Shown here: in pieces, positions 1-64,000 of the stretch | How the letters are laid out: each line of letters begins with the position of its first letter | How positions within the stretch are numbered: position 1 is the first letter of the stretch | Source: Nocardia sp. NBC_00565 | GTDB taxonomy: Bacteria > Actinomycetota > Actinomycetes > Mycobacteriales > Mycobacteriaceae | DNA: 64,000 bases | Assembly (NCBI RefSeq): GCF_036345915.1 | Contig: NZ_CP107785.1 | Span: 3,534,001-3,598,000, forward strand | Direction of reading: 5' to 3' | Translations under genes and position numbers: made by a program | Notes under the pieces: model-generated | What the model saw: only the letters and a program-made list of their open reading frames with translations | What the model was told of the DNA's origin: nothing | The model's database searches: none

Positions 1-1238
1 TTCTTGCGGTCGACGATGTAGAGGAAGCCGTCCTCGTCGAGGCGGCCGATATCACCGGTATGCACCCAGCCGTCGCGCAGCGCCTCGTGATTGCGGGCGG
101 AATCCAAGTAGCCGAGCATCTGGCCCAGTTGTTTCGAACAGACCTCACCCACCTCGCCGACGCGGAGCGGTCGATCATCCTCGTCCTGAATCGTCACCCG
201 CACCTGGAACATCGGCCGACCAGCGGAGGCCAGGCGCTTGATCCAGGTGGCGTCGTCGACGCGGTGCTCGTTCTTGCGCAGGCACGAGATGTATCCCGGC
301 TCGGTGCCCGCATAGGTCTGGATGAAGATCGGGCCGAGCGCGTCCAACGCCTCGCGCAGTCGTTCCGGCGCGATCGGCGCACCGGCGTAGATCATCGTCT
401 GTAGTGACGACAGGTCGTATTCGGTGCGGAGCGGATGATCCAGCAGCAGGTAGATGATGGTCGGGACGACCGCGGTCGCCGTCACACCGTGGCGTTCGAT
501 ATTGGCCAGCAGACCGTCGACATCCAGGCCCGGCAGCATGACGTTCGTGCCGCCGCGCACGAACGTCGGCATCACGAAGATCTGTGTGAAGTGCGTCAAC
601 GGCGCGCCGTGTGCGAACACCTCGCCGAAGCGGATGTCGCCGATCTCCAATCCGGCCGAGATGCTGTACTGCGCCCAGGTGAAGTGCGAGTTCACCACAC
701 CCTTGGGCTCGCCGGTGCTGCCCGAGGTGAACAGCACGTACGCCTCGTCGTCCTCGGACAGCTCGATCTGCGGACGGGTGATCGGCAGACCGCTGAAGAG
801 GTCCCGGTAGTCGAGTGCGTCGTTGGGATTCGACTCGGCGCTGCCGCCGAGCCGGATCAGGTTCTGCAGCTTCGGTAGCGTGTCCCGGATCTCGGCGACG
901 GCATCGTCGAACTGCGCGTGATAGATCAATGTGGTGGCGTCGGTCTGTGCCAGATTCGATCGGAACCCCTCTGCCGCGGACCGCGTCGGCAGTTGCACGA
1001 GTACGCCGCCGGCCGCCCAGATGCCGTGCTGGGTCGGGATGAACTCCAGACAGTTCGGCAGCAGCAGTCCAACGCGCTCACCCTTCTGCACACCGAGGGC
1101 GAGCAGGCCGTTGGCGATTCTGTTTCGCCATTCCCCGAGCTCCCGGTAGGTGATCGACCGTTTACCGTCGATGATCGCGACAGATGCGGAGTAGTAAGTG
1201 CACGCCCGATCCAGGACGTCCGGCAACGTACCCCACAT
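1..1238 (-). CDS. acyl-CoA synthetase (AMP-binding), 3' end outside window
   Basis: Fatty-acid-type CoA ligase that would activate a carboxylic acid through an acyl-AMP. Only the first 412 or so codons are in the window; the C-terminal lid domain lies beyond base 1. Reading back from the ATG at 1238 (MWGTLPDVLDRACTYY) one sees the P-loop FTSGSTGEPKGV near 690-730, the YAGAP and TYAGTEPG segments, and DGWVHTGDIGRLDEDGF with IVDRK at the window edge, all hallmarks of the adenylate-forming family. The start lies 1 base after the TGA of the upstream SnoaL-like gene, so the two are translationally coupled. Substrate cannot be told from sequence; the neighbouring SCP2 and acyl-CoA dehydrogenase genes suggest a lipid or steroid side chain. 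Confidence 0.9.
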   Translation of the reverse strand, partial: MWGTLPDVLDRACTYYSASVAIIDGKRSITYRELGEWRNRIANGLLALGVQKGERVGLLLPNCLEFIPTQHGIWAAGGVLVQLPTRSAAEGFRSNLAQTDATTLIYHAQFDDAVAEIRDTLPKLQNLIRLGGSAESNPNDALDYRDLFSGLPITRPQIELSEDDEAYVLFTSGSTGEPKGVVNSHFTWAQYSISAGLEIGDIRFGEVFAHGAPLTHFTQIFVMPTFVRGGTNVMLPGLDVDGLLANIERHGVTATAVVPTIIYLLLDHPLRTEYDLSSLQTMIYAGAPIAPERLREALDALGPIFIQTYAGTEPGYISCLRKNEHRVDDATWIKRLASAGRPMFQVRVTIQDEDDRPLRVGEVGEVCSKQLGQMLGYLDSARNHEALRDGWVHTGDIGRLDEDGFLYIVDRK

Positions 1239-1239
1239 A

Positions 1240-1743
1240 TCAGGAACCGACGAGAGCGGACGGATCGAAGCCTTCGACCCAGTATTCGGGGGTGATGATC
1301 GGAACGCCGAGCTCCTGCAGGACGGGAGTGTCGTTCCAGTAGGTGGTCTCCCTGGTGATCTTCCCGCCGGCGTCGAGCTGGTGCCAGGTAATGCCCTCGG
1401 TGGTCAGCGTCTTGCCCCGGGTCGGAACGCCGCGGTAGGTGTCCAGGCCCGTGCCGGTCCAGTTCCAGCGGAGCACGACCGCCGGGTTGCCGCCGGTGCC
1501 CGCCAGCGCGAAGCTCTCGAAGACATCGAAGCGGTGGGTGCCGACGCCATTGGTCGAATCGGTGTTCGCGAACGGGGAAAGCCGCGGGGCGAGTTCGTCC
1601 TTGGTGATCGCCGTGGACAGGACGTGGTCGCGGTCCGCATGATCGTCGTACACCAGGTCATCGGCGTACAGATCGAGTGCGGCCGCGGTGTCCGTGGTCA
1701 GCGCCGTGGTCCAGCGGCGAGCGTGTTCTTCGTGCGTGCTCAT
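1240..1743 (-). CDS. SnoaL-like / NTF2-fold protein, second of a pair
   Basis: A 167-residue protein starting MSTHEEHARRWTTALTTD. The N-terminal helix followed by LYADDLVYDDHADRDHV and the later YRGVPTRGKT ... GITWHQLDAGGKI pattern match the SnoaL-like branch of the NTF2 fold, a small cone-shaped barrel used by polyketide cyclases, isomerases and limonene-epoxide-hydrolase-like enzymes. The ATG at 1743 is chosen because it aligns with the N-terminus of the paralogue immediately upstream. The gene sits between that paralogue and the acyl-CoA ligase in one minus-strand operon. The reaction is not predictable; a role in hydration or isomerisation of a ligase-activated substrate is only an inference. 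Confidence 0.75.
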   Translation of the reverse strand: MSTHEEHARRWTTALTTDTAAALDLYADDLVYDDHADRDHVLSTAITKDELAPRLSPFANTDSTNGVGTHRFDVFESFALAGTGGNPAVVLRWNWTGTGLDTYRGVPTRGKTLTTEGITWHQLDAGGKITRETTYWNDTPVLQELGVPIITPEYWVEGFDPSALVGS

Positions 1744-1775
1744 GGTGTTCGAATTCCCTTCGGAGAGTGCGCTGT

Positions 1776-2228
1776 TCAGACGAGGGCGGCCGATTTGGTG
1801 ACCGATCGCGGTTCGATCGGCTGGCCGAGTTCGGCGACCGCGGTGGCGACATCCCACAGGCTCGCCTCTTTGACGATGAGCCCGTCTTCGTTGTAGACGT
1901 GGAAGGTGATGCCACGGCTGCCCGGCACTTTTCCGTTGGCCGGTACGCCGACGAATGCCGTCGCCGTCGGCGCTTCCCAGGTCCACCGGTAAATCGCCGA
2001 CTTCTCGTCGCCGACGACCTCATCGATGCGGAAGTTGTTGATGCCGATGCCGTTCTCGGTGTCCTTGTTCGCATACGGCGCGAACACACGCAGCAGATCG
2101 TCCTTGTTCGTGATCGACTGGCCGAGAATGGGGTCCTCGAAAAGGAATTCATCGGCATAGAGCGCCACAACAGCCTCGGGGCTCTCGCGGAATGCTTTCA
2201 GCCACTTGACGGCAAAGAAATGACTCAT
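1776..2228 (-). CDS. SnoaL-like / NTF2-fold protein, first of a pair
   Basis: A 150-residue protein, MSHFFAVKWLKAFRESPEAV, with VVALYADEFLFEDPI and GVPANGKVPGSRGITFHVY segments parallel to the following gene, so the two are tandem paralogues of the SnoaL/NTF2 superfamily. It is probably the first gene of the minus-strand operon that continues with the second SnoaL-like gene and the acyl-CoA ligase. It is divergent from the MarR gene at 2491; the 262-base gap between them must hold both promoters. No catalytic residues can be assigned with confidence. Confidence 0.75.
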   Translation of the reverse strand: MSHFFAVKWLKAFRESPEAVVALYADEFLFEDPILGQSITNKDDLLRVFAPYANKDTENGIGINNFRIDEVVGDEKSAIYRWTWEAPTATAFVGVPANGKVPGSRGITFHVYNEDGLIVKEASLWDVATAVAELGQPIEPRSVTKSAALV

Positions 2229-2490
2229 GGAAGTTCGCTCTCCCTCGGTTCGTCAGGTACGCATTCAAGGTATTGCGGGGCACTCGGGCGATCGACCTCC
2301 TCTCGGAGGAAAACCACTGCTCTAAGGGGGGATACCGACCCACCACCCCCGCCCCGGCCGCAGGTCAGCGGGCGAACCGGTCACCGGCTCCGGTTTTTCG
2401 CCGGCGTCGGTGCGCTGGGGGCACCAGGTGCCACGGCATGCGGCGGCGCCCGCCGATAGACTCCGTCACCATGTGCGAAGGAGGAGGATC

Positions 2491-3012
2491 GTGACGAAGC
2501 GCGACTCGACGGAGCCGACGCTCGATTCCGATCCCATCGAATTCGTCCGGCAGAACTGGGCGAAGGCAGGCCAGCGACAGACGGAGCAATTCGCCGCGGC
2601 CATTTCGATATTTCGCATGCACCAGCTGATCTCCGCGGAATTCGGGCGCACACTGAAGCCGTACCGCATCAATCGCACGGCCTACCACGTGATGTCGGCG
2701 CTGTTCATGTCCGCCGAAATGACCCGGCCGCTCGGGCAACTCGGCAAGAACGTGATGGTGCATCCCGCGACCCTGACGCTCATCATCGATCAGCTCGAAA
2801 CCCGCGGACTTGTGCGACGCTCCCCGCACCCCACCGACCGGCGAACCACCCTCGCGACGCTGACCGAGGCGGGCGCCCACCTGGTCGGCGAGGCCTCCGC
2901 CGCACTGGCCGACGCGAACTTCGGCTTGGCCGAAACCACCGACGACGACGCGCGCAAGCTCAACGATTCGCTGCGGCGTGCGCGGAAGTCCCTCGACGAC
3001 ACAATCGAGTAG
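2491..3012 (+). CDS. MarR-family transcriptional regulator
   Basis: A 173-residue regulator starting at GTG 2491 (VTKRDSTEPTLDSDPIEF), preceded by a strong GGAGGAGG ribosome site at 2481-2488. Centre and C-terminus show the winged-helix pattern: LGQLGKNVMVHPATLTLIID (helix-turn-helix), then LETRGLVRRSPHPTDRRTT, the diagnostic D-x-R wing of MarR proteins, then a long dimerisation helix. It is divergent from the SnoaL/acyl-CoA ligase operon, so it probably controls that operon and possibly the SCP2/acyl-CoA dehydrogenase genes downstream, with a CoA ester or free acid as ligand (inference). Confidence 0.85.
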   Translation: MTKRDSTEPTLDSDPIEFVRQNWAKAGQRQTEQFAAAISIFRMHQLISAEFGRTLKPYRINRTAYHVMSALFMSAEMTRPLGQLGKNVMVHPATLTLIIDQLETRGLVRRSPHPTDRRTTLATLTEAGAHLVGEASAALADANFGLAETTDDDARKLNDSLRRARKSLDDTIE

Positions 3013-3127
3013 TACGCGCCGTTTCTCCCCCTTCGTTGGTGCTAAATCCCTCTTCCGAGAGGTGTGGGCCCGGTGTCCCGGTTGCCAGACTGAGCTGCGA
3101 CACGCACCGGAAGCAAAGGGTCGTTCT

Positions 3128-3211
3128 ATGAGTGAGCGCAGCGAGCGAACAATCAACACAGCCACATATGTGGTCATGCCGGAGCCGAGCGACAGCGAGG
3201 CGCAGGCATGA
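3128..3211 (+). CDS. possible 27-codon leader ORF overlapping the SCP2-like gene
   Basis: A short frame MSERSERTINTATYVVMPEP ends at 3211, and its ATGA stop overlaps the start of the next gene at 3208. The overlap mirrors the coupling used by real genes in this window. From memory, ATG-GAGCGCAGCGAGC-type openings recur in front of actinobacterial genes and may be a dispersed repeat rather than a peptide gene, so this could equally be a coupled leader or a non-functional repeat. No homologue is recognised. Confidence 0.25.
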   Translation: MSERSERTINTATYVVMPEPSDSEAQA

Positions 3212-3621
3212 GCACATTCGCCAATGCCGACGAGGTCTACACCTACATCGGCGGAATCTTCGACATCGCCACCAAAGAAAAGTCTTTTATCGATGCGACA
3301 GCGGGCACCGGGCTCGTCGTGAAATTGATCCAGACTGATCCGGACGCGGTGATCGTTATCGATTTCCCCGGGCAGAAGGTCACCACCGGAGACGCCGCGC
3401 AGAGCATGGATTCCACTGTGCAACTGCGGATGTCGTCGGATAACAGCAACCGATTCTGGCAGGGGAAGCTCAACTTCACGCTGGCGATGGCGCAGCGGAA
3501 GGTCAAGCTCGACGGCAAGCGTTCGGTGGCGCTGAAACTTCTTCCGCTCACCGCCGGATTGTTCGATGTCTACAAGAAGCTGCTCGTCGACAGCGGCCGC
3601 GAAGATCTGCTGATCCGCTGA
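3208..3621 (+). CDS. SCP2 sterol-transfer-domain-like protein
   Basis: A 137-residue protein starting MSTFANADEVYTYIGGIFDI. The arrangement of a short N-terminal helix, a beta sheet (GLVVKLIQTDPDAVIVIDFP), and a C-terminal stretch ending in LPLTAGLFDVYKKLL resembles stand-alone SCP2 domains, which bind sterols or acyl-CoAs in a hydrophobic tunnel. It lies between a MarR regulator and an acyl-CoA dehydrogenase and probably presents or carries the lipid substrate of the neighbouring enzymes (inference). The overlap at ATGA with a 27-codon frame upstream suggests coupling. Confidence 0.65.
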   Translation: MSTFANADEVYTYIGGIFDIATKEKSFIDATAGTGLVVKLIQTDPDAVIVIDFPGQKVTTGDAAQSMDSTVQLRMSSDNSNRFWQGKLNFTLAMAQRKVKLDGKRSVALKLLPLTAGLFDVYKKLLVDSGREDLLIR

Positions 3622-3667
3622 AACGCAGTTGCCCCCAATACTTCTCACACAGAATCAAGGAGCAGAC

Positions 3668-4906
3668 ATGCTTGATCCCGACCTGACCGATGAAGACTTC
3701 CAGCCGTATTTCGAGAAGGCACAGGACGTTTCGAAGTTCTTTCGCGAAATAGGTCCGAAGTACGACACGGAAAACACCTTCGCGTACCCCTCGATCGAGG
3801 TGTTCAAGAAGTCCGGGCTCGGCGCGCTCCCCGTGCCGAGGGCCTTCGGTGGTCCGGGCGGCAGCCTGCTGCACACCTCGAAGGTGGTCAGCGAACTGTC
3901 CAAGGGCGATTCCGCGATCACCCTGGCCTACAACATGCACTACATCATGGTCGGCATCGCCGGCAGCCTGATGAGCGAGGAGCAGAACAAGTACTGGCTG
4001 GGTCGGGTCGCCGACGGCGATCTCATGTTCGGTCCGTTCTCCGAGCAGCGCGCGGGATTCAGCGGCCTGGCCGATATGAAGGCGGTGCCGCAACCCGGGG
4101 GCGGCTGGCGGCTCTACGGCAAGAAGACCTGGGGCACCCTGTGTGAGGCCGCGGACATCATCACCACCAACGCGACCATTACCGACGCCGAGGGCAATCT
4201 GCCCGAGGACTTCCAGGAGCGGGTCAACGCCGAAAGCTTCTTCATCGGCGAATTCAAGGTCGACGAGAACGGCCAGGGCGACGGCATCCGGATCGAAAAG
4301 ACCTGGGACGCGCTGGGCATGCACGCCACCGGCACGCAGACCATCCACTTCGAGGGCTACTACGTGCCCGAGGACGGTTTCATCTGCGAATGGCGCTCCG
4401 GCGCGTTCGGTGTGCTGGAGTGGGCCTCGCTGATGTTCGCCAGCATCTATCTCGGCATGCAGTACCGCGTGCTCGAGGAGGCCCGGGCAGTGCTGTCGAA
4501 GAAGACTCTCGGCGCCACCTTCGGCGCGGTCGTCGCGGCGGACACCAAGGTCGCCAACGTCGGTCACATCATCGATGGCATCGGCGATATGGCCTCGCGC
4601 GTCGAGGTCTCCCGGCGGGTGCTCTACCAAACCTGCCAGGAGCTCATCGACGGCAAGGACGACGACTGGCCCATCGAACTGCGCTTCCCCTACATCGGCC
4701 TGGCCAAAACCTTCATCGCCGACAACGTCCTGCACATGACCCGCCACGCGATGAGCCTGGTCGGCGGCTCGTCCTTCCGTAAGGGCACGATCTTCGAACG
4801 CCTCTACCGCGACTCCGCCGCCTCCATGTTCCAACCCCTCAACGGCGACCAGTCCCGCACCTACATCGGCGAATACCTGCTCCAGCCGGAAGAGCTCAAC
4901 GACTGA
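3668..4906 (+). CDS. acyl-CoA dehydrogenase family protein
   Basis: A 412-residue flavoprotein (start MLDPDLTDEDFQPYFEKAQD; AGGAG at 3658-3662 precedes the ATG at 3668). It has an N-terminal helical domain, a central beta domain (MFGPFSEQRAGFSGLADMKA, then KKTWGT...), and a C-terminal four-helix domain (VGGSSFRKGTIFERLYRDS), i.e. the acyl-CoA dehydrogenase/oxidase/DszC superfamily. The motifs are divergent from classical fatty acyl-CoA dehydrogenases; the usual catalytic Glu is not obvious, so an oxidase, monooxygenase or steroid-side-chain role is possible. Its 3' end is 16 bases from the left end of the IS30 element, so any genes once downstream have been cut off from it. Confidence 0.85.
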   Translation: MLDPDLTDEDFQPYFEKAQDVSKFFREIGPKYDTENTFAYPSIEVFKKSGLGALPVPRAFGGPGGSLLHTSKVVSELSKGDSAITLAYNMHYIMVGIAGSLMSEEQNKYWLGRVADGDLMFGPFSEQRAGFSGLADMKAVPQPGGGWRLYGKKTWGTLCEAADIITTNATITDAEGNLPEDFQERVNAESFFIGEFKVDENGQGDGIRIEKTWDALGMHATGTQTIHFEGYYVPEDGFICEWRSGAFGVLEWASLMFASIYLGMQYRVLEEARAVLSKKTLGATFGAVVAADTKVANVGHIIDGIGDMASRVEVSRRVLYQTCQELIDGKDDDWPIELRFPYIGLAKTFIADNVLHMTRHAMSLVGGSSFRKGTIFERLYRDSAASMFQPLNGDQSRTYIGEYLLQPEELND

Positions 4907-4956
4907 CCCGGGTCGATCACACCAAAGGAACCCCCGGCCTAGATCTTGGGTTCACG

Positions 4957-4998
4957 CGATCGTCGCAACACTCTCGATTTGAGAGGTTGCGGCGATCG
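4957..4998. promoter_or_regulatory. inverted repeat overlapping the IS30 transposase start codon
   Basis: CGATCG-T-CGCAAC at 4957-4969 pairs with GTTGCG-G-CGATCG at 4986-4998, with further pairing inside the loop (CTC/GAG). The first base of the GTG start codon is the last base of the right arm. In mRNA the hairpin would lie just 5' of and touching the start site, a common way for insertion sequences to hold down transposase synthesis, especially from transcripts entering from outside. The pairing is visible; the function is inferred. Confidence 0.5.
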
Positions 4999-6104
4999 TG
5001 TCGTTTCAGGAGGATTTGGCCCGGTTCGGTGACCAGTTGGCGCGGCTGGTGGATTCCGGTGTGCCGGTGAAGGATGCGGCGTTGGCGCTGGGGATGACCC
5101 GGCAGCGCTGTTATGCGATTTTGCGGGCGAGGGGCTGCGGTGCGGGCAAGACTCGACGGGCTCGCCGAACTGTGGATTCGCAGGTGATCCGGTCGGTGTT
5201 CGAGTCGAGCGGGTCGGTGAATCAGGCAGCCAAGGCGGCGGGGGTGTCGTATTCGGTCGCCCGCCGGATCTTGGTCGAGGCGGGACTGGTCGGTGCGGGC
5301 AAGAGGGCGCACGGCAAACCGGAGGCTAAAGCGCGGTTCCTCGAACTGGTCGAGGCCGGCTGGTCGACCGTGCGTGCTGCTCGCGAGGTCGGCGTGCATG
5401 AACGCACCGGCCAGGACTGGCGTGGTGGAGTACGCCGGGTCCACCACGGCGGCACCAACGCACGGATTCACCCCGACGGAACGGTCGTGGACTATGCGAC
5501 CGGGACCCGCTACACATCTGCGGTGACCAAGATCAGCAATGGTGCGCCCGCGGCGATCAGCGACCGCTATTTGTCGCTGCGAGATCGGCTGGCGATCGCG
5601 GACGGCCTCGTGGTCGGGCAGTCGTTGACCCAGATCGCCGCCGGGATCGGCAAGCACACCTCAACGGTGTCGCGTGAGGTCCGCGCACACCGGATCGATG
5701 GGCTTTACCTGCCCTATCAGGCTGATCAAGCCGCCGCGAGCGACCGGGCACGACCGAAGCAGTCCAAACTGGTCCTCAACCACGCCTTGCGGGAGGTGGT
5801 GGGTGAGGGTTTGTCGAAGCGGTATTCGCCCGAACAGATCTCCCACCGCCTGCGCAGGGACTTCCCCGACGACGAGAGTATGCGGGTGAGCCACGAAACG
5901 ATCTATCAGGCACTGTATTTTCAGGCCCGCGGCGGGCTGAAACGCGAAGTGGCCCAAGCCCTTCGGACGGGCCGGACCAGACGTATGCCACGCCGTGCAC
6001 CCGATCAGCGCACCCGCCGGTTCGTCGATGAGATGATCATGATCAGCGACCGGCCCGCCCAAGTCGAAGACCGTGCGGTGCCCGGCAACTGGGAAGGTGA
6101 CCTG
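4998..6104 (+). CDS. IS30-family transposase, exon 1 (N-terminal 369 codons)
   Basis: Exon 1 begins at GTG 4998 (MSFQEDLARFGDQLARLV) and runs 369 codons to ...NWEGDL, where the group II intron starts. It carries two N-terminal helix-turn-helix-like segments (near residues 20-45 and 65-90), then the IS30 signature helix-turn-helix LTQIAAGIGKHTSTVSREV, the SPEQISHRLRRDFPDD segment, and the start of the DDE domain, PGNWEGD, whose Asp368 is the first catalytic residue. Unspliced reading continues into the intron and stops at 6176, giving a 392-residue protein lacking the other two catalytic residues. Spliced to 8283-8720, the full product is 514 residues and appears intact. Confidence 0.9.
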
Positions 6105-6416
6105 GTGCGCCACGAGGCGCTGTTGAACCGAGTGGAGGTGAAAGACCTGCACCGTTGTGCTGTCGCAGCAGCATAACGAAGCTGGGGGCAACCCGAACCG
6201 GGAGACGCCGGGGAGGGTGGCAAGCAGCCCCGACAACGACGGGACGGACCAGTACTACCGGATGGTTCGGGTCCGGCAAGCATGAGGAGAAGGTGTACGC
6301 GAGGAACCAGTGTTCTAACGCCTCTCAAGTCTCCCGCCAGCTCCAAACCCGGTGGATTCGGGCTGGTCTGCGATGCGCACCAACACCTTCCGGCGTTGGG
6401 AACTCCGGGGTCGGTT

Positions 6417-6422
6417 TAGGTC
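6417..6422 (+). other. candidate exon-binding site 1 (EBS1) of the group II intron
   Basis: UAGGUC pairs with the last six exon bases GACCUG (6099-6104) with one G-U at the end, and pairing can extend to nine positions (UAGGUCGUC with GGUGACCUG) using further G-U pairs. It lies in the 5' part of the intron where domain I is expected. This was found by eye; the surrounding stem-loop was not folded, so another site is possible. Confidence 0.35.
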
Positions 6423-6655
6423 GTCGGCCCCGGAGGCCACGGTGAAGGCCTGCGGCGTAGCCGTGGCGATATCGCAGGGGCATAGCTGGGCACCTCACTC
6501 CTCGAGCGGTTAGCAGTGAACGTGGGAACCACCGCGAGGCTCCCGAGTATCGGCCTCTTCCCGAGGTCTGTAGTTCGGGTTGACGCGTCGTCTGTCGATG
6601 GCCACGCGGTGGGGCGGAGGGGCCGTAGTAGTCCGAGCGAGGGAAAGCCTCGTGC

Positions 6656-8167
6656 ATGGCGAAGGGCCCCAGCGGAATTGATGCAGTGAGCACGACACGA
6701 ACGGAGGCACTGGTGAATACCGGTGAGCTGTCATGGCCCGATCCCGATCGGGCGGCATGGCGGGTACGACAGATGCAATGCAAGCTGCACCACTGGGCGG
6801 TCGAGGATTCCGGCCGCCTCTTCGATGACGTGTTCAACCTCGTCTATCACCCGGATTTCCTCACCGTCGCGTGGGGCCGGGTGCAGGGGAACAAAGGTGC
6901 CCGCTCGGCCGGTGTCGATGGGCTGGCACCGGCGTCGATCGTCGGGGATGGCGAGATCGTGGCGTTCCTGGGTCAGGTCCGAGAGCAGGTGAAGACTCGG
7001 ACGTTTGCTCCACTTCCGGTGCGGGAGAGACTTATTCCCAAACCGGGTAGTAGCAAGCTCAGGCGACTCGGTATCCCCACCGCGATGGACCGCACGGTGC
7101 AGGCATCGTTGTTGCTGGTGTTGGAGCCGATCTTCGAGGCGGACTTCGAACCGGTCTCCTACGGTTTCCGCCCGAGGCGTCGCGCTCAGGACGCGATCGC
7201 CGAGATTCACGCACTCGGGACCCGAAGCTATCACTGGGTTTTCGAGGCCGACATCGCTGCGTGTTTCGACGAGCTGGCCCATCCGGCAATCATGGATCGG
7301 GTCCGCACTCGGATCGCCGATAAGCGTGTCCTGGCCCTGATCAAGGCGTTTCTGAAGGCGGGCATCATGTCCGGTGACGGGATGGTCAGGAACTCCGATA
7401 CCGGCACACCCCAGGGCGGCATACTCTCACCCTTGCTGGCCAACATCGCTCTGACGGTGTTGGACGCGCATTTCGTCGCGAAATGGGAGGCCCACACGAC
7501 TTCCTATCGGCGGGAGGCGCACCGCAAACGCGGCGGGGCCACCTATCGAATCGTCCGCTACGCGGACGATTTCGTGATCATGGTGGCCGGGGCCAAAGCA
7601 CACGCGGACGCGTTATGGGACGAAGTCGCGCAGGTTATCGCCCCGTTGGGGCTGAACCTGTCTGTCGGGAAGTCCCGGGTATGTCATCTCGACGAGGGGT
7701 TCGATTTCCTCGGGTTCCGCATCCAACGGCGCCGGAGGAAGGGAACCACCAAGATGAGCGTTTACACCTATCCGTCGAAGAAGGCGTTACTTTCAATCAC
7801 GGCAAAGGTGCGGGCACTCACGAAGAAGGCACGTCATCATGGCCTCGCTGACCTGCTCGGACGCCTCAACCCGGTGCTCCGAGGATGGTGTGCGTATTTT
7901 CGCCACGGTGTGTCGAAAGCGACGTTCGGGTATCTCGATTCCTTCGCCTGGCATCGAATCACCCAATGGTTGCTCAAGCGACACAAGCGAATCACGTGGG
8001 CGGAACTCTATCGGCGTTTCCTGACCGGCAGGCCAGGAAACCGTCCGGCAGTGGACGGGATCATCATGTTCGACACCACCACCGTCGCGGTCACCCGCTA
8101 TCGGTGGCGAGCGAACAACATCCCCACACCCTGGTCCAGCACCGCGGGGGCCGCGGTTCCCGCATAG
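6656..8167 (+). CDS. ltrA: group II intron reverse transcriptase/maturase
   Basis: A 503-residue intron-encoded protein that would bind the intron RNA, assist splicing and carry out target-primed reverse transcription. RT blocks are in order: IPKPGSSKLRRLGIPTAMDR (about 127-146), SYGFRPRRRAQDAI, FEADIAACFD (about 197-205, first catalytic Asp), GTPQGGILSPLLANI, and YADD at residues 302-305, then GKSR and FLGF. The maturase X domain contains LRGWCAYFRHG. No HNH endonuclease (no Cys pairs) follows it, so mobility would rely on nascent DNA strands. ATG 6656 follows GAGGGAAAG; GTG 6689 is an alternative start. The reading frame is intact and stops 16 bases before domain V. Confidence 0.93.
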   Translation: MAKGPSGIDAVSTTRTEALVNTGELSWPDPDRAAWRVRQMQCKLHHWAVEDSGRLFDDVFNLVYHPDFLTVAWGRVQGNKGARSAGVDGLAPASIVGDGEIVAFLGQVREQVKTRTFAPLPVRERLIPKPGSSKLRRLGIPTAMDRTVQASLLLVLEPIFEADFEPVSYGFRPRRRAQDAIAEIHALGTRSYHWVFEADIAACFDELAHPAIMDRVRTRIADKRVLALIKAFLKAGIMSGDGMVRNSDTGTPQGGILSPLLANIALTVLDAHFVAKWEAHTTSYRREAHRKRGGATYRIVRYADDFVIMVAGAKAHADALWDEVAQVIAPLGLNLSVGKSRVCHLDEGFDFLGFRIQRRRRKGTTKMSVYTYPSKKALLSITAKVRALTKKARHHGLADLLGRLNPVLRGWCAYFRHGVSKATFGYLDSFAWHRITQWLLKRHKRITWAELYRRFLTGRPGNRPAVDGIIMFDTTTVAVTRYRWRANNIPTPWSSTAGAAVPA

Positions 8168-8182
8168 CAGTGGCAGTCCGTG

Positions 8183-8218
8183 GAGCGCCGGATGCGATGA
8201 GAGTCGCACGTCCGGTGC
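8183..8218 (+). ncRNA. group II intron domain V catalytic hairpin
   Basis: GAGCGCCGGA...TCCGGTGC form the lower stem, a two-base CG bulge sits on the 3' side, and TGCGAT-GAGA-GTCGCA forms the upper stem with a GNRA tetraloop. The AGC triad is present. This is the diagnostic, catalytically essential domain V. A domain VI hairpin follows (about 8223-8275) and the intron ends at 8282. Confidence 0.9.
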
Positions 8219-8282
8219 GGAGGGCGGGCCGGGGAAACGGACCAGGAGCAATCCTGGCACCGCGCCCCGGTCCGACCCCTAC

Positions 8283-8720
8283 ATCACCGGCGAACACAAC
8301 AAGACCGCGATCGCCACCCTGGTCGAACGCAGCACCCGCTACACCATGCTGGTCCACCTGCCCGACAGCCACGATGCCGAATCGGTGCGCGACGGTCTCA
8401 TCAAGACGATCTCGACGCTGCCTGCGCATCTGCGTGGGTCGCTGACCTGGGACCAGGGCAGCGAAATGGCTCGGCACAAACAGTTCTCGATGGCCACCGA
8501 CATGGCTGTCTACTTCTGCGACCCTGCCAGCCCATGGCAGCGCGGCACCAACGAAAACACCAACGGTCTACTACGCCAGTACTTTCCGAAGGGCACCGAC
8601 CTGAGTGTCTACGGACCCGAAGACCTCGAACACGTCGCACAGGAACTCAACGGACGACCACGCAAAACGCTCGGCTGGGATACCCCAGCCGAGCGCTTAC
8701 GTGATCTACTCACCGCCTAA
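8283..8720 (+). CDS. IS30-family transposase, exon 2 (C-terminal 145 codons)
   Basis: Exon 2 opens with ITGEHNKTAIATLVERSTRY in frame with exon 1. It contains the second catalytic Asp in LTWDQGSEMARH (residue 426 of the joined protein) and the catalytic Glu in QRGTNENTNGLLRQYFP (residue 460), giving D-57-D-33-E, the IS30 spacing. The C-terminal YGPEDLEHVAQELNGRPRKT is also typical. It has no start codon of its own near the intron junction and depends on splicing. No frameshift or internal stop is present, so the spliced transposase could be active. Confidence 0.9.
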   Translation: MTGEHNKTAIATLVERSTRYTMLVHLPDSHDAESVRDGLIKTISTLPAHLRGSLTWDQGSEMARHKQFSMATDMAVYFCDPASPWQRGTNENTNGLLRQYFPKGTDLSVYGPEDLEHVAQELNGRPRKTLGWDTPAERLRDLLTA

Positions 8721-8809
8721 CACCAGCAGTGTTGCGACGACCCCTAGAAACCAAGGATCTCTTGGGCCGGGGGTTCCTTTGCAGTCTCGCCATCGAGGTG
8801 GAATCGGGC

Positions 8810-8825
8810 ACCCCCGACGGGGGGT
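8810..8825. terminator. possible terminator hairpin downstream of mceG
   Basis: ACCCCC-GAC-GGGGGGT can form a short, very GC-rich stem 123 bases after the mceG stop codon, between mceG and the IS30 right end. There is no U-run on the minus-strand side, so it is only a weak candidate for the end of the mce operon. The remaining 8782-8947 stretch shows no gene. Confidence 0.3.
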
Positions 8826-8947
8826 CCCCGACCTGGCTAAGCCGGCGGCAGATGGCCTCGGATGAGCAGCCAGGCTATTGCGGAGACCAGGCTTTGGATG
8901 GGGTCTACAAGGTCGATTGTCATGGGGTCCTTGCTCGGAATCGGTTG

Positions 8948-9949
8948 TCAGGCAGAGAGTTCTACGGGTTCGGGGTCGAGGAACTCTTCGATCGCGACCT
9001 GGGCGTTGCGGGGCAGGGTGTGCAAGATTTGGCGGACGCGTTCCTGGCGGCGGACAGCGGCCTGGCGGAAGGGCATGCCAGGGGTCGGCTGCATCTGGGG
9101 GATGATGCCGTCGATGTCCTCGACTCCGCCGACATGGTGGCCCGCGTCGACCAGGGCCTGTTCGTGGGCCATCTGGGCCTCGTCCTTTTCCTCGCTCATG
9201 CCGATCGGGCCGATCATGCGGCCGTTGAGGAATTGGCGGACCACGGGTTCGTCGCTGGTGAGCAGCACTTCGCGGGGGCCGAACATGACCAGCTCGCGGC
9301 GGAACAGCATGCCGATATTGTCGGGCACCGTGCGGGCCAGGTTGATGTTGTGCGTGACGATGAGGAACGTCGCGTCGATCTGGGCATTGATGTCGAGGAA
9401 CAATTGGCTGATGTAGCTGGTGCGGACCGGGTCGAGGCCGGAGTCCGGCTCGTCGACCAGGATGATCTGCGGGTCGAGCACGAGTGCACGAGCCAGGCCG
9501 GCCCGCTTGCGCATACCGCCCGAAATCTCGCCGGGCAGTTTGGCTTCCGCGCCGGTGAGGCCGACGAGATCGAGTTTGTCCATGACGATCTTGCGGATCT
9601 CGGACTCGGATTTCTTGGTGTGCTCACGCAGCGGGAAAGCGGTGTTGTCGAACAGATTCATCGAGCCGAACAGCGCACCGTCCTGGAACAGCACGCCGAA
9701 CAGCTTGCGGATCTCGTAGAGTTCCTTCTCCGAGCACTGCAGGATGTCGGTCCCGTCCACCAGGATCGAGCCGTACTCGGGACGCAGCAGGCCGATCAGC
9801 GATTTGAGGAACACCGACTTTCCGGTACCCGAGGGCCCGAGCAGCACACTGACCTCGCCCGCAGGCAGCGTCAGCGATACATCACGCCAAATCATCTGGG
9901 AACCGAACGATTTCGTCAGTCCTTCGACACGGACTTCGACACCACTCAT
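8948..9949 (-). CDS. mceG: Mce transporter ATPase, MceG/Mkl-like
   Basis: A 333-residue ABC ATPase predicted to energise lipid import by the YrbE/Mce complex at the cytoplasmic membrane. Walker A GPSGTGKS is at residues 38-45, Q-loop LFQDGALF near 88-94, signature ISGGM at 142-146, Walker B IILVDEPDSGLDP from 162, and H-loop His200. The extended C-terminus after about residue 240 (KDEAQMAHEQALVDAGHHV, PRNAQVAIEEFLDPEP) is typical of actinobacterial Mkl/MceG rather than of other importers. It lies at the 3' end of the mce cluster on the same strand, 55 bases after the last mas gene. Because mceG is often encoded apart from mce operons and serves several of them, its place here is informative. 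Confidence 0.92.
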   Translation of the reverse strand: MSGVEVRVEGLTKSFGSQMIWRDVSLTLPAGEVSVLLGPSGTGKSVFLKSLIGLLRPEYGSILVDGTDILQCSEKELYEIRKLFGVLFQDGALFGSMNLFDNTAFPLREHTKKSESEIRKIVMDKLDLVGLTGAEAKLPGEISGGMRKRAGLARALVLDPQIILVDEPDSGLDPVRTSYISQLFLDINAQIDATFLIVTHNINLARTVPDNIGMLFRRELVMFGPREVLLTSDEPVVRQFLNGRMIGPIGMSEEKDEAQMAHEQALVDAGHHVGGVEDIDGIIPQMQPTPGMPFRQAAVRRQERVRQILHTLPRNAQVAIEEFLDPEPVELSA

Positions 9950-10004
9950 GATGAACTTCTCCTTCTTCCGAACTCGATAGGGTTGGGCGCACCGAACTTC
10001 GTTG

Positions 10005-10712
10005 TCAGAACAGCGGGTCGAATCGATTGACGAGCCAGCTGCCGTCGACCTTCATCAGCCCGACACGCAGCGCGTTCTGTGACTGCGACGGCGCGGGATT
10101 GCCTGCGACAGTGGTGGTCTGGTTGATGTAGACGATGACGGTCGCCTGATCCCTGGACGCCGATTCGACCGCGGCACCCGCGGGTGTCGCCTGCATGGTG
10201 ACCCGCTTCTCCTTGGCAGTCGGGCCGACAACTGTATTCGCCAACTTCGCGTAGGTGTCCAGAAAGTCACCGGTCAGCCTGGCCTGGGCCGCCACCAGAT
10301 CCTGGTCGACGGTTTCCGGCTGATAGGACAGGATCGCTACGGCAGCCTCGGTCGCCGTCTGTGCGACAGTCCCCCGAGCCGACTCGAGTTCCCGGTCGGC
10401 CGGACGCTGCATCAGCAGTTGCAGCGAAACCAGCGCGGCCAGTGCGAGAATCGGCGGTGCCACAGCGAACAGCGTGCGCCGGCTCGCGCTCGCCGTCGCA
10501 TCGGTAGGCCGTCGGCGTCGCACGGCGTTGCGCATCACATGCCCCGCCGCTGCCACGATGACCAGGCCGCACACGACCTCCATCCAGAGGGGATAGCCCA
10601 GCATCGATGTGATGGCGAAGGTAACAGCAGCGACAATAGCCGGGGGCAGCAGATCGACTGCGACAGTGATGATTCCGCGTGGCGAGAGCACGGCCGATTG
10701 CTTGGTGATCAT
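10005..10712 (-). CDS. Mce-associated membrane protein (mas), three-helix type
   Basis: A 235-residue protein. It starts MITKQSAVLSPRGIITVAVD, has two N-terminal membrane segments (about residues 22-60) and a third (LFAVAPPILALAALVSLQLL, about 83-102), then an extracytoplasmic NTF2-like domain ending GSWLVNRFDPLF. The ending resembles the two other short mas proteins (QWLIATMEPL), so these are paralogues. Mce-associated proteins are thought to stabilise Mce complexes; here it is the last mas gene, overlapping the upstream one by 4 bases (10709-10712). The extra N-terminal membrane pair distinguishes it from its neighbours. Confidence 0.75.
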   Translation of the reverse strand: MITKQSAVLSPRGIITVAVDLLPPAIVAAVTFAITSMLGYPLWMEVVCGLVIVAAAGHVMRNAVRRRRPTDATASASRRTLFAVAPPILALAALVSLQLLMQRPADRELESARGTVAQTATEAAVAILSYQPETVDQDLVAAQARLTGDFLDTYAKLANTVVGPTAKEKRVTMQATPAGAAVESASRDQATVIVYINQTTTVAGNPAPSQSQNALRVGLMKVDGSWLVNRFDPLF

Positions 10713-11227
10713 GGTACGAACCCCACCTTCGAGAGCTTGAATTTCCCGCCGACCTCGGTGACGTCGACACGGATCTGGTACTGCTTCGGCTCGAGTCGCA
10801 CCCGGGTATCGTCGGGTTGCGGTGTGGCACCGGCCGATACCGGCACCGATGCCTCCGACGTCGCGGCGACGAGTACGGTAGCGCTGCCGTCATCATTGCG
10901 CCGTTCGATACCCGCGGCGATACCCCGGCCGGTGATGACTCCGCCCGACGCCTGCATGGTGTCGAGGACCGAACGCTTGCGGGCCTCGAATTCGTCGTGC
11001 CATGTACCCGTCGCATTCGCCAGGACCCGGTCCACATAGCCTCCGGCGTCACCGGAGTTGGTCGAAATCAGCTCCGCCACAGCGTCCATCGAGAAATGCA
11101 GCAGCTGATCGTCGTTGGCGCTGTCCCGAGTGACGGTGTGGTGCTCGGCCATCGACCAGCCACCGACGCCGAGGCCCCCGACAGCGATCGCCGCGAGCAG
11201 GGCAAGGATCACGCGAAATACGCTCAT
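10709..11227 (-). CDS. Mce-associated protein (mas)
   Basis: A 172-residue protein starting MSVFRVILALLAAIAVGGLG. It has one N-terminal membrane helix, then HFSMDAVAELISTNSGDAGG and a C-terminal sheet region with GKFKLSKVGFVP. This ending closely resembles the GRYKLSKVEVVP end of the first mas gene, so the two form one subfamily. The ATG at 11227 is chosen because it overlaps the previous TGA in ATGA. Likely an accessory subunit of the Mce transporter facing the periplasm. Confidence 0.75.
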   Translation of the reverse strand: MSVFRVILALLAAIAVGGLGVGGWSMAEHHTVTRDSANDDQLLHFSMDAVAELISTNSGDAGGYVDRVLANATGTWHDEFEARKRSVLDTMQASGGVITGRGIAAGIERRNDDGSATVLVAATSEASVPVSAGATPQPDDTRVRLEPKQYQIRVDVTEVGGKFKLSKVGFVP

Positions 11228-11730
11228 AGCGGCTCCATCGTCGCGATCAACCACTGATCGCCGGTCTTCTCGACGCGCACCCGCACACTGCTGACCAGGT
11301 AGGTCGGATCCGGTTTCGCGTTGTTGGTTGTGACGCCGCGCAGGAATACCAGCGCCACGCCGGAATCGGGACCAGCGGATATGACCGAGCTGCCACTGAC
11401 CTCCCAGCGGGCCGCGACATGCGACTGCGCGGCCTGCGGAATGATGGTGTCGGCGGCCAGTTTCGAATACGAGGCCAGGAATTCACCGGTGAGGTGCGTC
11501 TTGGCCTGCTGGACGTCCGCGTCGACCGTGTCGGCCTTGTATGTCAGTACGCCAGCGGTCAGCTTTCCGGCCTGCTCGGCGACCACACCGCGGACATCCG
11601 CGGTGCGCTCATCGGCCACTGTGTAGTGGAAATACGACACGGCCGCGAAGGCGAGGGCCGCAACAGCCAGCAGTGCAACAGCACCCAGCGTCCGTGTGCG
11701 CCGATCGAGGAAGTCCAGCGCCTTCCTCAT
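11224..11730 (-). CDS. Mce-associated protein (mas)
   Basis: A 168-residue protein, MRKALDFLDRRTRTLGAVAL, with one N-terminal helix (about 15-35) and an NTF2-like extracytoplasmic domain ending GDQWLIATMEPL. Its subfamily alternates with that of its neighbours along the operon (KLSKV-type, MEPL-type, KLSKV-type, FDPLF-type), suggesting an ancient duplication of a two-gene unit. It overlaps both flanking mas genes by 4 bases, so all four are probably translated together. Confidence 0.75.
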   Translation of the reverse strand: MRKALDFLDRRTRTLGAVALLAVAALAFAAVSYFHYTVADERTADVRGVVAEQAGKLTAGVLTYKADTVDADVQQAKTHLTGEFLASYSKLAADTIIPQAAQSHVAARWEVSGSSVISAGPDSGVALVFLRGVTTNNAKPDPTYLVSSVRVRVEKTGDQWLIATMEPL

Positions 11731-12395
11731 GGCACGACCTCGACCTTGGACAACTTGTACCTGCCGTCGATTTCGACGATCTCGACGCGCAGACGCCAGG
11801 TTCGGGGATCATCCTTGGCACCGGCCGCATTGGTCACCTTCGATACCGCCGAGACGAGGACCGTCGTACTGCCGTCGCCGTTGTGCCGTTCGATTCCGGC
11901 ACCGAGGATTTCACCGACGGATTCGGTTTTGGACTCGCTGATCGCACCGACGAAACGATCCTTCGTGCCCTGGAATTCGGTAAGCCATTGTCCAGTAGCG
12001 TCTTTCGCGATGCGGTCGGCGCTGCCGCCCGGGTCCTTGACGCTCGGCGAGATGAGGTTGACCACCTCCTGCCGGACGGCGCCGAGAAGCGCGAGATCTC
12101 GATCGCCCGCCGCGTCGCTGTCGCGGTGGGCCGCGGCCAGCAGAGTGGCGGACACCGCCAGTGTGACCAGTACGAGTACCGACAGCGCCGCGATCAGCAG
12201 CGCCGCACGGGGTCGCTTGCTTGCTCGCGCCCCATCGGAATCCTTTGTGTCGACCGACTTTTCGCCGACATCGTCCTCGGCGGCCAACTCTTGGACGTCC
12301 GGCTCATCGGCGGCCGACTGTTGGACGTCCGGCTCCGCGGAGACCAGGTCGTCGATATCCGGCTCAGCGACTTCGTAGACAGTTCGATGTGTCAT
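11727..12395 (-). CDS. Mce-associated protein (mas) with acidic N-terminal tail
   Basis: A 222-residue protein starting at ATG 12395 (MTHRTVYEVAEPDIDDLVSA). It has an acidic cytoplasmic tail with imperfect repeats (EPDVQQSAAD, EPDVQELAAE), a membrane helix (ALLIAALSVLVLVTLAVSAT), and an extracytoplasmic domain ending GRYKLSKVEVVP. It is the first mas gene after mceF in the original operon but is now separated from mceF by the tnpB element. The TGA of a short minus-strand frame reading ...NEGVSAPNTR overlaps its ATG, which may be the remains of the old mceF end. Confidence 0.75.
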   Translation of the reverse strand: MTHRTVYEVAEPDIDDLVSAEPDVQQSAADEPDVQELAAEDDVGEKSVDTKDSDGARASKRPRAALLIAALSVLVLVTLAVSATLLAAAHRDSDAAGDRDLALLGAVRQEVVNLISPSVKDPGGSADRIAKDATGQWLTEFQGTKDRFVGAISESKTESVGEILGAGIERHNGDGSTTVLVSAVSKVTNAAGAKDDPRTWRLRVEIVEIDGRYKLSKVEVVP

Positions 12396-12427
12396 CGGGT
12401 GTTTGGCGCGGACACTCCTTCGTTCAC

Positions 12428-13695
12428 GGGGGAGAGGAAGCGCCATCCTCCTTCCAGTGGTTGGGTTGCAAGGATGTGTCGGTGGTGTCGGTTAGATTGC
12501 CGGGTATGACCGAGGTGGTGCGTTACAGCTACCGACTGCGCCCCGGCGTGCAGGCGGAGCGGGCGTTGGTCGCTGAGTGGGATCGGTGCCGGTTTCTGTG
12601 GAATGAGGCTGTGCATCAACAGAAGTCGGGTGGGCGTGTCACCTTCTCCAAACTCGGGAAGTTGCTGACCGAAGCGCGTGCCCGGACCGCGTGGTTGCGC
12701 GACGGGTCCCAAGTCGCCCAGCAGCAAACCCTGCGCACCTACGCCCGAGCCCTCGACCAGTCGTTCAAGGTCAACCGGCGCGGCAGACCGAGGTTCAAAG
12801 CACGGAAGAAGGCATTGCCGTCGCTGGAATACACCGTGCGCGGGTTCAGCATCCGTGAAGGCAGGCTGCTCCTCCCGAAAGGGGTGAGTATCCCGGTGGT
12901 GTGGGCGCGAGAATTGCCGTCCGATCCGACGTCTGTGCGGATCACCCGCGACAGTTTGGGGCACTGGTATGCCTCGTTCGTCGTCCGCCGGGAGGTGGAA
13001 ACAGTGCCGGTGGCAGCGGGTGGTGTCGGTATCGATTGGGGTGTGAGTACCACGGCCACGACGACCGACCCCGAGTTCGACTTGCCTTTTTTGGGGCACC
13101 GGAAGCGGTGTGCGGCGGAGCTGGGGAAAGCGCAACGCCGTATGGCGCGGCGGTACAGCGGTAAGCGTGGCCCGCAGTCGCGCGGTTACCAGCGGGCCGC
13201 CCGGCAGGTGGCGAAGCTGCATAAGAAAGCGGTCCGGCAAACCCGGCATGATTCGCGGGTGTGGGCGAAACGTGTTGTGGCCGAGCATGGGTTGATCGCG
13301 GTGGAGGATTTCCGGCCGAGGTTTCTGGCGAGGTCCACGATGGCGCGTAAGGCGGCGGATGCGGCGATCGGCGCGGCGAAGCGGGAGTTGGTCGAGTGTG
13401 GCGTGCGGGCCGGCTGGAGGGTGGTGTTGGTTCAGCCCGCCTTTACGTCGATAACGTGCAGTGAGTGTTTCGCGAGAGCCAAGCGACTCGAGTTGTGCGA
13501 GAGAACTTTCCGATGTACCGAGTGTGGTTACGCTGCGGGTCGGGATCGGAATGCTGCCAGGGTGATTCTGGTTGTGGCAGAACGCGGCCACAGCAGTGTT
13601 GAGGATGTGAGACAAGCGGGTCACCTCCTTCGGGTGGGTGGTTCGGTTGCGGTCTGAGCTGTGAATCTCCTGCCTTCAGGCAGGAGAAGCGTTAA
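12428..13695 (+). mobile_element. stand-alone tnpB element (IS200/IS605 or IS1341 type)
   Basis: A single tnpB with short flanks and no tnpA transposase. The left end has GAGG...CCTC pairing around 12434-12451 after TTCAC (12423-12427), a possible target motif. The right end has a perfect 8-bp hairpin CTCCTGCC-TTCA-GGCAGGAG at 13667-13686 followed by AAGCGTTAA, typical of actinobacterial IS605-like right ends from memory. No terminal inverted repeats or target duplication are expected for this class. The right end abuts the mceF stop codon. Exact borders are estimates. Confidence 0.75.
12506..13657 (+). CDS. tnpB: TnpB RNA-guided nuclease (IS605 OrfB family)
   Basis: A 383-residue TnpB, a compact relative of Cas12 that uses an element-encoded RNA to cut DNA. 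The start ATG 12506 gives MTEVVRYSYRLRPGVQAERA, the usual N-terminus. The RuvC triad appears intact: Asp177 in GIDWG, Glu267 in AVEDF, Asp347 in GRDRNAARV. The zinc finger uses Cys318, Cys321, Cys337 and Cys340. No frameshift or truncation is visible. It is encoded opposite to the mce operon and has no companion tnpA, so it cannot transpose by itself but could act as an active nuclease that maintains the element. Confidence 0.93.
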   Translation: MTEVVRYSYRLRPGVQAERALVAEWDRCRFLWNEAVHQQKSGGRVTFSKLGKLLTEARARTAWLRDGSQVAQQQTLRTYARALDQSFKVNRRGRPRFKARKKALPSLEYTVRGFSIREGRLLLPKGVSIPVVWARELPSDPTSVRITRDSLGHWYASFVVRREVETVPVAAGGVGIDWGVSTTATTTDPEFDLPFLGHRKRCAAELGKAQRRMARRYSGKRGPQSRGYQRAARQVAKLHKKAVRQTRHDSRVWAKRVVAEHGLIAVEDFRPRFLARSTMARKAADAAIGAAKRELVECGVRAGWRVVLVQPAFTSITCSECFARAKRLELCERTFRCTECGYAAGRDRNAARVILVVAERGHSSVEDVRQAGHLLRVGGSVAV

Positions 13696-13711
13696 CAGTG
13701 GCCTCCTGTCA
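13640..13711 (+). ncRNA. predicted 3' part of TnpB guide RNA (omega RNA) with downstream guide
   Basis: TnpB guide RNAs normally overlap the 3' end of tnpB, run through the right-end hairpin (here 13667-13686), and end in 15-20 bases of flanking DNA that act as guide. By position the guide would start around 13691-13696 and read antisense into the last codons of mceF. The hairpin is visible; the RNA and its ends are inferred from family knowledge. Confidence 0.35.
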
Positions 13712-15110
13712 ACAGGGTCTGCAGAGTCGGCGGACCCTGCACGCTTCCGGGCACCAGACCGGGCTGCGAATACGCGCGCCCGTCACTGCCCACATATGAA
13801 CCCGAGCCGGGGTCATAACTCGCGGTGCCGACCTGGGGCGTCGGCTCCGGTGTCCGCGCATCGGCGGGAGCAGCCGGACCGCCAACGGCCGGAGTCGGAT
13901 TCTCCAGCCAGGGATTGGTGCCCTGCGGCACGTACTGCTCGTCGCTCTTGCAGATATCCACCGTCGGTGCACGCTTTCCCGGCACATCCATGCATGGCAG
14001 ATTTCGAGCGCCACGACTGGCATTGGGCGCATCCGCCGGTATCGCACAGAAGATGGGATCGGGCGTGCGAGTGGGGGCATCGACGGACGAACCATCGCGG
14101 CGCTCGGATCCCGGCAGGAATCCGGTGGTGCACGGCGGCGGGGCATTCAGATTCAGCTTGAAGTCGAGGAACGCGCGGTTGGTGCCGCCCGAGTCCGGGA
14201 CGTTGATGGTCTTGAGTGCACTGACGCTCGCGGGCAACAGGACCAGCAGTTGTTCGATCGACGCGTTGTAGGTGACGGCCACCTGGCCCAGGCTCGTCAG
14301 GTTCGCGACCAGCAGTGGTGTCGTCAAGTGCAGTCGCTGGAACAAGTCGCTCGCCTCGCGGGCGGCCCCGGGACCGGTCGCGAGAATGTCCTGGATGTGC
14401 TGGTCGTTGGCCTGCGCCTGCTGTACGGAGTTGGCTAGGTGCGCCACCCATTCGCGCATCGCCGGGCTGCTGACCTGCTGCGAATCGAGGAACGACGCCG
14501 AATCATTGATCAGGGTGGTCATCGAATCGGTATCCGCGTTCGCCTGATCCAACACTCGGTCCGCACCGTTGAGGAGGCGCTGCAAAGCGTTGCCGGTGCC
14601 CCCGAACGCGTTGTGCGTCTCCTCGATCAGGGTGGTCAGCTTGTCCTGGGGAATGGAGGTGAGGCTCGCGTTGAGCGTGTCGATCAGCGGGGCGATGTCC
14701 TGCGGCACCGTCGTCCGCGTCACCGGCACCACATCACCGTTGTGCAGGAACGGCCCCTCTGATGACGTGGGCACGAAATCCACATACTGCTCGCCGATGG
14801 CCGATCGGCTGTGCACATTGGCCTTGGCCGACACCGGAATTCGTGCCGAGCTGTCCATATTCAGCGTCGCCACCGCACCGGCCGCCGTCGGTGCGACCCC
14901 GGTTACGATCCCGACCGTCTTGCCCCGATAGGTGACGTTGGCGCTGTTGTACAGCCCGCCGCTCGTCGCGAGTTCGATCGATACCGTGTAGCGGCCGACG
15001 CCGGCCAGCGAGGGCAGGCGCATATAGACGATACCCATGATGACCAGCGCGATCACCGTGAGAATGGCGAAGATGACCAACTGGATCTTGACGAATCTGG
15101 AGAGGATCAT
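13692..15110 (-). CDS. mceF: Mce family protein, MceF position
   Basis: A 472-residue protein starting MILSRFVKIQLVIFAILTVI: membrane anchor (about 8-28), then the MlaD/MCE domain (SLAGVGRYTVSIELATSGGL, NVTYRGKTVGIVTGV), a long helical region, and a proline-rich C-terminus. It forms part of the substrate tunnel across the periplasm. It is the sixth mce gene, overlapping mceE at ATGA (15107-15110). The reading frame ends LTGGHC-stop exactly where the tnpB element begins, so the last residues and the TAA may have been created by that insertion. Confidence 0.9.
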   Translation of the reverse strand: MILSRFVKIQLVIFAILTVIALVIMGIVYMRLPSLAGVGRYTVSIELATSGGLYNSANVTYRGKTVGIVTGVAPTAAGAVATLNMDSSARIPVSAKANVHSRSAIGEQYVDFVPTSSEGPFLHNGDVVPVTRTTVPQDIAPLIDTLNASLTSIPQDKLTTLIEETHNAFGGTGNALQRLLNGADRVLDQANADTDSMTTLINDSASFLDSQQVSSPAMREWVAHLANSVQQAQANDQHIQDILATGPGAAREASDLFQRLHLTTPLLVANLTSLGQVAVTYNASIEQLLVLLPASVSALKTINVPDSGGTNRAFLDFKLNLNAPPPCTTGFLPGSERRDGSSVDAPTRTPDPIFCAIPADAPNASRGARNLPCMDVPGKRAPTVDICKSDEQYVPQGTNPWLENPTPAVGGPAAPADARTPEPTPQVGTASYDPGSGSYVGSDGRAYSQPGLVPGSVQGPPTLQTLLTGGHC

Positions 15111-16249
15111 TTCCCACCTCGGATCGCGACCGAGTCCAGGCCGGCGGTCAACGGATTCTTCGTCGATAACGCCGGGACGCGATCGACAGTTCGCCCGAGG
15201 GCCGTTTCGGCATTGGTCAGCAGACCTTCGAGCGCAGTCCCCTGGAGCAGTCCGCGATCGAGCCGCCCGAGCGTCAAATCGACCGTGCCGCTGAGATTTC
15301 CGGCATCGCCACGGAAGAACTTCGGGATATTGGCCAGCGGCCACGGATAGGTCGGCAGCAGACCGAGCGCGTTCGGCAGATCGGGACCCGCGTCGGCGAG
15401 CGCGCGCATAGCGGGCTCGATATCGCGCAGGTTCTGCTGCAAATCCGCGGAGCTGGCGGTGACCACCCGGTTCGCCGAATCGGCGAAGCCTCCGAGCGAA
15501 AGCAAGGTATCGGTGAGCCGCTGCCGCTGCTCTTGCAATATCACCAATGCGGGCGGGATCCGGTCCAGTGCCCCGGCAAGGACGTCGTTCTGCTGCCCGA
15601 CCGTCGCGGCGAGCCGGTCGAGTCCCTCAGCGGCCGTGAGGATGTCGTCACGCTGGCCGTTGAGGCTCGCGCTGAAGGTGTCGGTCCGGGTGAGCAGATC
15701 GCGAATCTCGGACTCGTGGCCGGACAGCGACGCGTTCGCCTGGGTGCTGATCTCCTGTATCTGCGCGAGCCCGCCGCCGTTCAGCACCGTCGACAATGAG
15801 GCCAGGGTCTGCTCGGTCGTCGGGTAGGTGCTGGCGTGTTCCATCGGAATGACGCTGCCGTCCTTCAGTTCTCCCGACGCGGGTTCGTTCAGCGGTGCGG
15901 CCAGCTCGATGTGCAACGAGCCGAGCAGACTGGTCTGACCGATCTTCGCGGTGGCATTGGCGGGCAGATGCACATCCCGGTCCAGTCGCACCGTGACAAG
16001 TGCGTGCCAGCCCTCCAATTGGACGTCGGCGACATTGCCCACCGTGACGTCATTCACCCGAACGCGCGAATTGCGTTGGATGGACATCACATTCGGCATC
16101 TGGATCTTGACCGCGTACGCACCGGCCCCGCCGCCCTCGGTGCCCGGCAGCGGCAACGAATTCGGCCCCTGCCAGTCACATCCGGACGCCATGGTCAGGC
16201 TGCCGATCAACGCCAATGTCGCGATACAAGAGCGCTGCTCGAACCGCAT
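15107..16249 (-). CDS. mceE: Mce family lipoprotein, MceE position (LprK-like)
   Basis: A 380-residue protein starting MRFEQRSCIATLALIGSLTM. The lipobox ends in TMASGC with lipidation Cys24, the feature that marks the fifth mce gene in such operons. The MCE domain follows (AYAVKIQMPNVMSIQRNSRV, NDVTVGNVADVQLEG), then a long helical region (ALDRIPPALVILQEQRQRLT). ATG 16249 overlaps the mceD stop by 1 base (TAATG). Predicted to be anchored by its lipid in the outer leaflet of the plasma membrane and to complete the heterohexameric Mce ring. Confidence 0.93.
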   Translation of the reverse strand: MRFEQRSCIATLALIGSLTMASGCDWQGPNSLPLPGTEGGGAGAYAVKIQMPNVMSIQRNSRVRVNDVTVGNVADVQLEGWHALVTVRLDRDVHLPANATAKIGQTSLLGSLHIELAAPLNEPASGELKDGSVIPMEHASTYPTTEQTLASLSTVLNGGGLAQIQEISTQANASLSGHESEIRDLLTRTDTFSASLNGQRDDILTAAEGLDRLAATVGQQNDVLAGALDRIPPALVILQEQRQRLTDTLLSLGGFADSANRVVTASSADLQQNLRDIEPAMRALADAGPDLPNALGLLPTYPWPLANIPKFFRGDAGNLSGTVDLTLGRLDRGLLQGTALEGLLTNAETALGRTVDRVPALSTKNPLTAGLDSVAIRGGK

Positions 16250-17529
16250 TACCGACCACCTCCTTGGTTCGGGATGCCGAGCAATCCGGGCAGACCGGCG
16301 GCCGCGTCCACCGGTTGGGTGGCCGTCGGAGCGGGTGCCGCACCGCGCAGCCACTGTTCGCTGTAGTCGATCTGCTCCGGGCGCGTGGACAGGCCTGATA
16401 CCGGATTGATGCCTGCGGGCGGGTAGTTCATCGTGAGCAGTCGCAACACCGGTGCCAGCTGCGAAACGCACAACTTCGCCGCCTCGGCCGCGCCGAGTTG
16501 GCTCGCCGATTGGATTGCGCCACAGATGAACTGGACCGGATTGCGGAACTGCGTGACGGCCAGCGCGCCGGTGAACGAACCCTGTGCCGGGTTGTAGATG
16601 TTGTAGAAGTTCTGAATCGCGGTCGGCGCGACATGCAGCAGCTGCTCGATATTCGGTCGAACATCGTTGAGCGCCTTGGTCACCGCCGCCAGATCCTCGA
16701 CCGATTTGGTGGCCCCGTCTCGGTTGTCGGTGACGAACTGCTCGAGTCGGCTCGACATCGCGTCGACACTTTGCAGCGCGCGACCGAGCTCCTGATCGGA
16801 GTCGTCGAGCGCGCTCGACACCGAGGCGACATTCTGGTTCAACCGGACGATCTCGGTGTCACTGGCCGACAGTGCCGTCATGAACGCCTGCAGATTCCGC
16901 AGGGTGGCGAAGAGATCGTCACGCCCGTCCGACAGCGTCGACATGGCATTCGACAGCTTGGTCAGCGTGTCGTTGATCTGATCACCTCTGCCGCTCAACG
17001 CATTCGCCGCCGAGTTCACGAAATCGCCGAGTGCACCGGCCTTGTTCTGCTCCGTCGGATTGATCGACTCGGCCAGCGACTGCAACTGCTTGCGCAGGTC
17101 GTCCCATTCGACCGGGACCGCGGTGCGCTCGAGCGGGATTTCGGCGCCGTCGGGCAGCTCGGGACCGCCGGTATAGGCGGGTGTCAACTGGATCGCCCGT
17201 GCCGATATCAGGCTCTGTGCAAGGACTACCGCCTTGGCCTGCGCGGGAATCCGGTAGTCGGAGTCGTAGTGGAACTTCACTCGCATCCGGTCGCCGCGCG
17301 GATCGATAGCGTCGATCGATCCGATATCGACGCCGAGCATCTTGACGCGGTCACCGACGAACAGGCCGTTGGTGTTGTCGAAGTAGGCGATCGCGGATTT
17401 CGTGGTGACCTGGTCGTATACGTGCCAGCCCAGTCCGGCGGCCGCCGCCAGCATCACGGCGCTCACGCTCAGAATCGCGATTCTGGTCTTGGTCGACCGG
17501 CCTTTGATGATGGATCGCAACACGGTCAT
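16249..17529 (-). CDS. mceD: Mce family protein, MceD position
   Basis: A 426-residue protein, MTVLRSIIKGRSTKTRIAIL, with one membrane anchor, an MCE domain (KSAIAYFDNTNGLFVGDRVK, GVDIGSIDAIDPRG), a long alpha-helical section and a proline/alanine-rich end. ATG overlaps the mceC stop at ATGA (17526-17529). Its partner Mce subunits are encoded on both sides, and all are probably produced in fixed ratio through coupling. Confidence 0.92.
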   Translation of the reverse strand: MTVLRSIIKGRSTKTRIAILSVSAVMLAAAAGLGWHVYDQVTTKSAIAYFDNTNGLFVGDRVKMLGVDIGSIDAIDPRGDRMRVKFHYDSDYRIPAQAKAVVLAQSLISARAIQLTPAYTGGPELPDGAEIPLERTAVPVEWDDLRKQLQSLAESINPTEQNKAGALGDFVNSAANALSGRGDQINDTLTKLSNAMSTLSDGRDDLFATLRNLQAFMTALSASDTEIVRLNQNVASVSSALDDSDQELGRALQSVDAMSSRLEQFVTDNRDGATKSVEDLAAVTKALNDVRPNIEQLLHVAPTAIQNFYNIYNPAQGSFTGALAVTQFRNPVQFICGAIQSASQLGAAEAAKLCVSQLAPVLRLLTMNYPPAGINPVSGLSTRPEQIDYSEQWLRGAAPAPTATQPVDAAAGLPGLLGIPNQGGGR

Positions 17530-18641
17530 CCTCCCAATCCTGGAAGCGGCGGCAGCCCGGGCAGCGGGGGCAATCCCGGCAGCGCCGGTGCCGGCGCGGG
17601 TGCGGGTGCCGGGTCGGTCGACTGCCCGGTCAGTGCGCCGGGATCGATGCCGGCGTCCTTGAATGCCGCGTCGATGAACGGCTGCAGGAACTGTCCCGGA
17701 AGCAGATTCATGATGTAGGCCTTGAAGAACGGCCCGGACGCCACCGATTCACCGAGCGAGGTGATGTATTGGCTGGCGGGCAGGATGGCCTTTGCCAGAT
17801 CGTCCTTGCGCCGATTCAGCAGGTCGGTGACGCCGTTGAGTTGCTCCAGCACCGGGCGCAGCTGCTGCTGGTTCTCGTCGATCAATGCCGCGATATTCGA
17901 CGTCACGGCCGAAAGGTTGGTCAGCAGGGTCTGGATCGCCTGTCGTCGCTGATTCAGCGCGCCGAACAGCGTATTCGCGTCCAACAGCAATTTGTTGATC
18001 TGGTCGCTGCGGCTGCCGAGCACCTTCGTCAGGGATTCGGCGTTGTGGAACAGGTCCTGCACCATCCTGTCCCGCGATCCGACCGAATCCGACAGTCGCG
18101 CAACGCCGTTCAACGCGGCGCCCAGATTCGGCGCGGTCTGGTCCAAGGTGCGGCTCAGCGTATCCAGCGCACCGGTCACCTGGCCGAGATCGAGGTTGCT
18201 GACGGTTGTCGACAGATCCCCGAGCGCGTCGGTCAGCAGATACGGCGTCGTCGTGTGCTCGATCGGAATCGGCCGATCCGGCGGCAGCTCCTTGTCACCG
18301 CGGGGCGTGACCTGAAGGAACTTCTTGCCGAGCACGGTCAACGTCTTGATCGACACCTCGGTGTCGACGCCGAGCGCCGGACCGTCGACATCGAACTTCA
18401 TCAGCACTTTGTCGCCGTCGAGTTCGACCTTCTCGACCTTCCCGACCTGAACACCGGCCAGAAATACCTTGTCCCCCGCCACCACTCCGCCGGTGTCGCC
18501 GAAGTACGCCGAATAGGTGGTGGCCGAACCGAACCAGGAGGTGATCGTGTCGAAGCTCACCGCGACGACGACGAGCGCGATCACGACGAGAATGCCGATC
18601 AGGCCGGTCCGTGCGGTCTGCGATTTCTTGATGTTGCTCAT
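17526..18641 (-). CDS. mceC: Mce family protein, MceC position
   Basis: A 371-residue protein starting MSNIKKSQTARTGLIGILVV at ATG 18641, which shares its A with the TGA of mceB. It has a membrane helix (GLIGILVVIALVVVAVSFDT), an MCE domain (YSAYFGDTGGVVAGDKVFLA, GVQVGKVEKVEL) and a helical region, and finishes with a striking PAPAPAPALPGLPPLPGLPP low-complexity tail. The upstream ATG at 18653 would overlap mceB by 13 bases and is less likely. Confidence 0.92.
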   Translation of the reverse strand: MSNIKKSQTARTGLIGILVVIALVVVAVSFDTITSWFGSATTYSAYFGDTGGVVAGDKVFLAGVQVGKVEKVELDGDKVLMKFDVDGPALGVDTEVSIKTLTVLGKKFLQVTPRGDKELPPDRPIPIEHTTTPYLLTDALGDLSTTVSNLDLGQVTGALDTLSRTLDQTAPNLGAALNGVARLSDSVGSRDRMVQDLFHNAESLTKVLGSRSDQINKLLLDANTLFGALNQRRQAIQTLLTNLSAVTSNIAALIDENQQQLRPVLEQLNGVTDLLNRRKDDLAKAILPASQYITSLGESVASGPFFKAYIMNLLPGQFLQPFIDAAFKDAGIDPGALTGQSTDPAPAPAPAPALPGLPPLPGLPPLPGLGG

Positions 18642-19660
18642 CAGGGTGTGCACCTTCCTGCCCGCTGCCCGATGATCGGGATGTAGACCGGATTGCCGCC
18701 GGGGCCGTTCACCTTGAGCTGCACGTCGCAGAGATAGAAGGTGAAGAAGTCGCCGTAGAGGCCCAGCCGCGACAGCCGGTTGTACGCGTCGGGCAGACTG
18801 CCGAGCGCCCAGTCGACGTATCCCTTATCGGCATTGAGCACACCGGCGAGCCGACCGGCCTCGGTGATATCGGATTTGATGGTGGGCCGCGCGTTCGTCA
18901 GCAGATCCGATACCGACCGCGACGCATCGTTGACCCGGACGAGCGCGTCGCCGATGGGATCGGACTGCTCGGCCAGACCGCTGATCAGCTGCTGCAGTTT
19001 GTCGATGCCGTCGTTGAATTGGGCGTTGCGCTGATCGACGGTGCCGAGCACGGTGTTCAGGTTGTGGATGACCGATCCGATCAGCTGATCGCGGTCGGCC
19101 AGCGTCGAAGTCAGTTCTCCCGCCTGCTGTAGGACGCCGTTGATCGTTCCGCCCTGCCCCTGGAGCACGGCAACCAGCGAGGTCGACAGCCGGTTGACCT
19201 GATCGGGTTCGAGCGCCTTGAACAGCGGACGGAATCCGTTGATCAACGCATCGAGATCCAGTGCGGGTACCGTGCGGTCGGCCGGGATGGTCGAATGCTC
19301 GGGTTGCGGTGTCGTCGAACCCGGGTTGTCCAGGAGTTCGAGATAGTGTGCGCCGACCAGGTTTTCGTAGCGCACGGCGAGTTTGGTCGACTCGGTCAGC
19401 GGCACATCACGATTGAGCGCGAACTCGACCAATGCGGTGCCCTTGCCGACCACCTCGACCGACTTCACCTTGCCGACCTCGACGCCGGCGACGCGGACGA
19501 ATTCCGCGGACTTCAAACCCGATGCGTCGGAGAATTCGGCTTTGTAGGTCCGCTCCGAGCCGAACCGCATCTGTGCGAACACGATGACGACCGCGGTGGT
19601 GAAGAAGAGCATGACCACTGTGAAGACGGACAGCCTGATGATCGTTCCGGATATCTTCAT
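18641..19660 (-). CDS. mceB: Mce family protein, MceB position
   Basis: A 339-residue protein, MKISGTIIRLSVFTVVMLFF, with a membrane anchor and MCE domain (TYKAEFSDASGLKSAEFVRV, AGVEVGKVKSVEVV) followed by helices (VNRLSTSLVAVLQGQGGTIN) and a C-terminal Cys pair (YLCDVQLK, GRCTP). The four-base overlap with mceA at 19657-19660 fits the operon pattern. Second of the six mce genes. Confidence 0.92.
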   Translation of the reverse strand: MKISGTIIRLSVFTVVMLFFTTAVVIVFAQMRFGSERTYKAEFSDASGLKSAEFVRVAGVEVGKVKSVEVVGKGTALVEFALNRDVPLTESTKLAVRYENLVGAHYLELLDNPGSTTPQPEHSTIPADRTVPALDLDALINGFRPLFKALEPDQVNRLSTSLVAVLQGQGGTINGVLQQAGELTSTLADRDQLIGSVIHNLNTVLGTVDQRNAQFNDGIDKLQQLISGLAEQSDPIGDALVRVNDASRSVSDLLTNARPTIKSDITEAGRLAGVLNADKGYVDWALGSLPDAYNRLSRLGLYGDFFTFYLCDVQLKVNGPGGNPVYIPIIGQRAGRCTP

Positions 19661-20859
19661 CGTTGCGCAGGCCCTCCCAGGATGTTTCCGAACAGGTATT
19701 CCGCGAAGTACGGCGATCCGATGCGGGGCGCGGTCGAGTTGACGATGTTCGCGCCGGTATCGGTGACGAGCACCGGAGCCGGATACATCTCCCGCGTGAT
19801 CATCGGGTAGCAGCCCGGCTGTCCACCCGGACCGCCGGTAGCGGCTACCTTCGGCAGATTCTCCGGATACCGGTAGGGATCGGCGCCGCCGAGGAATCCG
19901 ATATCGAGATCGGCGGAATAGCCGGTATTTCCGCCGAACGAGTGCAATTGCGCGTCCCGGGCATCGACGCTCTGGTGCAGCAGACAGGTCAGCTCCGGGC
20001 TGTACTTCGACAGCAGTCCCGCGGTGGGGACCAGCAGTCGCATCGAATCGACCAGACCGTGCTCGAGATCGTTGGTCAGCCCAGCGCCCTCCTTGCCGAA
20101 GGTGACCGCCGCCTGCAATATCGACACCAGTTCGGATTCCCGCGCGACGACGGAGTCGGCGGTGGTCGTCGCGTAGCCGAGCATTTCGAGCAGCCGTGGC
20201 GCGATATCCGCGTAAACACCGGTGACGTCCGCCAGATCGGTCAGGTCGCGCTGGAACTGCGGCAGCGCCGGATTGAGCCGGACCAGCATCGAATCCGCTT
20301 TGACCGCAGTGTCGCCGAGCTCCTGTCCCTTACCACGCATGCCGTCCGCAACGGCCGAGAGCGCCGCGTTGAGTTTCGCGGGGTCGATATGCCGCATGAC
20401 CGATGCGAGGTTCTCGAAGACGGTATTCACCTCGGTGGTGACATTCGTCGATCGCACCTCGGCACCGGCCGCGAGCGGCCGCTGCTGTGGTGCCGACGAT
20501 GTCTGCAGAGCAACGTATTTGGAGCCGAACGCGGTTGTCGCCTTGATCTCGGCACTGGTGTCCGCGGATAGCAGCGAGAACCGTTTCGAGTCGATATCCA
20601 GATTCAAACGCGCCCGGCCGTTACCCTGTGCGACATCGCGGACCCGCCCGATGACGACGCCGTTCAGCTTGACCTTCGCACCCGGTTCCAGGACCAGCCC
20701 GGAGCGGTCGGCGACTACGGTGATCGGCACCGTCCGCTTCAGGTTACCGTGAAATGTCAAGGTGCAGAGCAGGATTGCGCCGAGTAGCCCGGCGGTCATC
20801 GCGAGGCCGGCCCGCACCAGCGGCGGTTTCTTGTAGTGGTTCTTCCTACCCGTACTCAT
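19657..20859 (-). CDS. mceA: Mce family protein, MceA position
   Basis: A 400-residue protein, MSTGRKNHYKKPPLVRAGLA, with a basic cytoplasmic start, one membrane helix (GLAMTAGLLGAILLCTLTFH), an MCE domain (VPITVVADRSGLVLEPGAKV, NGVVIGRVRDVAQGNG) and a long C-terminal region. It is the first mce subunit and follows yrbEB after 12 bases. The transported lipid cannot be told from sequence; sterols, fatty acids and others are known for different mce loci. Confidence 0.92.
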   Translation of the reverse strand: MSTGRKNHYKKPPLVRAGLAMTAGLLGAILLCTLTFHGNLKRTVPITVVADRSGLVLEPGAKVKLNGVVIGRVRDVAQGNGRARLNLDIDSKRFSLLSADTSAEIKATTAFGSKYVALQTSSAPQQRPLAAGAEVRSTNVTTEVNTVFENLASVMRHIDPAKLNAALSAVADGMRGKGQELGDTAVKADSMLVRLNPALPQFQRDLTDLADVTGVYADIAPRLLEMLGYATTTADSVVARESELVSILQAAVTFGKEGAGLTNDLEHGLVDSMRLLVPTAGLLSKYSPELTCLLHQSVDARDAQLHSFGGNTGYSADLDIGFLGGADPYRYPENLPKVAATGGPGGQPGCYPMITREMYPAPVLVTDTGANIVNSTAPRIGSPYFAEYLFGNILGGPAQR

Positions 20860-20871
20860 GGCCCGCGTCCC

Positions 20872-21699
20872 CTATCCCGCCAGATCGAAGTTGCCGGATA
20901 CGCCATAGATGGCCAGGGATGCGAACAGCACGACCATCACCACCGCGGCGAGCGACGTGCGCACTGCCCGACCGACGGCCTCCCCCACGCCTGCCGGTCC
21001 ACCGGCGGCGTTGTACCCGTAGTAGCAGTGGATCAGCATGACCACATTCGCCATCAGCAGCGCCTGCAGAAAGGACCAGGAGATATCGCTGGGCCGCAAG
21101 AAGGTGAAGAAGTAGTGGTTGTAGACGCCCGAGGATTGACCGTAGATATTGACCGTGGTCACCTGTGCGGCAAGGAAAGACATCACAACCGCCATCGCGT
21201 ACAGCGGCACGATCGCCACCATCCCGGCGATCACCCGCGTCGACACCAGATACGACATCGATCGGATTCCGGTGACCTCGAGCGCGTCGATCTCCTCGCT
21301 GATCCGCATCGCGCCCAATTGCGCGGTCGACCCGGCGCCGATGGTCGCCGACAAGGCGATCCCGGCGGTGATGGGCGCCATGATGCGCACATTGCAGAAC
21401 GCGGCGAAGAACCCGGTCAGCGCCTCGACACCGATATTTCCCAGCGAATTGAAGCCTTGGATGGCGGCCAGCGTGCCGCCCGCGAAGGTCATGAACCCGA
21501 CGATCGCGACGGTGCCGCCGATGACAGCGAGTGTGCCGGTGCCCATGCCGATTTCGGCGATCAGGCGCAGTGTTTCCCGGTTGTAGGCCCGCAGCGCGTG
21601 CGGCGCGTAGCGGGCGGCCTTCCAATAGAACAGCGCTTGGTCACCGAGGGATTCCAGGGTCCGGCGCGGTGTCGCGAAAGATAGTGTGGCCATGGTCAT
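20872..21699 (-). CDS. yrbEB: YrbE/MlaE-type permease, second subunit
   Basis: A 275-residue integral membrane protein, MTMATLSFATPRRTLESLGD, with five or so hydrophobic segments. The conserved cytoplasmic coupling region GAMRISEEIDALEVTGIRSM, typical of YrbE/MlaE permeases, is where the ATPase docks. It overlaps yrbEA by 4 bases (21696-21699). Together with yrbEA it should form the heterodimeric membrane core of the Mce importer. Confidence 0.93.
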   Translation of the reverse strand: MTMATLSFATPRRTLESLGDQALFYWKAARYAPHALRAYNRETLRLIAEIGMGTGTLAVIGGTVAIVGFMTFAGGTLAAIQGFNSLGNIGVEALTGFFAAFCNVRIMAPITAGIALSATIGAGSTAQLGAMRISEEIDALEVTGIRSMSYLVSTRVIAGMVAIVPLYAMAVVMSFLAAQVTTVNIYGQSSGVYNHYFFTFLRPSDISWSFLQALLMANVVMLIHCYYGYNAAGGPAGVGEAVGRAVRTSLAAVVMVVLFASLAIYGVSGNFDLAG

Positions 21700-22451
21700 T
21701 TCCCCGTTCCGTACTTGACGCCGACCGCGGTCGCGACGACGTTCACGGCGAACAGGGCCATAAACGCATAGACCACTGTTTCGTTCACCGCGTCTCCGAC
21801 GCTCTTCGCCCCGCCCTTCACCGTGAGCCCGCGGTAGCAGGCCACCAGACCGGCGATCAGACCGAAAATGCAGCCCTTGGTTTCAGAAATGACGACCTCC
21901 GGCGTACCGGTGACGAAGGTCAGCGAGGATACATAGGCACCCGGCGTGACGTTCTGGAAGAAGACGGAAAAGATGAATCCGCCGACGATGCCGATGGTGA
22001 TGACCAGACCGTTCAGCAACAACGCAATCAGGGTCGAGGCCAATACCCTTGGCACGACGAGCCTTTGGATCGGATCAATGCCGAGTACCCGCATCGCGTC
22101 GATCTCCTCACGGATGGTGCGTGCGCCGAGATCGGCGCATATCGCGGTCGCACCGGCACCAGCGACGACCAATACGGTGACCAGGGGTCCGATCTGCGTC
22201 ACCGCGCCAAGGGCAGCGCCGGCGCCGGAGAGATCCGCCGCGCCGAATTCCACCAGTAGGACATTCAGCGTGAACACGACCAGGACCGTGAAGGGCACCG
22301 CGACGAGCAGTGTGGGCACCAGCGATACCCGGACGATGAACCATGCCTGCAGCACGAATTCGCGCCATTGAAATGGCGGCTTGACCATTGCCCGAAACGT
22401 CGCGGCACACATCTCGAAGAAGGCGCCGATCGGGCGCAGTGTGCTTTTCAC
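21696..22451 (-). CDS. yrbEA: YrbE/MlaE-type permease, first subunit
   Basis: A 251-residue permease, MKSTLRPIGAFFEMCAATFR, with the matching coupling motif GARTIREEIDAMRVLGIDPI. It is the first gene of the mce operon. No regulator gene lies directly upstream; the 324-base gap to the divergent hydrolase gene at 22776 must contain the operon promoter. Confidence 0.93.
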   Translation of the reverse strand: MKSTLRPIGAFFEMCAATFRAMVKPPFQWREFVLQAWFIVRVSLVPTLLVAVPFTVLVVFTLNVLLVEFGAADLSGAGAALGAVTQIGPLVTVLVVAGAGATAICADLGARTIREEIDAMRVLGIDPIQRLVVPRVLASTLIALLLNGLVITIGIVGGFIFSVFFQNVTPGAYVSSLTFVTGTPEVVISETKGCIFGLIAGLVACYRGLTVKGGAKSVGDAVNETVVYAFMALFAVNVVATAVGVKYGTGK

Positions 22452-22775
22452 CGGACAAACGTATGACGCGAATCACCGTGGCCGCGATATCCCTTGGGGG
22501 GAAGCGGACCATCCGACCGGGGGATATCCCGAGCGGGCAATCGCTGCCGATCATGCGCGCCACCTGGCCTTTTCCACCGATGCGTGTCAACGGATATCGG
22601 CCGATCGGCGAACTACACGACCACCCCGCCCGCGTCGACCTCCCCATTAGGAGGGGGTATCGCCTCTCCGGGGAGGATGTGCTGAAAGTCGTGGCCCCGA
22701 CATGATGTTTTCGTAATCCGCTTTCGCTGCCGAATTTTCGAGCCGGGCGGAAAGAATACAGAAGGGTGAGAAGCG
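22452..22775. promoter_or_regulatory. divergent intergenic region between yrbEA and the NlpC/P60 gene
   Basis: No gene is seen in these 324 bases. Two overlapping purine/pyrimidine hairpins occur at 22628-22645 (CCTCC-CCATTA-GGAGG and neighbours) and 22659-22676 (CCTC-TCC-GGGGAGG). AGAAGGGTGAGAAGCG before 22776 contains the ribosome site of the hydrolase gene. Promoter elements could not be assigned by eye. Confidence 0.35.
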
Positions 22776-24113
22776 ATGTCGGATCCGATTTCCGTGATCG
22801 CCACTATCGTGGCGGCCGCGACAGGGGCGGTCGATAACTCCGAACTTCCGGACGATGCCAAAGTATCGGTGCGGGCGGCGGTCCAATCCGGTGGCGATGC
22901 GGCGATGTCGCTCACCGTCCAACTCGACAATGCGGTCGCGCAGCTGCCCGAACCGGCACAACAGGTCGCGCGGCAGGGAATTGGCGACGCCATCGATCGG
23001 GTCGCGGCCATGGTGCCGTCGAATGTTCCAGTGACACAACCCGATACCAGAACCGTGTTGCCCGAAGCCGAGGCCGACACCTATGACAGCCAACCCCTGC
23101 CGGTTGCGGGTATCACGACGCCATCGTCGAATCCCACCCAATATGCGATCGGCCCAGCACATTTCGCGACCGTGCCGGTGAGCAGTGCCTCGGCAGTGCC
23201 CGTGGCGAGCGGTGGGAATATCGCCACGTTCGTGCCCTGGTTCCGGCAGGCAGGTGGTTTGTGCCCGGGTATCAAGGCTCCGACCCTGGCGGCGCTCTAT
23301 GCGGCCGAGAATGGATTCCGTTACGGCCCAACGGCACCGGTGTCACCGGCCGGGGCACTCGGGCCGGGCCAATTCATGCCCGCCACCTGGGCGATCTACG
23401 GTAAGGACGTACACGGCGACGGGATCGCGGACGTCTTCGACGTCGGAGATTCGGTGATGGCCTCCGGTCACCTGCTCTGCGATACCTATCGGGAGATCGA
23501 ATCCTGGAAGCTGAGCGGGCTGGTCACCGGGGACACCCTCGATCTCACCCTCGCCGCCTACAACGCCGGAGCCGGAGCCGTGCTCCGGTCGGGCGGAATG
23601 CCATCGGGAAGCCCGGATTACGAGCATCAGACCAAACCTTACGTCGCCCGGATCCGCGCCACCGAAGAGCATTACGGCTGGCTGCTGGCGCCGGAAGACA
23701 GCCTCCGGCACGCCGAGGACAACCTGCACCACGCCGCGGATCTCGGACGCCGAATCATCGATCAGGCGATGAAATATCTTGGCATCCCCTATGTTTGGGG
23801 CGGCGGCGGCAGCAGCGGCCCGACCCTCGGCGGCTTCGACTGCTCCGGACTCACCTCCTTCGCCGTGCACGCGGCCTCAGGCGGTGCGGTTTCCCTGCCA
23901 CGCACATCGCAAACCCAGTGGCAGATCGGCACCGAAATCCCGCTGTCCGAGGCGGCCCCCGGCGACCTGCTGTTCGGCAATTGGGGTCCCGGTGGTCCCG
24001 GACATGTCGCCATCTACCTCGGCAACGGCCAGATGATCCACGCCCCCACCCCCGGCGACGTGGTCCGCATCAGCCCGATCATGAATGACATGCAGGCCCG
24101 CCGAGTGCGCTGA
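22776..24113 (+). CDS. two-domain peptidoglycan hydrolase: lytic transglycosylase plus NlpC/P60
   Basis: A 445-residue protein. Residues about 1-145 are an unassigned helical then Ala/Pro/Thr-rich region. Residues about 150-300 form a lysozyme-like transglycosylase domain with candidate catalytic Glu178 in YAAENGFRYG, GALGPGQFMPATWAIYG and LAAYNAGAGAV. The C-terminal NlpC/P60 peptidase has Cys356 (GFDCSGLTS), His410 (GHVAIYLG) and His422 (MIHAPTPGD). It would cut both glycan and peptide bonds of the wall. The N-terminus (MSDPISVIATIVAAATGAVD) is not a classical Sec signal with a basic start, so export route is open. Start fits the ribosome site GAAGGGTGAG. Confidence 0.88.
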   Translation: MSDPISVIATIVAAATGAVDNSELPDDAKVSVRAAVQSGGDAAMSLTVQLDNAVAQLPEPAQQVARQGIGDAIDRVAAMVPSNVPVTQPDTRTVLPEAEADTYDSQPLPVAGITTPSSNPTQYAIGPAHFATVPVSSASAVPVASGGNIATFVPWFRQAGGLCPGIKAPTLAALYAAENGFRYGPTAPVSPAGALGPGQFMPATWAIYGKDVHGDGIADVFDVGDSVMASGHLLCDTYREIESWKLSGLVTGDTLDLTLAAYNAGAGAVLRSGGMPSGSPDYEHQTKPYVARIRATEEHYGWLLAPEDSLRHAEDNLHHAADLGRRIIDQAMKYLGIPYVWGGGGSSGPTLGGFDCSGLTSFAVHAASGGAVSLPRTSQTQWQIGTEIPLSEAAPGDLLFGNWGPGGPGHVAIYLGNGQMIHAPTPGDVVRISPIMNDMQARRVR

Positions 24114-24257
24114 ACGGTGGAGTTGGTTGCCGCGGCACCCCCAGGAAAACGCACCGGGGGTGCTGCGACCTATTCAAGGAAAGCATGTGTGCCGCAACGG
24201 CCGCGCCGTCCGCTGGGGGGATTTCGGCAACCCGAAAGGGTGAAGTGCGCTGGGAGC

Positions 24258-25445
24258 TCACTGTCCCCGCAGCGACCACGCGATGGCCTGCGACCGATTC
24301 GCCGCGCCGAATTTGCGCAGAATATGTTTGACATGCGACTTCACGGTGCCCTCGGTGATAACCAGCTCTTCCGCGATCGCGCGATTGGTGGCACCGGCGA
24401 CCATCAGCCGAAAGACATCCGCCTCACGCTCGGTGAGATCTCCGGTATCGCCGTACGCTCCTGGTGCGGTGATCGACGCGGCTTCCTGCCGTGCGCCCGC
24501 ACTTTGCCGGGCTAGCTCGACTCCCGTTTCGCACAGTTCGTCCATGCGATCCACGGCGGCGCCGACGAGTTCGCGAACCTGATCACGTTGCCGCCGAAGA
24601 CGTTCCAGCAGCACCGTCCGCTCATAGATGTGGCTGAAGCCATCGGTGAACGCCCACAGCACATCTCGATCGCCCTCATCGGTGCGACGCGTCAAGGGAT
24701 AGTGATCGGCGTGCACGAATCCGACGACATCCTCGCCGTGCACGATGGGCGCCACGACATAGGACTTGGACCGACCGGCATCGACGATGATGGGCCGGTA
24801 TACCGGGGCGTTCGAGGTGTCGTACACCAGCGACGGCCGACGTTTCGACATCAGCTGCGTCTCCGGCGCGCGGGAGTCGAGGGGGATGCTGTGATTGATC
24901 CAGTCCACGAACCACGACTCCGCTTCCCGTTCCGCCGAGAAGTGCGCCATCCAGGGCCGCCACGATTTGCCCTCGACCCGCGACAGCACCGCCCGCTGGA
25001 ATCCGCAACGCAGCACGATCTCCTCGCAGGCCACGTCCAGCAGCGCCGTCGTATCCGGAATGCCGCGCAACCGGCTCAGCCCCGCCGCGCAGTCGGCGAG
25101 TCGCTGACTGCGCTGACTCGTATCGTGCAGGTAGAGATCCATTGCGAGCTGCTGCAATTCAAGGATCAAACCGCACAGCCGCTCGGCGGTTTCGATGTCG
25201 GTACTGCGCGTATTCCGCAGGCGCGCGATGCAGAAATGGATCAGGTTCGCGACCACCTCCGCCGACCGCCACGGTCCGTCCCACGCCACTCGTGGCAGCG
25301 TCGTTTCCGCACCGGCCGTCTCGAATACCGCGTCGCGCAGCACCGCGAGTCGGCTGATCAGATCGCCTTCCCGTCGCCGCCAGCCCTGCCGGAGGCGGCC
25401 GGTCGGACTGATACCGATGCCATCGGTTGCCATTGCTATCGCCAT
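24258..25445 (-). CDS. LuxR-family regulator with GAF-like sensor domain (second of a pair)
   Basis: A 395-residue regulator from ATG 25445 (MAIAMATDGIGISPTGRLRQ). A GAF-like domain occupies about residues 125-280 (IVLRCGFQRAVLSRVEGKSW, APIVHGEDVVGFVHADHYPL), and a C-terminal LuxR helix-turn-helix (LTEREADVFRLMVAGATNRA, TEGTVKSHVKHILRKFGAAN). It has no receiver domain, so input is probably a small ligand or redox change at the GAF domain. The start lies just beyond the TGA of its upstream paralogue. Targets may include the nitronate monooxygenase region across the intergenic gap or the mce/hydrolase genes (inference). Confidence 0.85.
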   Translation of the reverse strand: MAIAMATDGIGISPTGRLRQGWRRREGDLISRLAVLRDAVFETAGAETTLPRVAWDGPWRSAEVVANLIHFCIARLRNTRSTDIETAERLCGLILELQQLAMDLYLHDTSQRSQRLADCAAGLSRLRGIPDTTALLDVACEEIVLRCGFQRAVLSRVEGKSWRPWMAHFSAEREAESWFVDWINHSIPLDSRAPETQLMSKRRPSLVYDTSNAPVYRPIIVDAGRSKSYVVAPIVHGEDVVGFVHADHYPLTRRTDEGDRDVLWAFTDGFSHIYERTVLLERLRRQRDQVRELVGAAVDRMDELCETGVELARQSAGARQEAASITAPGAYGDTGDLTEREADVFRLMVAGATNRAIAEELVITEGTVKSHVKHILRKFGAANRSQAIAWSLRGQ

Positions 25446-25447
25446 TG

Positions 25448-26749
25448 TCAAACCCGCCGCTCGTTGTTCTCGGCGCGCACATAGCGCGCTATCGCACTGG
25501 CGCGATTCGGTGCGCCCATCTTGTGCAGGATGTGCTTGACATGGGATTTCACGGTGCTCTCCGCCACCGTGAGTTGATCTGCCACTTGGGCATTCGTGGC
25601 GCCGCTCGCCAATAGCGCGAGCACTTCCCGCTCCCGGCCGGTGAGCTGCGAAAGTCCTTCGCGCACCGACGGTTCGGTGACCTCCGCGGCAAGCAGCACC
25701 GCGGGCTCGACATCCGGTATCGCGACCGCGGCGCGAATGGCGGGGCCGGGCAAGTGAACCGGCGCCTGCGCGGGACCGTCTAGTATCCGCTCGGCAGCCC
25801 GGAAGGTCTCGGCCAAGCGTTCGCGCTGTTCGGCCAGGCGTGATTCGAGGACCGCCCGTTCGTAGATCAGCCCGACCCCCTCCGCGAAGGTGCGCAGACT
25901 ATCTCGATCGGCCGTGGCGAGTGGGCGTTGCGACAGATAAGCGTCGGCATGCAGCAAGCCGATCACCGCACCGCCGACGACTATCGGTGCCACCACGTAC
26001 TCCTGTGTTCGCGACGCCGCCATCAATGGGCGGAAGGTCCGCGGCTCGTACTGCGCGTCCTGCACCAGGGCGGGCAGCCGCCGCCGCACGATCTCCGCTT
26101 CCAACATCGGCGATGCCAAGGGGATCTGCAGGTCCGAGATGTAGTCGCTCAGTTCACGATTGAAGCCGCTGTCCTGACCATCGGACAGGAACAACAGTCG
26201 CGGCGCCCACATCGAACCGCGCACACTCGAGATCATCGCGCGATCGAATCCACCAGCCGCGCACAGTTCGGCGGGCGCGATGTCGAAGACCTCATCCGGA
26301 GTGGTCTTCCTGCGAACGCGCCCGAGCGCCTCGAAGATGCGTCCCGGCGCGTAACTGGGTTGCGCCAAGGCGTGTTTGCGCAACGTGGACTGCACGGCGC
26401 TGACATCGGTGAGGAGCTCGCACAGGTCGGTGATATCGGGCGAACCCGCCTGGACGGCGGCCAGCCGCCTGCTCGTTCGCTCGATTGTCAGACCGAGCAG
26501 CTGCATGTACGGACGGTTGGCGCCACCACCGGCGGCCTGGCGCGCCAGCTCGTTCACTCGCTCGTTCAGGTCGGAAATCCGCGCCAACAGTTCAGCAAAC
26601 CTTTGGCCCGGTATCGCTGCCTGTGCCCTCATCATTCCTCGAGCTTCTGCTACCTCGCCGACGAAAAGCCCACTCGGCGTTCCGGATTGACGTCGGGCGT
26701 GGCCCGACTTCCGGTCCAACGATCGCGCCACGTTAACAATGTGTTGCAC
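25448..26749 (-). CDS. LuxR-family regulator with GAF-like sensor domain (first of a pair)
   Basis: A 433-residue regulator from GTG 26749, preceded by GGGAAAG; ATG 26635 (MMRAQAAIPGQRFAELLARI) is an alternative. The layout is the same as in the following gene: a helical N-terminal region, a GAF-like domain (LCAAGGFDRAMISSVRGSMW, APIVVGGAVIGLLHADAYLS), then LuxR (LTGREREVLALLASGATNAQ, AESTVKSHVKHILHKMGAPN). The two proteins are clear paralogues, coupled across 25445-25450, suggesting a heteromeric or sequential pair. Confidence 0.85.
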   Translation of the reverse strand: MQHIVNVARSLDRKSGHARRQSGTPSGLFVGEVAEARGMMRAQAAIPGQRFAELLARISDLNERVNELARQAAGGGANRPYMQLLGLTIERTSRRLAAVQAGSPDITDLCELLTDVSAVQSTLRKHALAQPSYAPGRIFEALGRVRRKTTPDEVFDIAPAELCAAGGFDRAMISSVRGSMWAPRLLFLSDGQDSGFNRELSDYISDLQIPLASPMLEAEIVRRRLPALVQDAQYEPRTFRPLMAASRTQEYVVAPIVVGGAVIGLLHADAYLSQRPLATADRDSLRTFAEGVGLIYERAVLESRLAEQRERLAETFRAAERILDGPAQAPVHLPGPAIRAAVAIPDVEPAVLLAAEVTEPSVREGLSQLTGREREVLALLASGATNAQVADQLTVAESTVKSHVKHILHKMGAPNRASAIARYVRAENNERRV

Positions 26750-26888
26750 GATTTACTTTCCCGCCCATAATCGGTGATGCAGGTCACTGTGTCAAGGGGT
26801 CGCTATCAGCTTTTCTCGCTGTACATCGACGCAGAAACGGCCGATCGGCCGCCAACCGCTCCCAGGACAGCGGCGCTGCTGCCGTTTC

Positions 26889-26898
26889 TTAGTTACTC
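26889..26898 (+). repeat. TTAGTTACTC motif, copy 1, upstream of nitronate monooxygenase gene
   Basis: The 10-mer TTAGTTACTC lies 16 bases before the ATG at 26915 inside an imperfect palindrome (GTTACTCGTGATTTAC, 10 of 16 positions symmetric). The same 10-mer recurs at 27892-27901 on the other side of the gene. It may be an operator or promoter part; nothing proves it. Confidence 0.3.
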
Positions 26899-26914
26899 GT
26901 GATTTACTTTGTAG

Positions 26915-27895
26915 ATGGCTGTACCCGACACCCTCTCGAACCGATTGACGCTCCCGGCCATCGCCGCGCCGATGACCAGCGTGTCCGGGCCTGATCTCGT
27001 GATCGCGGCCTGCCGCAACGGCGTGATCGGCGCATTTCCGACGCACAACGCGGCCACCACCCGGCAACTCGATGCCTGGCTGCGGGATATCACCGCGGCA
27101 CTCAACCCTGACGGCACCGCTCGGATCGCCCCGGTGGCCCCGAATCTGGTGGTGCACCGCACGAACGATCGACTGCGCGAGGACCTCGACTGCCTGGTCC
27201 GGCACGGTGTCGAACTGGTGATCACCAGCGTCGGATCACCGCAACCGGTGATCGCGCCGCTGCACGCGATCGGCTGTCGCGTCTTCGCCGATGTCTCGAG
27301 CATGGCCCACGTGCGGCGCGCACTCGACGCGGGTGTCGATGGGCTCGTGCTGCTCACCGCGGGCGCGGGCGGACAGACCGGATGGGCGAATCCGTTCGCG
27401 TTCGTACGCGCGGTGCGACCACACTTCGACGGGCCGATCGTGCTCGCGGGCGGCGTCAGTGACGGCGCGTCGATGCTCGCGGCCCAGGTGCTCGGCGCCG
27501 ACCTGGTGTATCTCGGGACCAGGTTCATCGCCACCACGGAGAGCTCGGCGGGGGACGACTACCGCGCGGCGCTGGTCGAATCGACACTCGACGATGTACG
27601 GCTGTCCACCCGGGTCGGCGGCATCCCCGCCAGCTTGCTGACCGCCTGGCTCGCACTCGACGACGAATCGCCGCCGGCGATCGCGGCCGAGGGCTTCCAA
27701 CAGGACCGGCTACTGCGCAATCGGACGGCCTGGAGTGCCGGACACAGCGTGGCGGGCGTCGACGCGATCACCTCGGTCGACGAGCTGGTCCGGACCCTGA
27801 CGACGCAGTACGAGCTGGCCAGGAACGCGCTCGCGGGGTTCGGACGGCGGCCCGCCGCGGATCTCATATCTGCGGATGCGAACCATGGCCTTTAG
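26915..27895 (+). CDS. nitronate monooxygenase / 2-nitropropane dioxygenase family
   Basis: A 326-residue FMN-dependent TIM-barrel protein, MAVPDTLSNRLTLPAIAAPM. Family marks are the early APM, GVIGAFPTHNA, TAGAGGQTGWANPFAFVRAV, and the FMN phosphate loop (LAGGVSDGASMLAAQVLGAD, LGTRFIATTESSA). Members oxidise alkyl nitronates or act as related FMN oxidoreductases; several sit in lipid catabolic operons. The acyl-CoA carboxylase operon starts 196 bases downstream on the same strand, and both may share regulation. There is no room for a strong ribosome site before the ATG. Confidence 0.88.
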   Translation: MAVPDTLSNRLTLPAIAAPMTSVSGPDLVIAACRNGVIGAFPTHNAATTRQLDAWLRDITAALNPDGTARIAPVAPNLVVHRTNDRLREDLDCLVRHGVELVITSVGSPQPVIAPLHAIGCRVFADVSSMAHVRRALDAGVDGLVLLTAGAGGQTGWANPFAFVRAVRPHFDGPIVLAGGVSDGASMLAAQVLGADLVYLGTRFIATTESSAGDDYRAALVESTLDDVRLSTRVGGIPASLLTAWLALDDESPPAIAAEGFQQDRLLRNRTAWSAGHSVAGVDAITSVDELVRTLTTQYELARNALAGFGRRPAADLISADANHGL

Positions 27896-27901
27896 TTACT
27901 C
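27892..27901 (+). repeat. TTAGTTACTC motif, copy 2, at the end of the nitronate monooxygenase gene
   Basis: This second copy includes the TAG stop codon of the gene (27893-27895) and lies upstream of the carboxylase operon. Identity with copy 1 extends over 10 bases only. Confidence 0.3.
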
Positions 27902-28006
27902 ACAAATCGCATAATCAGCTGCCCGCCGAACTGCCAGTCGCTCAGCTTCCAGCTTTCCCCAGCAAATCGGCAAAGACAAAGCCACTTCCGTGTCCGCAAT
28001 TTTTGC

Positions 28007-28030
28007 GTTAGTGTATGGCCATTCACTAAC
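28007..28030. promoter_or_regulatory. 24-bp palindrome, probable TetR-type operator of the carboxylase operon
   Basis: GTTAGTG-T-ATGGCCAT-T-CACTAAC is a 24-base inverted repeat with perfect 7-base outer arms and a self-complementary 8-base centre; only the two flanking T bases are unpaired. It ends 61 bases before the accD start at 28092. Size and symmetry suit a TetR-family repressor dimer, the usual control of fatty-acid-type operons in actinobacteria. No TetR gene is in the window, so the regulator would act from elsewhere. Confidence 0.6.
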
Positions 28031-28091
28031 TCGTACGGCTCCAGTCTCCGCGCAAGCCGTGATCGCGACACTCGAATCGAAAGGCGTACGG

Positions 28092-29690
28092 ATGCCCGTA
28101 CTCAAGTCCGAGGTCGACACCACATCGTCGACGTATCTCGACAACCACCGTGTGCAGTCGGCCGCCATCGGCGCCCTGGAGGAGCAACTCGCCCTGGTCG
28201 CCGCGGGCGGCGGCGAGCGCTATGCCAAACGCCATCACGATCGCGGCAAGATGCTTGTCCGCGAGCGGATCGAGCTGCTGATCGATCGCGACGCGCCCTT
28301 CATGGAAGTGTCGGCGCTTGCTGCCTGGGGCACCGAATTCAATGTCGGTGCGGCGATCGTGACCGGTGTCGGGCAGGTGTCCGGCGTCGAATGCATGATC
28401 ATCGCGCACGACCCGACGGTGCGCGGCGGCACCATGAATCCGTACACGCTGCGAAAGAACCTGCGGGCGTTGGAGATTGCCCGCGTCAACCGGCTGCCGG
28501 TGGTGTACCTGGTCGAATCGGGCGGCGCCGACCTGCCGACGCAGGCGGAACTGTTCGTGCACGCCGGTCGGATCTTCCACGAGCTGACCGAACTGTCGTC
28601 GATGGGCATTCCGACGATCGCCCTGGTATTCGGCAATTCAACCGCCGGTGGGGCCTACGTGCCGGGCATGTGTGATTACGCGGTCCTGGTCGACAAGGGC
28701 GCCAAGGTCTTTCTCGGCGGCCCGCCGCTGGTGAAGATGGCCACCGGTGAGGATGCCGACGACGAAGCGCTCGGCGGCGCGGATATGCACTCCCGGATGT
28801 CGGGTCTGGCCGATTACTTCGCCGTGGACGAAACCGATGCCATCCGCATCGGGCGCGATATCGTCGCCCACCTGAACTGGCGCAAGCTCGGGCCGGGGCC
28901 GACCATGCCCGCCGACGAACCGTGCTACGACCAGGAGGAACTGCTCGGCATTGCTTCCGGCGATGCGCGCGTGCCGTTCGACCCGCGCGAGGTCATCGCC
29001 CGCATCGTCGACGGCTCCCGCTTCTCCGAGTACAAACCTCGCTGGGGCACCAGCATCGCGACCGGCTGGGCGTCGATCCACGGCTTTCCGGTCGGCATTC
29101 TCGCCAACACCCGCGGCGTGCTGTTCAGCGAAGAGGCCAAGAAGGCAACGGAATTCATCCTGCTGGCCAACCAGACCGACACGCCGCTGATCTTCCTGCA
29201 CAACGTCACCGGGTTCATGGTCGGCACCGAATACGAGCAGGGCGGCATCATCAAGGACGGCGCCAAGATGATCAATGCCGTTACCAATAGCGACGTCCCG
29301 CACATCAGCATCAATATGGGTGGCTCGTTCGGCGCGGGAAACTACGGAATGTCCGGCCGCGCCTACGATCCCCGCTTCATGTTCACCTGGGCCAACGCCA
29401 AGCTGGCGGTCATGGGTGCCCAACAGCTGGCCGGTGTGCTCTCCATCGTCGGCAAGGCCGCGGCAGCCGCCGCGGGACGCGAATTCGACCTCGAGGCCGA
29501 CGCGCAGCGAACCACCGCCATCGAGCGGCAGATCGAGAACGAATCGCATCCGTTCTTCGTCTCCGCCCGCATCTACGACGACGGCGTGATCGATCCGCGC
29601 GATACCCGTTCGGTGCTCGGCATGGCCCTGTCCGCTGCCCATTCCAATACAGTCGCCGGACGCCGCGGCTTCGGCGTTTTCAGGATGTGA
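28092..29690 (+). CDS. accD2: acyl-CoA carboxylase, carboxyltransferase (beta) subunit
   Basis: A 532-residue carboxyltransferase, start MPVLKSEVDTTSSTYLDNHR. Both halves of the crotonase-like fold are present: N-terminal CoA/biotin half (VRGGTMNPYTLRKNLRALEI, FGNSTAGGAYVPGMCDYAVL) and C-terminal half (NVTGFMVGTEYEQGGIIKDG, MGGSFGAGNYGMSGRAYDPR). The MVGxxYE segment is like methylcrotonyl- or geranyl-CoA-type enzymes rather than propionyl-CoA carboxylase. An upstream in-frame start at 27990 would place the palindrome inside the gene, so 28092 is preferred. From memory, the gene set resembles the echA7/accA2/accD2 locus of M. tuberculosis, hence the symbol. Confidence 0.9.
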   Translation: MPVLKSEVDTTSSTYLDNHRVQSAAIGALEEQLALVAAGGGERYAKRHHDRGKMLVRERIELLIDRDAPFMEVSALAAWGTEFNVGAAIVTGVGQVSGVECMIIAHDPTVRGGTMNPYTLRKNLRALEIARVNRLPVVYLVESGGADLPTQAELFVHAGRIFHELTELSSMGIPTIALVFGNSTAGGAYVPGMCDYAVLVDKGAKVFLGGPPLVKMATGEDADDEALGGADMHSRMSGLADYFAVDETDAIRIGRDIVAHLNWRKLGPGPTMPADEPCYDQEELLGIASGDARVPFDPREVIARIVDGSRFSEYKPRWGTSIATGWASIHGFPVGILANTRGVLFSEEAKKATEFILLANQTDTPLIFLHNVTGFMVGTEYEQGGIIKDGAKMINAVTNSDVPHISINMGGSFGAGNYGMSGRAYDPRFMFTWANAKLAVMGAQQLAGVLSIVGKAAAAAAGREFDLEADAQRTTAIERQIENESHPFFVSARIYDDGVIDPRDTRSVLGMALSAAHSNTVAGRRGFGVFRM

Positions 29691-31705
29691 GTACTGCCAT
29701 GCCTTCGATCACCAAACTGCTCATCGCCAACCGTGGTGAGATCGCGTCGCGGATCATCCGCACCGCGCGGCAGATGGACATCGCCACCGTGGCGCTGTAC
29801 TCCGACGCGGACCGCAACGCGCCCTATGTGCTGGCGGCGGACGAATCCGTCCATCTGCCCGGCACCGCGCCCGCCGACACCTACCTGCGCGCTGACCTGG
29901 TTCTCGCCGCCGCGCAGCGCACCGGCGCGGACGCGATCCATCCCGGCTACGGATTCCTTTCCGAGAACGAACAATTCGCGCGCGACTGCGCCGCAGCCAG
30001 GGTGACCTTCGTCGGCCCGAGCCCCGAGGCGATCGCCGCGATGGGCTCCAAGATCGAGGCGAAGAGCCTGATGGCCGCGGCCGGTGTGCCGGTCCTGCCG
30101 GGTGCGACCGTGGCGAACGCGGCGGATACCGACCCCGAACGCCTGCAGGCGGCGGCGCTGGAGATCGGCTTTCCGATCCTGGTGAAGGCGGCCTTCGGCG
30201 GCGGTGGGCGCGGTATGCGGATCGTCTCCGAGCAGAGCGAGCTCGTCGAGGCGGTGCACAGTGCCCGGCGCGAGGCCACCTCCGCGTTCGGGAACGGCAC
30301 GGTCTTTCTGGAGAAGTTCGTCGAAGCACCGCGGCACATCGAGGTGCAGATCTTCGGCGATAGCTTCGGGACCGTGGTGCATCTCGGTGAGCGCGAATGC
30401 TCGATTCAGCGCCGTTACCAGAAGATCATCGAGGAATCACCGTCGACCGCCGTCGACGATGCGCTGCGTGACGAACTCGGCCGCGCCGCGGTCGCGGCGG
30501 GCAAGGCGCTGTCCTACGAGGGTGCAGGCACGGTGGAATTCGTGATGGCACAGGATGGTTCGTTCTACTTCCTCGAGGTCAACACCCGGCTGCAGGTCGA
30601 ACATCCCGTCACCGAACTCGTTACCGGCATCGACCTGGTCCGTGGCCAGCTACTCGTCGCATCGGGTGCGCCGTTGCCGGAGGAGATGCTCGATGCCGCG
30701 CCGAAGGGGCACGCCGTCGAGGTGCGTCTCTACGCCGAAGACGTTGCGGCGGGCTTCATTCCGGTATCCGGCACGCTGACGACGCTGGAGTTTCCGGTTC
30801 TCGACGGCGTCCGTATCGACGCCGGATTCACCTCCGGTTCAGAGGTCAGCACCTACTACGATCCGATGCTCGCCAAGGTGATCGGCTACGGCACGGACCG
30901 CAACGCGGCCTGCGACGTGGTCGCCCGTGCACTCGAGGAGGCCCGAGTGCACGGTGTGACGACAAATCGGGATCTACTCATCGGCATCCTGCGCGAGAAC
31001 GAATTCCGTTCCGGCGCCATCGATACCGGATACCTCGACCGGCACGACCCGGCGGGACTGATGGTTCGCCGCGGGGTCACCGAATCGGTTGTCGCGACAC
31101 ATGCGCTCGTAGCCGCCTTGGCGGCGCAAGCGGACCGGCGCGGCCGATCCGCGATACTGCCCGGTCTGCCATCGGGTTGGCGAACCCTGCCGAGCGCGCC
31201 TCAGTCGGTCTCGTTCACCTCCGGCGACGAGCACGTCGATGTGGAATACCGCTTCGACCGCACGCGCCTCACAGCCCGGGTCGGTGACTGGCAGCCGCAG
31301 ACCATCGAGGTGAATGAGGCGACAGCCGAACTTGTCGATGTGGTCATCGACGGTGTACGCCGCAGATACCGCATAACACGTTCCGGGCCACTGCATTTCA
31401 TCGATAGCGCGCTCGGCGCGACCGAGCTCCGCGAGGTCGAACGGTTCCCCGATCCCAGCGATATCCAGGAGGCCGGGTCGCTGCTCGCACCCATGCCCGG
31501 GACTGTCGTACGCATCGAAGTCGCTGAGGGCCAATCAGTTTCGGCCGGAGATCCGGTACTGGTACTCGAGGCGATGAAGATGGAACACACAATCCGCACA
31601 CCCGCCGACGGCATTGTCACCAAGATCCCGGTTTCACTGTCCGCGCAAGTCGACGCGGGCCAGGTGCTGGCGATCGTGCATGACGGACAGGCGGCGGACG
31701 CATGA
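29687..31705 (+). CDS. accA2: acyl-CoA carboxylase, biotin carboxylase plus biotin carrier (alpha) subunit
   Basis: Up to 672 residues. Order: biotin carboxylase N-domain (TKLLIANRGEIASRIIRTAR), ATP-grasp (KAAFGGGGRGMRIVSEQSEL, EFVMAQDGSFYFLEVNTRLQ, EHPVTE), C-domain, a spacer of about 150 residues, and a C-terminal biotinyl domain with EAMKMEHTI, biotin on Lys631. It carboxylates its own biotin for transfer by the accD2 product. The GTG at 29687 overlaps the accD2 stop (GTGA); ATG 29699 is an equally possible start. It overlaps the next gene at ATGA (31702-31705). Confidence 0.92.
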   Translation: MSTAMPSITKLLIANRGEIASRIIRTARQMDIATVALYSDADRNAPYVLAADESVHLPGTAPADTYLRADLVLAAAQRTGADAIHPGYGFLSENEQFARDCAAARVTFVGPSPEAIAAMGSKIEAKSLMAAAGVPVLPGATVANAADTDPERLQAAALEIGFPILVKAAFGGGGRGMRIVSEQSELVEAVHSARREATSAFGNGTVFLEKFVEAPRHIEVQIFGDSFGTVVHLGERECSIQRRYQKIIEESPSTAVDDALRDELGRAAVAAGKALSYEGAGTVEFVMAQDGSFYFLEVNTRLQVEHPVTELVTGIDLVRGQLLVASGAPLPEEMLDAAPKGHAVEVRLYAEDVAAGFIPVSGTLTTLEFPVLDGVRIDAGFTSGSEVSTYYDPMLAKVIGYGTDRNAACDVVARALEEARVHGVTTNRDLLIGILRENEFRSGAIDTGYLDRHDPAGLMVRRGVTESVVATHALVAALAAQADRRGRSAILPGLPSGWRTLPSAPQSVSFTSGDEHVDVEYRFDRTRLTARVGDWQPQTIEVNEATAELVDVVIDGVRRRYRITRSGPLHFIDSALGATELREVERFPDPSDIQEAGSLLAPMPGTVVRIEVAEGQSVSAGDPVLVLEAMKMEHTIRTPADGIVTKIPVSLSAQVDAGQVLAIVHDGQAADA

Positions 31706-32466
31706 CCAATGAGGTGCTCTACGAAGTTCGCGATGGTGTCGCGTGGCTGACCATCAACCGGCCCGACGCCCGCAACAGCCTCAACAAGGCGGTCCGGGAC
31801 GGCCTGTTCGAGGGCGTGCGCCGATTCAACGATGACGACCTGGCCAAGGTGCTCGTACTCACCGGCGTCGGCGACAAAGCGTTCTGCGCCGGTGGCGACC
31901 TCAAGGAGATGTCCGAATCGAAGCTCACCATCCCGCCGATCGATTTCGTCCCACAGTTCGGGCGCAATATCGAGGTCGACAAGCCGACGATCGCCGCGGT
32001 CAACGGTGCGGCCTTCGCGGGCGGATTTCTGCTGGCGCAGACCTGCGACCTCTGCGTCGCCTCGACCACCGCGACCTTCGCCATCTCCGAAGTGAAGGTG
32101 GGACGCGGATCGCCATGGGCCGCACCACTTCCGCTGATGATACCGCGACGCGTCGCCATGGAGATCGTGCTGACCGGCGCACCGATGACCGCCCAGCGGG
32201 CGCACGAGATCGGATTCGTCAACCTGCTGGTCGCACCCGACGAGTTACACAGTCGCACAAAGACTCTCGCACAACAGATCGTCGCGAATGCCCCGCTGTC
32301 GGTGCTGGCCGGCAAGCGAACCACCACATTGAGCGCCGAGTATCCGTTGCGCGAAGCCTTCGAGCGCGCCGAAAAGATCTGGGCACCGGTGTATTCGAGC
32401 GAGGACGCACAGGAGGGCATGTTGGCCTTCGCTCAGAAACGTGCTCCGAAATGGCAGGGGAAGTAA
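31702..32466 (+). CDS. echA7: enoyl-CoA hydratase/isomerase (crotonase) family protein
   Basis: A 254-residue crotonase, MTNEVLYEVRDGVAWLTINR. Oxyanion-hole segments are FCAGGDLKEM and AAVNGAAFAGGF; a Glu in ISEVKVG is present at the usual later position, while the first catalytic Glu of hydratases is not obvious at AFAGGF, so isomerase or other chemistry is possible. By position it would hydrate the enoyl-CoA made by the carboxylase, as in leucine/isovalerate or acyclic terpenoid breakdown. The stop shares bases with the next start (TAATG). Confidence 0.85.
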   Translation: MTNEVLYEVRDGVAWLTINRPDARNSLNKAVRDGLFEGVRRFNDDDLAKVLVLTGVGDKAFCAGGDLKEMSESKLTIPPIDFVPQFGRNIEVDKPTIAAVNGAAFAGGFLLAQTCDLCVASTTATFAISEVKVGRGSPWAAPLPLMIPRRVAMEIVLTGAPMTAQRAHEIGFVNLLVAPDELHSRTKTLAQQIVANAPLSVLAGKRTTTLSAEYPLREAFERAEKIWAPVYSSEDAQEGMLAFAQKRAPKWQGK

Positions 32467-33266
32467 TGGCTCTGGACTACACCGCGTTACTGCGCGACGT
32501 CGAACAGGAATCGGATCGACTGATCGACGGCCTGTACTCATCGTCGGCCGACGCCTGGGAAACCCCGACCCCGGCAGCCGGATGGGCAATCCGAGACCAG
32601 ATATCACATCTGGCGTTCTTCGACGATTTCGCACACCTGGCCCTGACCGACGCCGACCAATTTCGACTCGACGCCGCCCAATTGATGGCGCGCGGAACGG
32701 ATTTCCCCGATCGAGTGGCCGAAGACTACCGGCGCCTCTCCCCTACCGAACTGCTGAATTGGTTCACCGAATCGCGCAACCGGCTCATCACCGCGTTCGC
32801 CACGGACGATCCACGGCGTCGGCTGCCGTGGTTCGGACCGGATATGAGCGTGGCCTCCTCGGCCACCGCGCGGCTGATGGAGACCTGGGCACACGGTCAG
32901 GACGTCTACGACGCTTTGGGCGTCGGTCACCCGCTCAGCTCAGGGCTGCGCAGCATCGCGCACCTCGGTGTGAGCACATTCGCCTTCGCCCACCGCCTCA
33001 ATGGCCGCCAGGTACCCGAGGAACCGGTACGCGTCGAACTGGACGCACCCGACACCAACGAGATCTGGACGTGGGGACCCGATGATGCGATGAACCGGGT
33101 GACCGGGCCCGCGGAGGATTTCGTCCTCGTGGTCACCCAGCGCCGCCATCCGGACGATACCGACCTGACCGTCGAAGGTGATATCGCGGCGTCGTGGCTG
33201 GAAATCGCGCAGGCCTATGCGGGTGCGCCCGGGCGCGGACACGCTCGCCGAATCGCCGCTCATTGA
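32466..33266 (+). CDS. TIGR03084-type maleylpyruvate-isomerase-fold (DinB-like) protein
   Basis: A 266-residue protein, MALDYTALLRDVEQESDRLI. The N-terminal four-helix DinB-like domain has the expected metal-ligand pattern, with histidines in ISHLAFFDDF and ETWAHGQDVYDALG, and the C-terminal domain ends in GDIAASWLEIAQAYAGAPGR. Relatives include mycothiol-dependent maleylpyruvate isomerase; this subgroup is actinobacterial and of unknown reaction. It is embedded between the crotonase and AtuA-like genes and probably serves the same pathway, perhaps as a thiol-dependent isomerase or hydrolase (inference). Confidence 0.78.
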   Translation: MALDYTALLRDVEQESDRLIDGLYSSSADAWETPTPAAGWAIRDQISHLAFFDDFAHLALTDADQFRLDAAQLMARGTDFPDRVAEDYRRLSPTELLNWFTESRNRLITAFATDDPRRRLPWFGPDMSVASSATARLMETWAHGQDVYDALGVGHPLSSGLRSIAHLGVSTFAFAHRLNGRQVPEEPVRVELDAPDTNEIWTWGPDDAMNRVTGPAEDFVLVVTQRRHPDDTDLTVEGDIAASWLEIAQAYAGAPGRGHARRIAAH

Positions 33267-33279
33267 AGGGAAATGACTC

Positions 33280-35070
33280 ATGACGGAGACGACAACTCCG
33301 CGTCGACCGGTCCGCATCGGTAACGCGTCGGCGTTCTACGGCGACCGGATCGCGTCCTTCGCGGCGATGGTCGAAGGCGGGCCCGTCGACGTGGTAACCG
33401 GCGACTATCTCGCCGAGCTCACCATGTTGATTCTGTGGAAGGCCGAGCAGAAGGATCCCGAGACCGGTTATGCGCGAACGTTTCTGACGCAGTTCGCCCA
33501 AGTCGTGCGAACGTGTGCCGAACGTGGCATCAAGGTCGTCGTCAATGCAGGCGGACTCAACCCCGCGGGATTGGCGGCGCGTGTTCGAGCCATCGCCGAG
33601 GAAGCGGGCGTCGCGCTGTCGGTCGCGCACATCGAGGGTGACGACATCTCGCAACGCCTGACCGAACTTCAGGCCGCCGGACACCCGCTGCGCCATCTCG
33701 ACAAGGGGCTGACGCTGGCCGAATCGGGCGCCGAACCGATTTCGGCGAACGCCTATCTCGGTGGCTGGGGGATCGCCGCCGCGCTGGCCCAGGGTGCCGA
33801 TGTGGTCATCACGCCGCGCGTGACCGACGCGGCGCTGGTGCTCGGTGTGGGCGCCTGGTGGCACAACTGGCGGCGCACGGACTTCGACGCACTGGCCGGG
33901 GCGGTGGCGGCGGGTCACATCATCGAGTGCGGACCACAGGCGACCGGCGGCAACTACTCGCAGATGCACGAAATCACCGACCGCCGTTATCCGGGTTCGC
34001 CGATCGCCGAGCTGGCCCACGACGGCAGCTTCGTGATCACCAAGCACGAGGGGACCGGCGGATTGGTATCTCCCGGAACCGTTACCGCGCAACTGCTCTA
34101 CGAGGTCGACTCCGCCGTTTACCTGAACCCGGATGTCGTCGCGCATTTCGACACGCTCGAGCTGATCCAGGATGGCGCGAACCGGGTCCGGGTGTCCGGC
34201 GCCACCGGATCCGCCCCGCCCTCGACACTGAAGGTCGCGATGAACTACATCGGCGGCTATCGGAACACGATGACCCTCGTGCTCACCGGGCTGGACATCG
34301 AGGAGAAGGCGCGGTGGGCGACCGAGCAGCTGTTCGAAATCCTTGGCGGGCGTGACTCTTTCGACGAGCTGGATGTGCAACTGCTGCGCTATGACGTGGC
34401 CGACCCGGTCCGCTTCAGCCAGGCGACCGCGCACCTGCGGGTCACCGTCAAAGATCGTGACCGCGCCAAGGTCGACCGGGCCTTCTCGAATGCCGTGCTG
34501 GAACTGGCGGTCGGCGGCTACGCCGGATTCCACACCACGACCCCGCCCACCTCCGCGTCGGAATTCGGGGTGTACTGGCCGACGGTGGTACCGGCCACGG
34601 AAATCGAACAGGTCGTCGTGCACGCCGATGGCACGCGCGAGAACATCGCGCACTGTCCGCAGACCGACGACCGTTTCTCGGCGGTCGCCGCCAGCGACGA
34701 ATACGACACTGTCGCCATCGATTTCGGCCCTACTGCGCGCCGTCCGCTGGGTTCCATCGTGGCGGCTCGATCCGGCGACAAGGGCGGCAAGGCGAATGTC
34801 GGAGTCTGGACCGACACCGACGAACGCTGGAATTGGCTGCGGTCACATCTGACCACCGAGAAGTTCACCGAATTGGTCTCCGACGCACAAGGACTCGAAG
34901 TGCGCCGCCACGAGTTCCCCAACCTGCGCGCCCTGAACTTCGTCGTCGTCGGCTTCCTCGGCGACGGGGTCGCCTCCTCGACCCGAACCGACCCGCAGGC
35001 CAAGGGACTCGGGGAATTCCTTCGCGCGACCTACACCGACGTACCCGACAAACTCGTAGGAGCCCACTGA
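33280..35070 (+). CDS. acyclic terpene utilisation AtuA family protein (DUF1446)
   Basis: A 596-residue protein with GAAGGGAAATG before the start (MTETTTPRRPVRIGNASAFY). The main DUF1446 part (about 1-450) shows GNASAFYGDR, VVNAGGLNPAG, DVVITPRVTDAALVLG, ECGPQATGGNYS and GGYRNTMTLVLTG. A C-terminal domain (about 480-590) has ARSGDKGGKANVGVW and LRALNFVVVGFLGDG, the separate small subunit fused in many members. AtuA-like genes travel with geranyl- or citronellyl-CoA carboxylase genes; the enzymatic step is not firmly established. This fits an isoprenoid or branched-chain acid route. The stop overlaps the next ATG (TGATG). Confidence 0.85.
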   Translation: MTETTTPRRPVRIGNASAFYGDRIASFAAMVEGGPVDVVTGDYLAELTMLILWKAEQKDPETGYARTFLTQFAQVVRTCAERGIKVVVNAGGLNPAGLAARVRAIAEEAGVALSVAHIEGDDISQRLTELQAAGHPLRHLDKGLTLAESGAEPISANAYLGGWGIAAALAQGADVVITPRVTDAALVLGVGAWWHNWRRTDFDALAGAVAAGHIIECGPQATGGNYSQMHEITDRRYPGSPIAELAHDGSFVITKHEGTGGLVSPGTVTAQLLYEVDSAVYLNPDVVAHFDTLELIQDGANRVRVSGATGSAPPSTLKVAMNYIGGYRNTMTLVLTGLDIEEKARWATEQLFEILGGRDSFDELDVQLLRYDVADPVRFSQATAHLRVTVKDRDRAKVDRAFSNAVLELAVGGYAGFHTTTPPTSASEFGVYWPTVVPATEIEQVVVHADGTRENIAHCPQTDDRFSAVAASDEYDTVAIDFGPTARRPLGSIVAARSGDKGGKANVGVWTDTDERWNWLRSHLTTEKFTELVSDAQGLEVRRHEFPNLRALNFVVVGFLGDGVASSTRTDPQAKGLGEFLRATYTDVPDKLVGAH

Positions 35071-35860
35071 TGGACTTCGCCGAATCGACCGAACAGCAAG
35101 AACTTCGGCGGGCAGTCGGGGCGATCACCGACAAATACGGGCCGCAGTACTACGCCGAGCGGGCAGTAGCGCACGAACCGACCACCGAGCTCTGGAAAGA
35201 CCTGGCCGACCACGGTTTCATCGGGATCAACTTCCCCGAGGAATACGGCGGTGGCGGCGCCGGGATGACCGAATTGGCGATCGTGTGCGAGGAGACCGCC
35301 GCACACGGCTGCCCCCAGTTGCTCCTGCTGGTCTCGAGCGCCATATCCGGCGAGTTGCTGACAAAGTACGGCACCGACGCGCAGCGCCGGGAATGGTTGC
35401 CGCGCATGGCAGCCGGAACGACCAAGGTCGTCTTCGCCATCACCGAGCCCGATGCCGGATCGAACAGTCACCAGATTTCGACGATCGCTCGGCGCGATGG
35501 CAGCGACTACGTGCTCAATGGCACCAAGTACTACATCTCCGGCGTCGACGAGGCGGGCGCACTCATCGTCGTGGCCCGCACCGGCCGTGACGAGTCCAGC
35601 GGTGCCGCGCGCATGTCGCTGTTCCTGGTGCCCACCGACACACCCGGTCTTCCAACATCGCGAAGTACGCGGCGGCCGAAGCCGCCGTCGCCGCCGTCGA
35701 CCAGGCAATCCAGATCCACGGCGGAAACGGTCTCAGCGCCGAGTACGCGCTACTCCCCCAGTGGGGGCTGGCCCGCTTGCTTCGCATCGCCCCGGTCAGC
35801 CGAGAGATGATCCTCAACTATGTCGCCCAGCACAGCCTGCGACTGCCCAAGTCGTACTGA
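35070..35860 (+). pseudogene. acyl-CoA dehydrogenase broken by internal deletion and frameshift
   Basis: The first 191 codons (MDFAESTEQQELRRAVGAIT ... SLFLVPTDTPGL) are a normal acyl-CoA dehydrogenase N-terminal and central region, including VFAITEPDAGSNSHQIST. Just after 35648 the sequence jumps to the C-terminal part in another frame: NIAKYAAAEAAVAAVDQAIQ, IHGGNGLSAEY, ending LRLPKSY-stop at 35858-35860. Around 125-130 residues that hold most of the C-terminal helical domain are missing. Read on in the first frame it stops at 35810. The protein cannot be functional, so this pathway step must be supplied by another dehydrogenase. Confidence 0.85.
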
Positions 35861-35902
35861 ACCTCACCGATGTGGATACGAACCCGACCGCGCCACCCTC
35901 AG

Positions 35903-36223
35903 CTATTTGCCCGGTGGCCGGTACTCCGTAGTGCGGTGCACCGCGTCATCCACCTGTTCCGGCGTCAACAGCGGCACGGACTGCGACCGCGCCGCACCGG
36001 AAGCGGCCGTCTGAATCGCAAGCACCGCAGCCGCTTCCTCATCGGGAACCGTCCCGATTACGAACAAATCCCGCGCACCCAGTGCGAAATAGCATGATTC
36101 GACGGTCCCGCCGATACTTTCCACCATTCGAGTTATCGCGTCACGCCGGGCAGAACCACCCTCCGCCAACAGCCCACCCGCACCCGCGGACGAATAGGTG
36201 ACCTCCCACAGAAACCTCGGCAT
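35903..36223 (-). CDS. GYD-domain-like small protein
   Basis: A 106-residue protein with GGAGGG eight bases before ATG 36223, MPRFLWEVTYSSAGAGGLLA. The pattern of Y(S)xxGxxxL, ARRDAITRMVESIGGTVESC, FALGARDLFVIGTVPDEEAA matches GYD-superfamily proteins (ferredoxin-like fold, function unknown). It is convergent with the broken acyl-CoA dehydrogenase and lies 211 bases downstream of the ketopantoate-reductase-like gene on the same strand. Confidence 0.7.
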   Translation of the reverse strand: MPRFLWEVTYSSAGAGGLLAEGGSARRDAITRMVESIGGTVESCYFALGARDLFVIGTVPDEEAAAVLAIQTAASGAARSQSVPLLTPEQVDDAVHRTTEYRPPGK

Positions 36224-36434
36224 ATCACCCTCCATACATAGACGAAGACGATGTCCAGCAATCGTTCACTTACGACAGCACAGATGCAAGCCACCACCCC
36301 GCGCAGCAGCGGCGCAAGCGTCTGCAGTGACGGAACGCCCGCGATCCGCGGCCGCCCGCTATGGACAGGCCCATGCGGCGCACTATTTGATTCGTCCTGA
36401 TCAAATACTCTTCGGCGAATCGTCAGCGAAATTT

Positions 36435-37439
36435 CTACGCGAGATCCGCCAACGATTCCAGACCGGGCAGTTCGAGCCCGCCGCCGGCGCGTGCCGCACG
36501 CCCGAGCAGTTGCTGCAGCCGCGCATTGAGCGGGGCCGAAACGCCGTGCAGGCGAGCGAGCATGGCTATTTCGCCATTGAGGTAGTCGACTTCGTTCGAG
36601 CCGGCCCCGCGCGCGAAGCTCTGCCAGGTGGACTGTTGGCCGGGCGATACGCCGACCTGCTCGATACCGGCCTGCCGCACGCTCCGGACCAGTGCGGAGG
36701 GCTCATGGTGTGCGATCCCGGCCACCGCGAGCACAGCCCGTGTCTCCGCGACCAACGCGGCACCGACGGCATCCTTGACCGTGCGGTCACCGGCCAGCAC
36801 CTCGAGGCCGTTCTTGACGCTGAACAGAATCTTCGCCGCCTTGTAGGCCCCGATATCCGGCACCGATTCGACCAGGAAATTCGCGGCCCGCACGTCCTCG
36901 ACGAAGGTCTTCAGCGCGCGTTCCCCGGACGTCGGCGCACCCGCGGCGACCCCGGCGATCACGCTGCCCACATAGGGGCTCCCGCCGACCTGCACCTCGC
37001 CGAGCCGCACGTAGTGTGCCGAGATCAGGAAGGTGGCGCCGATGACGGTCGTGAACCATCTGGCTGCCGCGCGCTCGGCGTCTAGGCCGTTCTGCAGGGT
37101 GACGACCGGCAGGTGATCGGCGGCGACGCCCACCACTTCGCCCCGCGCATCGCGAACCTCGTGCCAGGCGAGCGCCTGCGCGGCATCGCGCACATCCTGC
37201 GTCTTCGACGCGAGTACCAGAATATCGTCGTGAGCCAGTTCGAGATCGTCGGTGATCGCCGCGACCGGCAATCTGATCGCCCGCGTGCCCGCTGCCGTCC
37301 GGTAGGAGACCGGGTGCAGCGCGAAGTGGCGCAGCGTGTCGCCGCGGGCGATCAGGCAGACTCCGTGCCCGCACGCACCCAGTTCCGCCGCCAGGCTCAC
37401 GCCGACCGCCCCGGCGCCGACGATCACATAGCGCGTCAT
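36435..37439 (-). CDS. ketopantoate reductase (PanE/ApbA) family protein
   Basis: A 334-residue NAD(P)-dependent dehydrogenase. The N-terminal Rossmann motif is YVIVGAGAVGVSLAAELG, followed by LASKTQDVRDAA, VTLQNGLDAER and a C-terminal helical domain with FSVKNGLEVLAGDRTVKD and NEVDYLNGEIAMLARLHG. Classical family members reduce 2-dehydropantoate; many actinobacterial paralogues act on other 2-oxo acids. It overlaps the transporter ATPase gene by 4 bases, so it is part of the sulfur-type operon and could process the keto product released from the imported compound (inference). Confidence 0.85.
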   Translation of the reverse strand: MTRYVIVGAGAVGVSLAAELGACGHGVCLIARGDTLRHFALHPVSYRTAAGTRAIRLPVAAITDDLELAHDDILVLASKTQDVRDAAQALAWHEVRDARGEVVGVAADHLPVVTLQNGLDAERAAARWFTTVIGATFLISAHYVRLGEVQVGGSPYVGSVIAGVAAGAPTSGERALKTFVEDVRAANFLVESVPDIGAYKAAKILFSVKNGLEVLAGDRTVKDAVGAALVAETRAVLAVAGIAHHEPSALVRSVRQAGIEQVGVSPGQQSTWQSFARGAGSNEVDYLNGEIAMLARLHGVSAPLNARLQQLLGRAARAGGGLELPGLESLADLA

Positions 37440-39091
37440 CGGACCGCGATGTCGATCGGCGCGGCGGAGCGACGCCCCGGAATCGCGTCCAGTAGACGTT
37501 GCGTGTACGCATGTTGTGGATCACGGAAAACCGCTGCGGCCGAACCCGATTCCACCACTCGCCCCTTATCGAACACCGAGACCGTATGCGCGATCCGCCC
37601 GACAACGGCCAGATCGTGCGAGACGAAAAGATAGGTGAGCCCGAGCCTGTCCTGGAGTTCGGTGAGCAGGTTCAGGATCTGCTCCTGCACCGAGACGTCC
37701 AGCGCCGAAACCGGCTCATCGAGCAAGACCACCTCGGGTTCGAGCGCGAGCGCCCGCGCGATTGCCACCCGCTGACGTTGGCCGCCGGAAAGTTCTGCGG
37801 GCCATCGATCGAGAAAGGTGCGTGGCAGTGCGACCTGATCGAGCAATTCTATCGCCCGCGCCCGGCGACTGGTCCTGGTGCCGATCCGAAACGACACCAA
37901 CGGCTCGATTACGCTCTCGCGCACCGTGAATCGCGGATCCAGCGAGGCGAACGGATTCTGGTGCACCAATTGGAATCTGCGCCGCAGCGGTCGCACGGCG
38001 CGCCATGACAGGTGCGTGATATCCGCGCCACCGAAACGCACCGTGCCGGAGCTAGGTTCGGCCAGTGCCATGGCGATCCGCAGCGTTGTGGTCTTCCCCG
38101 AACCGGATTCGCCGACGAGCGCGTGCGTCCGCCCCTTGGCCACCCGGACGGATACGTTGTCGAGCGCGACGAACCGTGCCCGCCGCCCCGCACCGCGGGA
38201 CCGGAAAACCTTGGTCACCGAATCGAGTTCGAGAATCGGATCGTCCACCTCGATCGCATCGGGCGACAGCACGAATCGTGGCTCGATGACGCCGCCGTGG
38301 GTCAGCGCGGGAGCGGCGGCGATCAGCTGGCGGGTGTAGTCGTCCGTCGGATCGACGAGAATGTCGGTGGGAGAACCTTCTTCGACGATCCGACCTTCGC
38401 GCATGACGATGACGCGATCGGCACGATCCGCGGCGACGGCCAGATCGTGCGTGATGATCAAAAGGGCGGTTCCGGTATCGCGCACCAATGATTCGAGGTG
38501 ATCGAGAATGCGTGCCTGCACGGTCACATCGAGCGCGCTGGTCGGTTCGTCGGCGATGATCAGCTCGGGCCGCCCGGCCAGCGCGATGGCGATCAGCACC
38601 CGCTGACGTTGCCCGCCGGACAGTTCGTGCGGATACCGCCGGACGCGTTGCTCGGGATCGTCGAGCCCGGCGGTGCGCAGAATATCGAGCACTTCCGTAT
38701 CGACCTGTGGGCCACGAATCCCGCGCTGCCGCACTGCCTCGGCGACCTGGGCGCCGATGCGCTGGGTGGGGTTGAGGCCGACCATCGGATCCTGCGGTAT
38801 GAGGCCGACCGTCGATCCGCGCAGTGATCGAACGACTTTCTCACTCGCGCCGCCGATCTCGACCCCGGCGACCCGGATGGTACCGCCGGTGATGCGTCCC
38901 GCCTCGGGCAGCAGCCCGATGACGGCATTGGCGGTCGTGGTCTTTCCGGAGCCGGATTCCCCTACCAGAGCGACGATTTCGCCCGCGCGCACGCGTAGCG
39001 TCAGATCGTGCACCGCGGGAACCACGACACCATCGCGGGTGTACCCCACAGCCAAGTGATCGATCTCGACAATGGCTTCGGATGCGCTCAT
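37436..39091 (-). CDS. fused DppD-DppF-type ABC transporter ATPase
   Basis: A 551-residue protein with two complete ATPase domains. Each has Walker A GESGSGKTT (near residues 44 and 320), signature LSGGQRQRV, and Walker B (LIIADEPTSALDV and VVLLDEPVSALDV). The second has FQLVHQNPFASLDPR, typical of Dpp/Opp ATPases. It powers import by the two permeases encoded upstream. The start at 39091 overlaps the permease stop at ATGA. Confidence 0.92.
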   Translation of the reverse strand: MSASEAIVEIDHLAVGYTRDGVVVPAVHDLTLRVRAGEIVALVGESGSGKTTTANAVIGLLPEAGRITGGTIRVAGVEIGGASEKVVRSLRGSTVGLIPQDPMVGLNPTQRIGAQVAEAVRQRGIRGPQVDTEVLDILRTAGLDDPEQRVRRYPHELSGGQRQRVLIAIALAGRPELIIADEPTSALDVTVQARILDHLESLVRDTGTALLIITHDLAVAADRADRVIVMREGRIVEEGSPTDILVDPTDDYTRQLIAAAPALTHGGVIEPRFVLSPDAIEVDDPILELDSVTKVFRSRGAGRRARFVALDNVSVRVAKGRTHALVGESGSGKTTTLRIAMALAEPSSGTVRFGGADITHLSWRAVRPLRRRFQLVHQNPFASLDPRFTVRESVIEPLVSFRIGTRTSRRARAIELLDQVALPRTFLDRWPAELSGGQRQRVAIARALALEPEVVLLDEPVSALDVSVQEQILNLLTELQDRLGLTYLFVSHDLAVVGRIAHTVSVFDKGRVVESGSAAAVFRDPQHAYTQRLLDAIPGRRSAAPIDIAVR

Positions 39092-39984
39092 CGTCGCAGC
39101 TCCTGCAGGGTTTTGGCGAGATGGTTGAGCGACAGCACGGTCGTCGCGACGACCAACCCGGGCATCAATGACACCCATGGCGCGGTCACCAGGAAGTTGC
39201 GCCCGTTGGCGACGAGCGTGCCCCATTCGGCCTGTGGCGGCGCCGCGCCGAATCCGAGGAAGCTCAGCGCCGCGACGGCGATGACCGCGGTGCCGAAATC
39301 GAGTACCGCCAACACCATGACCGGCCCCCACGAGTTGGGCAGGATGTGCCGCAACAGCACTCGCGTCCAGGACGCGCCACCGGCCCGAGCGGCCTCCACG
39401 TACGGCAGCGTCTTCACCCGCAGCACCTCCGAACGGGTCGTGCGGGCGAATCCGGGCAGGATCCCGATGCCGACCGCGATCGCTACCGGAACGGTGCCGA
39501 AACCGAGCGCGGTCACGATCGCCAGCGCGAGCAGCAATGCTGGAATCGCCAGCAGTACATCGACCGCGCGCATGATCACCGAATCGGCTATGCCGCCGAA
39601 GAATCCGGAGAGCACACCCAGCGCCAAGCCCGCCACCAGGGCGATACCCACCGCGATGAGTGCGGCCTGAATGGTCAGCGTCGAGCCGTAGAGGGTCCGG
39701 GCCCACAGATCTCGGCCCACATCATCGGTCCCGAAAAGGTGTGTTCCACTGGGAGCTTGCAGTCGTTCGCTGGGCGAGGTCGCATACGGGTCATAGGAGG
39801 TGAAGGTCGACGGCGCGAAGGCGGCCGCGATCACGAACGCGACCACGGCGCCCGTGAGCAAGAACAGTGGCCTGCGGATCAGCCGGACGGCCCGCGCCCG
39901 CCGCGGCGCCCATTTGCCGGGTTCCACCGTGGGGCTCGGTGGAACCGATACGGTGGCAGTCGGTTCGATCAGCGTCTGCACCAT
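39088..39984 (-). CDS. ABC transporter permease, DppC-type
   Basis: A 298-residue membrane protein, MVQTLIEPTATVSVPPSPTV. It has the DppC/OppC N-terminal helix, FGTDDVGRDLWARTLYGSTL, six helices in all, and the EAA coupling loop YVEAARAGGASWTRVLLRHI. It starts 1 base after the stop of the DppB-type gene. The pair forms the membrane channel of the importer. Confidence 0.92.
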   Translation of the reverse strand: MVQTLIEPTATVSVPPSPTVEPGKWAPRRARAVRLIRRPLFLLTGAVVAFVIAAAFAPSTFTSYDPYATSPSERLQAPSGTHLFGTDDVGRDLWARTLYGSTLTIQAALIAVGIALVAGLALGVLSGFFGGIADSVIMRAVDVLLAIPALLLALAIVTALGFGTVPVAIAVGIGILPGFARTTRSEVLRVKTLPYVEAARAGGASWTRVLLRHILPNSWGPVMVLAVLDFGTAVIAVAALSFLGFGAAPPQAEWGTLVANGRNFLVTAPWVSLMPGLVVATTVLSLNHLAKTLQELRR

Positions 39985-39985
39985 G

Positions 39986-40942
39986 TCAGCTCACCTCGGC
40001 TCTCGTGGTGTGGGTGATCCGGGGATCGAGCAGCGGATAGATCAGATCGATGAGCAGGTTGACGACGACGAAACCGGTCGCCGCGATCACGACAATCGCG
40101 AGCACCACCGGAACGTCCTTGGCGAGCACCGCTTCCTGGGCGAGCTTGCCGATCCCGTTACGGTTGAACACCGTTTCGACGACGATGGCGCTGGTCACCG
40201 TGACCCCGACCAGCAGCCCGAAGATGGTCAGCGCGGGGAGTGCGGCATTGCGGAAGGCATGGCGCAACTGCACCTCGCCGCGCGAGAGCCCCTTGGCTCG
40301 CGCGGTCACGATGTACTGTTCACGCAGCGTTTCGTGGAAGCTGCGCGTCAGCACCTGCGCGAGTTGGGCGGCCGCGGGGATCGCCATCGTGATCACGGGC
40401 AGCACCAGGTGCCGCCAGCCACCGGTACCCATCGACGGCAACCAGCCGAGGTCGAAGGCGAAATACTGAATCAGGACCAGCCCCACCAGGAATGACGGCA
40501 CCGCGACACCGAGAGCGGGCAGCCGATCCAGCAGCAGGCGCAGCGGCCGATTACGCACAAACGCAGCGAGATAGGCCAGACCGGTGCCGAGCACGACGGC
40601 CAGCAGACCCGCGAGTGCGCTGAGCGTCAGGGTACCGCCGAGCCTGACCCCGATCAGGTCGGTGACCGGCACCTGTTTGGCGATGGAGGTCCCGAAATCG
40701 CCGTGCAGCGCACCGGACAGCAGCGAGAAGTACTGCTCCAACACCGGGCGGTCGAGCCCGTACTTCGCCTTCGCCGCCGCCAGCTGCTGCGGGGTCAGCG
40801 AATCGGTTTCGATGCCCGCGGCGCCGAGCTGAATGGAAACCGGGTCGCTCGGCAACAGGTACAGCACGATGAACGTGACGGTGAAGGCGGCCCAGAGCAC
40901 CAGGATCGCCTGGGCGACCCGGCCCGCGATATATCGGGTCAT
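39986..40942 (-). CDS. ABC transporter permease, DppB-type
   Basis: A 318-residue protein, MTRYIAGRVAQAILVLWAAF. The first helix is followed by YLLPSDPVSI, LDRPVLEQYFSLLSGALHGD and FGTSIAKQVPV, then the EAA-type loop YIVTARAKGLSRGEVQLRHA. All are normal for DppB/OppB permeases of the peptide/nickel/opine class. It follows the binding-protein gene by 37 bases. Confidence 0.92.
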   Translation of the reverse strand: MTRYIAGRVAQAILVLWAAFTVTFIVLYLLPSDPVSIQLGAAGIETDSLTPQQLAAAKAKYGLDRPVLEQYFSLLSGALHGDFGTSIAKQVPVTDLIGVRLGGTLTLSALAGLLAVVLGTGLAYLAAFVRNRPLRLLLDRLPALGVAVPSFLVGLVLIQYFAFDLGWLPSMGTGGWRHLVLPVITMAIPAAAQLAQVLTRSFHETLREQYIVTARAKGLSRGEVQLRHAFRNAALPALTIFGLLVGVTVTSAIVVETVFNRNGIGKLAQEAVLAKDVPVVLAIVVIAATGFVVVNLLIDLIYPLLDPRITHTTRAEVS

Positions 40943-40979
40943 CGTCGCGGTTCCTCCTTCCGAGAGTGCGCGGTCGGGG

Positions 40980-42665
40980 CTACGGCTGGATCCAGGTGTC
41001 GTTCAGGGCGAGGAAGCTCTCCGAGGTGAGCCGGAATCCGTTGACCTTGTTGCTGATTCCGGCGTATTGCAGCCGTTCGAACAGCGGGAATGTCACACCC
41101 GCGTCGATCAGTAGGTTCTGCAGCTCGCCGTATGCCTGCTGGCTCTTGGTCTTGTCGGTGGCCTGCACGGCCTGCTGGAACAACTGCTGAACCCGGGCCG
41201 CGGTCGCCGGTGTCTGCGCGTTGCGGGCCAGCGCCTTCGAGTTGGCCAGCTGCTCGACCAGAATGAACTGCAGCGCACCGGGATCAGCCCTGGTGAAGTA
41301 GGTTTCAGCGAGATCGTAGCGACCGCCGGTGATGACACCGGGCCGCTCGGCGGCGGTCACTACATCGATCCGCAGCTCGATCCCGGCCTTGCGCAGCTGA
41401 TCCTGGAACAATTCCGTTCCGGCTCCGGATTGGGTGGTCAGCAGCGACAGGGTCAGTCGTTTGCCGTCCTTGGCGCGGTATTGCTCACCGGGCGCGAGGC
41501 GCCACCCGGCGGCGTCGAGGATACGCCCGGCCTCCTGCGGGTCGTAGCCCAGTTTGCCTGCCTGCGAAACGAAATACGGTGTGGTGCTGTCGAAGCCGCC
41601 GCCGACCACCGGGTAGTCGGCACCGTATACCGTTGCCGCATAGGTCTTTACGTCGGTGGCACGGTAGAGCGCCTTGCGCACCTGATCGTCGGCGAGCGGA
41701 TGCCCCTCCGACACATTGGGGAACAGCGCGAACGACACTCCGGGCAGTGGGCGCGAGCGGATGTATCCGCCGGATCGCTCGATGAGCCGCTGGTCTTCGA
41801 CTGTGAACGGATTACGCGGCCAGGCGATGTCGATCTGACCGCTGACCAGGTTGCCGGTACGGACGCTGTCCTCGGCCACGTAGGTCACCTGCACTTTGTC
41901 CAGGTAGGCCTCGCCGGTGTTCTTGCTCAGCTTCGAACCCCACTGGTATCCGGGCCGTCGGCTCAGCGAAACACCCTGTCCCGGCGTGTATTTATCCAAT
42001 ACGAACAGGCCCGAGCCGACAATGTCGCCCTGGCAGCGCTGCTGGGGCGTCTTCTGGAAGGAAGCGGGCGAGAGCAGTGCGAGATTGGTCGTCGACGTCG
42101 CCTGCAGGAACGACGAGTTCGGTTGGCTGAAATGGAATTTCACGGTCTTGGCGTCGAGGACCTCGGTCGACTCGAGGCCGACGATATAGCTGGCGCCGAA
42201 GGCGCTGCCGCCGGTCTGGCGCACCAGGTCGAGGAACGCGTCGAAATTCGTCTTCACCGCCGCGGCATCCAGCGGTGCACCGTCCGCGAAGGTGACACCG
42301 TCACGCAGAGTGAAGGTGTAGTCACGTCCGTCCGGGCTCACCTGCCAGCCGGTGGCCAGCCACGGGACGATCTCGCCGGTGTCGGGATCCTGATCGGTGA
42401 GCGAGTCGGCGAAATTGCGGATCAGGGAACGGTGTTCGATCCAGTAGACCTGGAACGGGTCGACGCACGCGAAGGCCGCGTTATCGGGCCAGAAGGCGAT
42501 ATCGAGGGTGCCGCCGCGCACCGGGTCCTGGCCCGCGCCGGATGGGCCGCTGTCTTTACTCCCCCCGCCGCAGGCCGTCGCTACCAACAGCGTCAGCGCC
42601 GCGACAGCGGTTGCGGCCGTGCGTCGACCGGATCTGGCGCGCACGGCATGGAACATCTTCGACAT
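40980..42665 (-). CDS. ABC transporter substrate-binding lipoprotein, family 5 (Dpp/Opp type)
   Basis: A 561-residue protein starting MSKMFHAVRARSGRRTAATA, with signal peptide and lipobox LLVATAC (Cys32) followed by GGGSKD. Family-5 marks: GGTLDIAFWPDNAAF, DPDTGEIVPWLATGWQVSPD and YTFTLRDGVTFADGAPLDAA. It captures the substrate outside the membrane. The partner genes suggest a sulfur-containing compound rather than a peptide. ATG 42683 is an alternative start 6 codons upstream. Confidence 0.9.
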   Translation of the reverse strand: MSKMFHAVRARSGRRTAATAVAALTLLVATACGGGSKDSGPSGAGQDPVRGGTLDIAFWPDNAAFACVDPFQVYWIEHRSLIRNFADSLTDQDPDTGEIVPWLATGWQVSPDGRDYTFTLRDGVTFADGAPLDAAAVKTNFDAFLDLVRQTGGSAFGASYIVGLESTEVLDAKTVKFHFSQPNSSFLQATSTTNLALLSPASFQKTPQQRCQGDIVGSGLFVLDKYTPGQGVSLSRRPGYQWGSKLSKNTGEAYLDKVQVTYVAEDSVRTGNLVSGQIDIAWPRNPFTVEDQRLIERSGGYIRSRPLPGVSFALFPNVSEGHPLADDQVRKALYRATDVKTYAATVYGADYPVVGGGFDSTTPYFVSQAGKLGYDPQEAGRILDAAGWRLAPGEQYRAKDGKRLTLSLLTTQSGAGTELFQDQLRKAGIELRIDVVTAAERPGVITGGRYDLAETYFTRADPGALQFILVEQLANSKALARNAQTPATAARVQQLFQQAVQATDKTKSQQAYGELQNLLIDAGVTFPLFERLQYAGISNKVNGFRLTSESFLALNDTWIQP

Positions 42666-42735
42666 CGTGGGGTGATTCCTCATCGTGAGTCCGAAAGCCG
42701 TTGCCCGGCTCGGTACTTGGTTGGTGGGTGGGCGA

Positions 42736-43914
42736 CTATTCGCCCGGCCGCAGCACGGCCCGGCCCGCGGCCAGTACGGCGGCGTCTTCCTGTGGTGGAT
42801 GCACCCGCACACACAGCACATCGCGTAAGTGCCGCTCCAACGGATTACGGCGGGTCAGGGCCGCGTTGCCGAGAGCGGCGACCGCGGTTTCGACCGCCGC
42901 GATCACTGATCTGGCGATCAGCACCTTCACCGGAGACAGTCGATTCGCGACGTCCGGTTCGTCGGCAGCCAGCCGCAGCAGCGTGCCGTACAGCAGCGTT
43001 TCGGCCTGAATGATCTGTGTTTCGATCTCACCGGCCACGGCCTGGATGCGTTCGGTGTCGGCGATCGGGTGGCCGAGCGCGGTCGGCACCCTGGTTCGGG
43101 CGTACTCGACGAATGCGGTGCGGGCCGCCCGAGCCACGCCCACATAGAGTGCGGCGTGTCCGAACGACGAGGGACCGGCGGTCGCCGCCGGATCCCGGTA
43201 GACGCCGTCCTGCTGCGGTATCTCCAGGAAGTTTCCGCGCGGTACGGCGACATCGGTGTAGCTGACATCGTGGGTGTTCGAGGCGCGCAGACCCAGATGG
43301 TCCCAGGAATCGCGCCAGGCGATACCGTCCGCATCGGCGGGCACGATGAAATGTCCTACCCGCAAGGGAGTTTCGTCGGTCACGGCCCACACGAGGTGGT
43401 AAGCGAGTGCCCGTCCGCCGGTGGCGAAGGTCTTGTGCCCATTGAGAATCCACCCGGACTCGGTACGGCCGGCAACGGTGGCGGGCAGTCCGCCCCGAGC
43501 GGGTGCGCCCAGTTCGGGCTCGGCCCGGATCGCGTTCACCAGCGCCGGACCCTCGGCCGATCGGCGCAGCAGCTCGGCGTACACGTCCTCCGGCCAGCCA
43601 CCGGCTACAGTCTGGATCCGGTGTGCCGCAAGATTATTGGCGGCGATCAGCGCGACCGACGGATCGCCCTCACCGAGTGCCACCAGGATTCGCACCACCT
43701 CGAGCGGATCGAGCTCGGGTCCGCCATAGCGCGCGGCCACCGTTGCGGTGAGATAGCCGCCGCGATGCGCGGCCGCCAGACCCGCGGCCGGGATCTCGCC
43801 ACTGCGGTCGTAAGCGGCTGCAGTGGCGGCGATTTCGGCTGTCAGCGCGGCAAGCGCGGCAGGCGAGGTATCGGGAACGGTCAGGGTGACCGGCCCGGCC
43901 GATACGGTGGTCAC
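42736..43914 (-). CDS. acyl-CoA dehydrogenase-fold monooxygenase-like protein (DszC/SfnB type)
   Basis: A 392-residue flavoprotein, MTTVSAGPVTLTVPDTSPAA. The N-terminal helical domain has AAAHRGGYLTATVAARYGGP, the central part LNGHKTFATGGRALAYHLVW and WDHLGLRASNTHDVSYTDVA, and the C-terminal part FGHAALYVGVARAARTAFVE. The HLGLRASNTHDV region and the lack of a clear dehydrogenase Glu point to the DszC/SfnB/NcnH group, FMNH2-dependent monooxygenases used in sulfur compound oxidation. It overlaps the SsuD-like gene by 4 bases, a pairing seen in sulfone and sulfonate utilisation. Confidence 0.82.
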   Translation of the reverse strand: MTTVSAGPVTLTVPDTSPAALAALTAEIAATAAAYDRSGEIPAAGLAAAHRGGYLTATVAARYGGPELDPLEVVRILVALGEGDPSVALIAANNLAAHRIQTVAGGWPEDVYAELLRRSAEGPALVNAIRAEPELGAPARGGLPATVAGRTESGWILNGHKTFATGGRALAYHLVWAVTDETPLRVGHFIVPADADGIAWRDSWDHLGLRASNTHDVSYTDVAVPRGNFLEIPQQDGVYRDPAATAGPSSFGHAALYVGVARAARTAFVEYARTRVPTALGHPIADTERIQAVAGEIETQIIQAETLLYGTLLRLAADEPDVANRLSPVKVLIARSVIAAVETAVAALGNAALTRRNPLERHLRDVLCVRVHPPQEDAAVLAAGRAVLRPGE

Positions 43915-45098
43915 GACCGCCCCGCCGCGGCCAGCGCACCCGGATGCTCGGCCTGCAGGGTGCCGCGCCGCCCGGTCGCTTCGCGATGCGCCAATTCCTG
44001 GCGGACCAGCGGCAATACATAGCGGCCGTAGTCGATAACGTCATTGAGGGTGTCGTAGCCGCGAATAGATACCAGATCAGCGCCGAGGTCGATGTAGTCC
44101 ACGATCGCCGCGGCCACCGTCTCCGGGCTGCCGACCAATGCGGTGGACGCACCGGCGGCATTGGTCGCCGCGGCCGTGCGGGTCCACAGCGCGCGATCGT
44201 AAACGTCTTGGCGACTGGCGAATTCGAGCAGACGCTGCGACCCGACGTTCTCCGGCTTCGCTCCCGCATACTGCTTGCGCAGCGCACCGGTCCGGAAGGT
44301 GTGCTCGATCCGAGCGACGTAGTCGTGGGCCTTTGCCCAGGCGAGTTCGTCGGTTCGGTCGATGATCGGACGGAAGGTCACCCAGATGCGCGGGCGATCG
44401 GTGCGCCCGGCCGCGGCCGCGATCGCGTGCACCCGTTCGATCTGACTCTTGATATCGGCCAACGGTTCGCCCCAGAAGCTGAATATATCCGCCTTCCGGC
44501 CGCCGATGCCGAACGACGCGTCGGAGGAACCGCCGATCGAGATCGGAATGGATCCGGCGTACGGAGCGAATCCGGGTCCGAACCCGTCGAACCGGTAGTG
44601 CGCGCCGTCGTGCGAGAACGGCTCGGTCTTCGTCCACGCGTCGCGCAGGATGTCGATGTACTCGTCGGTGCGGGCGTAGCGCTGCTCCTTCGACAGGTAG
44701 TCGCCTTGCCGTGCCTGCTCGGCGGCATTGCCGCCGGAGATCAGATGGACCACCGCGCGGCCCTCGGTGAGCTGGTCGAGCGTGGCCAACTGCTGTGCGG
44801 CGACGGTCGGGAACACGGTGTTCGGCCGCAGCGCGACAATGGGCTTCAGTCGCTCGCTGAGCTGCCCGACCGCTGAGGCGAGTACGAACGAATCCGCGCT
44901 GGCCGACGCGTAGGGCAGCAATGTCAGATCGAAGCCGCCGTCCTCGAGCGCCCGGACATAGCGGCGCAGGAAGGCAAGATCGATGCCGCGGCTGGGTATC
45001 GGGTTCAGTTCGGTGGCGGGGTTGAGGTGCGTCAGGCTGATGAACTCCACCTTCGACGCGGCAGTGGCGGGCACCGAATCCCCTGGATCGACTGTCAT
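43911..45098 (-). CDS. SsuD-like LLM-class FMNH2-dependent monooxygenase
   Basis: A 395-residue bacterial luciferase-like protein, MTVDPGDSVPATAASKVEFI. SsuD-type segments include LRPNTVFPTVAAQQLATLDQ, GRAVVHLISGGNAAEQARQG, YARTDEYIDILRDAW and SDASFGIGGRKADIFSFWGE. Family members split alkanesulfonates or dialkyl sulfones to aldehyde and sulfite with FMNH2 and O2. It is the first gene of the minus-strand operon that also carries the DszC-like enzyme and a complete importer. No flavin reductase is in the window; one from elsewhere would be needed. Confidence 0.87.
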   Translation of the reverse strand: MTVDPGDSVPATAASKVEFISLTHLNPATELNPIPSRGIDLAFLRRYVRALEDGGFDLTLLPYASASADSFVLASAVGQLSERLKPIVALRPNTVFPTVAAQQLATLDQLTEGRAVVHLISGGNAAEQARQGDYLSKEQRYARTDEYIDILRDAWTKTEPFSHDGAHYRFDGFGPGFAPYAGSIPISIGGSSDASFGIGGRKADIFSFWGEPLADIKSQIERVHAIAAAAGRTDRPRIWVTFRPIIDRTDELAWAKAHDYVARIEHTFRTGALRKQYAGAKPENVGSQRLLEFASRQDVYDRALWTRTAAATNAAGASTALVGSPETVAAAIVDYIDLGADLVSIRGYDTLNDVIDYGRYVLPLVRQELAHREATGRRGTLQAEHPGALAAAGRS

Positions 45099-45369
45099 GC
45101 TGGTCCTTCCCGGTCGGCGTGGCGCGGGCGCGCGGCCGTACCGAATTCGCTAGGGCTCGACGGTGGGATGTCATGGTAGGGAGCAGCTGCGCGCCGAAAC
45201 CAGAGTTTCGATCATGGTTTTCGATCTATATCGCCGATCGGAACCGATAGCCCGGATACCCCCGCTACCAGGATGTTCCGATCTCACAGATTCAAAGGGT
45301 GCGCATTTCGGGCCGAATGTAGTTGCGTGGTGCCATCCGAATGTCGAGGCGGAGGCAGGTGGGCGCGCA
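45099..45369. promoter_or_regulatory. divergent promoter region between the SsuD-like operon and the LysR gene
   Basis: No gene is supported in these 271 bases. The central part (45215-45270) is locally richer in A/T and contains ATCTATAT and the symmetric CGATCGGAACCGATAG-like stretch (45234-45251), reasonable places for a LysR site and the divergent promoters. Assignment is by position only. Confidence 0.35.
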
Positions 45370-46248
45370 ATGGCAGATCCCTTGGACTTGGTGCATCTAC
45401 AGACCCTGGTGGCCATCGCCGACACCGGCGGCTTCCGGCGGGCGGCCGACGCACTGCATTTGAGTCAGCCGACCGTCAGCCAGCATGTGCGGTTGTTGGA
45501 GCGTCGGCTGAAGCGAACGCTGGTCGAAAAGGACGGCCGCGGTTCACGTTTCACCGTCGACGGCGAACGTTTCGTGGTCGAGGCGCGCACGCTGCTCGCA
45601 GCGCACGACCGGCTGCTCGAGCGCTTCGTCGTGACGGATCCGAATCGGATCACCATCGGGTCCACCGAACACGCCGCCGATGGACTGCTGCCGGAACTGC
45701 TCGGTGTATTGCGTGGTGCGTATCCGGATGTGTACCTGCACTTTCGGATCGATCGATCCACCAGCCTCACCGAATCGGTGACCAAGGGCGCGCTCGATCT
45801 CGCGGTGGTGCTCGGCGGTAATGCCGAACCGGTCGGTGCGGAGGTCGGTGAACTCCAGTTGCGCTGGGTCGCCGCCCCGGGATGGCAGTTGGCCCCCGCC
45901 CAGGGCCCGATTTCCCTGGTTGCTTTCGAGGAACCGTGTAGCTTGCGCAAACGCGCCCTGCACCGCCTGGCCGAGTTGGGCTACGACGTCTCGGTCGCCG
46001 CCGAATCCGGGAGTCTCGACGGTGTTCTAGCCGCCGCACAGGCAGGCCTTGGTATCGCGCTGCTGCCGTTCCATGCGGCCGTCCCCCGCGGTCTCGCGGA
46101 AGTGACCGATTTGCCAACGATGGGCTGCATCGACGTGCGACTGGTCGCCCGACGTGGACTGGGCCCCGATATCGAACTAACCGCCGTCGAGGCGATCACC
46201 ACGCATTACCGGTCGATGACCGGACGTCAACTGAGGGGAGTCGCGTAA
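45370..46248 (+). CDS. LysR-family transcriptional regulator
   Basis: A 292-residue regulator starting MADPLDLVHLQTLVAIADTG at ATG 45370. The winged helix-turn-helix is FRRAADALHLSQPTVSQHVR, LLERRLKRTLVEKDGRGSRF, followed by a periplasmic-binding-like effector domain (ITIGSTEHAADGLLPELLGV, LDLAVVLGGNAEPVGAE). It is divergent from the SsuD-like operon and translationally coupled (TAATG) to a sulfurtransferase, so it is the likely local regulator of sulfur-compound use, in the manner of CysB/Cbl (inference). Confidence 0.88.
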   Translation: MADPLDLVHLQTLVAIADTGGFRRAADALHLSQPTVSQHVRLLERRLKRTLVEKDGRGSRFTVDGERFVVEARTLLAAHDRLLERFVVTDPNRITIGSTEHAADGLLPELLGVLRGAYPDVYLHFRIDRSTSLTESVTKGALDLAVVLGGNAEPVGAEVGELQLRWVAAPGWQLAPAQGPISLVAFEEPCSLRKRALHRLAELGYDVSVAAESGSLDGVLAAAQAGLGIALLPFHAAVPRGLAEVTDLPTMGCIDVRLVARRGLGPDIELTAVEAITTHYRSMTGRQLRGVA

Positions 46249-47120
46249 TGGGCGCGCACACGGACACACTGATCACCGTCGCGGAACTGGCCGACCTGAT
46301 CGACGCCGCCGAACCGGTCACCATCCTGGATGTGCGCTGGCAGTTGGGTCGGCCCGACGGCCGCCTCGCCTACGGGGACGGCCATCTTCCCGGCGCGGTC
46401 TACGTGGATCTGGAAACCGAGTTGTCCGATCATTCGGCGCGAGGGCGCGGTCGACATCCACTGCCGAGCGGATCCGCCGTACAGGCCGCGGCGCGGCGCT
46501 GGGGCGTGCGCGCCGGAGTTCCGATCGTGCTGTACGACAACTGGAATCGAGCAGGCTCGGCGCGGGCCTGGTGGGTGCTGCGGGCCGCGGGTATTCCCGA
46601 CGTTCGGATTCTCGATGGTGGACTGGCCGCGTGGGTTGCGGCCGGGCGGGGACTCGCGACCGGTGGCGAACATCCACACGATGGTGATATTGAAGTGCCG
46701 CACGAAAACCTGTACACCGGAGCGCTTCCAACATTGACCGCCGCGCAGGCCGCCGCCATCACGAACAGCGGCGTGCTGATAGACGCTCGCGCACCCGAAC
46801 GATTCCGCGGGGAGTCCGAACCGGTCGACCTCGCCGCCGGACACATCCCCGGCGCGCGCAACGTGCCCAACGGCGCCCTCCTCGACGATCGTGGATTCTT
46901 CCGCCCCGCAGCGGAACTCGACGCAGTGTTCACCGCCGCCGGCGTCCGCGACGCGGCCGCAGTGGGTGCCTACTGCGGGTCCGGTGTCACCGCGGCGGTG
47001 GACATCGCCGCACTCCGGATCATCGGCATCGACGCGGCACTGTTTCCCGGATCGTGGTCGGAGTGGAGCACGGACCCCACTCGTCCGGTCGCGACCGGCC
47101 CGGCAGAGGCACGCGCCTGA
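46248..47120 (+). CDS. thiosulfate/3-mercaptopyruvate sulfurtransferase (two-domain rhodanese)
   Basis: A 290-residue tandem rhodanese protein, MGAHTDTLITVAELADLIDA. The N-terminal inactive domain has TILDVRW, GHLPGAVYVDLETELSD and ARAWWVLRAAGIPDVRILDG; the C-terminal catalytic domain has VLIDARAPERFRGESEPVD and the active loop YCGSGVTA with Cys243. It transfers sulfane sulfur to a thiophilic acceptor. Coupling to the LysR gene and position opposite the SsuD-like operon tie it to sulfur assimilation. Confidence 0.9.
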   Translation: MGAHTDTLITVAELADLIDAAEPVTILDVRWQLGRPDGRLAYGDGHLPGAVYVDLETELSDHSARGRGRHPLPSGSAVQAAARRWGVRAGVPIVLYDNWNRAGSARAWWVLRAAGIPDVRILDGGLAAWVAAGRGLATGGEHPHDGDIEVPHENLYTGALPTLTAAQAAAITNSGVLIDARAPERFRGESEPVDLAAGHIPGARNVPNGALLDDRGFFRPAAELDAVFTAAGVRDAAAVGAYCGSGVTAAVDIAALRIIGIDAALFPGSWSEWSTDPTRPVATGPAEARA

Positions 47121-47127
47121 CCGATCA

Positions 47128-48477
47128 TTACACCTTCCCCGGATTGAACAGCCCCGAGGGGTCGAGCGCGGCGCGCACCGCACGCTGTACGCGTAATGCG
47201 TCCGGCCCCAGTTCGCGCTCCAACCAGCGCCGCTTGAGCACGCCGACCCCGTGTTCGCCGGTAATCGTGCCACCCAATTCCAGTGCGGTTGCGAATATTT
47301 CGTCGGCGGCGTCGGACGCACGCCGCTCGGCCGACGCGTCCTCGGGCGGTACCACGATGATCGGATGCAGATTGCCGTCACCCGCATGGCCGAAGGTGTA
47401 GATCTGACTGCGGTGTCGCTCGGCGATCTCGGTGATACGGCGAACGGCATCCGCGATCCGAGTCCTCGGCACCGCGATATCCTCGATCAGCACCCGGCCG
47501 TACCGTTCCAGCGCGGGCAGCGCCGAACGGCGGACCGCGAGCAGTTCGTCGGCCACATCCGGATCGTCACCCACCAGGACGCGAGACGTGAACTGCCCAA
47601 AGGTGGATTCGATAATCCTGGCCTCCGCGTCGGCACCGAATCCGTCGGTCTGCGCGACCACGAACGCACCAGCCGACTGCGCTCGAACGCCCAAGAAGTC
47701 CTGCGCTTCCCGCAGGGACCGCTCATCGAGCAACTCGAGCAGCGACGGCCGCACGCGCGCGGACAGCACCGCGGCCGTGGCCGCGGCGGCCTGCTCGACA
47801 TCGGCGAAGTAGGCCGCGACGGTCACGGTGCGCACCGGAATCGGGTGCAGCCGCACCGTCGCCGACACGATCACGCCCAGCGTGCCCTCCGATCCGGTGA
47901 ACAAACTGGTCAGATCCAGGCCCGCAACACCTTTCGCAGTACGCCGTCCGGTGTGGATCAGTCGGCCATCGGCGAGCACAACGCTCAACCCGAGCACCGA
48001 ATCACCGGTGACGCCGTATTTGACGCAGCGCAGCCCACCGGCATTCGTGGCGATATTGCCGCCGATGGTAGAGATGGCGACGCTGGCCGGATCGGGAACG
48101 TAGCGCAGACCGTGCCGCCCGGCCTCGGCGTCGAGTTGTGCCGCGCTGACACCGGCCTGCACCACCGCGAGCTCATCCGCGGGTGCGATCTCGAGTATCC
48201 GATCGAGACGGCTCACATCGAGAATCAAGGATCCCGCACCGGCACTCGCGCCCCCGGCCAACCCGCTGCCACCACCCCGCACGACCACCGTCAGACCGGC
48301 ATCGGCCGCGAGAATCACCGCCCGCCGCACATCGTCGACGTCCGCGGCGACGACCAGCACCTCTGGCGCACTCGACGGCACATAGCCGGAACGGTCGGTC
48401 CGGTAGGCGACCGGGATGTCCTCGCCGACATAGACGGCACCGGAGATCGACTCCGTCCAGGTGGTCGAAACAGACAT
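47128..48477 (-). CDS. FAD-binding oxidase/dehydrogenase, GlcD/D-lactate dehydrogenase type
   Basis: A 449-residue PCMH-type flavoprotein, MSVSTTWTESISGAVYVGED. The FAD domain has VVVRGGGSGLAGGASAGAGS, IGGNIATNAGGLRCVKYGVT and LTSLFTGSEGTLGVIVSATV; the C-terminal substrate domain ends TITGEHGVGVLKRRWLEREL and DPSGLFNPGKV. Such enzymes oxidise 2-hydroxy acids (glycolate, D-lactate) to 2-oxo acids. It is convergent with the sulfurtransferase (7 bases apart). It might handle a hydroxy acid released by the adjacent pathway, but that is not shown. Confidence 0.9.
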   Translation of the reverse strand: MSVSTTWTESISGAVYVGEDIPVAYRTDRSGYVPSSAPEVLVVAADVDDVRRAVILAADAGLTVVVRGGGSGLAGGASAGAGSLILDVSRLDRILEIAPADELAVVQAGVSAAQLDAEAGRHGLRYVPDPASVAISTIGGNIATNAGGLRCVKYGVTGDSVLGLSVVLADGRLIHTGRRTAKGVAGLDLTSLFTGSEGTLGVIVSATVRLHPIPVRTVTVAAYFADVEQAAAATAAVLSARVRPSLLELLDERSLREAQDFLGVRAQSAGAFVVAQTDGFGADAEARIIESTFGQFTSRVLVGDDPDVADELLAVRRSALPALERYGRVLIEDIAVPRTRIADAVRRITEIAERHRSQIYTFGHAGDGNLHPIIVVPPEDASAERRASDAADEIFATALELGGTITGEHGVGVLKRRWLERELGPDALRVQRAVRAALDPSGLFNPGKV

Positions 48478-48943
48478 CGAATGGACTCCCTACTTCAGTG
48501 GCGTGGGCGGCACGGAAACCGACCATTCATCATGTCCGATCACGGCGCGTACCGATAAGCCAGGAATGATCGAACTGTCCGATAAGTGCCGTCCAATCCC
48601 GCGCTGCTGGCCGCGGTCCACGGGTCTCGGTACTGCCACCGTGCCAGGTGTTCAATGGGAGCACCCGGATCTGTCGTACCGCGGACGCACCAGCGACAAC
48701 GGCCATCACCGCACCGGCCGCGAGCGCTCCGGCCGCCCCTGCCGACCCAAGTCATCAGTGTCACCGGTGTGCCGGCGGGCTGTGATTGTTCGGGTGGGGC
48801 CGACTGGTCGGTTTTCTGGCTGGTACAACTGGTCAGAACTGTCGCAGAGGCATTTTCCGCGCCGGCACACTCCGAAGTCCGCGGTGTAGAGGACTTAACG
48901 CGATACGACCTCTCAGCCGATGTACACACCCCATCCTCATCTG
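48478..48943. other. gene-poor stretch containing a decayed gene fragment
   Basis: These 466 bases lie between the GlcD-like and phosphatase-family genes. Apart from the fragment described at 48620-48756 no coding region is supported; the possible frames on both strands lack family resemblance. Confidence 0.4.
48620..48756 (-). pseudogene. remnant of the 5' end of an endonuclease/exonuclease/phosphatase-family gene
   Basis: The minus strand reads GALAAGAVMAVVAGASAVRQ then IRVLPLNTWHGGS, matching GGALAAGAVMAIAAAVPAAR and IRVLALNTWHSGS of the intact gene at 48944-50002. DNA of the two copies is also clearly alike, e.g. the GCACCCGGATCTGTCGT block at 48660 and 49899. Only the signal region and first strand remain, and the frame is not open beyond it. 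It looks like the debris of a tandem duplication on the same strand. Confidence 0.6.
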
Positions 48944-50002
48944 TCAGTCGGCGAGTTGGTATGTCGCGACGATGCCTTTGTGGTCGCTGCCCCACTGCGC
49001 TGGCGAGGCGAGGAAATTGTCCTGGGTTGGTTCCTGCGCTCGGGTATCGCGCACGACGGACCCGCGCGGGCCGATGATGCCGACCGCAGACAGACACAGC
49101 GCGGCACCATGAGCGAAGATGTAGTCGACTCGGTCGCGTTCGTCGGCCTCAGGAGCCCAGGCGAGTTCGGAGACATCCACATCGACGTTGTCCGACGGCC
49201 AGGTGAGTCCGGGATGGGTTGCCGGGTCCGGATACATCGATCGGTACGCATCGATGAAACCGGCTTGTTGCAGGCGTCGAGTGGTCTCCCACGCCAACAC
49301 CACACCGTTGTGGTCGAACAAGTTCGCTGTGGCGGGCGTCCAATCCAGCAGGGACGGCTCGTTCAGGTCGCCACCCATGATGACCGAAGACCCGTCGGCG
49401 ATCTCGGCTTTCGCGTCGGCGAGAAAGTTGCTGATGACCCCGGAGCGGCCCGAAGCCGCGTTGATGCGCTGGATCACGGCAAGGTCGGTCACTGGACCGT
49501 CCGGCAGCTTGTTCCACTCGTGCTCGGCGAACTCGCCCGGCGCCGGGGCTCCGGGTCCGTACCCTCGGGGCAGGTTGCAGGCATACCAGCGATACTCCAG
49601 ATGCGCGGAGTAGACGGTGAGGAGCTTTCCGTCGATGTTCAACCGCGCCTTGACCATCCATTGCAGATCGGCGCTGTCCTGGACCGGAAACACCGACAGA
49701 ATTCCCGTGTCGTGCGAGGGGACGGCGTTGAACTCGCGCCCCCGCCGCACCAGTTCGGCCGCGACGGCCGTGGTCGCTTCGGTTGCCTCCGAGAGCAGCA
49801 CGATCGAGGCCTGTGTCGAGATGATGAGATCGGTGATCAGCTGAATACCATTGGAGATTTTGCTGCCGCTGTGCCACGTGTTCAATGCGAGCACCCGGAT
49901 CTGTCGTGCCGCGGGCACAGCAGCGGCAATGGCCATCACCGCACCGGCCGCGAGCGCTCCGCCCGCCCCTGCCGACCCCAAGTCATCATCGCTTCGCGTC
50001 AT
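48944..50002 (-). CDS. endonuclease/exonuclease/phosphatase-family protein, probably exported
   Basis: A 352-residue protein from ATG 50002 (MTRSDDDLGSAGAGGALAAG). The first 35 residues include a hydrophobic stretch ending in VPAARQ, so a signal peptide or anchor is likely. The EEP fold follows: IRVLALNTWH (strand 1), IVLLSEAT (metal Glu), LTVYSAHLEYRWYACN, VIMGGDLNEPSLLDWTPAT (GDxN) and WGSDHKGIVATYQL (catalytic His). Family members are Mg-dependent phosphodiesterases acting on nucleic acid, phospholipid or inositol phosphate; substrate is unknown. Its promoter lies in the 368-base gap 50003-50370. Confidence 0.85.
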   Translation of the reverse strand: MTRSDDDLGSAGAGGALAAGAVMAIAAAVPAARQIRVLALNTWHSGSKISNGIQLITDLIISTQASIVLLSEATEATTAVAAELVRRGREFNAVPSHDTGILSVFPVQDSADLQWMVKARLNIDGKLLTVYSAHLEYRWYACNLPRGYGPGAPAPGEFAEHEWNKLPDGPVTDLAVIQRINAASGRSGVISNFLADAKAEIADGSSVIMGGDLNEPSLLDWTPATANLFDHNGVVLAWETTRRLQQAGFIDAYRSMYPDPATHPGLTWPSDNVDVDVSELAWAPEADERDRVDYIFAHGAALCLSAVGIIGPRGSVVRDTRAQEPTQDNFLASPAQWGSDHKGIVATYQLAD

Positions 50003-50370
50003 CAACCCATCATGGCCTCCATCGAGATGCCCACGATTGCGAGCAGTGCTGCTGCAGCACATCCAGGCTCAGGTGAGGGCCTACCGGCTGTCGCGCCGGA
50101 AGGATGGCCGTGCTGTTCGACGGCTCACTGGAACCCGCGAAGCGGCATCTCCGGACGGCCGCGAACGCATGGCCGTGCCGGCTCATACGGCTGTCCTGGG
50201 GCGGGGACATGCCGATCGGGATCGTGCGGCCCGCATTGCAATTCCCCGATCAGCGCGTCGAATCGGTGACATGATTGGCTTCAGTTTCCTACATCTACCT
50301 GCCTAGACTCGAGTCCTGACCACCGGCAGTGCGGTTCCCGCGTGCGCGGTCGCCATTGTTGGCACGTGGC
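50003..50370. other. intergenic region without a recognised gene
   Basis: A 368-base gap between the poly-HAMP kinase stop and the start of the phosphatase-family gene, both on the minus strand. I see no coding frame with family resemblance on either strand and no clear terminator. Confidence 0.4.
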
Positions 50371-53300
50371 CTATGCCCGGACATCGAGTTCCGCCACCGG
50401 GCCTGGTTCGTCGCCCGGCTGGTCGACGGCTTGCAACCACCGGTCGATGCACTCCAGCAGTTCGTCGGGGTCGACGGGTTTGGTGATGTAGTCACTGGCG
50501 CCGGATGCCAAGCTCTTCTCCCGATCGCCCGCCATGGCCTTCGCGGTGACCATGATGATCGGGAGCCGGTCGAAGCGGGGCATTCTCCGTATCGCTGCGG
50601 TCGTGGCGTGTCCGTCCATCTCCGGCATCATCACGTCCATCACGATTACATCGACACCCGGGTTGGCCTGCAGTGTTTCGATGCCTTTTCGCCCGTTGGG
50701 CGCGTGGTCGACCGACATCCCGTTCAGTTCCAGCACTCCCGCGATCGCCAGGACATTGCGTGCATCGTCATCGATGATCAGAACCTTGCGTCCGGCCAGT
50801 CTGGGCTGCCCTGCCTGCCGCGCCGGTGTTTCGAGCTCCGTCCGGTGCGGATGGGTCAACAACAGGATGAACCGTTCGCAAAACTCATCAGGCGAAGCCA
50901 CCAGTTCGACCCGATGGTCGCGGGCATCGGACTCGATAAACCGTTCCTGATCGGGACCGAGTTCACGGACCGGATGGGCAAGCAGCGGAATACTTCTCGA
51001 CTCCGTGCCCTCGCGCAGCTCACGCAGGAACTCCGCCGTGCAGACGCCCGGCAGGCTCGCGTCCAGCAGGACACACCGATATGGATGGGCCGGCAATGCC
51101 TCGAGTGCTTTGTCGGCGGTACCGACGGACTCGATGCGGACCGTTCCCGCGGTGTCCGCAAGTGCCCCGACGACCCCACGGACCAGCCGGGTCAGCGGCC
51201 TGCGGCTCTGGTCTTCAATGACAAGTACGGAACGATCGATCGGCTTCGACCGCATCCTCGACTCGGCCGCGACCTCCAGTTGCGGTGTCACCGAAATATA
51301 GAGCGTGAACGTACTCCCGACGCCGAGCCGGCTTTCGGCACGAATCTCGCCACCGAGCAAGTTCGCCACCTGCCTGCTGATCGACAGGCCGAGGCCGGTA
51401 CCGCCGTATCGCCGGCTGGTGGTGCCGTCGGCTTGCTGGAACGCGGTGAAGATGGCCTCCAGGTTTTGCTCTGCGATACCGATTCCGGTGTCGCTCACGG
51501 AGAACGCGATGCGGTCGTCCTGCCGCCACACCCTGAGCCGGATCATGCCCTTCTCGGTGAACTTGACCGCATTGGACAACAGGTTGCGTAGCACCTGCCG
51601 CAGCCGCTGCTCATCGGTGTTGAGGTGGGTGGGAACGCCCGGTTCGACATCGACGTCGAACTCGAGGCCCTTCTGGCTGATGAGTGGCCGGAACGTGGTC
51701 TGCACGTATTCCAGCAACTGCCGCAGCGGCACCAGCTCCCTTTGAATATCCATCCTCCCGGCCTCGACCTTGGACAGGTCGAGAATATCGTCGATCAGCT
51801 GCTGTAGATCCTTGCCGGCGGACTGGATCACATTGGCGAATTCGACCTGCTTCGCGGTCAGATTCCGGGTTGTGTTCTGCGCCAATATGCCCGCCAAGAT
51901 TAGCAGGCTGGTCAACGGTGTGCGCAGCTCGTGCGACATGTTCGCGAGGAACTCCGACTTGTACTTCGACGCCAGCGCGAGCTGTTGGGCACGCTCCTCG
52001 ATCTCCCGCCGGGCCTGTTCAATTTCGAAGTTCTTGATTTCGATATCGCGGTTCTGGCGGACCAGCAGCTCTGCTTTTTCTTCGAGTGCCGCATTGGACT
52101 GTTGCAGCTCTCCCGCAAGTCGCTGCGATTCCTCGAGTAGGGCGTCGGTGCGCGCGTTGGCCATGATCGTGTTGGAATTCACGCCGATGCTTTCCATCAG
52201 CTGTTCGAGAAAATCTTGCTGTACCAGCGTGAACCGGCTGAAGGAGGCCAGTTCGATCACACCGAGCACCTGGTCCTCGAACACTATCGGCAGCACGATC
52301 AAGTTGACCGGTCGCGCGGCCCCGAGACCGGAGCTGATCTGGATGTAGTCCGACGGTGTCCGGTCGACCACGATCGCCTTTTTGGTCAGCGCCACCTGCC
52401 CGACCAGCGACTGGCCGAGCTCGAATACGACGTTGTCCTCATTGCGCCCGTAGCCCGCGATCAGCCGCAGCTCAACTCGGTTTTCTTCGGATTCCATGAA
52501 GAAGAACGCGCCGTACTGAGCGCCGACGAGCGGGGTGAGCTGGTTCATGATCAGCTGGGCGACCGCGCTGAGATCCCGGTGTCCCTGTAAGCGTCCGGAC
52601 ATCCGCGCCAGGTTGGTATTGAGCCATGCCTGCTCTTCGTTGGTGCGAGTGGTTTCGCGTAGGGACTGCACCATTGCATTGATGTTGTTCTTGAGTTCGG
52701 CGACCTCACCTTGCGCCTCGACAGAAATCGATCGGGTGAGATCTCCGGTCGCCACCGCGCTCGCGACCTCCGCGATGGCACGCACCTGACGCGTCAGGTT
52801 GCCGGCGAGCTCATTGACGTTCTCCGTCAGCCGCTTCCAGGTTCCGGATACGCCCTCGACCTCGGCTTGTCCGCCGAGCCGGCCATCCTTACCTACCTCG
52901 CGTGCCACCCTGGTCACCTCGGCGGCGAACGCCGACAACGTGTCGACCATGGTGTTGATCGTGGTCTTGAGCTCCAGGATCTCCCCGCGCGCATCGACGT
53001 CGATCTTCTGCGAGAGGTTGCCGCGCGCCACGGCCGTGGTGACCTGGGCGATGGACCGAACCTGACTGGTCAGATTGCCTGCCATCGAGTTCACATTATC
53101 GGTGAGGCTTTTCCAGGTACCGGCGACATTGGGCACGCGCGCCTGCCCGCCGAGGATGCCCTCGGTGCCCACCTCGCGCGCAACGCGGGTGACCTCATCG
53201 GCGAACGACGACAAGGTGTCCACCATCGTATTGATGGTCTGCGCCAGCGCGGCGACCTCGCCCTTGGCTTCGACGGTGATTTTCTGCGATAGGTCGCCGC

Positions 53301-54768
53301 GAGCAACCGCAGTGGCGACCTGGGCGATCGACCGCACCTGATCGGTCAGATTGTCCGCCATCACATTGACGGACTCGGTCAGACCTTTCCAGGTGCCGGA
53401 TACGCCTTTCACGTCGGCCTGGCCGCCGAGCCGCCCCTCCGTACCAACCTCGCGGGCGACGCGGGTGACCTCATCGGCGAACGAAGACAAGGTGTCGACC
53501 ATCGTATTGATGGTGTCCTTCAGCTCGAGGATCTCGCCCCGGGCATCGACCCGGATCTTCTGCGACAAATCCCCACGAGCAACCGCAGTCGTGACCTGGG
53601 CGATCGACCGCACCTGATCGGTCAGATTGTCCGCCATCACATTGACGGACTCGGTCAGACCTTTCCAGGTGCCGGATACGCCTTTCACGTCGGCCTGGCC
53701 GCCGAGCCGCCCCTCCGTACCAACCTCGCGGGCGACGCGGGTGACCTCATCGGCAAACGCCGAGAGCTGATCCACCATCGTATTGATGGTGTCCTTCAGC
53801 TCGAGGATCTCGCCCCGGGCATCGACCCGGATCTTCTGCGACAAATCCCCACGAGCAACCGCAGTGGCGACCTGGGCGATCGACCGCACCTGATCGGTCA
53901 GATTGTCCGCCATGAAGTTCACCGACTCCGTCAGGCCCTTCCAGGTGCCCGAGACTCCCAGCACCTGGGCTTGGCCACCGAGTTGACCTTCAGTACCGAC
54001 TTCGCGGGCGACGCGGGTGACCTCGTCGGCGAACGAAGACAAGGTGTCGACCATCGTATTGATGGTCGACTTCAGCTCCAGGATTTCGCCACGTGCATCC
54101 ACGGTGATCTTCTGCGACAGGTCGCCCTTCGCCACCGCAGTCGTCACCTCCGCGATCGACCGAACCTGCGCTGTGAGATTGCTCGCCATGATGTTCACCG
54201 ATTCGGTGAGGTCCCGCCATGTTCCCGATACGCCGGGCACCTGCGCCTGGCCACCCAACCGTCCTTCATTGCCCACCTCTCGGGCGACACGGGTCACCTC
54301 GTCGGCAAACGCCGAGAGCTGATCCACCATCGTATTGATGGTGTTCTTCAGCTCCAGCAGCTCTCCTTTGACATCCACGGTGATCTTCTGCGACAGGTCG
54401 CCCTGCGCCACCGCTGTGGCTACACCGGCGATGTCGCGGACTTGAGCGGTGAGGTTGTCCGCCATTGCATTCACCGACTCGGTCAAATCCTTCCAAGTGC
54501 CCGAGACCCCAGGCACCGACGCCTGGCCGCCGAGCTTGCCCTCGGTGCCCACCTCCCGGGCGACGCGGGTGACCTCGGTGGTGAATAGTGAGAGCTGGTC
54601 CACCATGCCGTTGAACACGGTGGCGATCTCGTCCAGCAGCGGATCACCGACCTTGGGCAGGGACCGCCGGAAGTCACCATCGCGTACCGCTTTGAGCCCA
54701 TCCAACAGGGGCTGCAGGCGTTCGTCGTTGTTGCTTACTCGATCCATGCTGGCAGTGTCTTGGACCAT
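50371..54768 (-). CDS. soluble poly-HAMP hybrid sensor histidine kinase
   Basis: A 1465-residue protein without membrane segments. Residues about 20-710 are eight HAMP-type modules: seven 92-residue repeats each with [16 protein letters not shown], and [11 protein letters not shown] elements, plus a degenerate first one. A GAF domain (about 750-890, [13 protein letters not shown] through [16 protein letters not shown]) and a coiled coil lead to HisKA with phospho-acceptor His946 in [11 protein letters not shown], then the HATPase ([24 protein letters not shown]). Two C-terminal receiver domains follow: a degenerate one (about 1180-1310) and a complete one with Asp1378 ([13 protein letters not shown]) and MVTAKA. 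The layout recalls group III fungal osmosensor kinases. ATG 54747 is an alternative start. Confidence 0.92.
52790..54630 (-). repeat. tandem 276-bp DNA repeats encoding HAMP modules
   Basis: Seven direct repeats of 276 bases (92 codons). The units at 53341-53616 and 53617-53892 are nearly identical: their first 130 or so bases match exactly, a small block differs (ACGAAGACAAGGTGTCG against ACGCCGAGAGCTGATCC), and the remainder is again almost identical. Patchy identity of this sort suggests recent unequal recombination or gene conversion inside the gene. Confidence 0.9.
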
Positions 54769-54804
54769 AAGCTGTACCTAACCTAACTTCGCCTCTGCAG
54801 CCAG

Positions 54805-55224
54805 TCAGTGTCCGAGGTCGACGTCGAAGTAATCGTGGCCGGCGGCGACCTGCCGAATGGCGTCCAGTAGGTCGTCGAATACTCCAGTCTTGAGCACCAG
54901 GCCAGCACCACCCGCCGCGATCACCCGATCGACCATGGATTGGTTCGCATCCCCGGTAAAGACCAGGACCCTGGTATCCGGGGACACGGCGCGCAGCCGG
55001 TCGATCGCATCGATCCCATCGCCATCGGGCAGCCGACGGTCGAGCAGGATGACGTGCGGATGGTGACGGCTCGCAGCACCGATGGCGTCCTCGACCGACC
55101 TCGCTATTTCGATGACCTCGATGTCGTCGACGAGCTCGAAGGCGGAGTCCAACGCCATCACCACCATAGGGTGATCTTCCGCCACCAGTAGCCGAGTATG
55201 ACCAGGGTCGACATCAGCCGACAT
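54805..55224 (-). CDS. stand-alone response-regulator receiver protein
   Basis: A 139-residue single receiver domain, MSADVDPGHTRLLVAEDHPM. The acidic pocket is Glu16-Asp17, the phospho-acceptor Asp62 in ILLDRRLPDGDG, the switch Thr in VLVFTGDAN and the conserved Lys in VLKTG. There is no output domain. It lies 36 bases upstream of the poly-HAMP kinase on the same strand and so is probably co-transcribed, acting as phosphorelay partner, CheY-like effector or phosphate sink (inference). Confidence 0.88.
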   Translation of the reverse strand: MSADVDPGHTRLLVAEDHPMVVMALDSAFELVDDIEVIEIARSVEDAIGAASRHHPHVILLDRRLPDGDGIDAIDRLRAVSPDTRVLVFTGDANQSMVDRVIAAGGAGLVLKTGVFDDLLDAIRQVAAGHDYFDVDLGH

Positions 55225-55760
55225 AGCTGTCAGTCTACATCGACGCCTGTTCGTTGCTGCCAGATTTATACGAGTCGCACTTTCTCATAGAATTTCATGA
55301 TCTTAATTGACTAGACACAATATTTATCCCGAACTGCGATCCGGATCTCAGGAAGGTAATCAAACCTTCGGAAATCTGTTCATGTCGGTGCAATACCGCT
55401 GCAGCCTACCGCCGATACAGCGGTTGACACAGGTCTAGTCGTGATTGATGCCGCATCATCGTATTTCCACAGATCGGAGCACACCTTTATCAGCGGCAAT
55501 CCTCGTCACCACACCGCGAGTGGAGCAGCATCGAGCTTGCCATCCGCTGATGTCACTGCGACGCTCGGATAACATGCTATTGAGGGCACATGCGGCGGGG
55601 CAGCCTTCGCGCTTCACGTGATGGTTATCGGCACCGGGGAGACAAAATATGCGGGGAATATACGACATACACATATCCGGCAATGGGTTGATGGAACGAC
55701 ATCGGACGGTCGGGTGATATATTCAACAATCGCGACTGTCTGTCGATCACTCGAGACCGG
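55225..55760. other. A/T-richer intergenic region upstream of the receiver-kinase operon
   Basis: About 540 bases with visibly lower G+C than the rest of the window (for example around 55262-55330 and 55630-55735) and no convincing coding frame. It presumably contains the promoter of the receiver/kinase pair. The composition suggests either a complex control region or imported DNA. Confidence 0.4.
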
Positions 55761-55953
55761 TCATCGGTCCTCGCCAGCCAGCGTGCGAGCGTAGTCGCGT
55801 AACCGGGTCGCGTCGTGATCAGCCTGGGACGTGCCGAAGTGTCTTTGGAGGATCTGGGTGACTGCGCCGTCTTCGGCCTCGGCCCTGCGGTGCCCGCGTT
55901 CTGGCAAGAATCGATGCCGCCGAAGTGTCCTCGGCAGCACCGCCGGGCGTGCG
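55761..55953 (-). pseudogene. possible C-terminal gene remnant of unknown family
   Basis: An open minus-strand frame without a start codon encodes RRAEAEDGAVTQILQRHFGT followed by SQADHDATRLRDYARTLAGE and a stop at 55761-55763. It is bounded on the other side by a TAG directly next to the LysR stop. Composition looks protein-like and third codon positions are G/C-rich, but no family is recognised. It might be the tail of a lost gene or chance. Confidence 0.25.
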
Positions 55954-55955
55954 AG

Positions 55956-56837
55956 CTAACTGCCCACCGCACGCAATGCCTCCAGCACCGCGACCAGCCC
56001 CCGGCTACGCGGTTTGTCCCGCCGGATCACCAGCGCGATCGTCCGATGCAGTCGCGGCGTGAGGGTTCGGACGGCCACGAGCGCGTCATCCGCCGGTATC
56101 GCCATCCTCGGCAGTACCGCGTATCCGAGCCCGGCACCCACCAACTCTTTGATCGCTGCGACGCTGCCGAGTTCCATCACCGGCTTCACCGTGATGCCCG
56201 CCTTGGCGAACCACTGGTCGACGAGTCTGCGGGTATTGCCGCCGGATTCGAACAACACCAGCGGGCGGGCGGCGAGCGTCGCGGGCGTGATCCTGGCAGG
56301 TAACCCATGATCGTCAGCTGCGGCGACCACCACGAATTCGTCCTCGAGCACCGGCGTCACCTCGAAGGCGCGCCCTGGTGCGGGCATGGTGATGAACCCC
56401 AGATCGATCCGGTTCTCTTCCAGCGATTGCAACAGCCGATCGGTATTGCCGGTATGGACGACCAGTTCCAGCGACGGAAAGCGGCGGCGCAGGTCACGCA
56501 GGATCGGTGGCAACAGGTAGACGCATGCGGTCTCTCCGGTGCCGAGCCGAACGCGCCCCGTCGTGCCCTCGGTATACGCGGCAAGGCTTTCCACCGCGGC
56601 CACCACGGCGCCCTCGATGCGAGCGGCGTGTTCCAGCAACTCCGACCCGGCCGCTGTCGGCACGACGCGCTTGCCGACCCGTTCGAGCAGCAACACCCCG
56701 AGCCGCTGCTCCAGCTGATTGATTCTCAGGCTCACCGCGGGCTGCGTGATGCCGATGCTTTCTGCCGCCGCCGAAAAGCTGCCGTGCTCGATGACCTCGG
56801 TAAAGGCGTGCAGCTGGTCGAGATTCAGTTCGGACAC
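55956..56837 (-). CDS. LysR-family transcriptional regulator
   Basis: A 293-residue regulator from GTG 56837 (VSELNLDQLHAFTEVIEHGS). The helix-turn-helix is FSAAAESIGITQPAVSLRIN, QLEQRLGVLLLERVGKRVVP, and the effector domain covers VRLGTGETACVYLLPPILRD to VIRRDKPRSRGLVAVLEALR. Longer in-frame starts exist upstream but lack family support. It is divergent from the MFS gene at 56926 with 88 A/T-rich bases between, so it most likely controls that exporter. Confidence 0.88.
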   Translation of the reverse strand: MSELNLDQLHAFTEVIEHGSFSAAAESIGITQPAVSLRINQLEQRLGVLLLERVGKRVVPTAAGSELLEHAARIEGAVVAAVESLAAYTEGTTGRVRLGTGETACVYLLPPILRDLRRRFPSLELVVHTGNTDRLLQSLEENRIDLGFITMPAPGRAFEVTPVLEDEFVVVAAADDHGLPARITPATLAARPLVLFESGGNTRRLVDQWFAKAGITVKPVMELGSVAAIKELVGAGLGYAVLPRMAIPADDALVAVRTLTPRLHRTIALVIRRDKPRSRGLVAVLEALRAVGS

Positions 56838-56925
56838 GTCTAAGTATTCCTTATGGATTCCATGAGAAATATTAGCACTATTTATACTCGATTTCTCTGA
56901 TAGACCGGTGCGGGGAGAAGTCGCT

Positions 56926-58137
56926 GTGGTAGTCGAATGTCGTGCGCGCAAGAACAGCGCCGTTCCCCGCCGGGCACTGCTCTGCCTCGGTATCTCGCAG
57001 ATGGTCTGCTGGGGTGTCACCTACTATCTGATCGGCATCTTCGGCGACCGGATCGCCGCCGACCTCGGCTGGTCGAGCACCCTTGTACAGGGCGGGTTCT
57101 CGGTGGCCCTGCTGATCATGGGCCTCACCTCGGCCGTCACCGGCCGGTGCATCGACCGTTACGGCGGTCGACCGGTGATGGCGGCGGGTTCGGTCCTCGC
57201 CGCGTTCGGTTGCGCGGGAGTCGCCGTCGCGACTACTCCGATCGGATACTTCGCGGCCTGGGCCTGTCTCGGATCGGCCATGCGCTGCACGCTGTACGAC
57301 GCGGCCTTCGCCGCCTTGGCCCGGATCGGCGGTCCGGCGGCGAAACAATCGATGTCGCAGATCACGCTGCTCGGCGGGTTGGCGTCCAGCGTCTTCTGGC
57401 CGATCGGCCACGGCCTGGCCGAACTGCTCGGCTGGCGTGGCGCACTGCTCTGCTACGCCGCCTGCGCACTGCTGACGTTGCCACTGCATCTGGTGCTACC
57501 GAATAGCACTTACGTTCAACAACTTTCGACGGATGGCGTGGTTACGCCCGCGCCAACGGCGGACGGTCCGCGCGATCGATGGATCGCGGGCGGGCTGTAC
57601 GCGGTGGTCGTGGCCGGGGCCGGGTTTCTCGCGTCCGGGCTGTCCGCGCACCTGATCGGCATCCTCACCGGCCTCGGACTGGCCGCGACCGCGGCGGTCT
57701 GGGTGTCGACTCTACGCGGCATCACCCAATCCGTGGCCAGGCTCTTCGATGTGCTGTTCGGTCGACGTCGACACCCACTCGATCTCAATGTGATAGCCGT
57801 TGCGCTGCTGACACTTTCGTTCCCGCCGGGATTCGGCGGCGGGCAACTGGTGATCCTCGCCTTCGCCTGCACCGCCCTCTACGGCGCGGGCAACGGCTTG
57901 GCGACCATCACCCGCGGCACCTTGCCGCTCGTCCTGTTCGACCACCGGGACTACGGCTCGTTCACCGGGCGGCTACTGTTGCCCAGTTTCGTCCTATCCG
58001 CAGCGGCACCGGTCACCTACGCTGTCATGATCGAAAACTATGGCGCAACAGGCGCTTTGGGTCTGTCGACCGCCGTCGCCCTCGGAATGCTCGCAGCGGC
58101 CGTGATACTGCGCGCACGATACCGAGTGACGTCATGA
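56926..58137 (+). CDS. major facilitator superfamily transporter
   Basis: A 403-residue membrane protein from GTG 56926, eight bases after GGGGAG; GTG 56908 is an alternative. About 12 hydrophobic segments are present. The loop after helix 2 (GRCIDRYGGRPVMAAGSVLA) is the MFS signature, with a central cytoplasmic loop around residues 215-230. It resembles proton-driven drug or metabolite exporters; substrate is unknown. Local control by the divergent LysR protein is likely. Confidence 0.87.
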   Translation: MVVECRARKNSAVPRRALLCLGISQMVCWGVTYYLIGIFGDRIAADLGWSSTLVQGGFSVALLIMGLTSAVTGRCIDRYGGRPVMAAGSVLAAFGCAGVAVATTPIGYFAAWACLGSAMRCTLYDAAFAALARIGGPAAKQSMSQITLLGGLASSVFWPIGHGLAELLGWRGALLCYAACALLTLPLHLVLPNSTYVQQLSTDGVVTPAPTADGPRDRWIAGGLYAVVVAGAGFLASGLSAHLIGILTGLGLAATAAVWVSTLRGITQSVARLFDVLFGRRRHPLDLNVIAVALLTLSFPPGFGGGQLVILAFACTALYGAGNGLATITRGTLPLVLFDHRDYGSFTGRLLLPSFVLSAAAPVTYAVMIENYGATGALGLSTAVALGMLAAAVILRARYRVTS

Positions 58138-58553
58138 GCGCGATGCTCAGCCGGCCCGATCCGCGAATCCGGGCTTCTCGAGTCCAGATCAATATCTTTC
58201 GCGGAAATCCGAGACCACCGGTTACATCGTGCTGGACTCCGGCGGCCACTGCGGTGGTTCGCCAAAGCTAACGCAGTACCGGCACACCCGCGAGTAGAAG
58301 GCAGGGATCGCACGTTTGCACAGAATTAACGTATAGAGCACACGATCGCGACCGACAGCACCCCGCCGATCACTAAGCTCAATGACGCGTCTTCGACACC
58401 GACATAGGCGTCACCGGAAGAGCGGAGCGGCTCGAACCGGTTCTCTTAGCGCCCGCAGATACCGACAGACCGTAAATGCGTCGCGGCACCAGCGCACCGC
58501 CCGTTGAACTGAATCGGCAGTCTGTCCTGACCCAGCGACAACGCGGAGACCCC
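58138..58553. other. intergenic region without a recognised gene
   Basis: A 416-base gap between the MFS and wax ester synthase genes. No coding frame with family resemblance is seen. CGGAG at 58544-58548 is the ribosome site of the following gene. Confidence 0.4.
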
Positions 58554-60047
58554 ATGTCCCACGCCGACCTGAAAACCGCCCGCCACCTGGACGTCCGCAT
58601 CATGACGCCGGGCCAACTCGACAGCGGCACATCCGCTGACCGAGCGACACCTTCGCAAAGAATTCCGCTATCGGGCGACAACGGACCATCCCGGCAACTC
58701 AGCTCGCTCGACGTCGCGCTGCTCGATGCCGAATCACCCACCATGCTGCTCCACGTCGGGTCCGTCACGCTGCTGGAACCACCCACCGCAGGTAGCAGCG
58801 CGTTGGACATCACGGTAGTGCGGCGGTTGATCGCGAGCCGACTACATCTGATCGCACCCCTGAGGTGGCGATTACGCACCGTCCCGTTGGGTCTGGACCT
58901 CCCCTATTGGGAAGACAGCGACACCATCGACCTCGGGTATCACGTGCGCGATACGCGCCTTCCTGAAGGTTCGACCGACTTGGCGCTGGCCGATCTCGCC
59001 GCCCGCCTGCACGTGCAGCCGCTCGACCGAAGTCGACCACTGTGGGAATGCCACCTGATCTCGGGGTTGGCCGAAGGTCGCCAAGCCATCTACACCAAGG
59101 TGCACCATGCATTGATCGATGGCGTATCCGGGGCCGAGGTCATGGCCGCACTCTTCGATATCGTGCCCGAGCCCCAGCCCGTGCCGCCACCACCCGACGG
59201 GGTCCAGTTGGGACGAACGCCCAATCCCGCCGAAATACTCGGCCGCGGCATCGCACACACGATGACCCGCCAGGCCGATCGGGTGCGCCTGCCGCTGCGC
59301 CTGGGACCGATGCTGCCGAACGCACTCGCCGACATGCGCAAAGTGAATCCCACGCTACCGGGCAACGGCCCCAACGGCACCGACCGGTCCTTCGCCTTCG
59401 TCTCGCTATCGCTCGACACCGTCAAACAGGTCAAGAACAGCTTCGGCGGCACCGTCAACGACGTGGTAATGACATTGTGCACCACCGCATTTCGCCGCTG
59501 GCTACTGGACCACGACGCACCGGCCGACGACCCGGCCGTGGCCGCGATCCCAGTATCGGTACGCACCCAGGAGCAACTCGGCACCGCAGGCAACCAGTTC
59601 TCCATCATGCTGTGCGAACTACCGATCGGCGAACCCGACCCACAACACCGCCTGAAACTCACCCACGCCGCAATGCTGGCCGCCAAGGACCGCTTCCAAG
59701 CCACCCCACCGGCCCTGCTGCACTACGCCACCGCGGCCCTACCGCAGATCCTGCACGGCCTGGCCACCCGCCTACTCCTGCGCGTCGCCGCCCCCGCACT
59801 CCCACTGGCCAACATGGTCGTCTCCAACGTGCCCGGGCCGCAGATACCGTTGTACGCCGGGGGAATTCGGGTCGCCGGGAGCTACCCCATCTCCGTACTC
59901 ACCGACCTGTCCGGCCCGCTCAACATCACCGTCATGTCCTACAACGGCCACCTCGACTTCGGCATCCTCGCCTGCACCGACACCATCCCCGACGTCTGGA
60001 ACATCGCCACCTACCTCCGAGACGCACTCGCCGAACTAGTTCAATAG
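58554..60047 (+). CDS. wax ester synthase / diacylglycerol acyltransferase (WS/DGAT)
   Basis: A 497-residue acyltransferase, MSHADLKTARHLDVRIMTPG, with a longer than usual N-terminus (the family core starts near LSSLDVALLDAESPTMLLHV, residue 50). The catalytic motif HHALIDG is at residues 184-190, followed by GGTVNDVVMTL and, near the end, MVVSNVPGPQIPLYAGGIRV. It makes triacylglycerol or wax esters from acyl-CoA for storage, usual in Nocardia and mycobacteria, which carry many copies. A hairpin terminator candidate follows. Confidence 0.92.
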   Translation: MSHADLKTARHLDVRIMTPGQLDSGTSADRATPSQRIPLSGDNGPSRQLSSLDVALLDAESPTMLLHVGSVTLLEPPTAGSSALDITVVRRLIASRLHLIAPLRWRLRTVPLGLDLPYWEDSDTIDLGYHVRDTRLPEGSTDLALADLAARLHVQPLDRSRPLWECHLISGLAEGRQAIYTKVHHALIDGVSGAEVMAALFDIVPEPQPVPPPPDGVQLGRTPNPAEILGRGIAHTMTRQADRVRLPLRLGPMLPNALADMRKVNPTLPGNGPNGTDRSFAFVSLSLDTVKQVKNSFGGTVNDVVMTLCTTAFRRWLLDHDAPADDPAVAAIPVSVRTQEQLGTAGNQFSIMLCELPIGEPDPQHRLKLTHAAMLAAKDRFQATPPALLHYATAALPQILHGLATRLLLRVAAPALPLANMVVSNVPGPQIPLYAGGIRVAGSYPISVLTDLSGPLNITVMSYNGHLDFGILACTDTIPDVWNIATYLRDALAELVQ

Positions 60048-60136
60048 CCGCTCACCCGGACCCAGGCATCCACTCGAGCCAAAGCCCCGTGCTGACAACT
60101 ATCGACAATCAGGATCCTGACAACCCTCACCTACGA

Positions 60137-60155
60137 ATCCTGCCGTCAGCAGGAT
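60137..60155. terminator. hairpin terminator candidate after the WS/DGAT gene
   Basis: ATCCTGC-CGTCA-GCAGGAT is a perfect 7-bp stem with a 5-base loop, 89 bases after the WS/DGAT stop, followed by GGTCTT. There is no long U-run. Since the next gene is convergent, it could serve both directions. The rest of 60048-60565 shows no gene. Confidence 0.4.
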
Positions 60156-60565
60156 GGTCTTATCAACCCACCTCGACACGGGTGGCATCAGCTGCTTGGA
60201 CCGGTCACGCAACCCGTTCACACCCTCGGACCTCGTGGCAACGCATCCGCATTGCAGCGGGACAGCTACATCACGTACTGGAGAATTATCGCGGCGCCGA
60301 GAGCGGCAAACGTATCCGAACAACCCACCGCTGTTCTACGAATTGGCGCTGAGAATGGCTGAGGTGCGTCCAACAACGTAGCCGCACTTCATCCAGTGGC
60401 ACGCAGCTGTCCATTCTGGACGAACTGGCGCCCCCGAAGAACGACAGCGAGGGAGAGCTGTTCACCGTATTGCCCGATGCCGCTCAATCCGCGATACGTT
60501 GCAACAGCGGACGACACGAAAAGCGCTGTTGTATCGGGGCGGTGCATGCTGGTGCACCAGCCCGG

Positions 60566-61711
60566 TCAGACGACCGCGTACGGGTAGGCCGCGGCGCGTC
60601 CCTGGAACGAGAGAATCCGTAGATTCTGGACCCGGCCCTCGCGAATCTCGATCGCGCGCCGAATCGTCTCGTTGCCGTCCCAGGCGTCGGGACCGGACAT
60701 AACGATCGGCAGGTACTCCAGCAGTGCCTCGGAGTTCTCCCAGGTGGCGGAGTTCCACAGGTATGAGGGGGTGTGGTCGACGCCGTAATAATGCAGGTCC
60801 TCGCCGAGACTGAACATCGGGTCCGCGAACGAGGTCGGACGGGCCCACTCGAAGCCCATGCCCTCGTCGCAGGAGACGTCGACGAACAGCGTGCCGGGCG
60901 TGAACAGTGGCAGATCCTCGTTGAGCACGAACATCAGCGGCTCGTCGGTGTCCTGGAGGATGCAGTTGACGACCACATCGTACTGGGCCAGCATCTGCGC
61001 GAGCGGTCCCGGTTCCGGCGCCTTCAGCGCGAGGATCCGGCCGGTGTTGTCCGGGTCGCGCTCGAAATGCTGCATCCGCACCGACGCGAACGGTGCGGCA
61101 ACCGCTGACACGCTGCGTTGCGTCAGCACCGTCACGTCACTGATGCCGAGCGCCGAGAGGGCACGGACCGCACCGCGGGCAGTGGCGCCGAAACTGATTA
61201 CAGCCGCCCGCAGCCGCCGCCCGTAGTCCCCACAGGAGCCCCGCAGTTGCAGCGCGTGCAGGACCGAGCAATAGCCGGCCAACTCGTTGTTCTTGTGGAA
61301 GACGTGGACGCTGAAGTTACCCTCCTTCGTCCAGTGATTCATCGCCTCCCAAGCGATCAGGGTCAGGCCCCGGTCCACGGCCAGCTGCGTCAGTCGCTCG
61401 TCCTGAACACAGTGCGGCCACCCCCACACGACCTGCCCGGGCCGCAGATTCTCCAGATCTTCGGCCGACGGCTTGGGCAACAGCAGCACATCACATTCGG
61501 CGAACAACTCCTCGCGCGTGCGGTGCCCAGCGACCAGCGGCTCGAGGCGTTCGTCGGAGTAGCCGAACCGATCGCCGTAGCCGTGCTCCAGAAAGACCCG
61601 ACTGCGAAGCTTCGGATCGATCCGGTCGACATGCGCCGGATGGATTGCCAATCGGCGCTCATCCGCCTTGCGGGAGGTCCCGATGACACCGACAGTTAGT
61701 TGCTTCACCAA
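60566..61711 (-). CDS. N5-(carboxyethyl)ornithine synthase-like / alanine dehydrogenase-fold protein
   Basis: A 381-residue NAD(P)-dependent enzyme, MVKQLTVGVIGTSRKADERR. The N-terminal AlaDH/PNT-like domain has RRLAIHPAHVDRIDP, FLEHGYGDRFGYSD and VVWGWPHCVQDERL; the nucleotide domain includes AVISFGATARGAVRALSALG and later VVNCILQDTDEPLMF, FVDVSCDEGMGFEWARPTSF. The family condenses pyruvate with ornithine or a related amine, or oxidises an amino acid; substrate is not fixed by sequence. It stands alone, convergent with the WS/DGAT gene. Confidence 0.8.
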   Translation of the reverse strand: MVKQLTVGVIGTSRKADERRLAIHPAHVDRIDPKLRSRVFLEHGYGDRFGYSDERLEPLVAGHRTREELFAECDVLLLPKPSAEDLENLRPGQVVWGWPHCVQDERLTQLAVDRGLTLIAWEAMNHWTKEGNFSVHVFHKNNELAGYCSVLHALQLRGSCGDYGRRLRAAVISFGATARGAVRALSALGISDVTVLTQRSVSAVAAPFASVRMQHFERDPDNTGRILALKAPEPGPLAQMLAQYDVVVNCILQDTDEPLMFVLNEDLPLFTPGTLFVDVSCDEGMGFEWARPTSFADPMFSLGEDLHYYGVDHTPSYLWNSATWENSEALLEYLPIVMSGPDAWDGNETIRRAIEIREGRVQNLRILSFQGRAAAYPYAVV

Positions 61712-61777
61712 ACGAGCCTACGCGCAGCAAACGCGCTGCTGCCCCGTAGAGCGCGCCGCGAAGATGTCAGCAATGTG

Positions 61778-62095
61778 TCAGCTCGCCGGGCCCATCGTGA
61801 TTGTGCGAATCCTGTTTCGGGCCTCCTCCGCCGCCGCGCTGTTATCGCTGGCGCCGACGACCTCGATGAAGGTCCTTGATCCCTGCGACAGGCAGGTGAC
61901 CAGCACCGCGACCCCGGATCCGTTGAGGTCACCGGCACCTCCGATGTGTGGGTCGGAGGTGAAGGTCACCGCGAGGCCCTACGACGCGCGTCCCGGACAT
62001 TGCCAGGGCACGTCTCGAGGGGCCGGATTCGCTTTCGCGATCGTCTTGAATTCGCTGGATCGTGACACGCTGACGACGGCGGAATCGGTGCAGTC
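61778..62095 (-). pseudogene. small secreted-protein-like gene with in-frame stop and no start
   Basis: One continuous minus-strand frame reads CTDSAVVSVSRSSEFKTIAK, ANPAPRDVPWQCPGRAS, a TAG at 61979-61981, then GLAVTFTSDPHIGGAGDLNG, SGVAVLVTCLSQGSRTFIEV and a TGA at 61778. Three cysteines and the residue mix resemble small exported actinobacterial proteins, but no signal peptide or start remains upstream. The last 63 codons could start at GTG 61969 as a short protein; there is no good ribosome site, so decay is favoured. Confidence 0.4.
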
Positions 62096-62272
62096 CCGCC
62101 GCCGTCTATTGCGGCAGCTCCAATAGGTTTGCCCAACTTCGAATGTCGAAATTCCGGTGCAATGGACAGCATCGTCGAAACAGGTAGCGGCCTACCCGCG
62201 TCGATATGTCGAGCCGGGGACAGACTGGCTTCGGGACACGAATCCTCGGAGTCTCCATCTCGGAGGGATGAC

Positions 62273-63124
62273 ATGAAATGCGACGCACGAGTATTTCCCG
62301 TCGTGGTCGCCGCGGCGGCAGTGCTCGGCGTCGTATCGGTGTCGATCGCGGCGGCCCAGCCGTCGACAACCACACCGGTCTCGCCGACAAAGCCGAGCGA
62401 AACGACAACCCCGACATGGACGACCTCGACACCGAAATCACCCGGTAGTTCTTCCACGCCCCCGGGATCGACCGGCAATCCCGAGCCCAACTTCAAGCCC
62501 ACCCTCGAGGCCGTGCCGCCGACTGCCGAACGTGGCACCCAGATCACCGTTCGCGGTAACGGCTGGCCTTGCGACACGGTAAGCATCGCGCCGGACTGGT
62601 CGGCACCGGTGACCAGGTACATCGACCAGACCTCGTTCGATACTTCGGTCGAGGTGCCCGCCCGGGCCGCACTCGGCGCACATTGGATCTCGGTCACCTG
62701 TGACGCGGGATCGAGCTACCTCGCCCGAAGGACGTCCGTCGAGTTCATCGCCGCACCGGTCACCACCGAAACCACCGAGCCGACAACCCCGCCCGTTACG
62801 CCGACACCTGTCTCGCCACCCGCTACGCAACCACTGACCGCGGCGCCACCGGGCGGCAATGACAAGCGGGACAACCACATCGACGACATATTGGGCCTCA
62901 GCGCCTTACTCCTCGCCATCGGCGTGGCGACATTTGTGCTACGTCGGCGGGCCACGCGTCCGACTGAACCGGAGCACTCACAACGCCTGCCGCAGGTACG
63001 CGTGCAGGTGGTCGAGGATATGAGCCCCGCTGTCCGCATCCGCGAAGTCGCCCGCGCTCCGGCCGTACGGGTTTGGGTGTGCGTCGGCGAGCCACAGCTA
63101 CACATCAGAGAGGTTCCCCGATGA
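62273..63124 (+). CDS. secreted/membrane-anchored T,P-rich protein of unknown function
   Basis: A 283-residue protein with GGAGGG six bases before ATG 62273 (MKCDARVFPVVVAAAAVLGV). Signal peptide (cleavage likely near AAAQ), a Thr/Pro/Ser-rich stretch (about 27-75), a folded region of about 80 residues resembling an immunoglobulin-like domain (RGTQITVRGNGWPCDTVSIA, with a Cys pair), a second T/P linker, then a membrane helix (ILGLSALLLAIGVATFVLRR) and a 50-residue cytoplasmic tail with VRVQVVEDMSPAVRIREVAR. There is no sortase motif. It overlaps the next gene at ATGA. Function unknown. Confidence 0.75.
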   Translation: MKCDARVFPVVVAAAAVLGVVSVSIAAAQPSTTTPVSPTKPSETTTPTWTTSTPKSPGSSSTPPGSTGNPEPNFKPTLEAVPPTAERGTQITVRGNGWPCDTVSIAPDWSAPVTRYIDQTSFDTSVEVPARAALGAHWISVTCDAGSSYLARRTSVEFIAAPVTTETTEPTTPPVTPTPVSPPATQPLTAAPPGGNDKRDNHIDDILGLSALLLAIGVATFVLRRRATRPTEPEHSQRLPQVRVQVVEDMSPAVRIREVARAPAVRVWVCVGEPQLHIREVPR

Positions 63125-63789
63125 CGAATACGACGACGATCACGACGCGGGGGATTCTTTTCTACGGAAGCACCCGTGAGTCCGGGCTGAACGAGTTGAC
63201 CGAACATCTCCGCGAGCGCGGTATCGAGCAGTTGGCACTGCGTCGCGCACCGGCTGTCAGCGCCCTGTTGCGATTATCGGCACTGCACGAGGTCGCCGAG
63301 GCGGTCGACGGACTGCTCCAACTCGACCTGGGCGGCATCACGGTCGCAGGTTGGCGTCGTTACGAACGACTGCGCAGCGCGGCGATACGCACCCACTCGG
63401 GAGGTAGCGAGCAGGTCGAGCTGTTCGAACACGAAATCACCCAAACCTACTGCCCCCGGCTCGATGTCACCATCGACGGAAACCGAGTGGGCGAGTTGAA
63501 CCTCGAACTCTGCGTCGCCTTACTGCTTCAGCCGCTCACCGCTACCGTCCGCGATGGCCTGCTGGTCGCATTGGGGCCGGGTGACTGCACCATCACGGTA
63601 TCGATCACCGTGCCGGAACTAGGGCCGATCATGGAGCGCAAACGTACGCTCCACGTTGCGACCCTGGTCGATCTGCGGCGACCGATACCGCTCGTCTACC
63701 GCCAGCCCGCGGCACCCACCTCACCGATCGGTCGCACGCAGCGGTATTCGCCGGCCACTCGGGGAGTCTCGGAACAGCGGCGGAGCTGA
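63121..63789 (+). CDS. hypothetical protein coupled to the membrane-anchored protein
   Basis: A 222-residue protein from ATG 63121, MTNTTTITTRGILFYGSTRE, soluble and without signal peptide. Visible parts are a helical N-terminal half (LNELTEHLRERGIEQLALRR, ALHEVAEAVDGLLQLDLGGI) and a beta-rich C-terminal half (LDVTIDGNRVGELNLELCVA, DCTITVSITVPELGP). No family is recognised. The coupling suggests it works with the cytoplasmic tail of the preceding membrane protein. The 211 bases after it, to the window end, show no supportable gene. Confidence 0.7.
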   Translation: MTNTTTITTRGILFYGSTRESGLNELTEHLRERGIEQLALRRAPAVSALLRLSALHEVAEAVDGLLQLDLGGITVAGWRRYERLRSAAIRTHSGGSEQVELFEHEITQTYCPRLDVTIDGNRVGELNLELCVALLLQPLTATVRDGLLVALGPGDCTITVSITVPELGPIMERKRTLHVATLVDLRRPIPLVYRQPAAPTSPIGRTQRYSPATRGVSEQRRS

Positions 63790-64000
63790 GCGCGGACCAC
63801 CTCCCGGCACAGGATGCCGATCTGGTCTGTCCTGGCAGAATGTGCAACCAGTTGACCAGGACGGTGCTCGTCTCGGGGAGTTCGACGAGATTTGCCGAGG
63901 GTGTGGCCGGCTCATGCGGGGCGGCGGGCCGTGCGGGTCGAAGGTTGCCCGCGCCGCGGTTCGTCGGCGAAGGGATCACCGGCGGATCGATCGCGCTGTC

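What the first reader, a model, noticed from the sequence alone, without database searches (positions are those of the whole stretch)
6105..8282. Group II intron sits inside the catalytic core of an IS30 transposase, in frame and in sense
Both junctions are clean (GTGCG at the start, AC at the end). Joining 6104 to 8283 restores NWEGDL-ITGEHN and a D-57-D-33-E triad with no frameshift. The intron enters one codon after the first catalytic Asp, so transposition would depend strictly on splicing. Group II introns in mobile elements are known; the combination of intact IS ends, intact transposase exons and an intact maturase suggests a live two-level element in which splicing efficiency could limit transposition.
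Basis: partly seen in the sequence, partly recalled or inferred. Interest (0 to 1): 0.72.

Follow-up and report, generated by a model that had tools for sequence, protein, structure and literature searches.

The report
Intron homing on transposase active-site codons
A piece of DNA built like a self-splicing, self-copying intron sits inside the cutting-site codons of a bacterial jumping gene, and many of its relatives sit at the catalytic codons of other jumping genes.

Summary
Confirmed. Window 6105-8282 is a complete IIB-type group II intron with an intact maturase, in sense and in frame, one codon after the first catalytic Asp of an IS30 transposase (D-57-D-33-E). An uninterrupted relative of the same genus has both exons contiguous at this point. 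A blind covariation scan of 102 introns recovers EBS1, EBS2 and EBS3; the window's still fit its site, with one EBS2 mismatch. Related introns hold the same codon in IS30 genes, some far more diverged than the introns (maturase dS 0.36, exons 1.05-1.61): homing rather than co-inheritance. Site types change on the RT tree as rarely as possible. TGG at -15..-13 is a shared anchor (55 of 122). 'Live two-level element' is unproven: one IS and one intron copy, no RNA data. Splicing as a brake on the host IS is published for RmInt1 (PMC4238363). New variant of a known kind.

The parts
4923..4939 (+). left half of a terminator-like hairpin split by the IS (outside the IS)
   Evidence: 17/17 inverted repeat with 8765-8781; intact hairpin at the same place in L201-L203
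4942..4944 (+). target duplication GAT, left copy
4945..4972 (+). IS30-type left inverted repeat
   Evidence: 23 of 28 matches to the right end
4998..6104 (+). transposase exon 1 (369 codons), ends NWEGDL
   Evidence: NF033563; translation
6090..6092 (+). TGG at -15..-13, the Trp codon of WEGD; shared distal target element
   Evidence: 55 of 122 sites, against 0-7 at the other offsets from -30 to -3
6091..6096 (+). IBS2 (-14..-9)
   Evidence: covariation of -9 and -11..-14 with intron 226-231; the -10 pair was not recovered
6099..6104 (+). IBS1 GACCTG (-6..-1)
   Evidence: covariation with intron 313-318
6105..8282 (+). group II intron, IIB type, 2178 nt
6110..6525 (+). domain I
   Evidence: consensus fold of 19 introns, columns 6-466; domain naming and window coordinates by hand
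6330..6335 (+). EBS2
   Evidence: unpaired; in the window 4 Watson-Crick, 1 G-U, mismatch at -10
6417..6422 (+). EBS1 TAGGTC
   Evidence: hairpin loop; 5 Watson-Crick and 1 G-U with IBS1
6483..6483 (+). EBS3 (T), pairs with +1 A at 8283
   Evidence: 81% Watson-Crick over 90 introns, 27% expected
6526..6615 (+). domain II
   Evidence: columns 467-562; by hand
6619..6670 (+). domain III
   Evidence: columns 566-618; by hand
6713..8167 (+). intron-encoded RT/maturase in domain IV (GTG start, 484 aa; the longest ORF begins at 6656)
   Evidence: several of the closest listed homologues have 484 aa; dN/dS 0.14 against L008
8183..8282 (+). domains V and VI; probable branch-point A at 8275
   Evidence: RF00029; branch point inferred from position
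8283..8720 (+). transposase exon 2 (145 codons and stop), starts ITGEHN, holds D2 and E
   Evidence: NF033563
8728..8755 (-). IS30-type right inverted repeat
8756..8758 (+). target duplication GAT, right copy
8765..8781 (+). right half of the split hairpin

Best explanation
A mobile IIB group II intron that homes by RNA-DNA pairing into the codons around the first catalytic Asp of IS30 transposases (TGG GAR GGN GAY YTN | exon 2). When transcribed with the transposase it is expected to splice and restore the frame, so the IS works only as far as splicing works; its ribonucleoprotein could then reverse-splice into other IS30 copies with the same conserved codons. It belongs to a mainly actinobacterial lineage in which subclades are loyal to one conserved stretch, often a catalytic motif, of one transposase or recombinase family. 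Shown by computation: anatomy, natural empty site, guide/target covariation, host switching, site loyalty. Inferred: splicing, retrohoming, effect on transposition.
For: Natural empty site. Six domains; 100 of 159 consensus pairs with changes on both sides in 19 introns. EBS1/2/3 found blind among 102 introns. The window's guide ranks the WEGDL site first in 20 and second in 2 of 22 IS30 loci, of about 6,000-7,000 positions each; 4 of the 20 firsts are ties. The -15..+4 stretch ranks 31st of 945 offsets for DNA conservation in 27 of 29 IS30 loci; the 12 best offsets shown lie at the two other catalytic motifs. Same codon occupied in L008 (same genus), L116 (Rhodococcus), L040 (Actinomadura) and L179 (same family); discordant divergence for L001-L008 and L116-L179. 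IS30-site clade 5 of 5, support 0.95; 27 site changes for 28 site types, shuffled minimum 49.
Against: No RNA or mobility data. One IS and one full intron copy in the genome. EBS2 mismatch at -10. The guide score alone is not unique: one other position in the 64-kb window reaches the own site's 11.0 and 25 of 125,764 reach 10. L040 and L001-L179 show no strong discordance of intron and exon divergence. 53 of 126 introns unassigned and 23 in mobile genes away from a catalytic residue as I recall it, so the lineage is not a strict active-site specialist.
Confidence: 0.82

Rival explanations
1. Dead relic: the intron inserted once, no longer splices, and has simply inactivated the IS.
For: Single copies of IS and intron; one EBS2 mismatch; no expression evidence.
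Against: Maturase dN/dS 0.14 against L008; exon 2, behind the intron, dN/dS 0.09 and exon 1 0.24 against the uninterrupted L119; domains and guides intact. A recent insertion would also leave exons intact, so not decisive.
Confidence: 0.2
2. IS and intron travel as one composite element, so the shared site reflects common descent rather than repeated homing.
For: L001 and L179 are nearer to concordant (exon dS 0.67-1.11, maturase 0.48); L040 exons and maturase are alike in identity to the others. The IS has a GAT duplication.
Against: L001-L008 maturase dS 0.36 against exon dS 1.05-1.61; L116-L179 0.30 against 1.19-1.72. Natural empty copies exist.
Confidence: 0.12
3. Active-site placement is an effect of recognition: introns insert anywhere in transposases, but host genes are named mainly when a conserved motif is at the junction.
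For: 53 of 126 are unassigned; I read many junctions by eye before testing them with profiles.
Against: Unassigned sites share the TGG anchor (20 of the 55 TGG sites). 14 of 23 mobile-gene site types lie within 6 residues of a recalled catalytic residue; binomial 1e-8 at an assumed chance of 11%, 2e-5 at 20%.
Confidence: 0.25

Closest known systems
RmInt1 (IIB3/class D) in ISRm2011-2 of Sinorhizobium meliloti (PMC4238363, PMC5894124, PMC8914252; passages only)
   Same: Group II intron of IIB-like structure whose protein lacks an endonuclease domain, inside an IS transposase gene; pairing with the target plus T-15 in the distal 5' exon; splicing said to limit the IS
   Different: IS630 host; the class of the window's protein was not tested; placement beside the catalytic codon and retargeting across many IS families are not in the passages I saw
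IStrons (group I intron fused to an IS; PMC4227781, start of abstract in a listing)
   Same: Ribozyme and IS in one locus
   Different: Group I ribozyme joined to the IS; here a group II retroelement inserted within the IS gene
Inteins and group I introns in conserved active-site motifs (recalled)
   Same: Homing site in the most conserved coding DNA
   Different: Targets here are transposases and the agent is a group II intron
Introns placed just after terminators or in integrons (PMC8919778, passages; PMC7923331, start of abstract)
   Same: Lineage-level target preference
   Different: Sites outside genes or at attC; here EBS1, EBS2 and EBS3 pairing inside codons

Membership tests
Group II intron | Domains V and VI | tested here: met
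   RF00029 over gathering score
Group II intron | Domains I-III present | tested here: met
   Consensus fold of 19 introns, 100 of 159 pairs with changes on both sides; domain naming by hand
Group II intron | Splicing | not testable with these tools
   needs RNA
Group IIB | EBS1 and EBS2 in domain I and EBS3-IBS3 pairing | tested here: met
   Covariation scan of 102 introns; that this marks IIB is recalled
RmInt1 / class D | RT phylogenetic class of the protein | not tested
   no reference class alignment used
RmInt1 / class D | No endonuclease domain in the protein | tested here: met
   Only RVT_1 and GIIM in Pfam at E up to 0.001
Mobile retrohoming intron | Related introns at the same site in more diverged host genes | tested here: met
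   L001-L008 and L116-L179
Mobile retrohoming intron | Measured retrohoming | not testable with these tools
   needs a mobility assay
IS30 family | Transposase model match and DDE spacing | tested here: met
   NF033563 on both exons; 57/33 spacing
IS30 family | Terminal inverted repeats and short target duplication | tested here: met
   28-bp ends and GAT; L122 1624 bp with CTC
IStron | Group I intron | tested here: not met
   only group II intron families matched in 6105-8300

The most novel reading that the evidence does not exclude
A lineage of actinobacterial group II introns has become a specialised parasite of transposable elements: it reads the codons of transposase and recombinase catalytic residues, anchored on TGG (the only Trp codon), as its homing address, and changes its guides to move from one IS family to another while staying on active sites. 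Because the target cannot drift without killing the transposase, escape by mutation is blocked, and the intron acts as an RNA-guided brake on IS activity.
Probability: 0.35. Interest if true: 0.72.

Novelty: new variant of a known kind. Interest (0 to 1): 0.55.

Why it matters
It suggests why some bacterial group II introns live in transposons: active-site codons are addresses that cannot drift. Subclades with readable guides and known sites in IS30, IS3, ISL3, IS630 and others form a natural series for testing how introns retarget, and whether they hold transposons in check.

Tried and rejected
Rejected: the perfect 17-bp repeat 4923-4939/8765-8781 as IS ends. Rejected: choosing the host frame by the longest open frame, misleading at this GC content; replaced by profile searches of exon pieces. 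Led nowhere: structure prediction of an uninterrupted IS30 transposase (mean pLDDT 53); its strand 221-227 holds W-E-G-D-L-I, weak support at most, and no fold search was made. PDB sequence search with that transposase: 0 hits.

Results against my labels: no NCBIfam match for the 3' pieces of L009 and L014 and the 5' piece of L039 (L009 was later matched by its 5' piece; L039 only weakly by Pfam rve below its cut-off), none for L167 labelled IstB, none for one L088 intron labelled IS1380, none for L012, L099, L059, none in Pfam for L197, L057 and the downstream piece of L110. L058 is labelled IS21 by motif, but its 3' piece matches IS1182. Many piece matches lie below the curated cut-off for whole proteins. 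RmInt1 was not placed in the tree, and other group II lineages were not surveyed as a control. Paper searches that could have shown an earlier report of active-site targeting listed none that I recognised; most papers were seen only as listings, and subscription papers are not held.

Full report
OBSERVATION. The intron is real and its ends are right. It begins GTGCG at 6105 and ends CCCCTAC at 8282. Rfam's group II family matches 8183-8282 at 53.8 bits and stops at 8282. The maturase matches RVT_1, GIIM and TIGR04416 over their cut-offs, and no endonuclease domain appears in Pfam at E up to 0.001. Both exons match the IS30 transposase model over its cut-off, the junction at profile 140|141. 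Counted exon by exon, the spacing is D-57-D-33-E.

NATURAL EMPTY SITE. In L119, same genus, exon 1 (84%) and exon 2 (89%) abut exactly, and its transposase reads GHWEGDLITGEYNKTAI. L120 is contiguous too. In 34 aligned IS30 transposases, all close to the first, W-E-G-D-L-I are invariant; the intron enters between L and I. I take the genus as Nocardia because a protein filed under Nocardia miyunensis is 100% identical to the L119 protein over 72% of it; this is inference.

RIBOZYME. A consensus fold of 19 introns (5 from IS30 sites, 14 from IS3 sites) shows domains I, II and III with 100 of 159 pairs changed on both sides in at least one sequence; domain naming and window coordinates are mine. 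A scan of exon positions -16..+6 against every sufficiently filled alignment column of the first 620 nt in 102 introns put the expected pattern on top: EBS1 (intron 313-318) with -1..-6, EBS2 (226-231) with -9 and -11..-14, EBS3 (379) with +1. Relatedness inflates such scores, but order, register and antiparallel course fit IIB introns (recalled). In the window EBS1 pairs at six of six positions (one G-U), EBS3 pairs, and EBS2 fails at -10.

MOBILITY. Five introns with complete junctions at the IS30 site (L001 = window, L008, L040, L116, L179) form one RT clade, support 0.95. Two more, L178 and L188, have an IS30 exon 2 behind the intron but no complete 5' junction; two further close relatives, L189 and L193, gave no IS30 match in the DNA held. 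Maturases of L001 and L008 are 91% identical while the transposase exons are 42% and 60%; dS 0.36 against 1.05-1.61. L116 and L179: 93% against 47% and 57%; dS 0.30 against 1.19-1.72. L001-L179 is nearer to concordant, and L040 is about as far from the others in maturase as in exons. So at least some introns moved between distinct IS30 elements and landed on the same codon. The guide picks out this site: in 22 IS30 loci it ranks first in 20 (4 of them tied) and second in 2; but one other position in the 64-kb window reaches the same score as the own site, so pairing is not the whole address. In 27 of 29 IS30 loci the -15..+4 stretch ranks 31st of 945 offsets in DNA conservation, and the 12 best offsets shown lie at the other two catalytic motifs.

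THE LINEAGE. One repeat of the window's intron (L003) and one of two overlapping starts in L037 were dropped; L178, L184 and L190 had no usable 5' end. After removal of duplicates there were 126, the window's own included: 44 beside a catalytic residue of a transposase or tyrosine recombinase, 23 elsewhere in mobile-element genes, 3 in other genes (GH19 chitinase and DUF222 by Pfam; one kinase-like by eye), 3 preceded by the first 18 nt of a sibling intron, 53 unassigned. Of the 44, 39 rest on a profile match or direct similarity (L039 weak) and 5 on motif only (L014, L173, L180, L037, the second L117). Of the 23, 9 rest on a profile match and 14 on motif or clade, with L058 in conflict and L167 and one L088 intron tested without a match. 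The 44 are IS30 5, IS3 18, ISL3 first Asp 4 and second Asp 3, IS110 3, IS630 1 sense and 2 antisense, IS5 2, and one each of IS256, IS66, ISAzo13, IS1634, tyrosine recombinase sense and antisense. Which residues are catalytic is recalled, not tested; for IS30 only the D-D-E spacing was counted. For IS3, 14 pieces matched the model; 9 meet the junction exactly at profile 223|224, the other 5 begin 3 to 11 residues into exon 2.

SITE LOYALTY. On an RT tree of 124 introns the 28 site types of 73 assigned tips need 27 changes, the minimum possible; 500 label shuffles gave a mean of 53 and a minimum of 49. Not every type is a clean clade: IS110 and IS5 tips are separated by others and count as single only if ancestral there, the IS3 clade holds 3 other tips, and the IS3 orfA-end group has support 0.4. 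Of 23 mobile-gene site types (IstB left out; sense and antisense apart) 14 are within 6 residues of a recalled catalytic residue; binomial 1e-8 at an assumed chance of 11%, 2e-5 at 20%.

ANCHOR. TGG at -15..-13 occurs in 55 of 122 sites and in 0-7 at the other offsets from -30 to -3; T-15 in 83 of 122 (4 of 126 lacked 30 nt of 5' exon). For RmInt1 the protein is reported to contact G-16, T-15 and G+4 (PMC8914252, passage). In the in-frame IS30, IS3, IS256, IS110, IS5 and ISAzo13 sites with TGG it is a Trp codon, which has no synonym.

SETTING. The IS (4945-8755, 1633 bp without the intron) has a GAT duplication and lies in the loop of a perfect 17-bp hairpin between two convergent ORFs. At the same place three of seven relatives examined (L201-L203) keep an intact hairpin without the IS; of the other four one has a different hairpin. 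Of nine further IS30 loci scanned both ends were recognised only in L122, which also splits a hairpin (12 bp) with duplication CTC; a stem of 12 arose in 1 of 2000 random pairs. The genome has one full intron copy and one two-exon IS30 plus a fragment, so I found no empty IS30 target left in it.

PUBLISHED BACKGROUND. RmInt1 lies in the transposase of ISRm2011-2, and its poor splicing is proposed to limit the IS (PMC4238363, passages). I found no report of an intron lineage placed on catalytic codons of many IS families (open-licence papers, mostly seen as listings).

VERDICT. The locus is a new member of a known kind; the lineage-wide placement on active-site codons with site loyalty makes it a new variant. 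Splicing, homing and any effect on transposition remain to be shown.

Noticed in passing
window 4923-4944 and 8756-8781: The IS30 copy sits in the loop of a terminator-like hairpin; L122 also splits one, so this IS30 group may target terminators.
   Followed up: partly
L027, L097, L104 (18 nt) and L037 (42 nt): Introns preceded directly by the first 18 (L037: 42) nt of a sibling intron; by eye the sequence after L097 and L104 does not continue as that intron, so nested intron or 5' duplication is open.
   Followed up: partly
L038, L085 against L048: The same IS630 motif is hit in sense (L048) and antisense (L038, L085) at nearly the same profile position.
   Followed up: partly
L068 4390/6557 (Streptomyces noursei): Intron inside a GH19 chitinase gene, a non-mobile gene.
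   Followed up: no
L183 860/3022: Intron in a DUF222 gene at an HNH-like motif (DUF222; motif recalled).
   Followed up: no
L224 (G321 contig 14): Another IS30 copy interrupted near its WE/GDL codons by about 1.4 kb that has neither end of this intron family; nature unknown.
   Followed up: partly
window 12221-13657: ORF resembling an IS605-type OrfB/TnpB protein (by eye).
   Followed up: no
G106 contig 4: Four maturase matches of equal score in one genome; three have differing flanks (L016, L156, L176), a sign of recent spread of a relative.
   Followed up: no
G000:C1 7543301, 8295348, 510864, 512950: Other group II RT genes in the host genome, two over and two under the curated cut-off.
   Followed up: no
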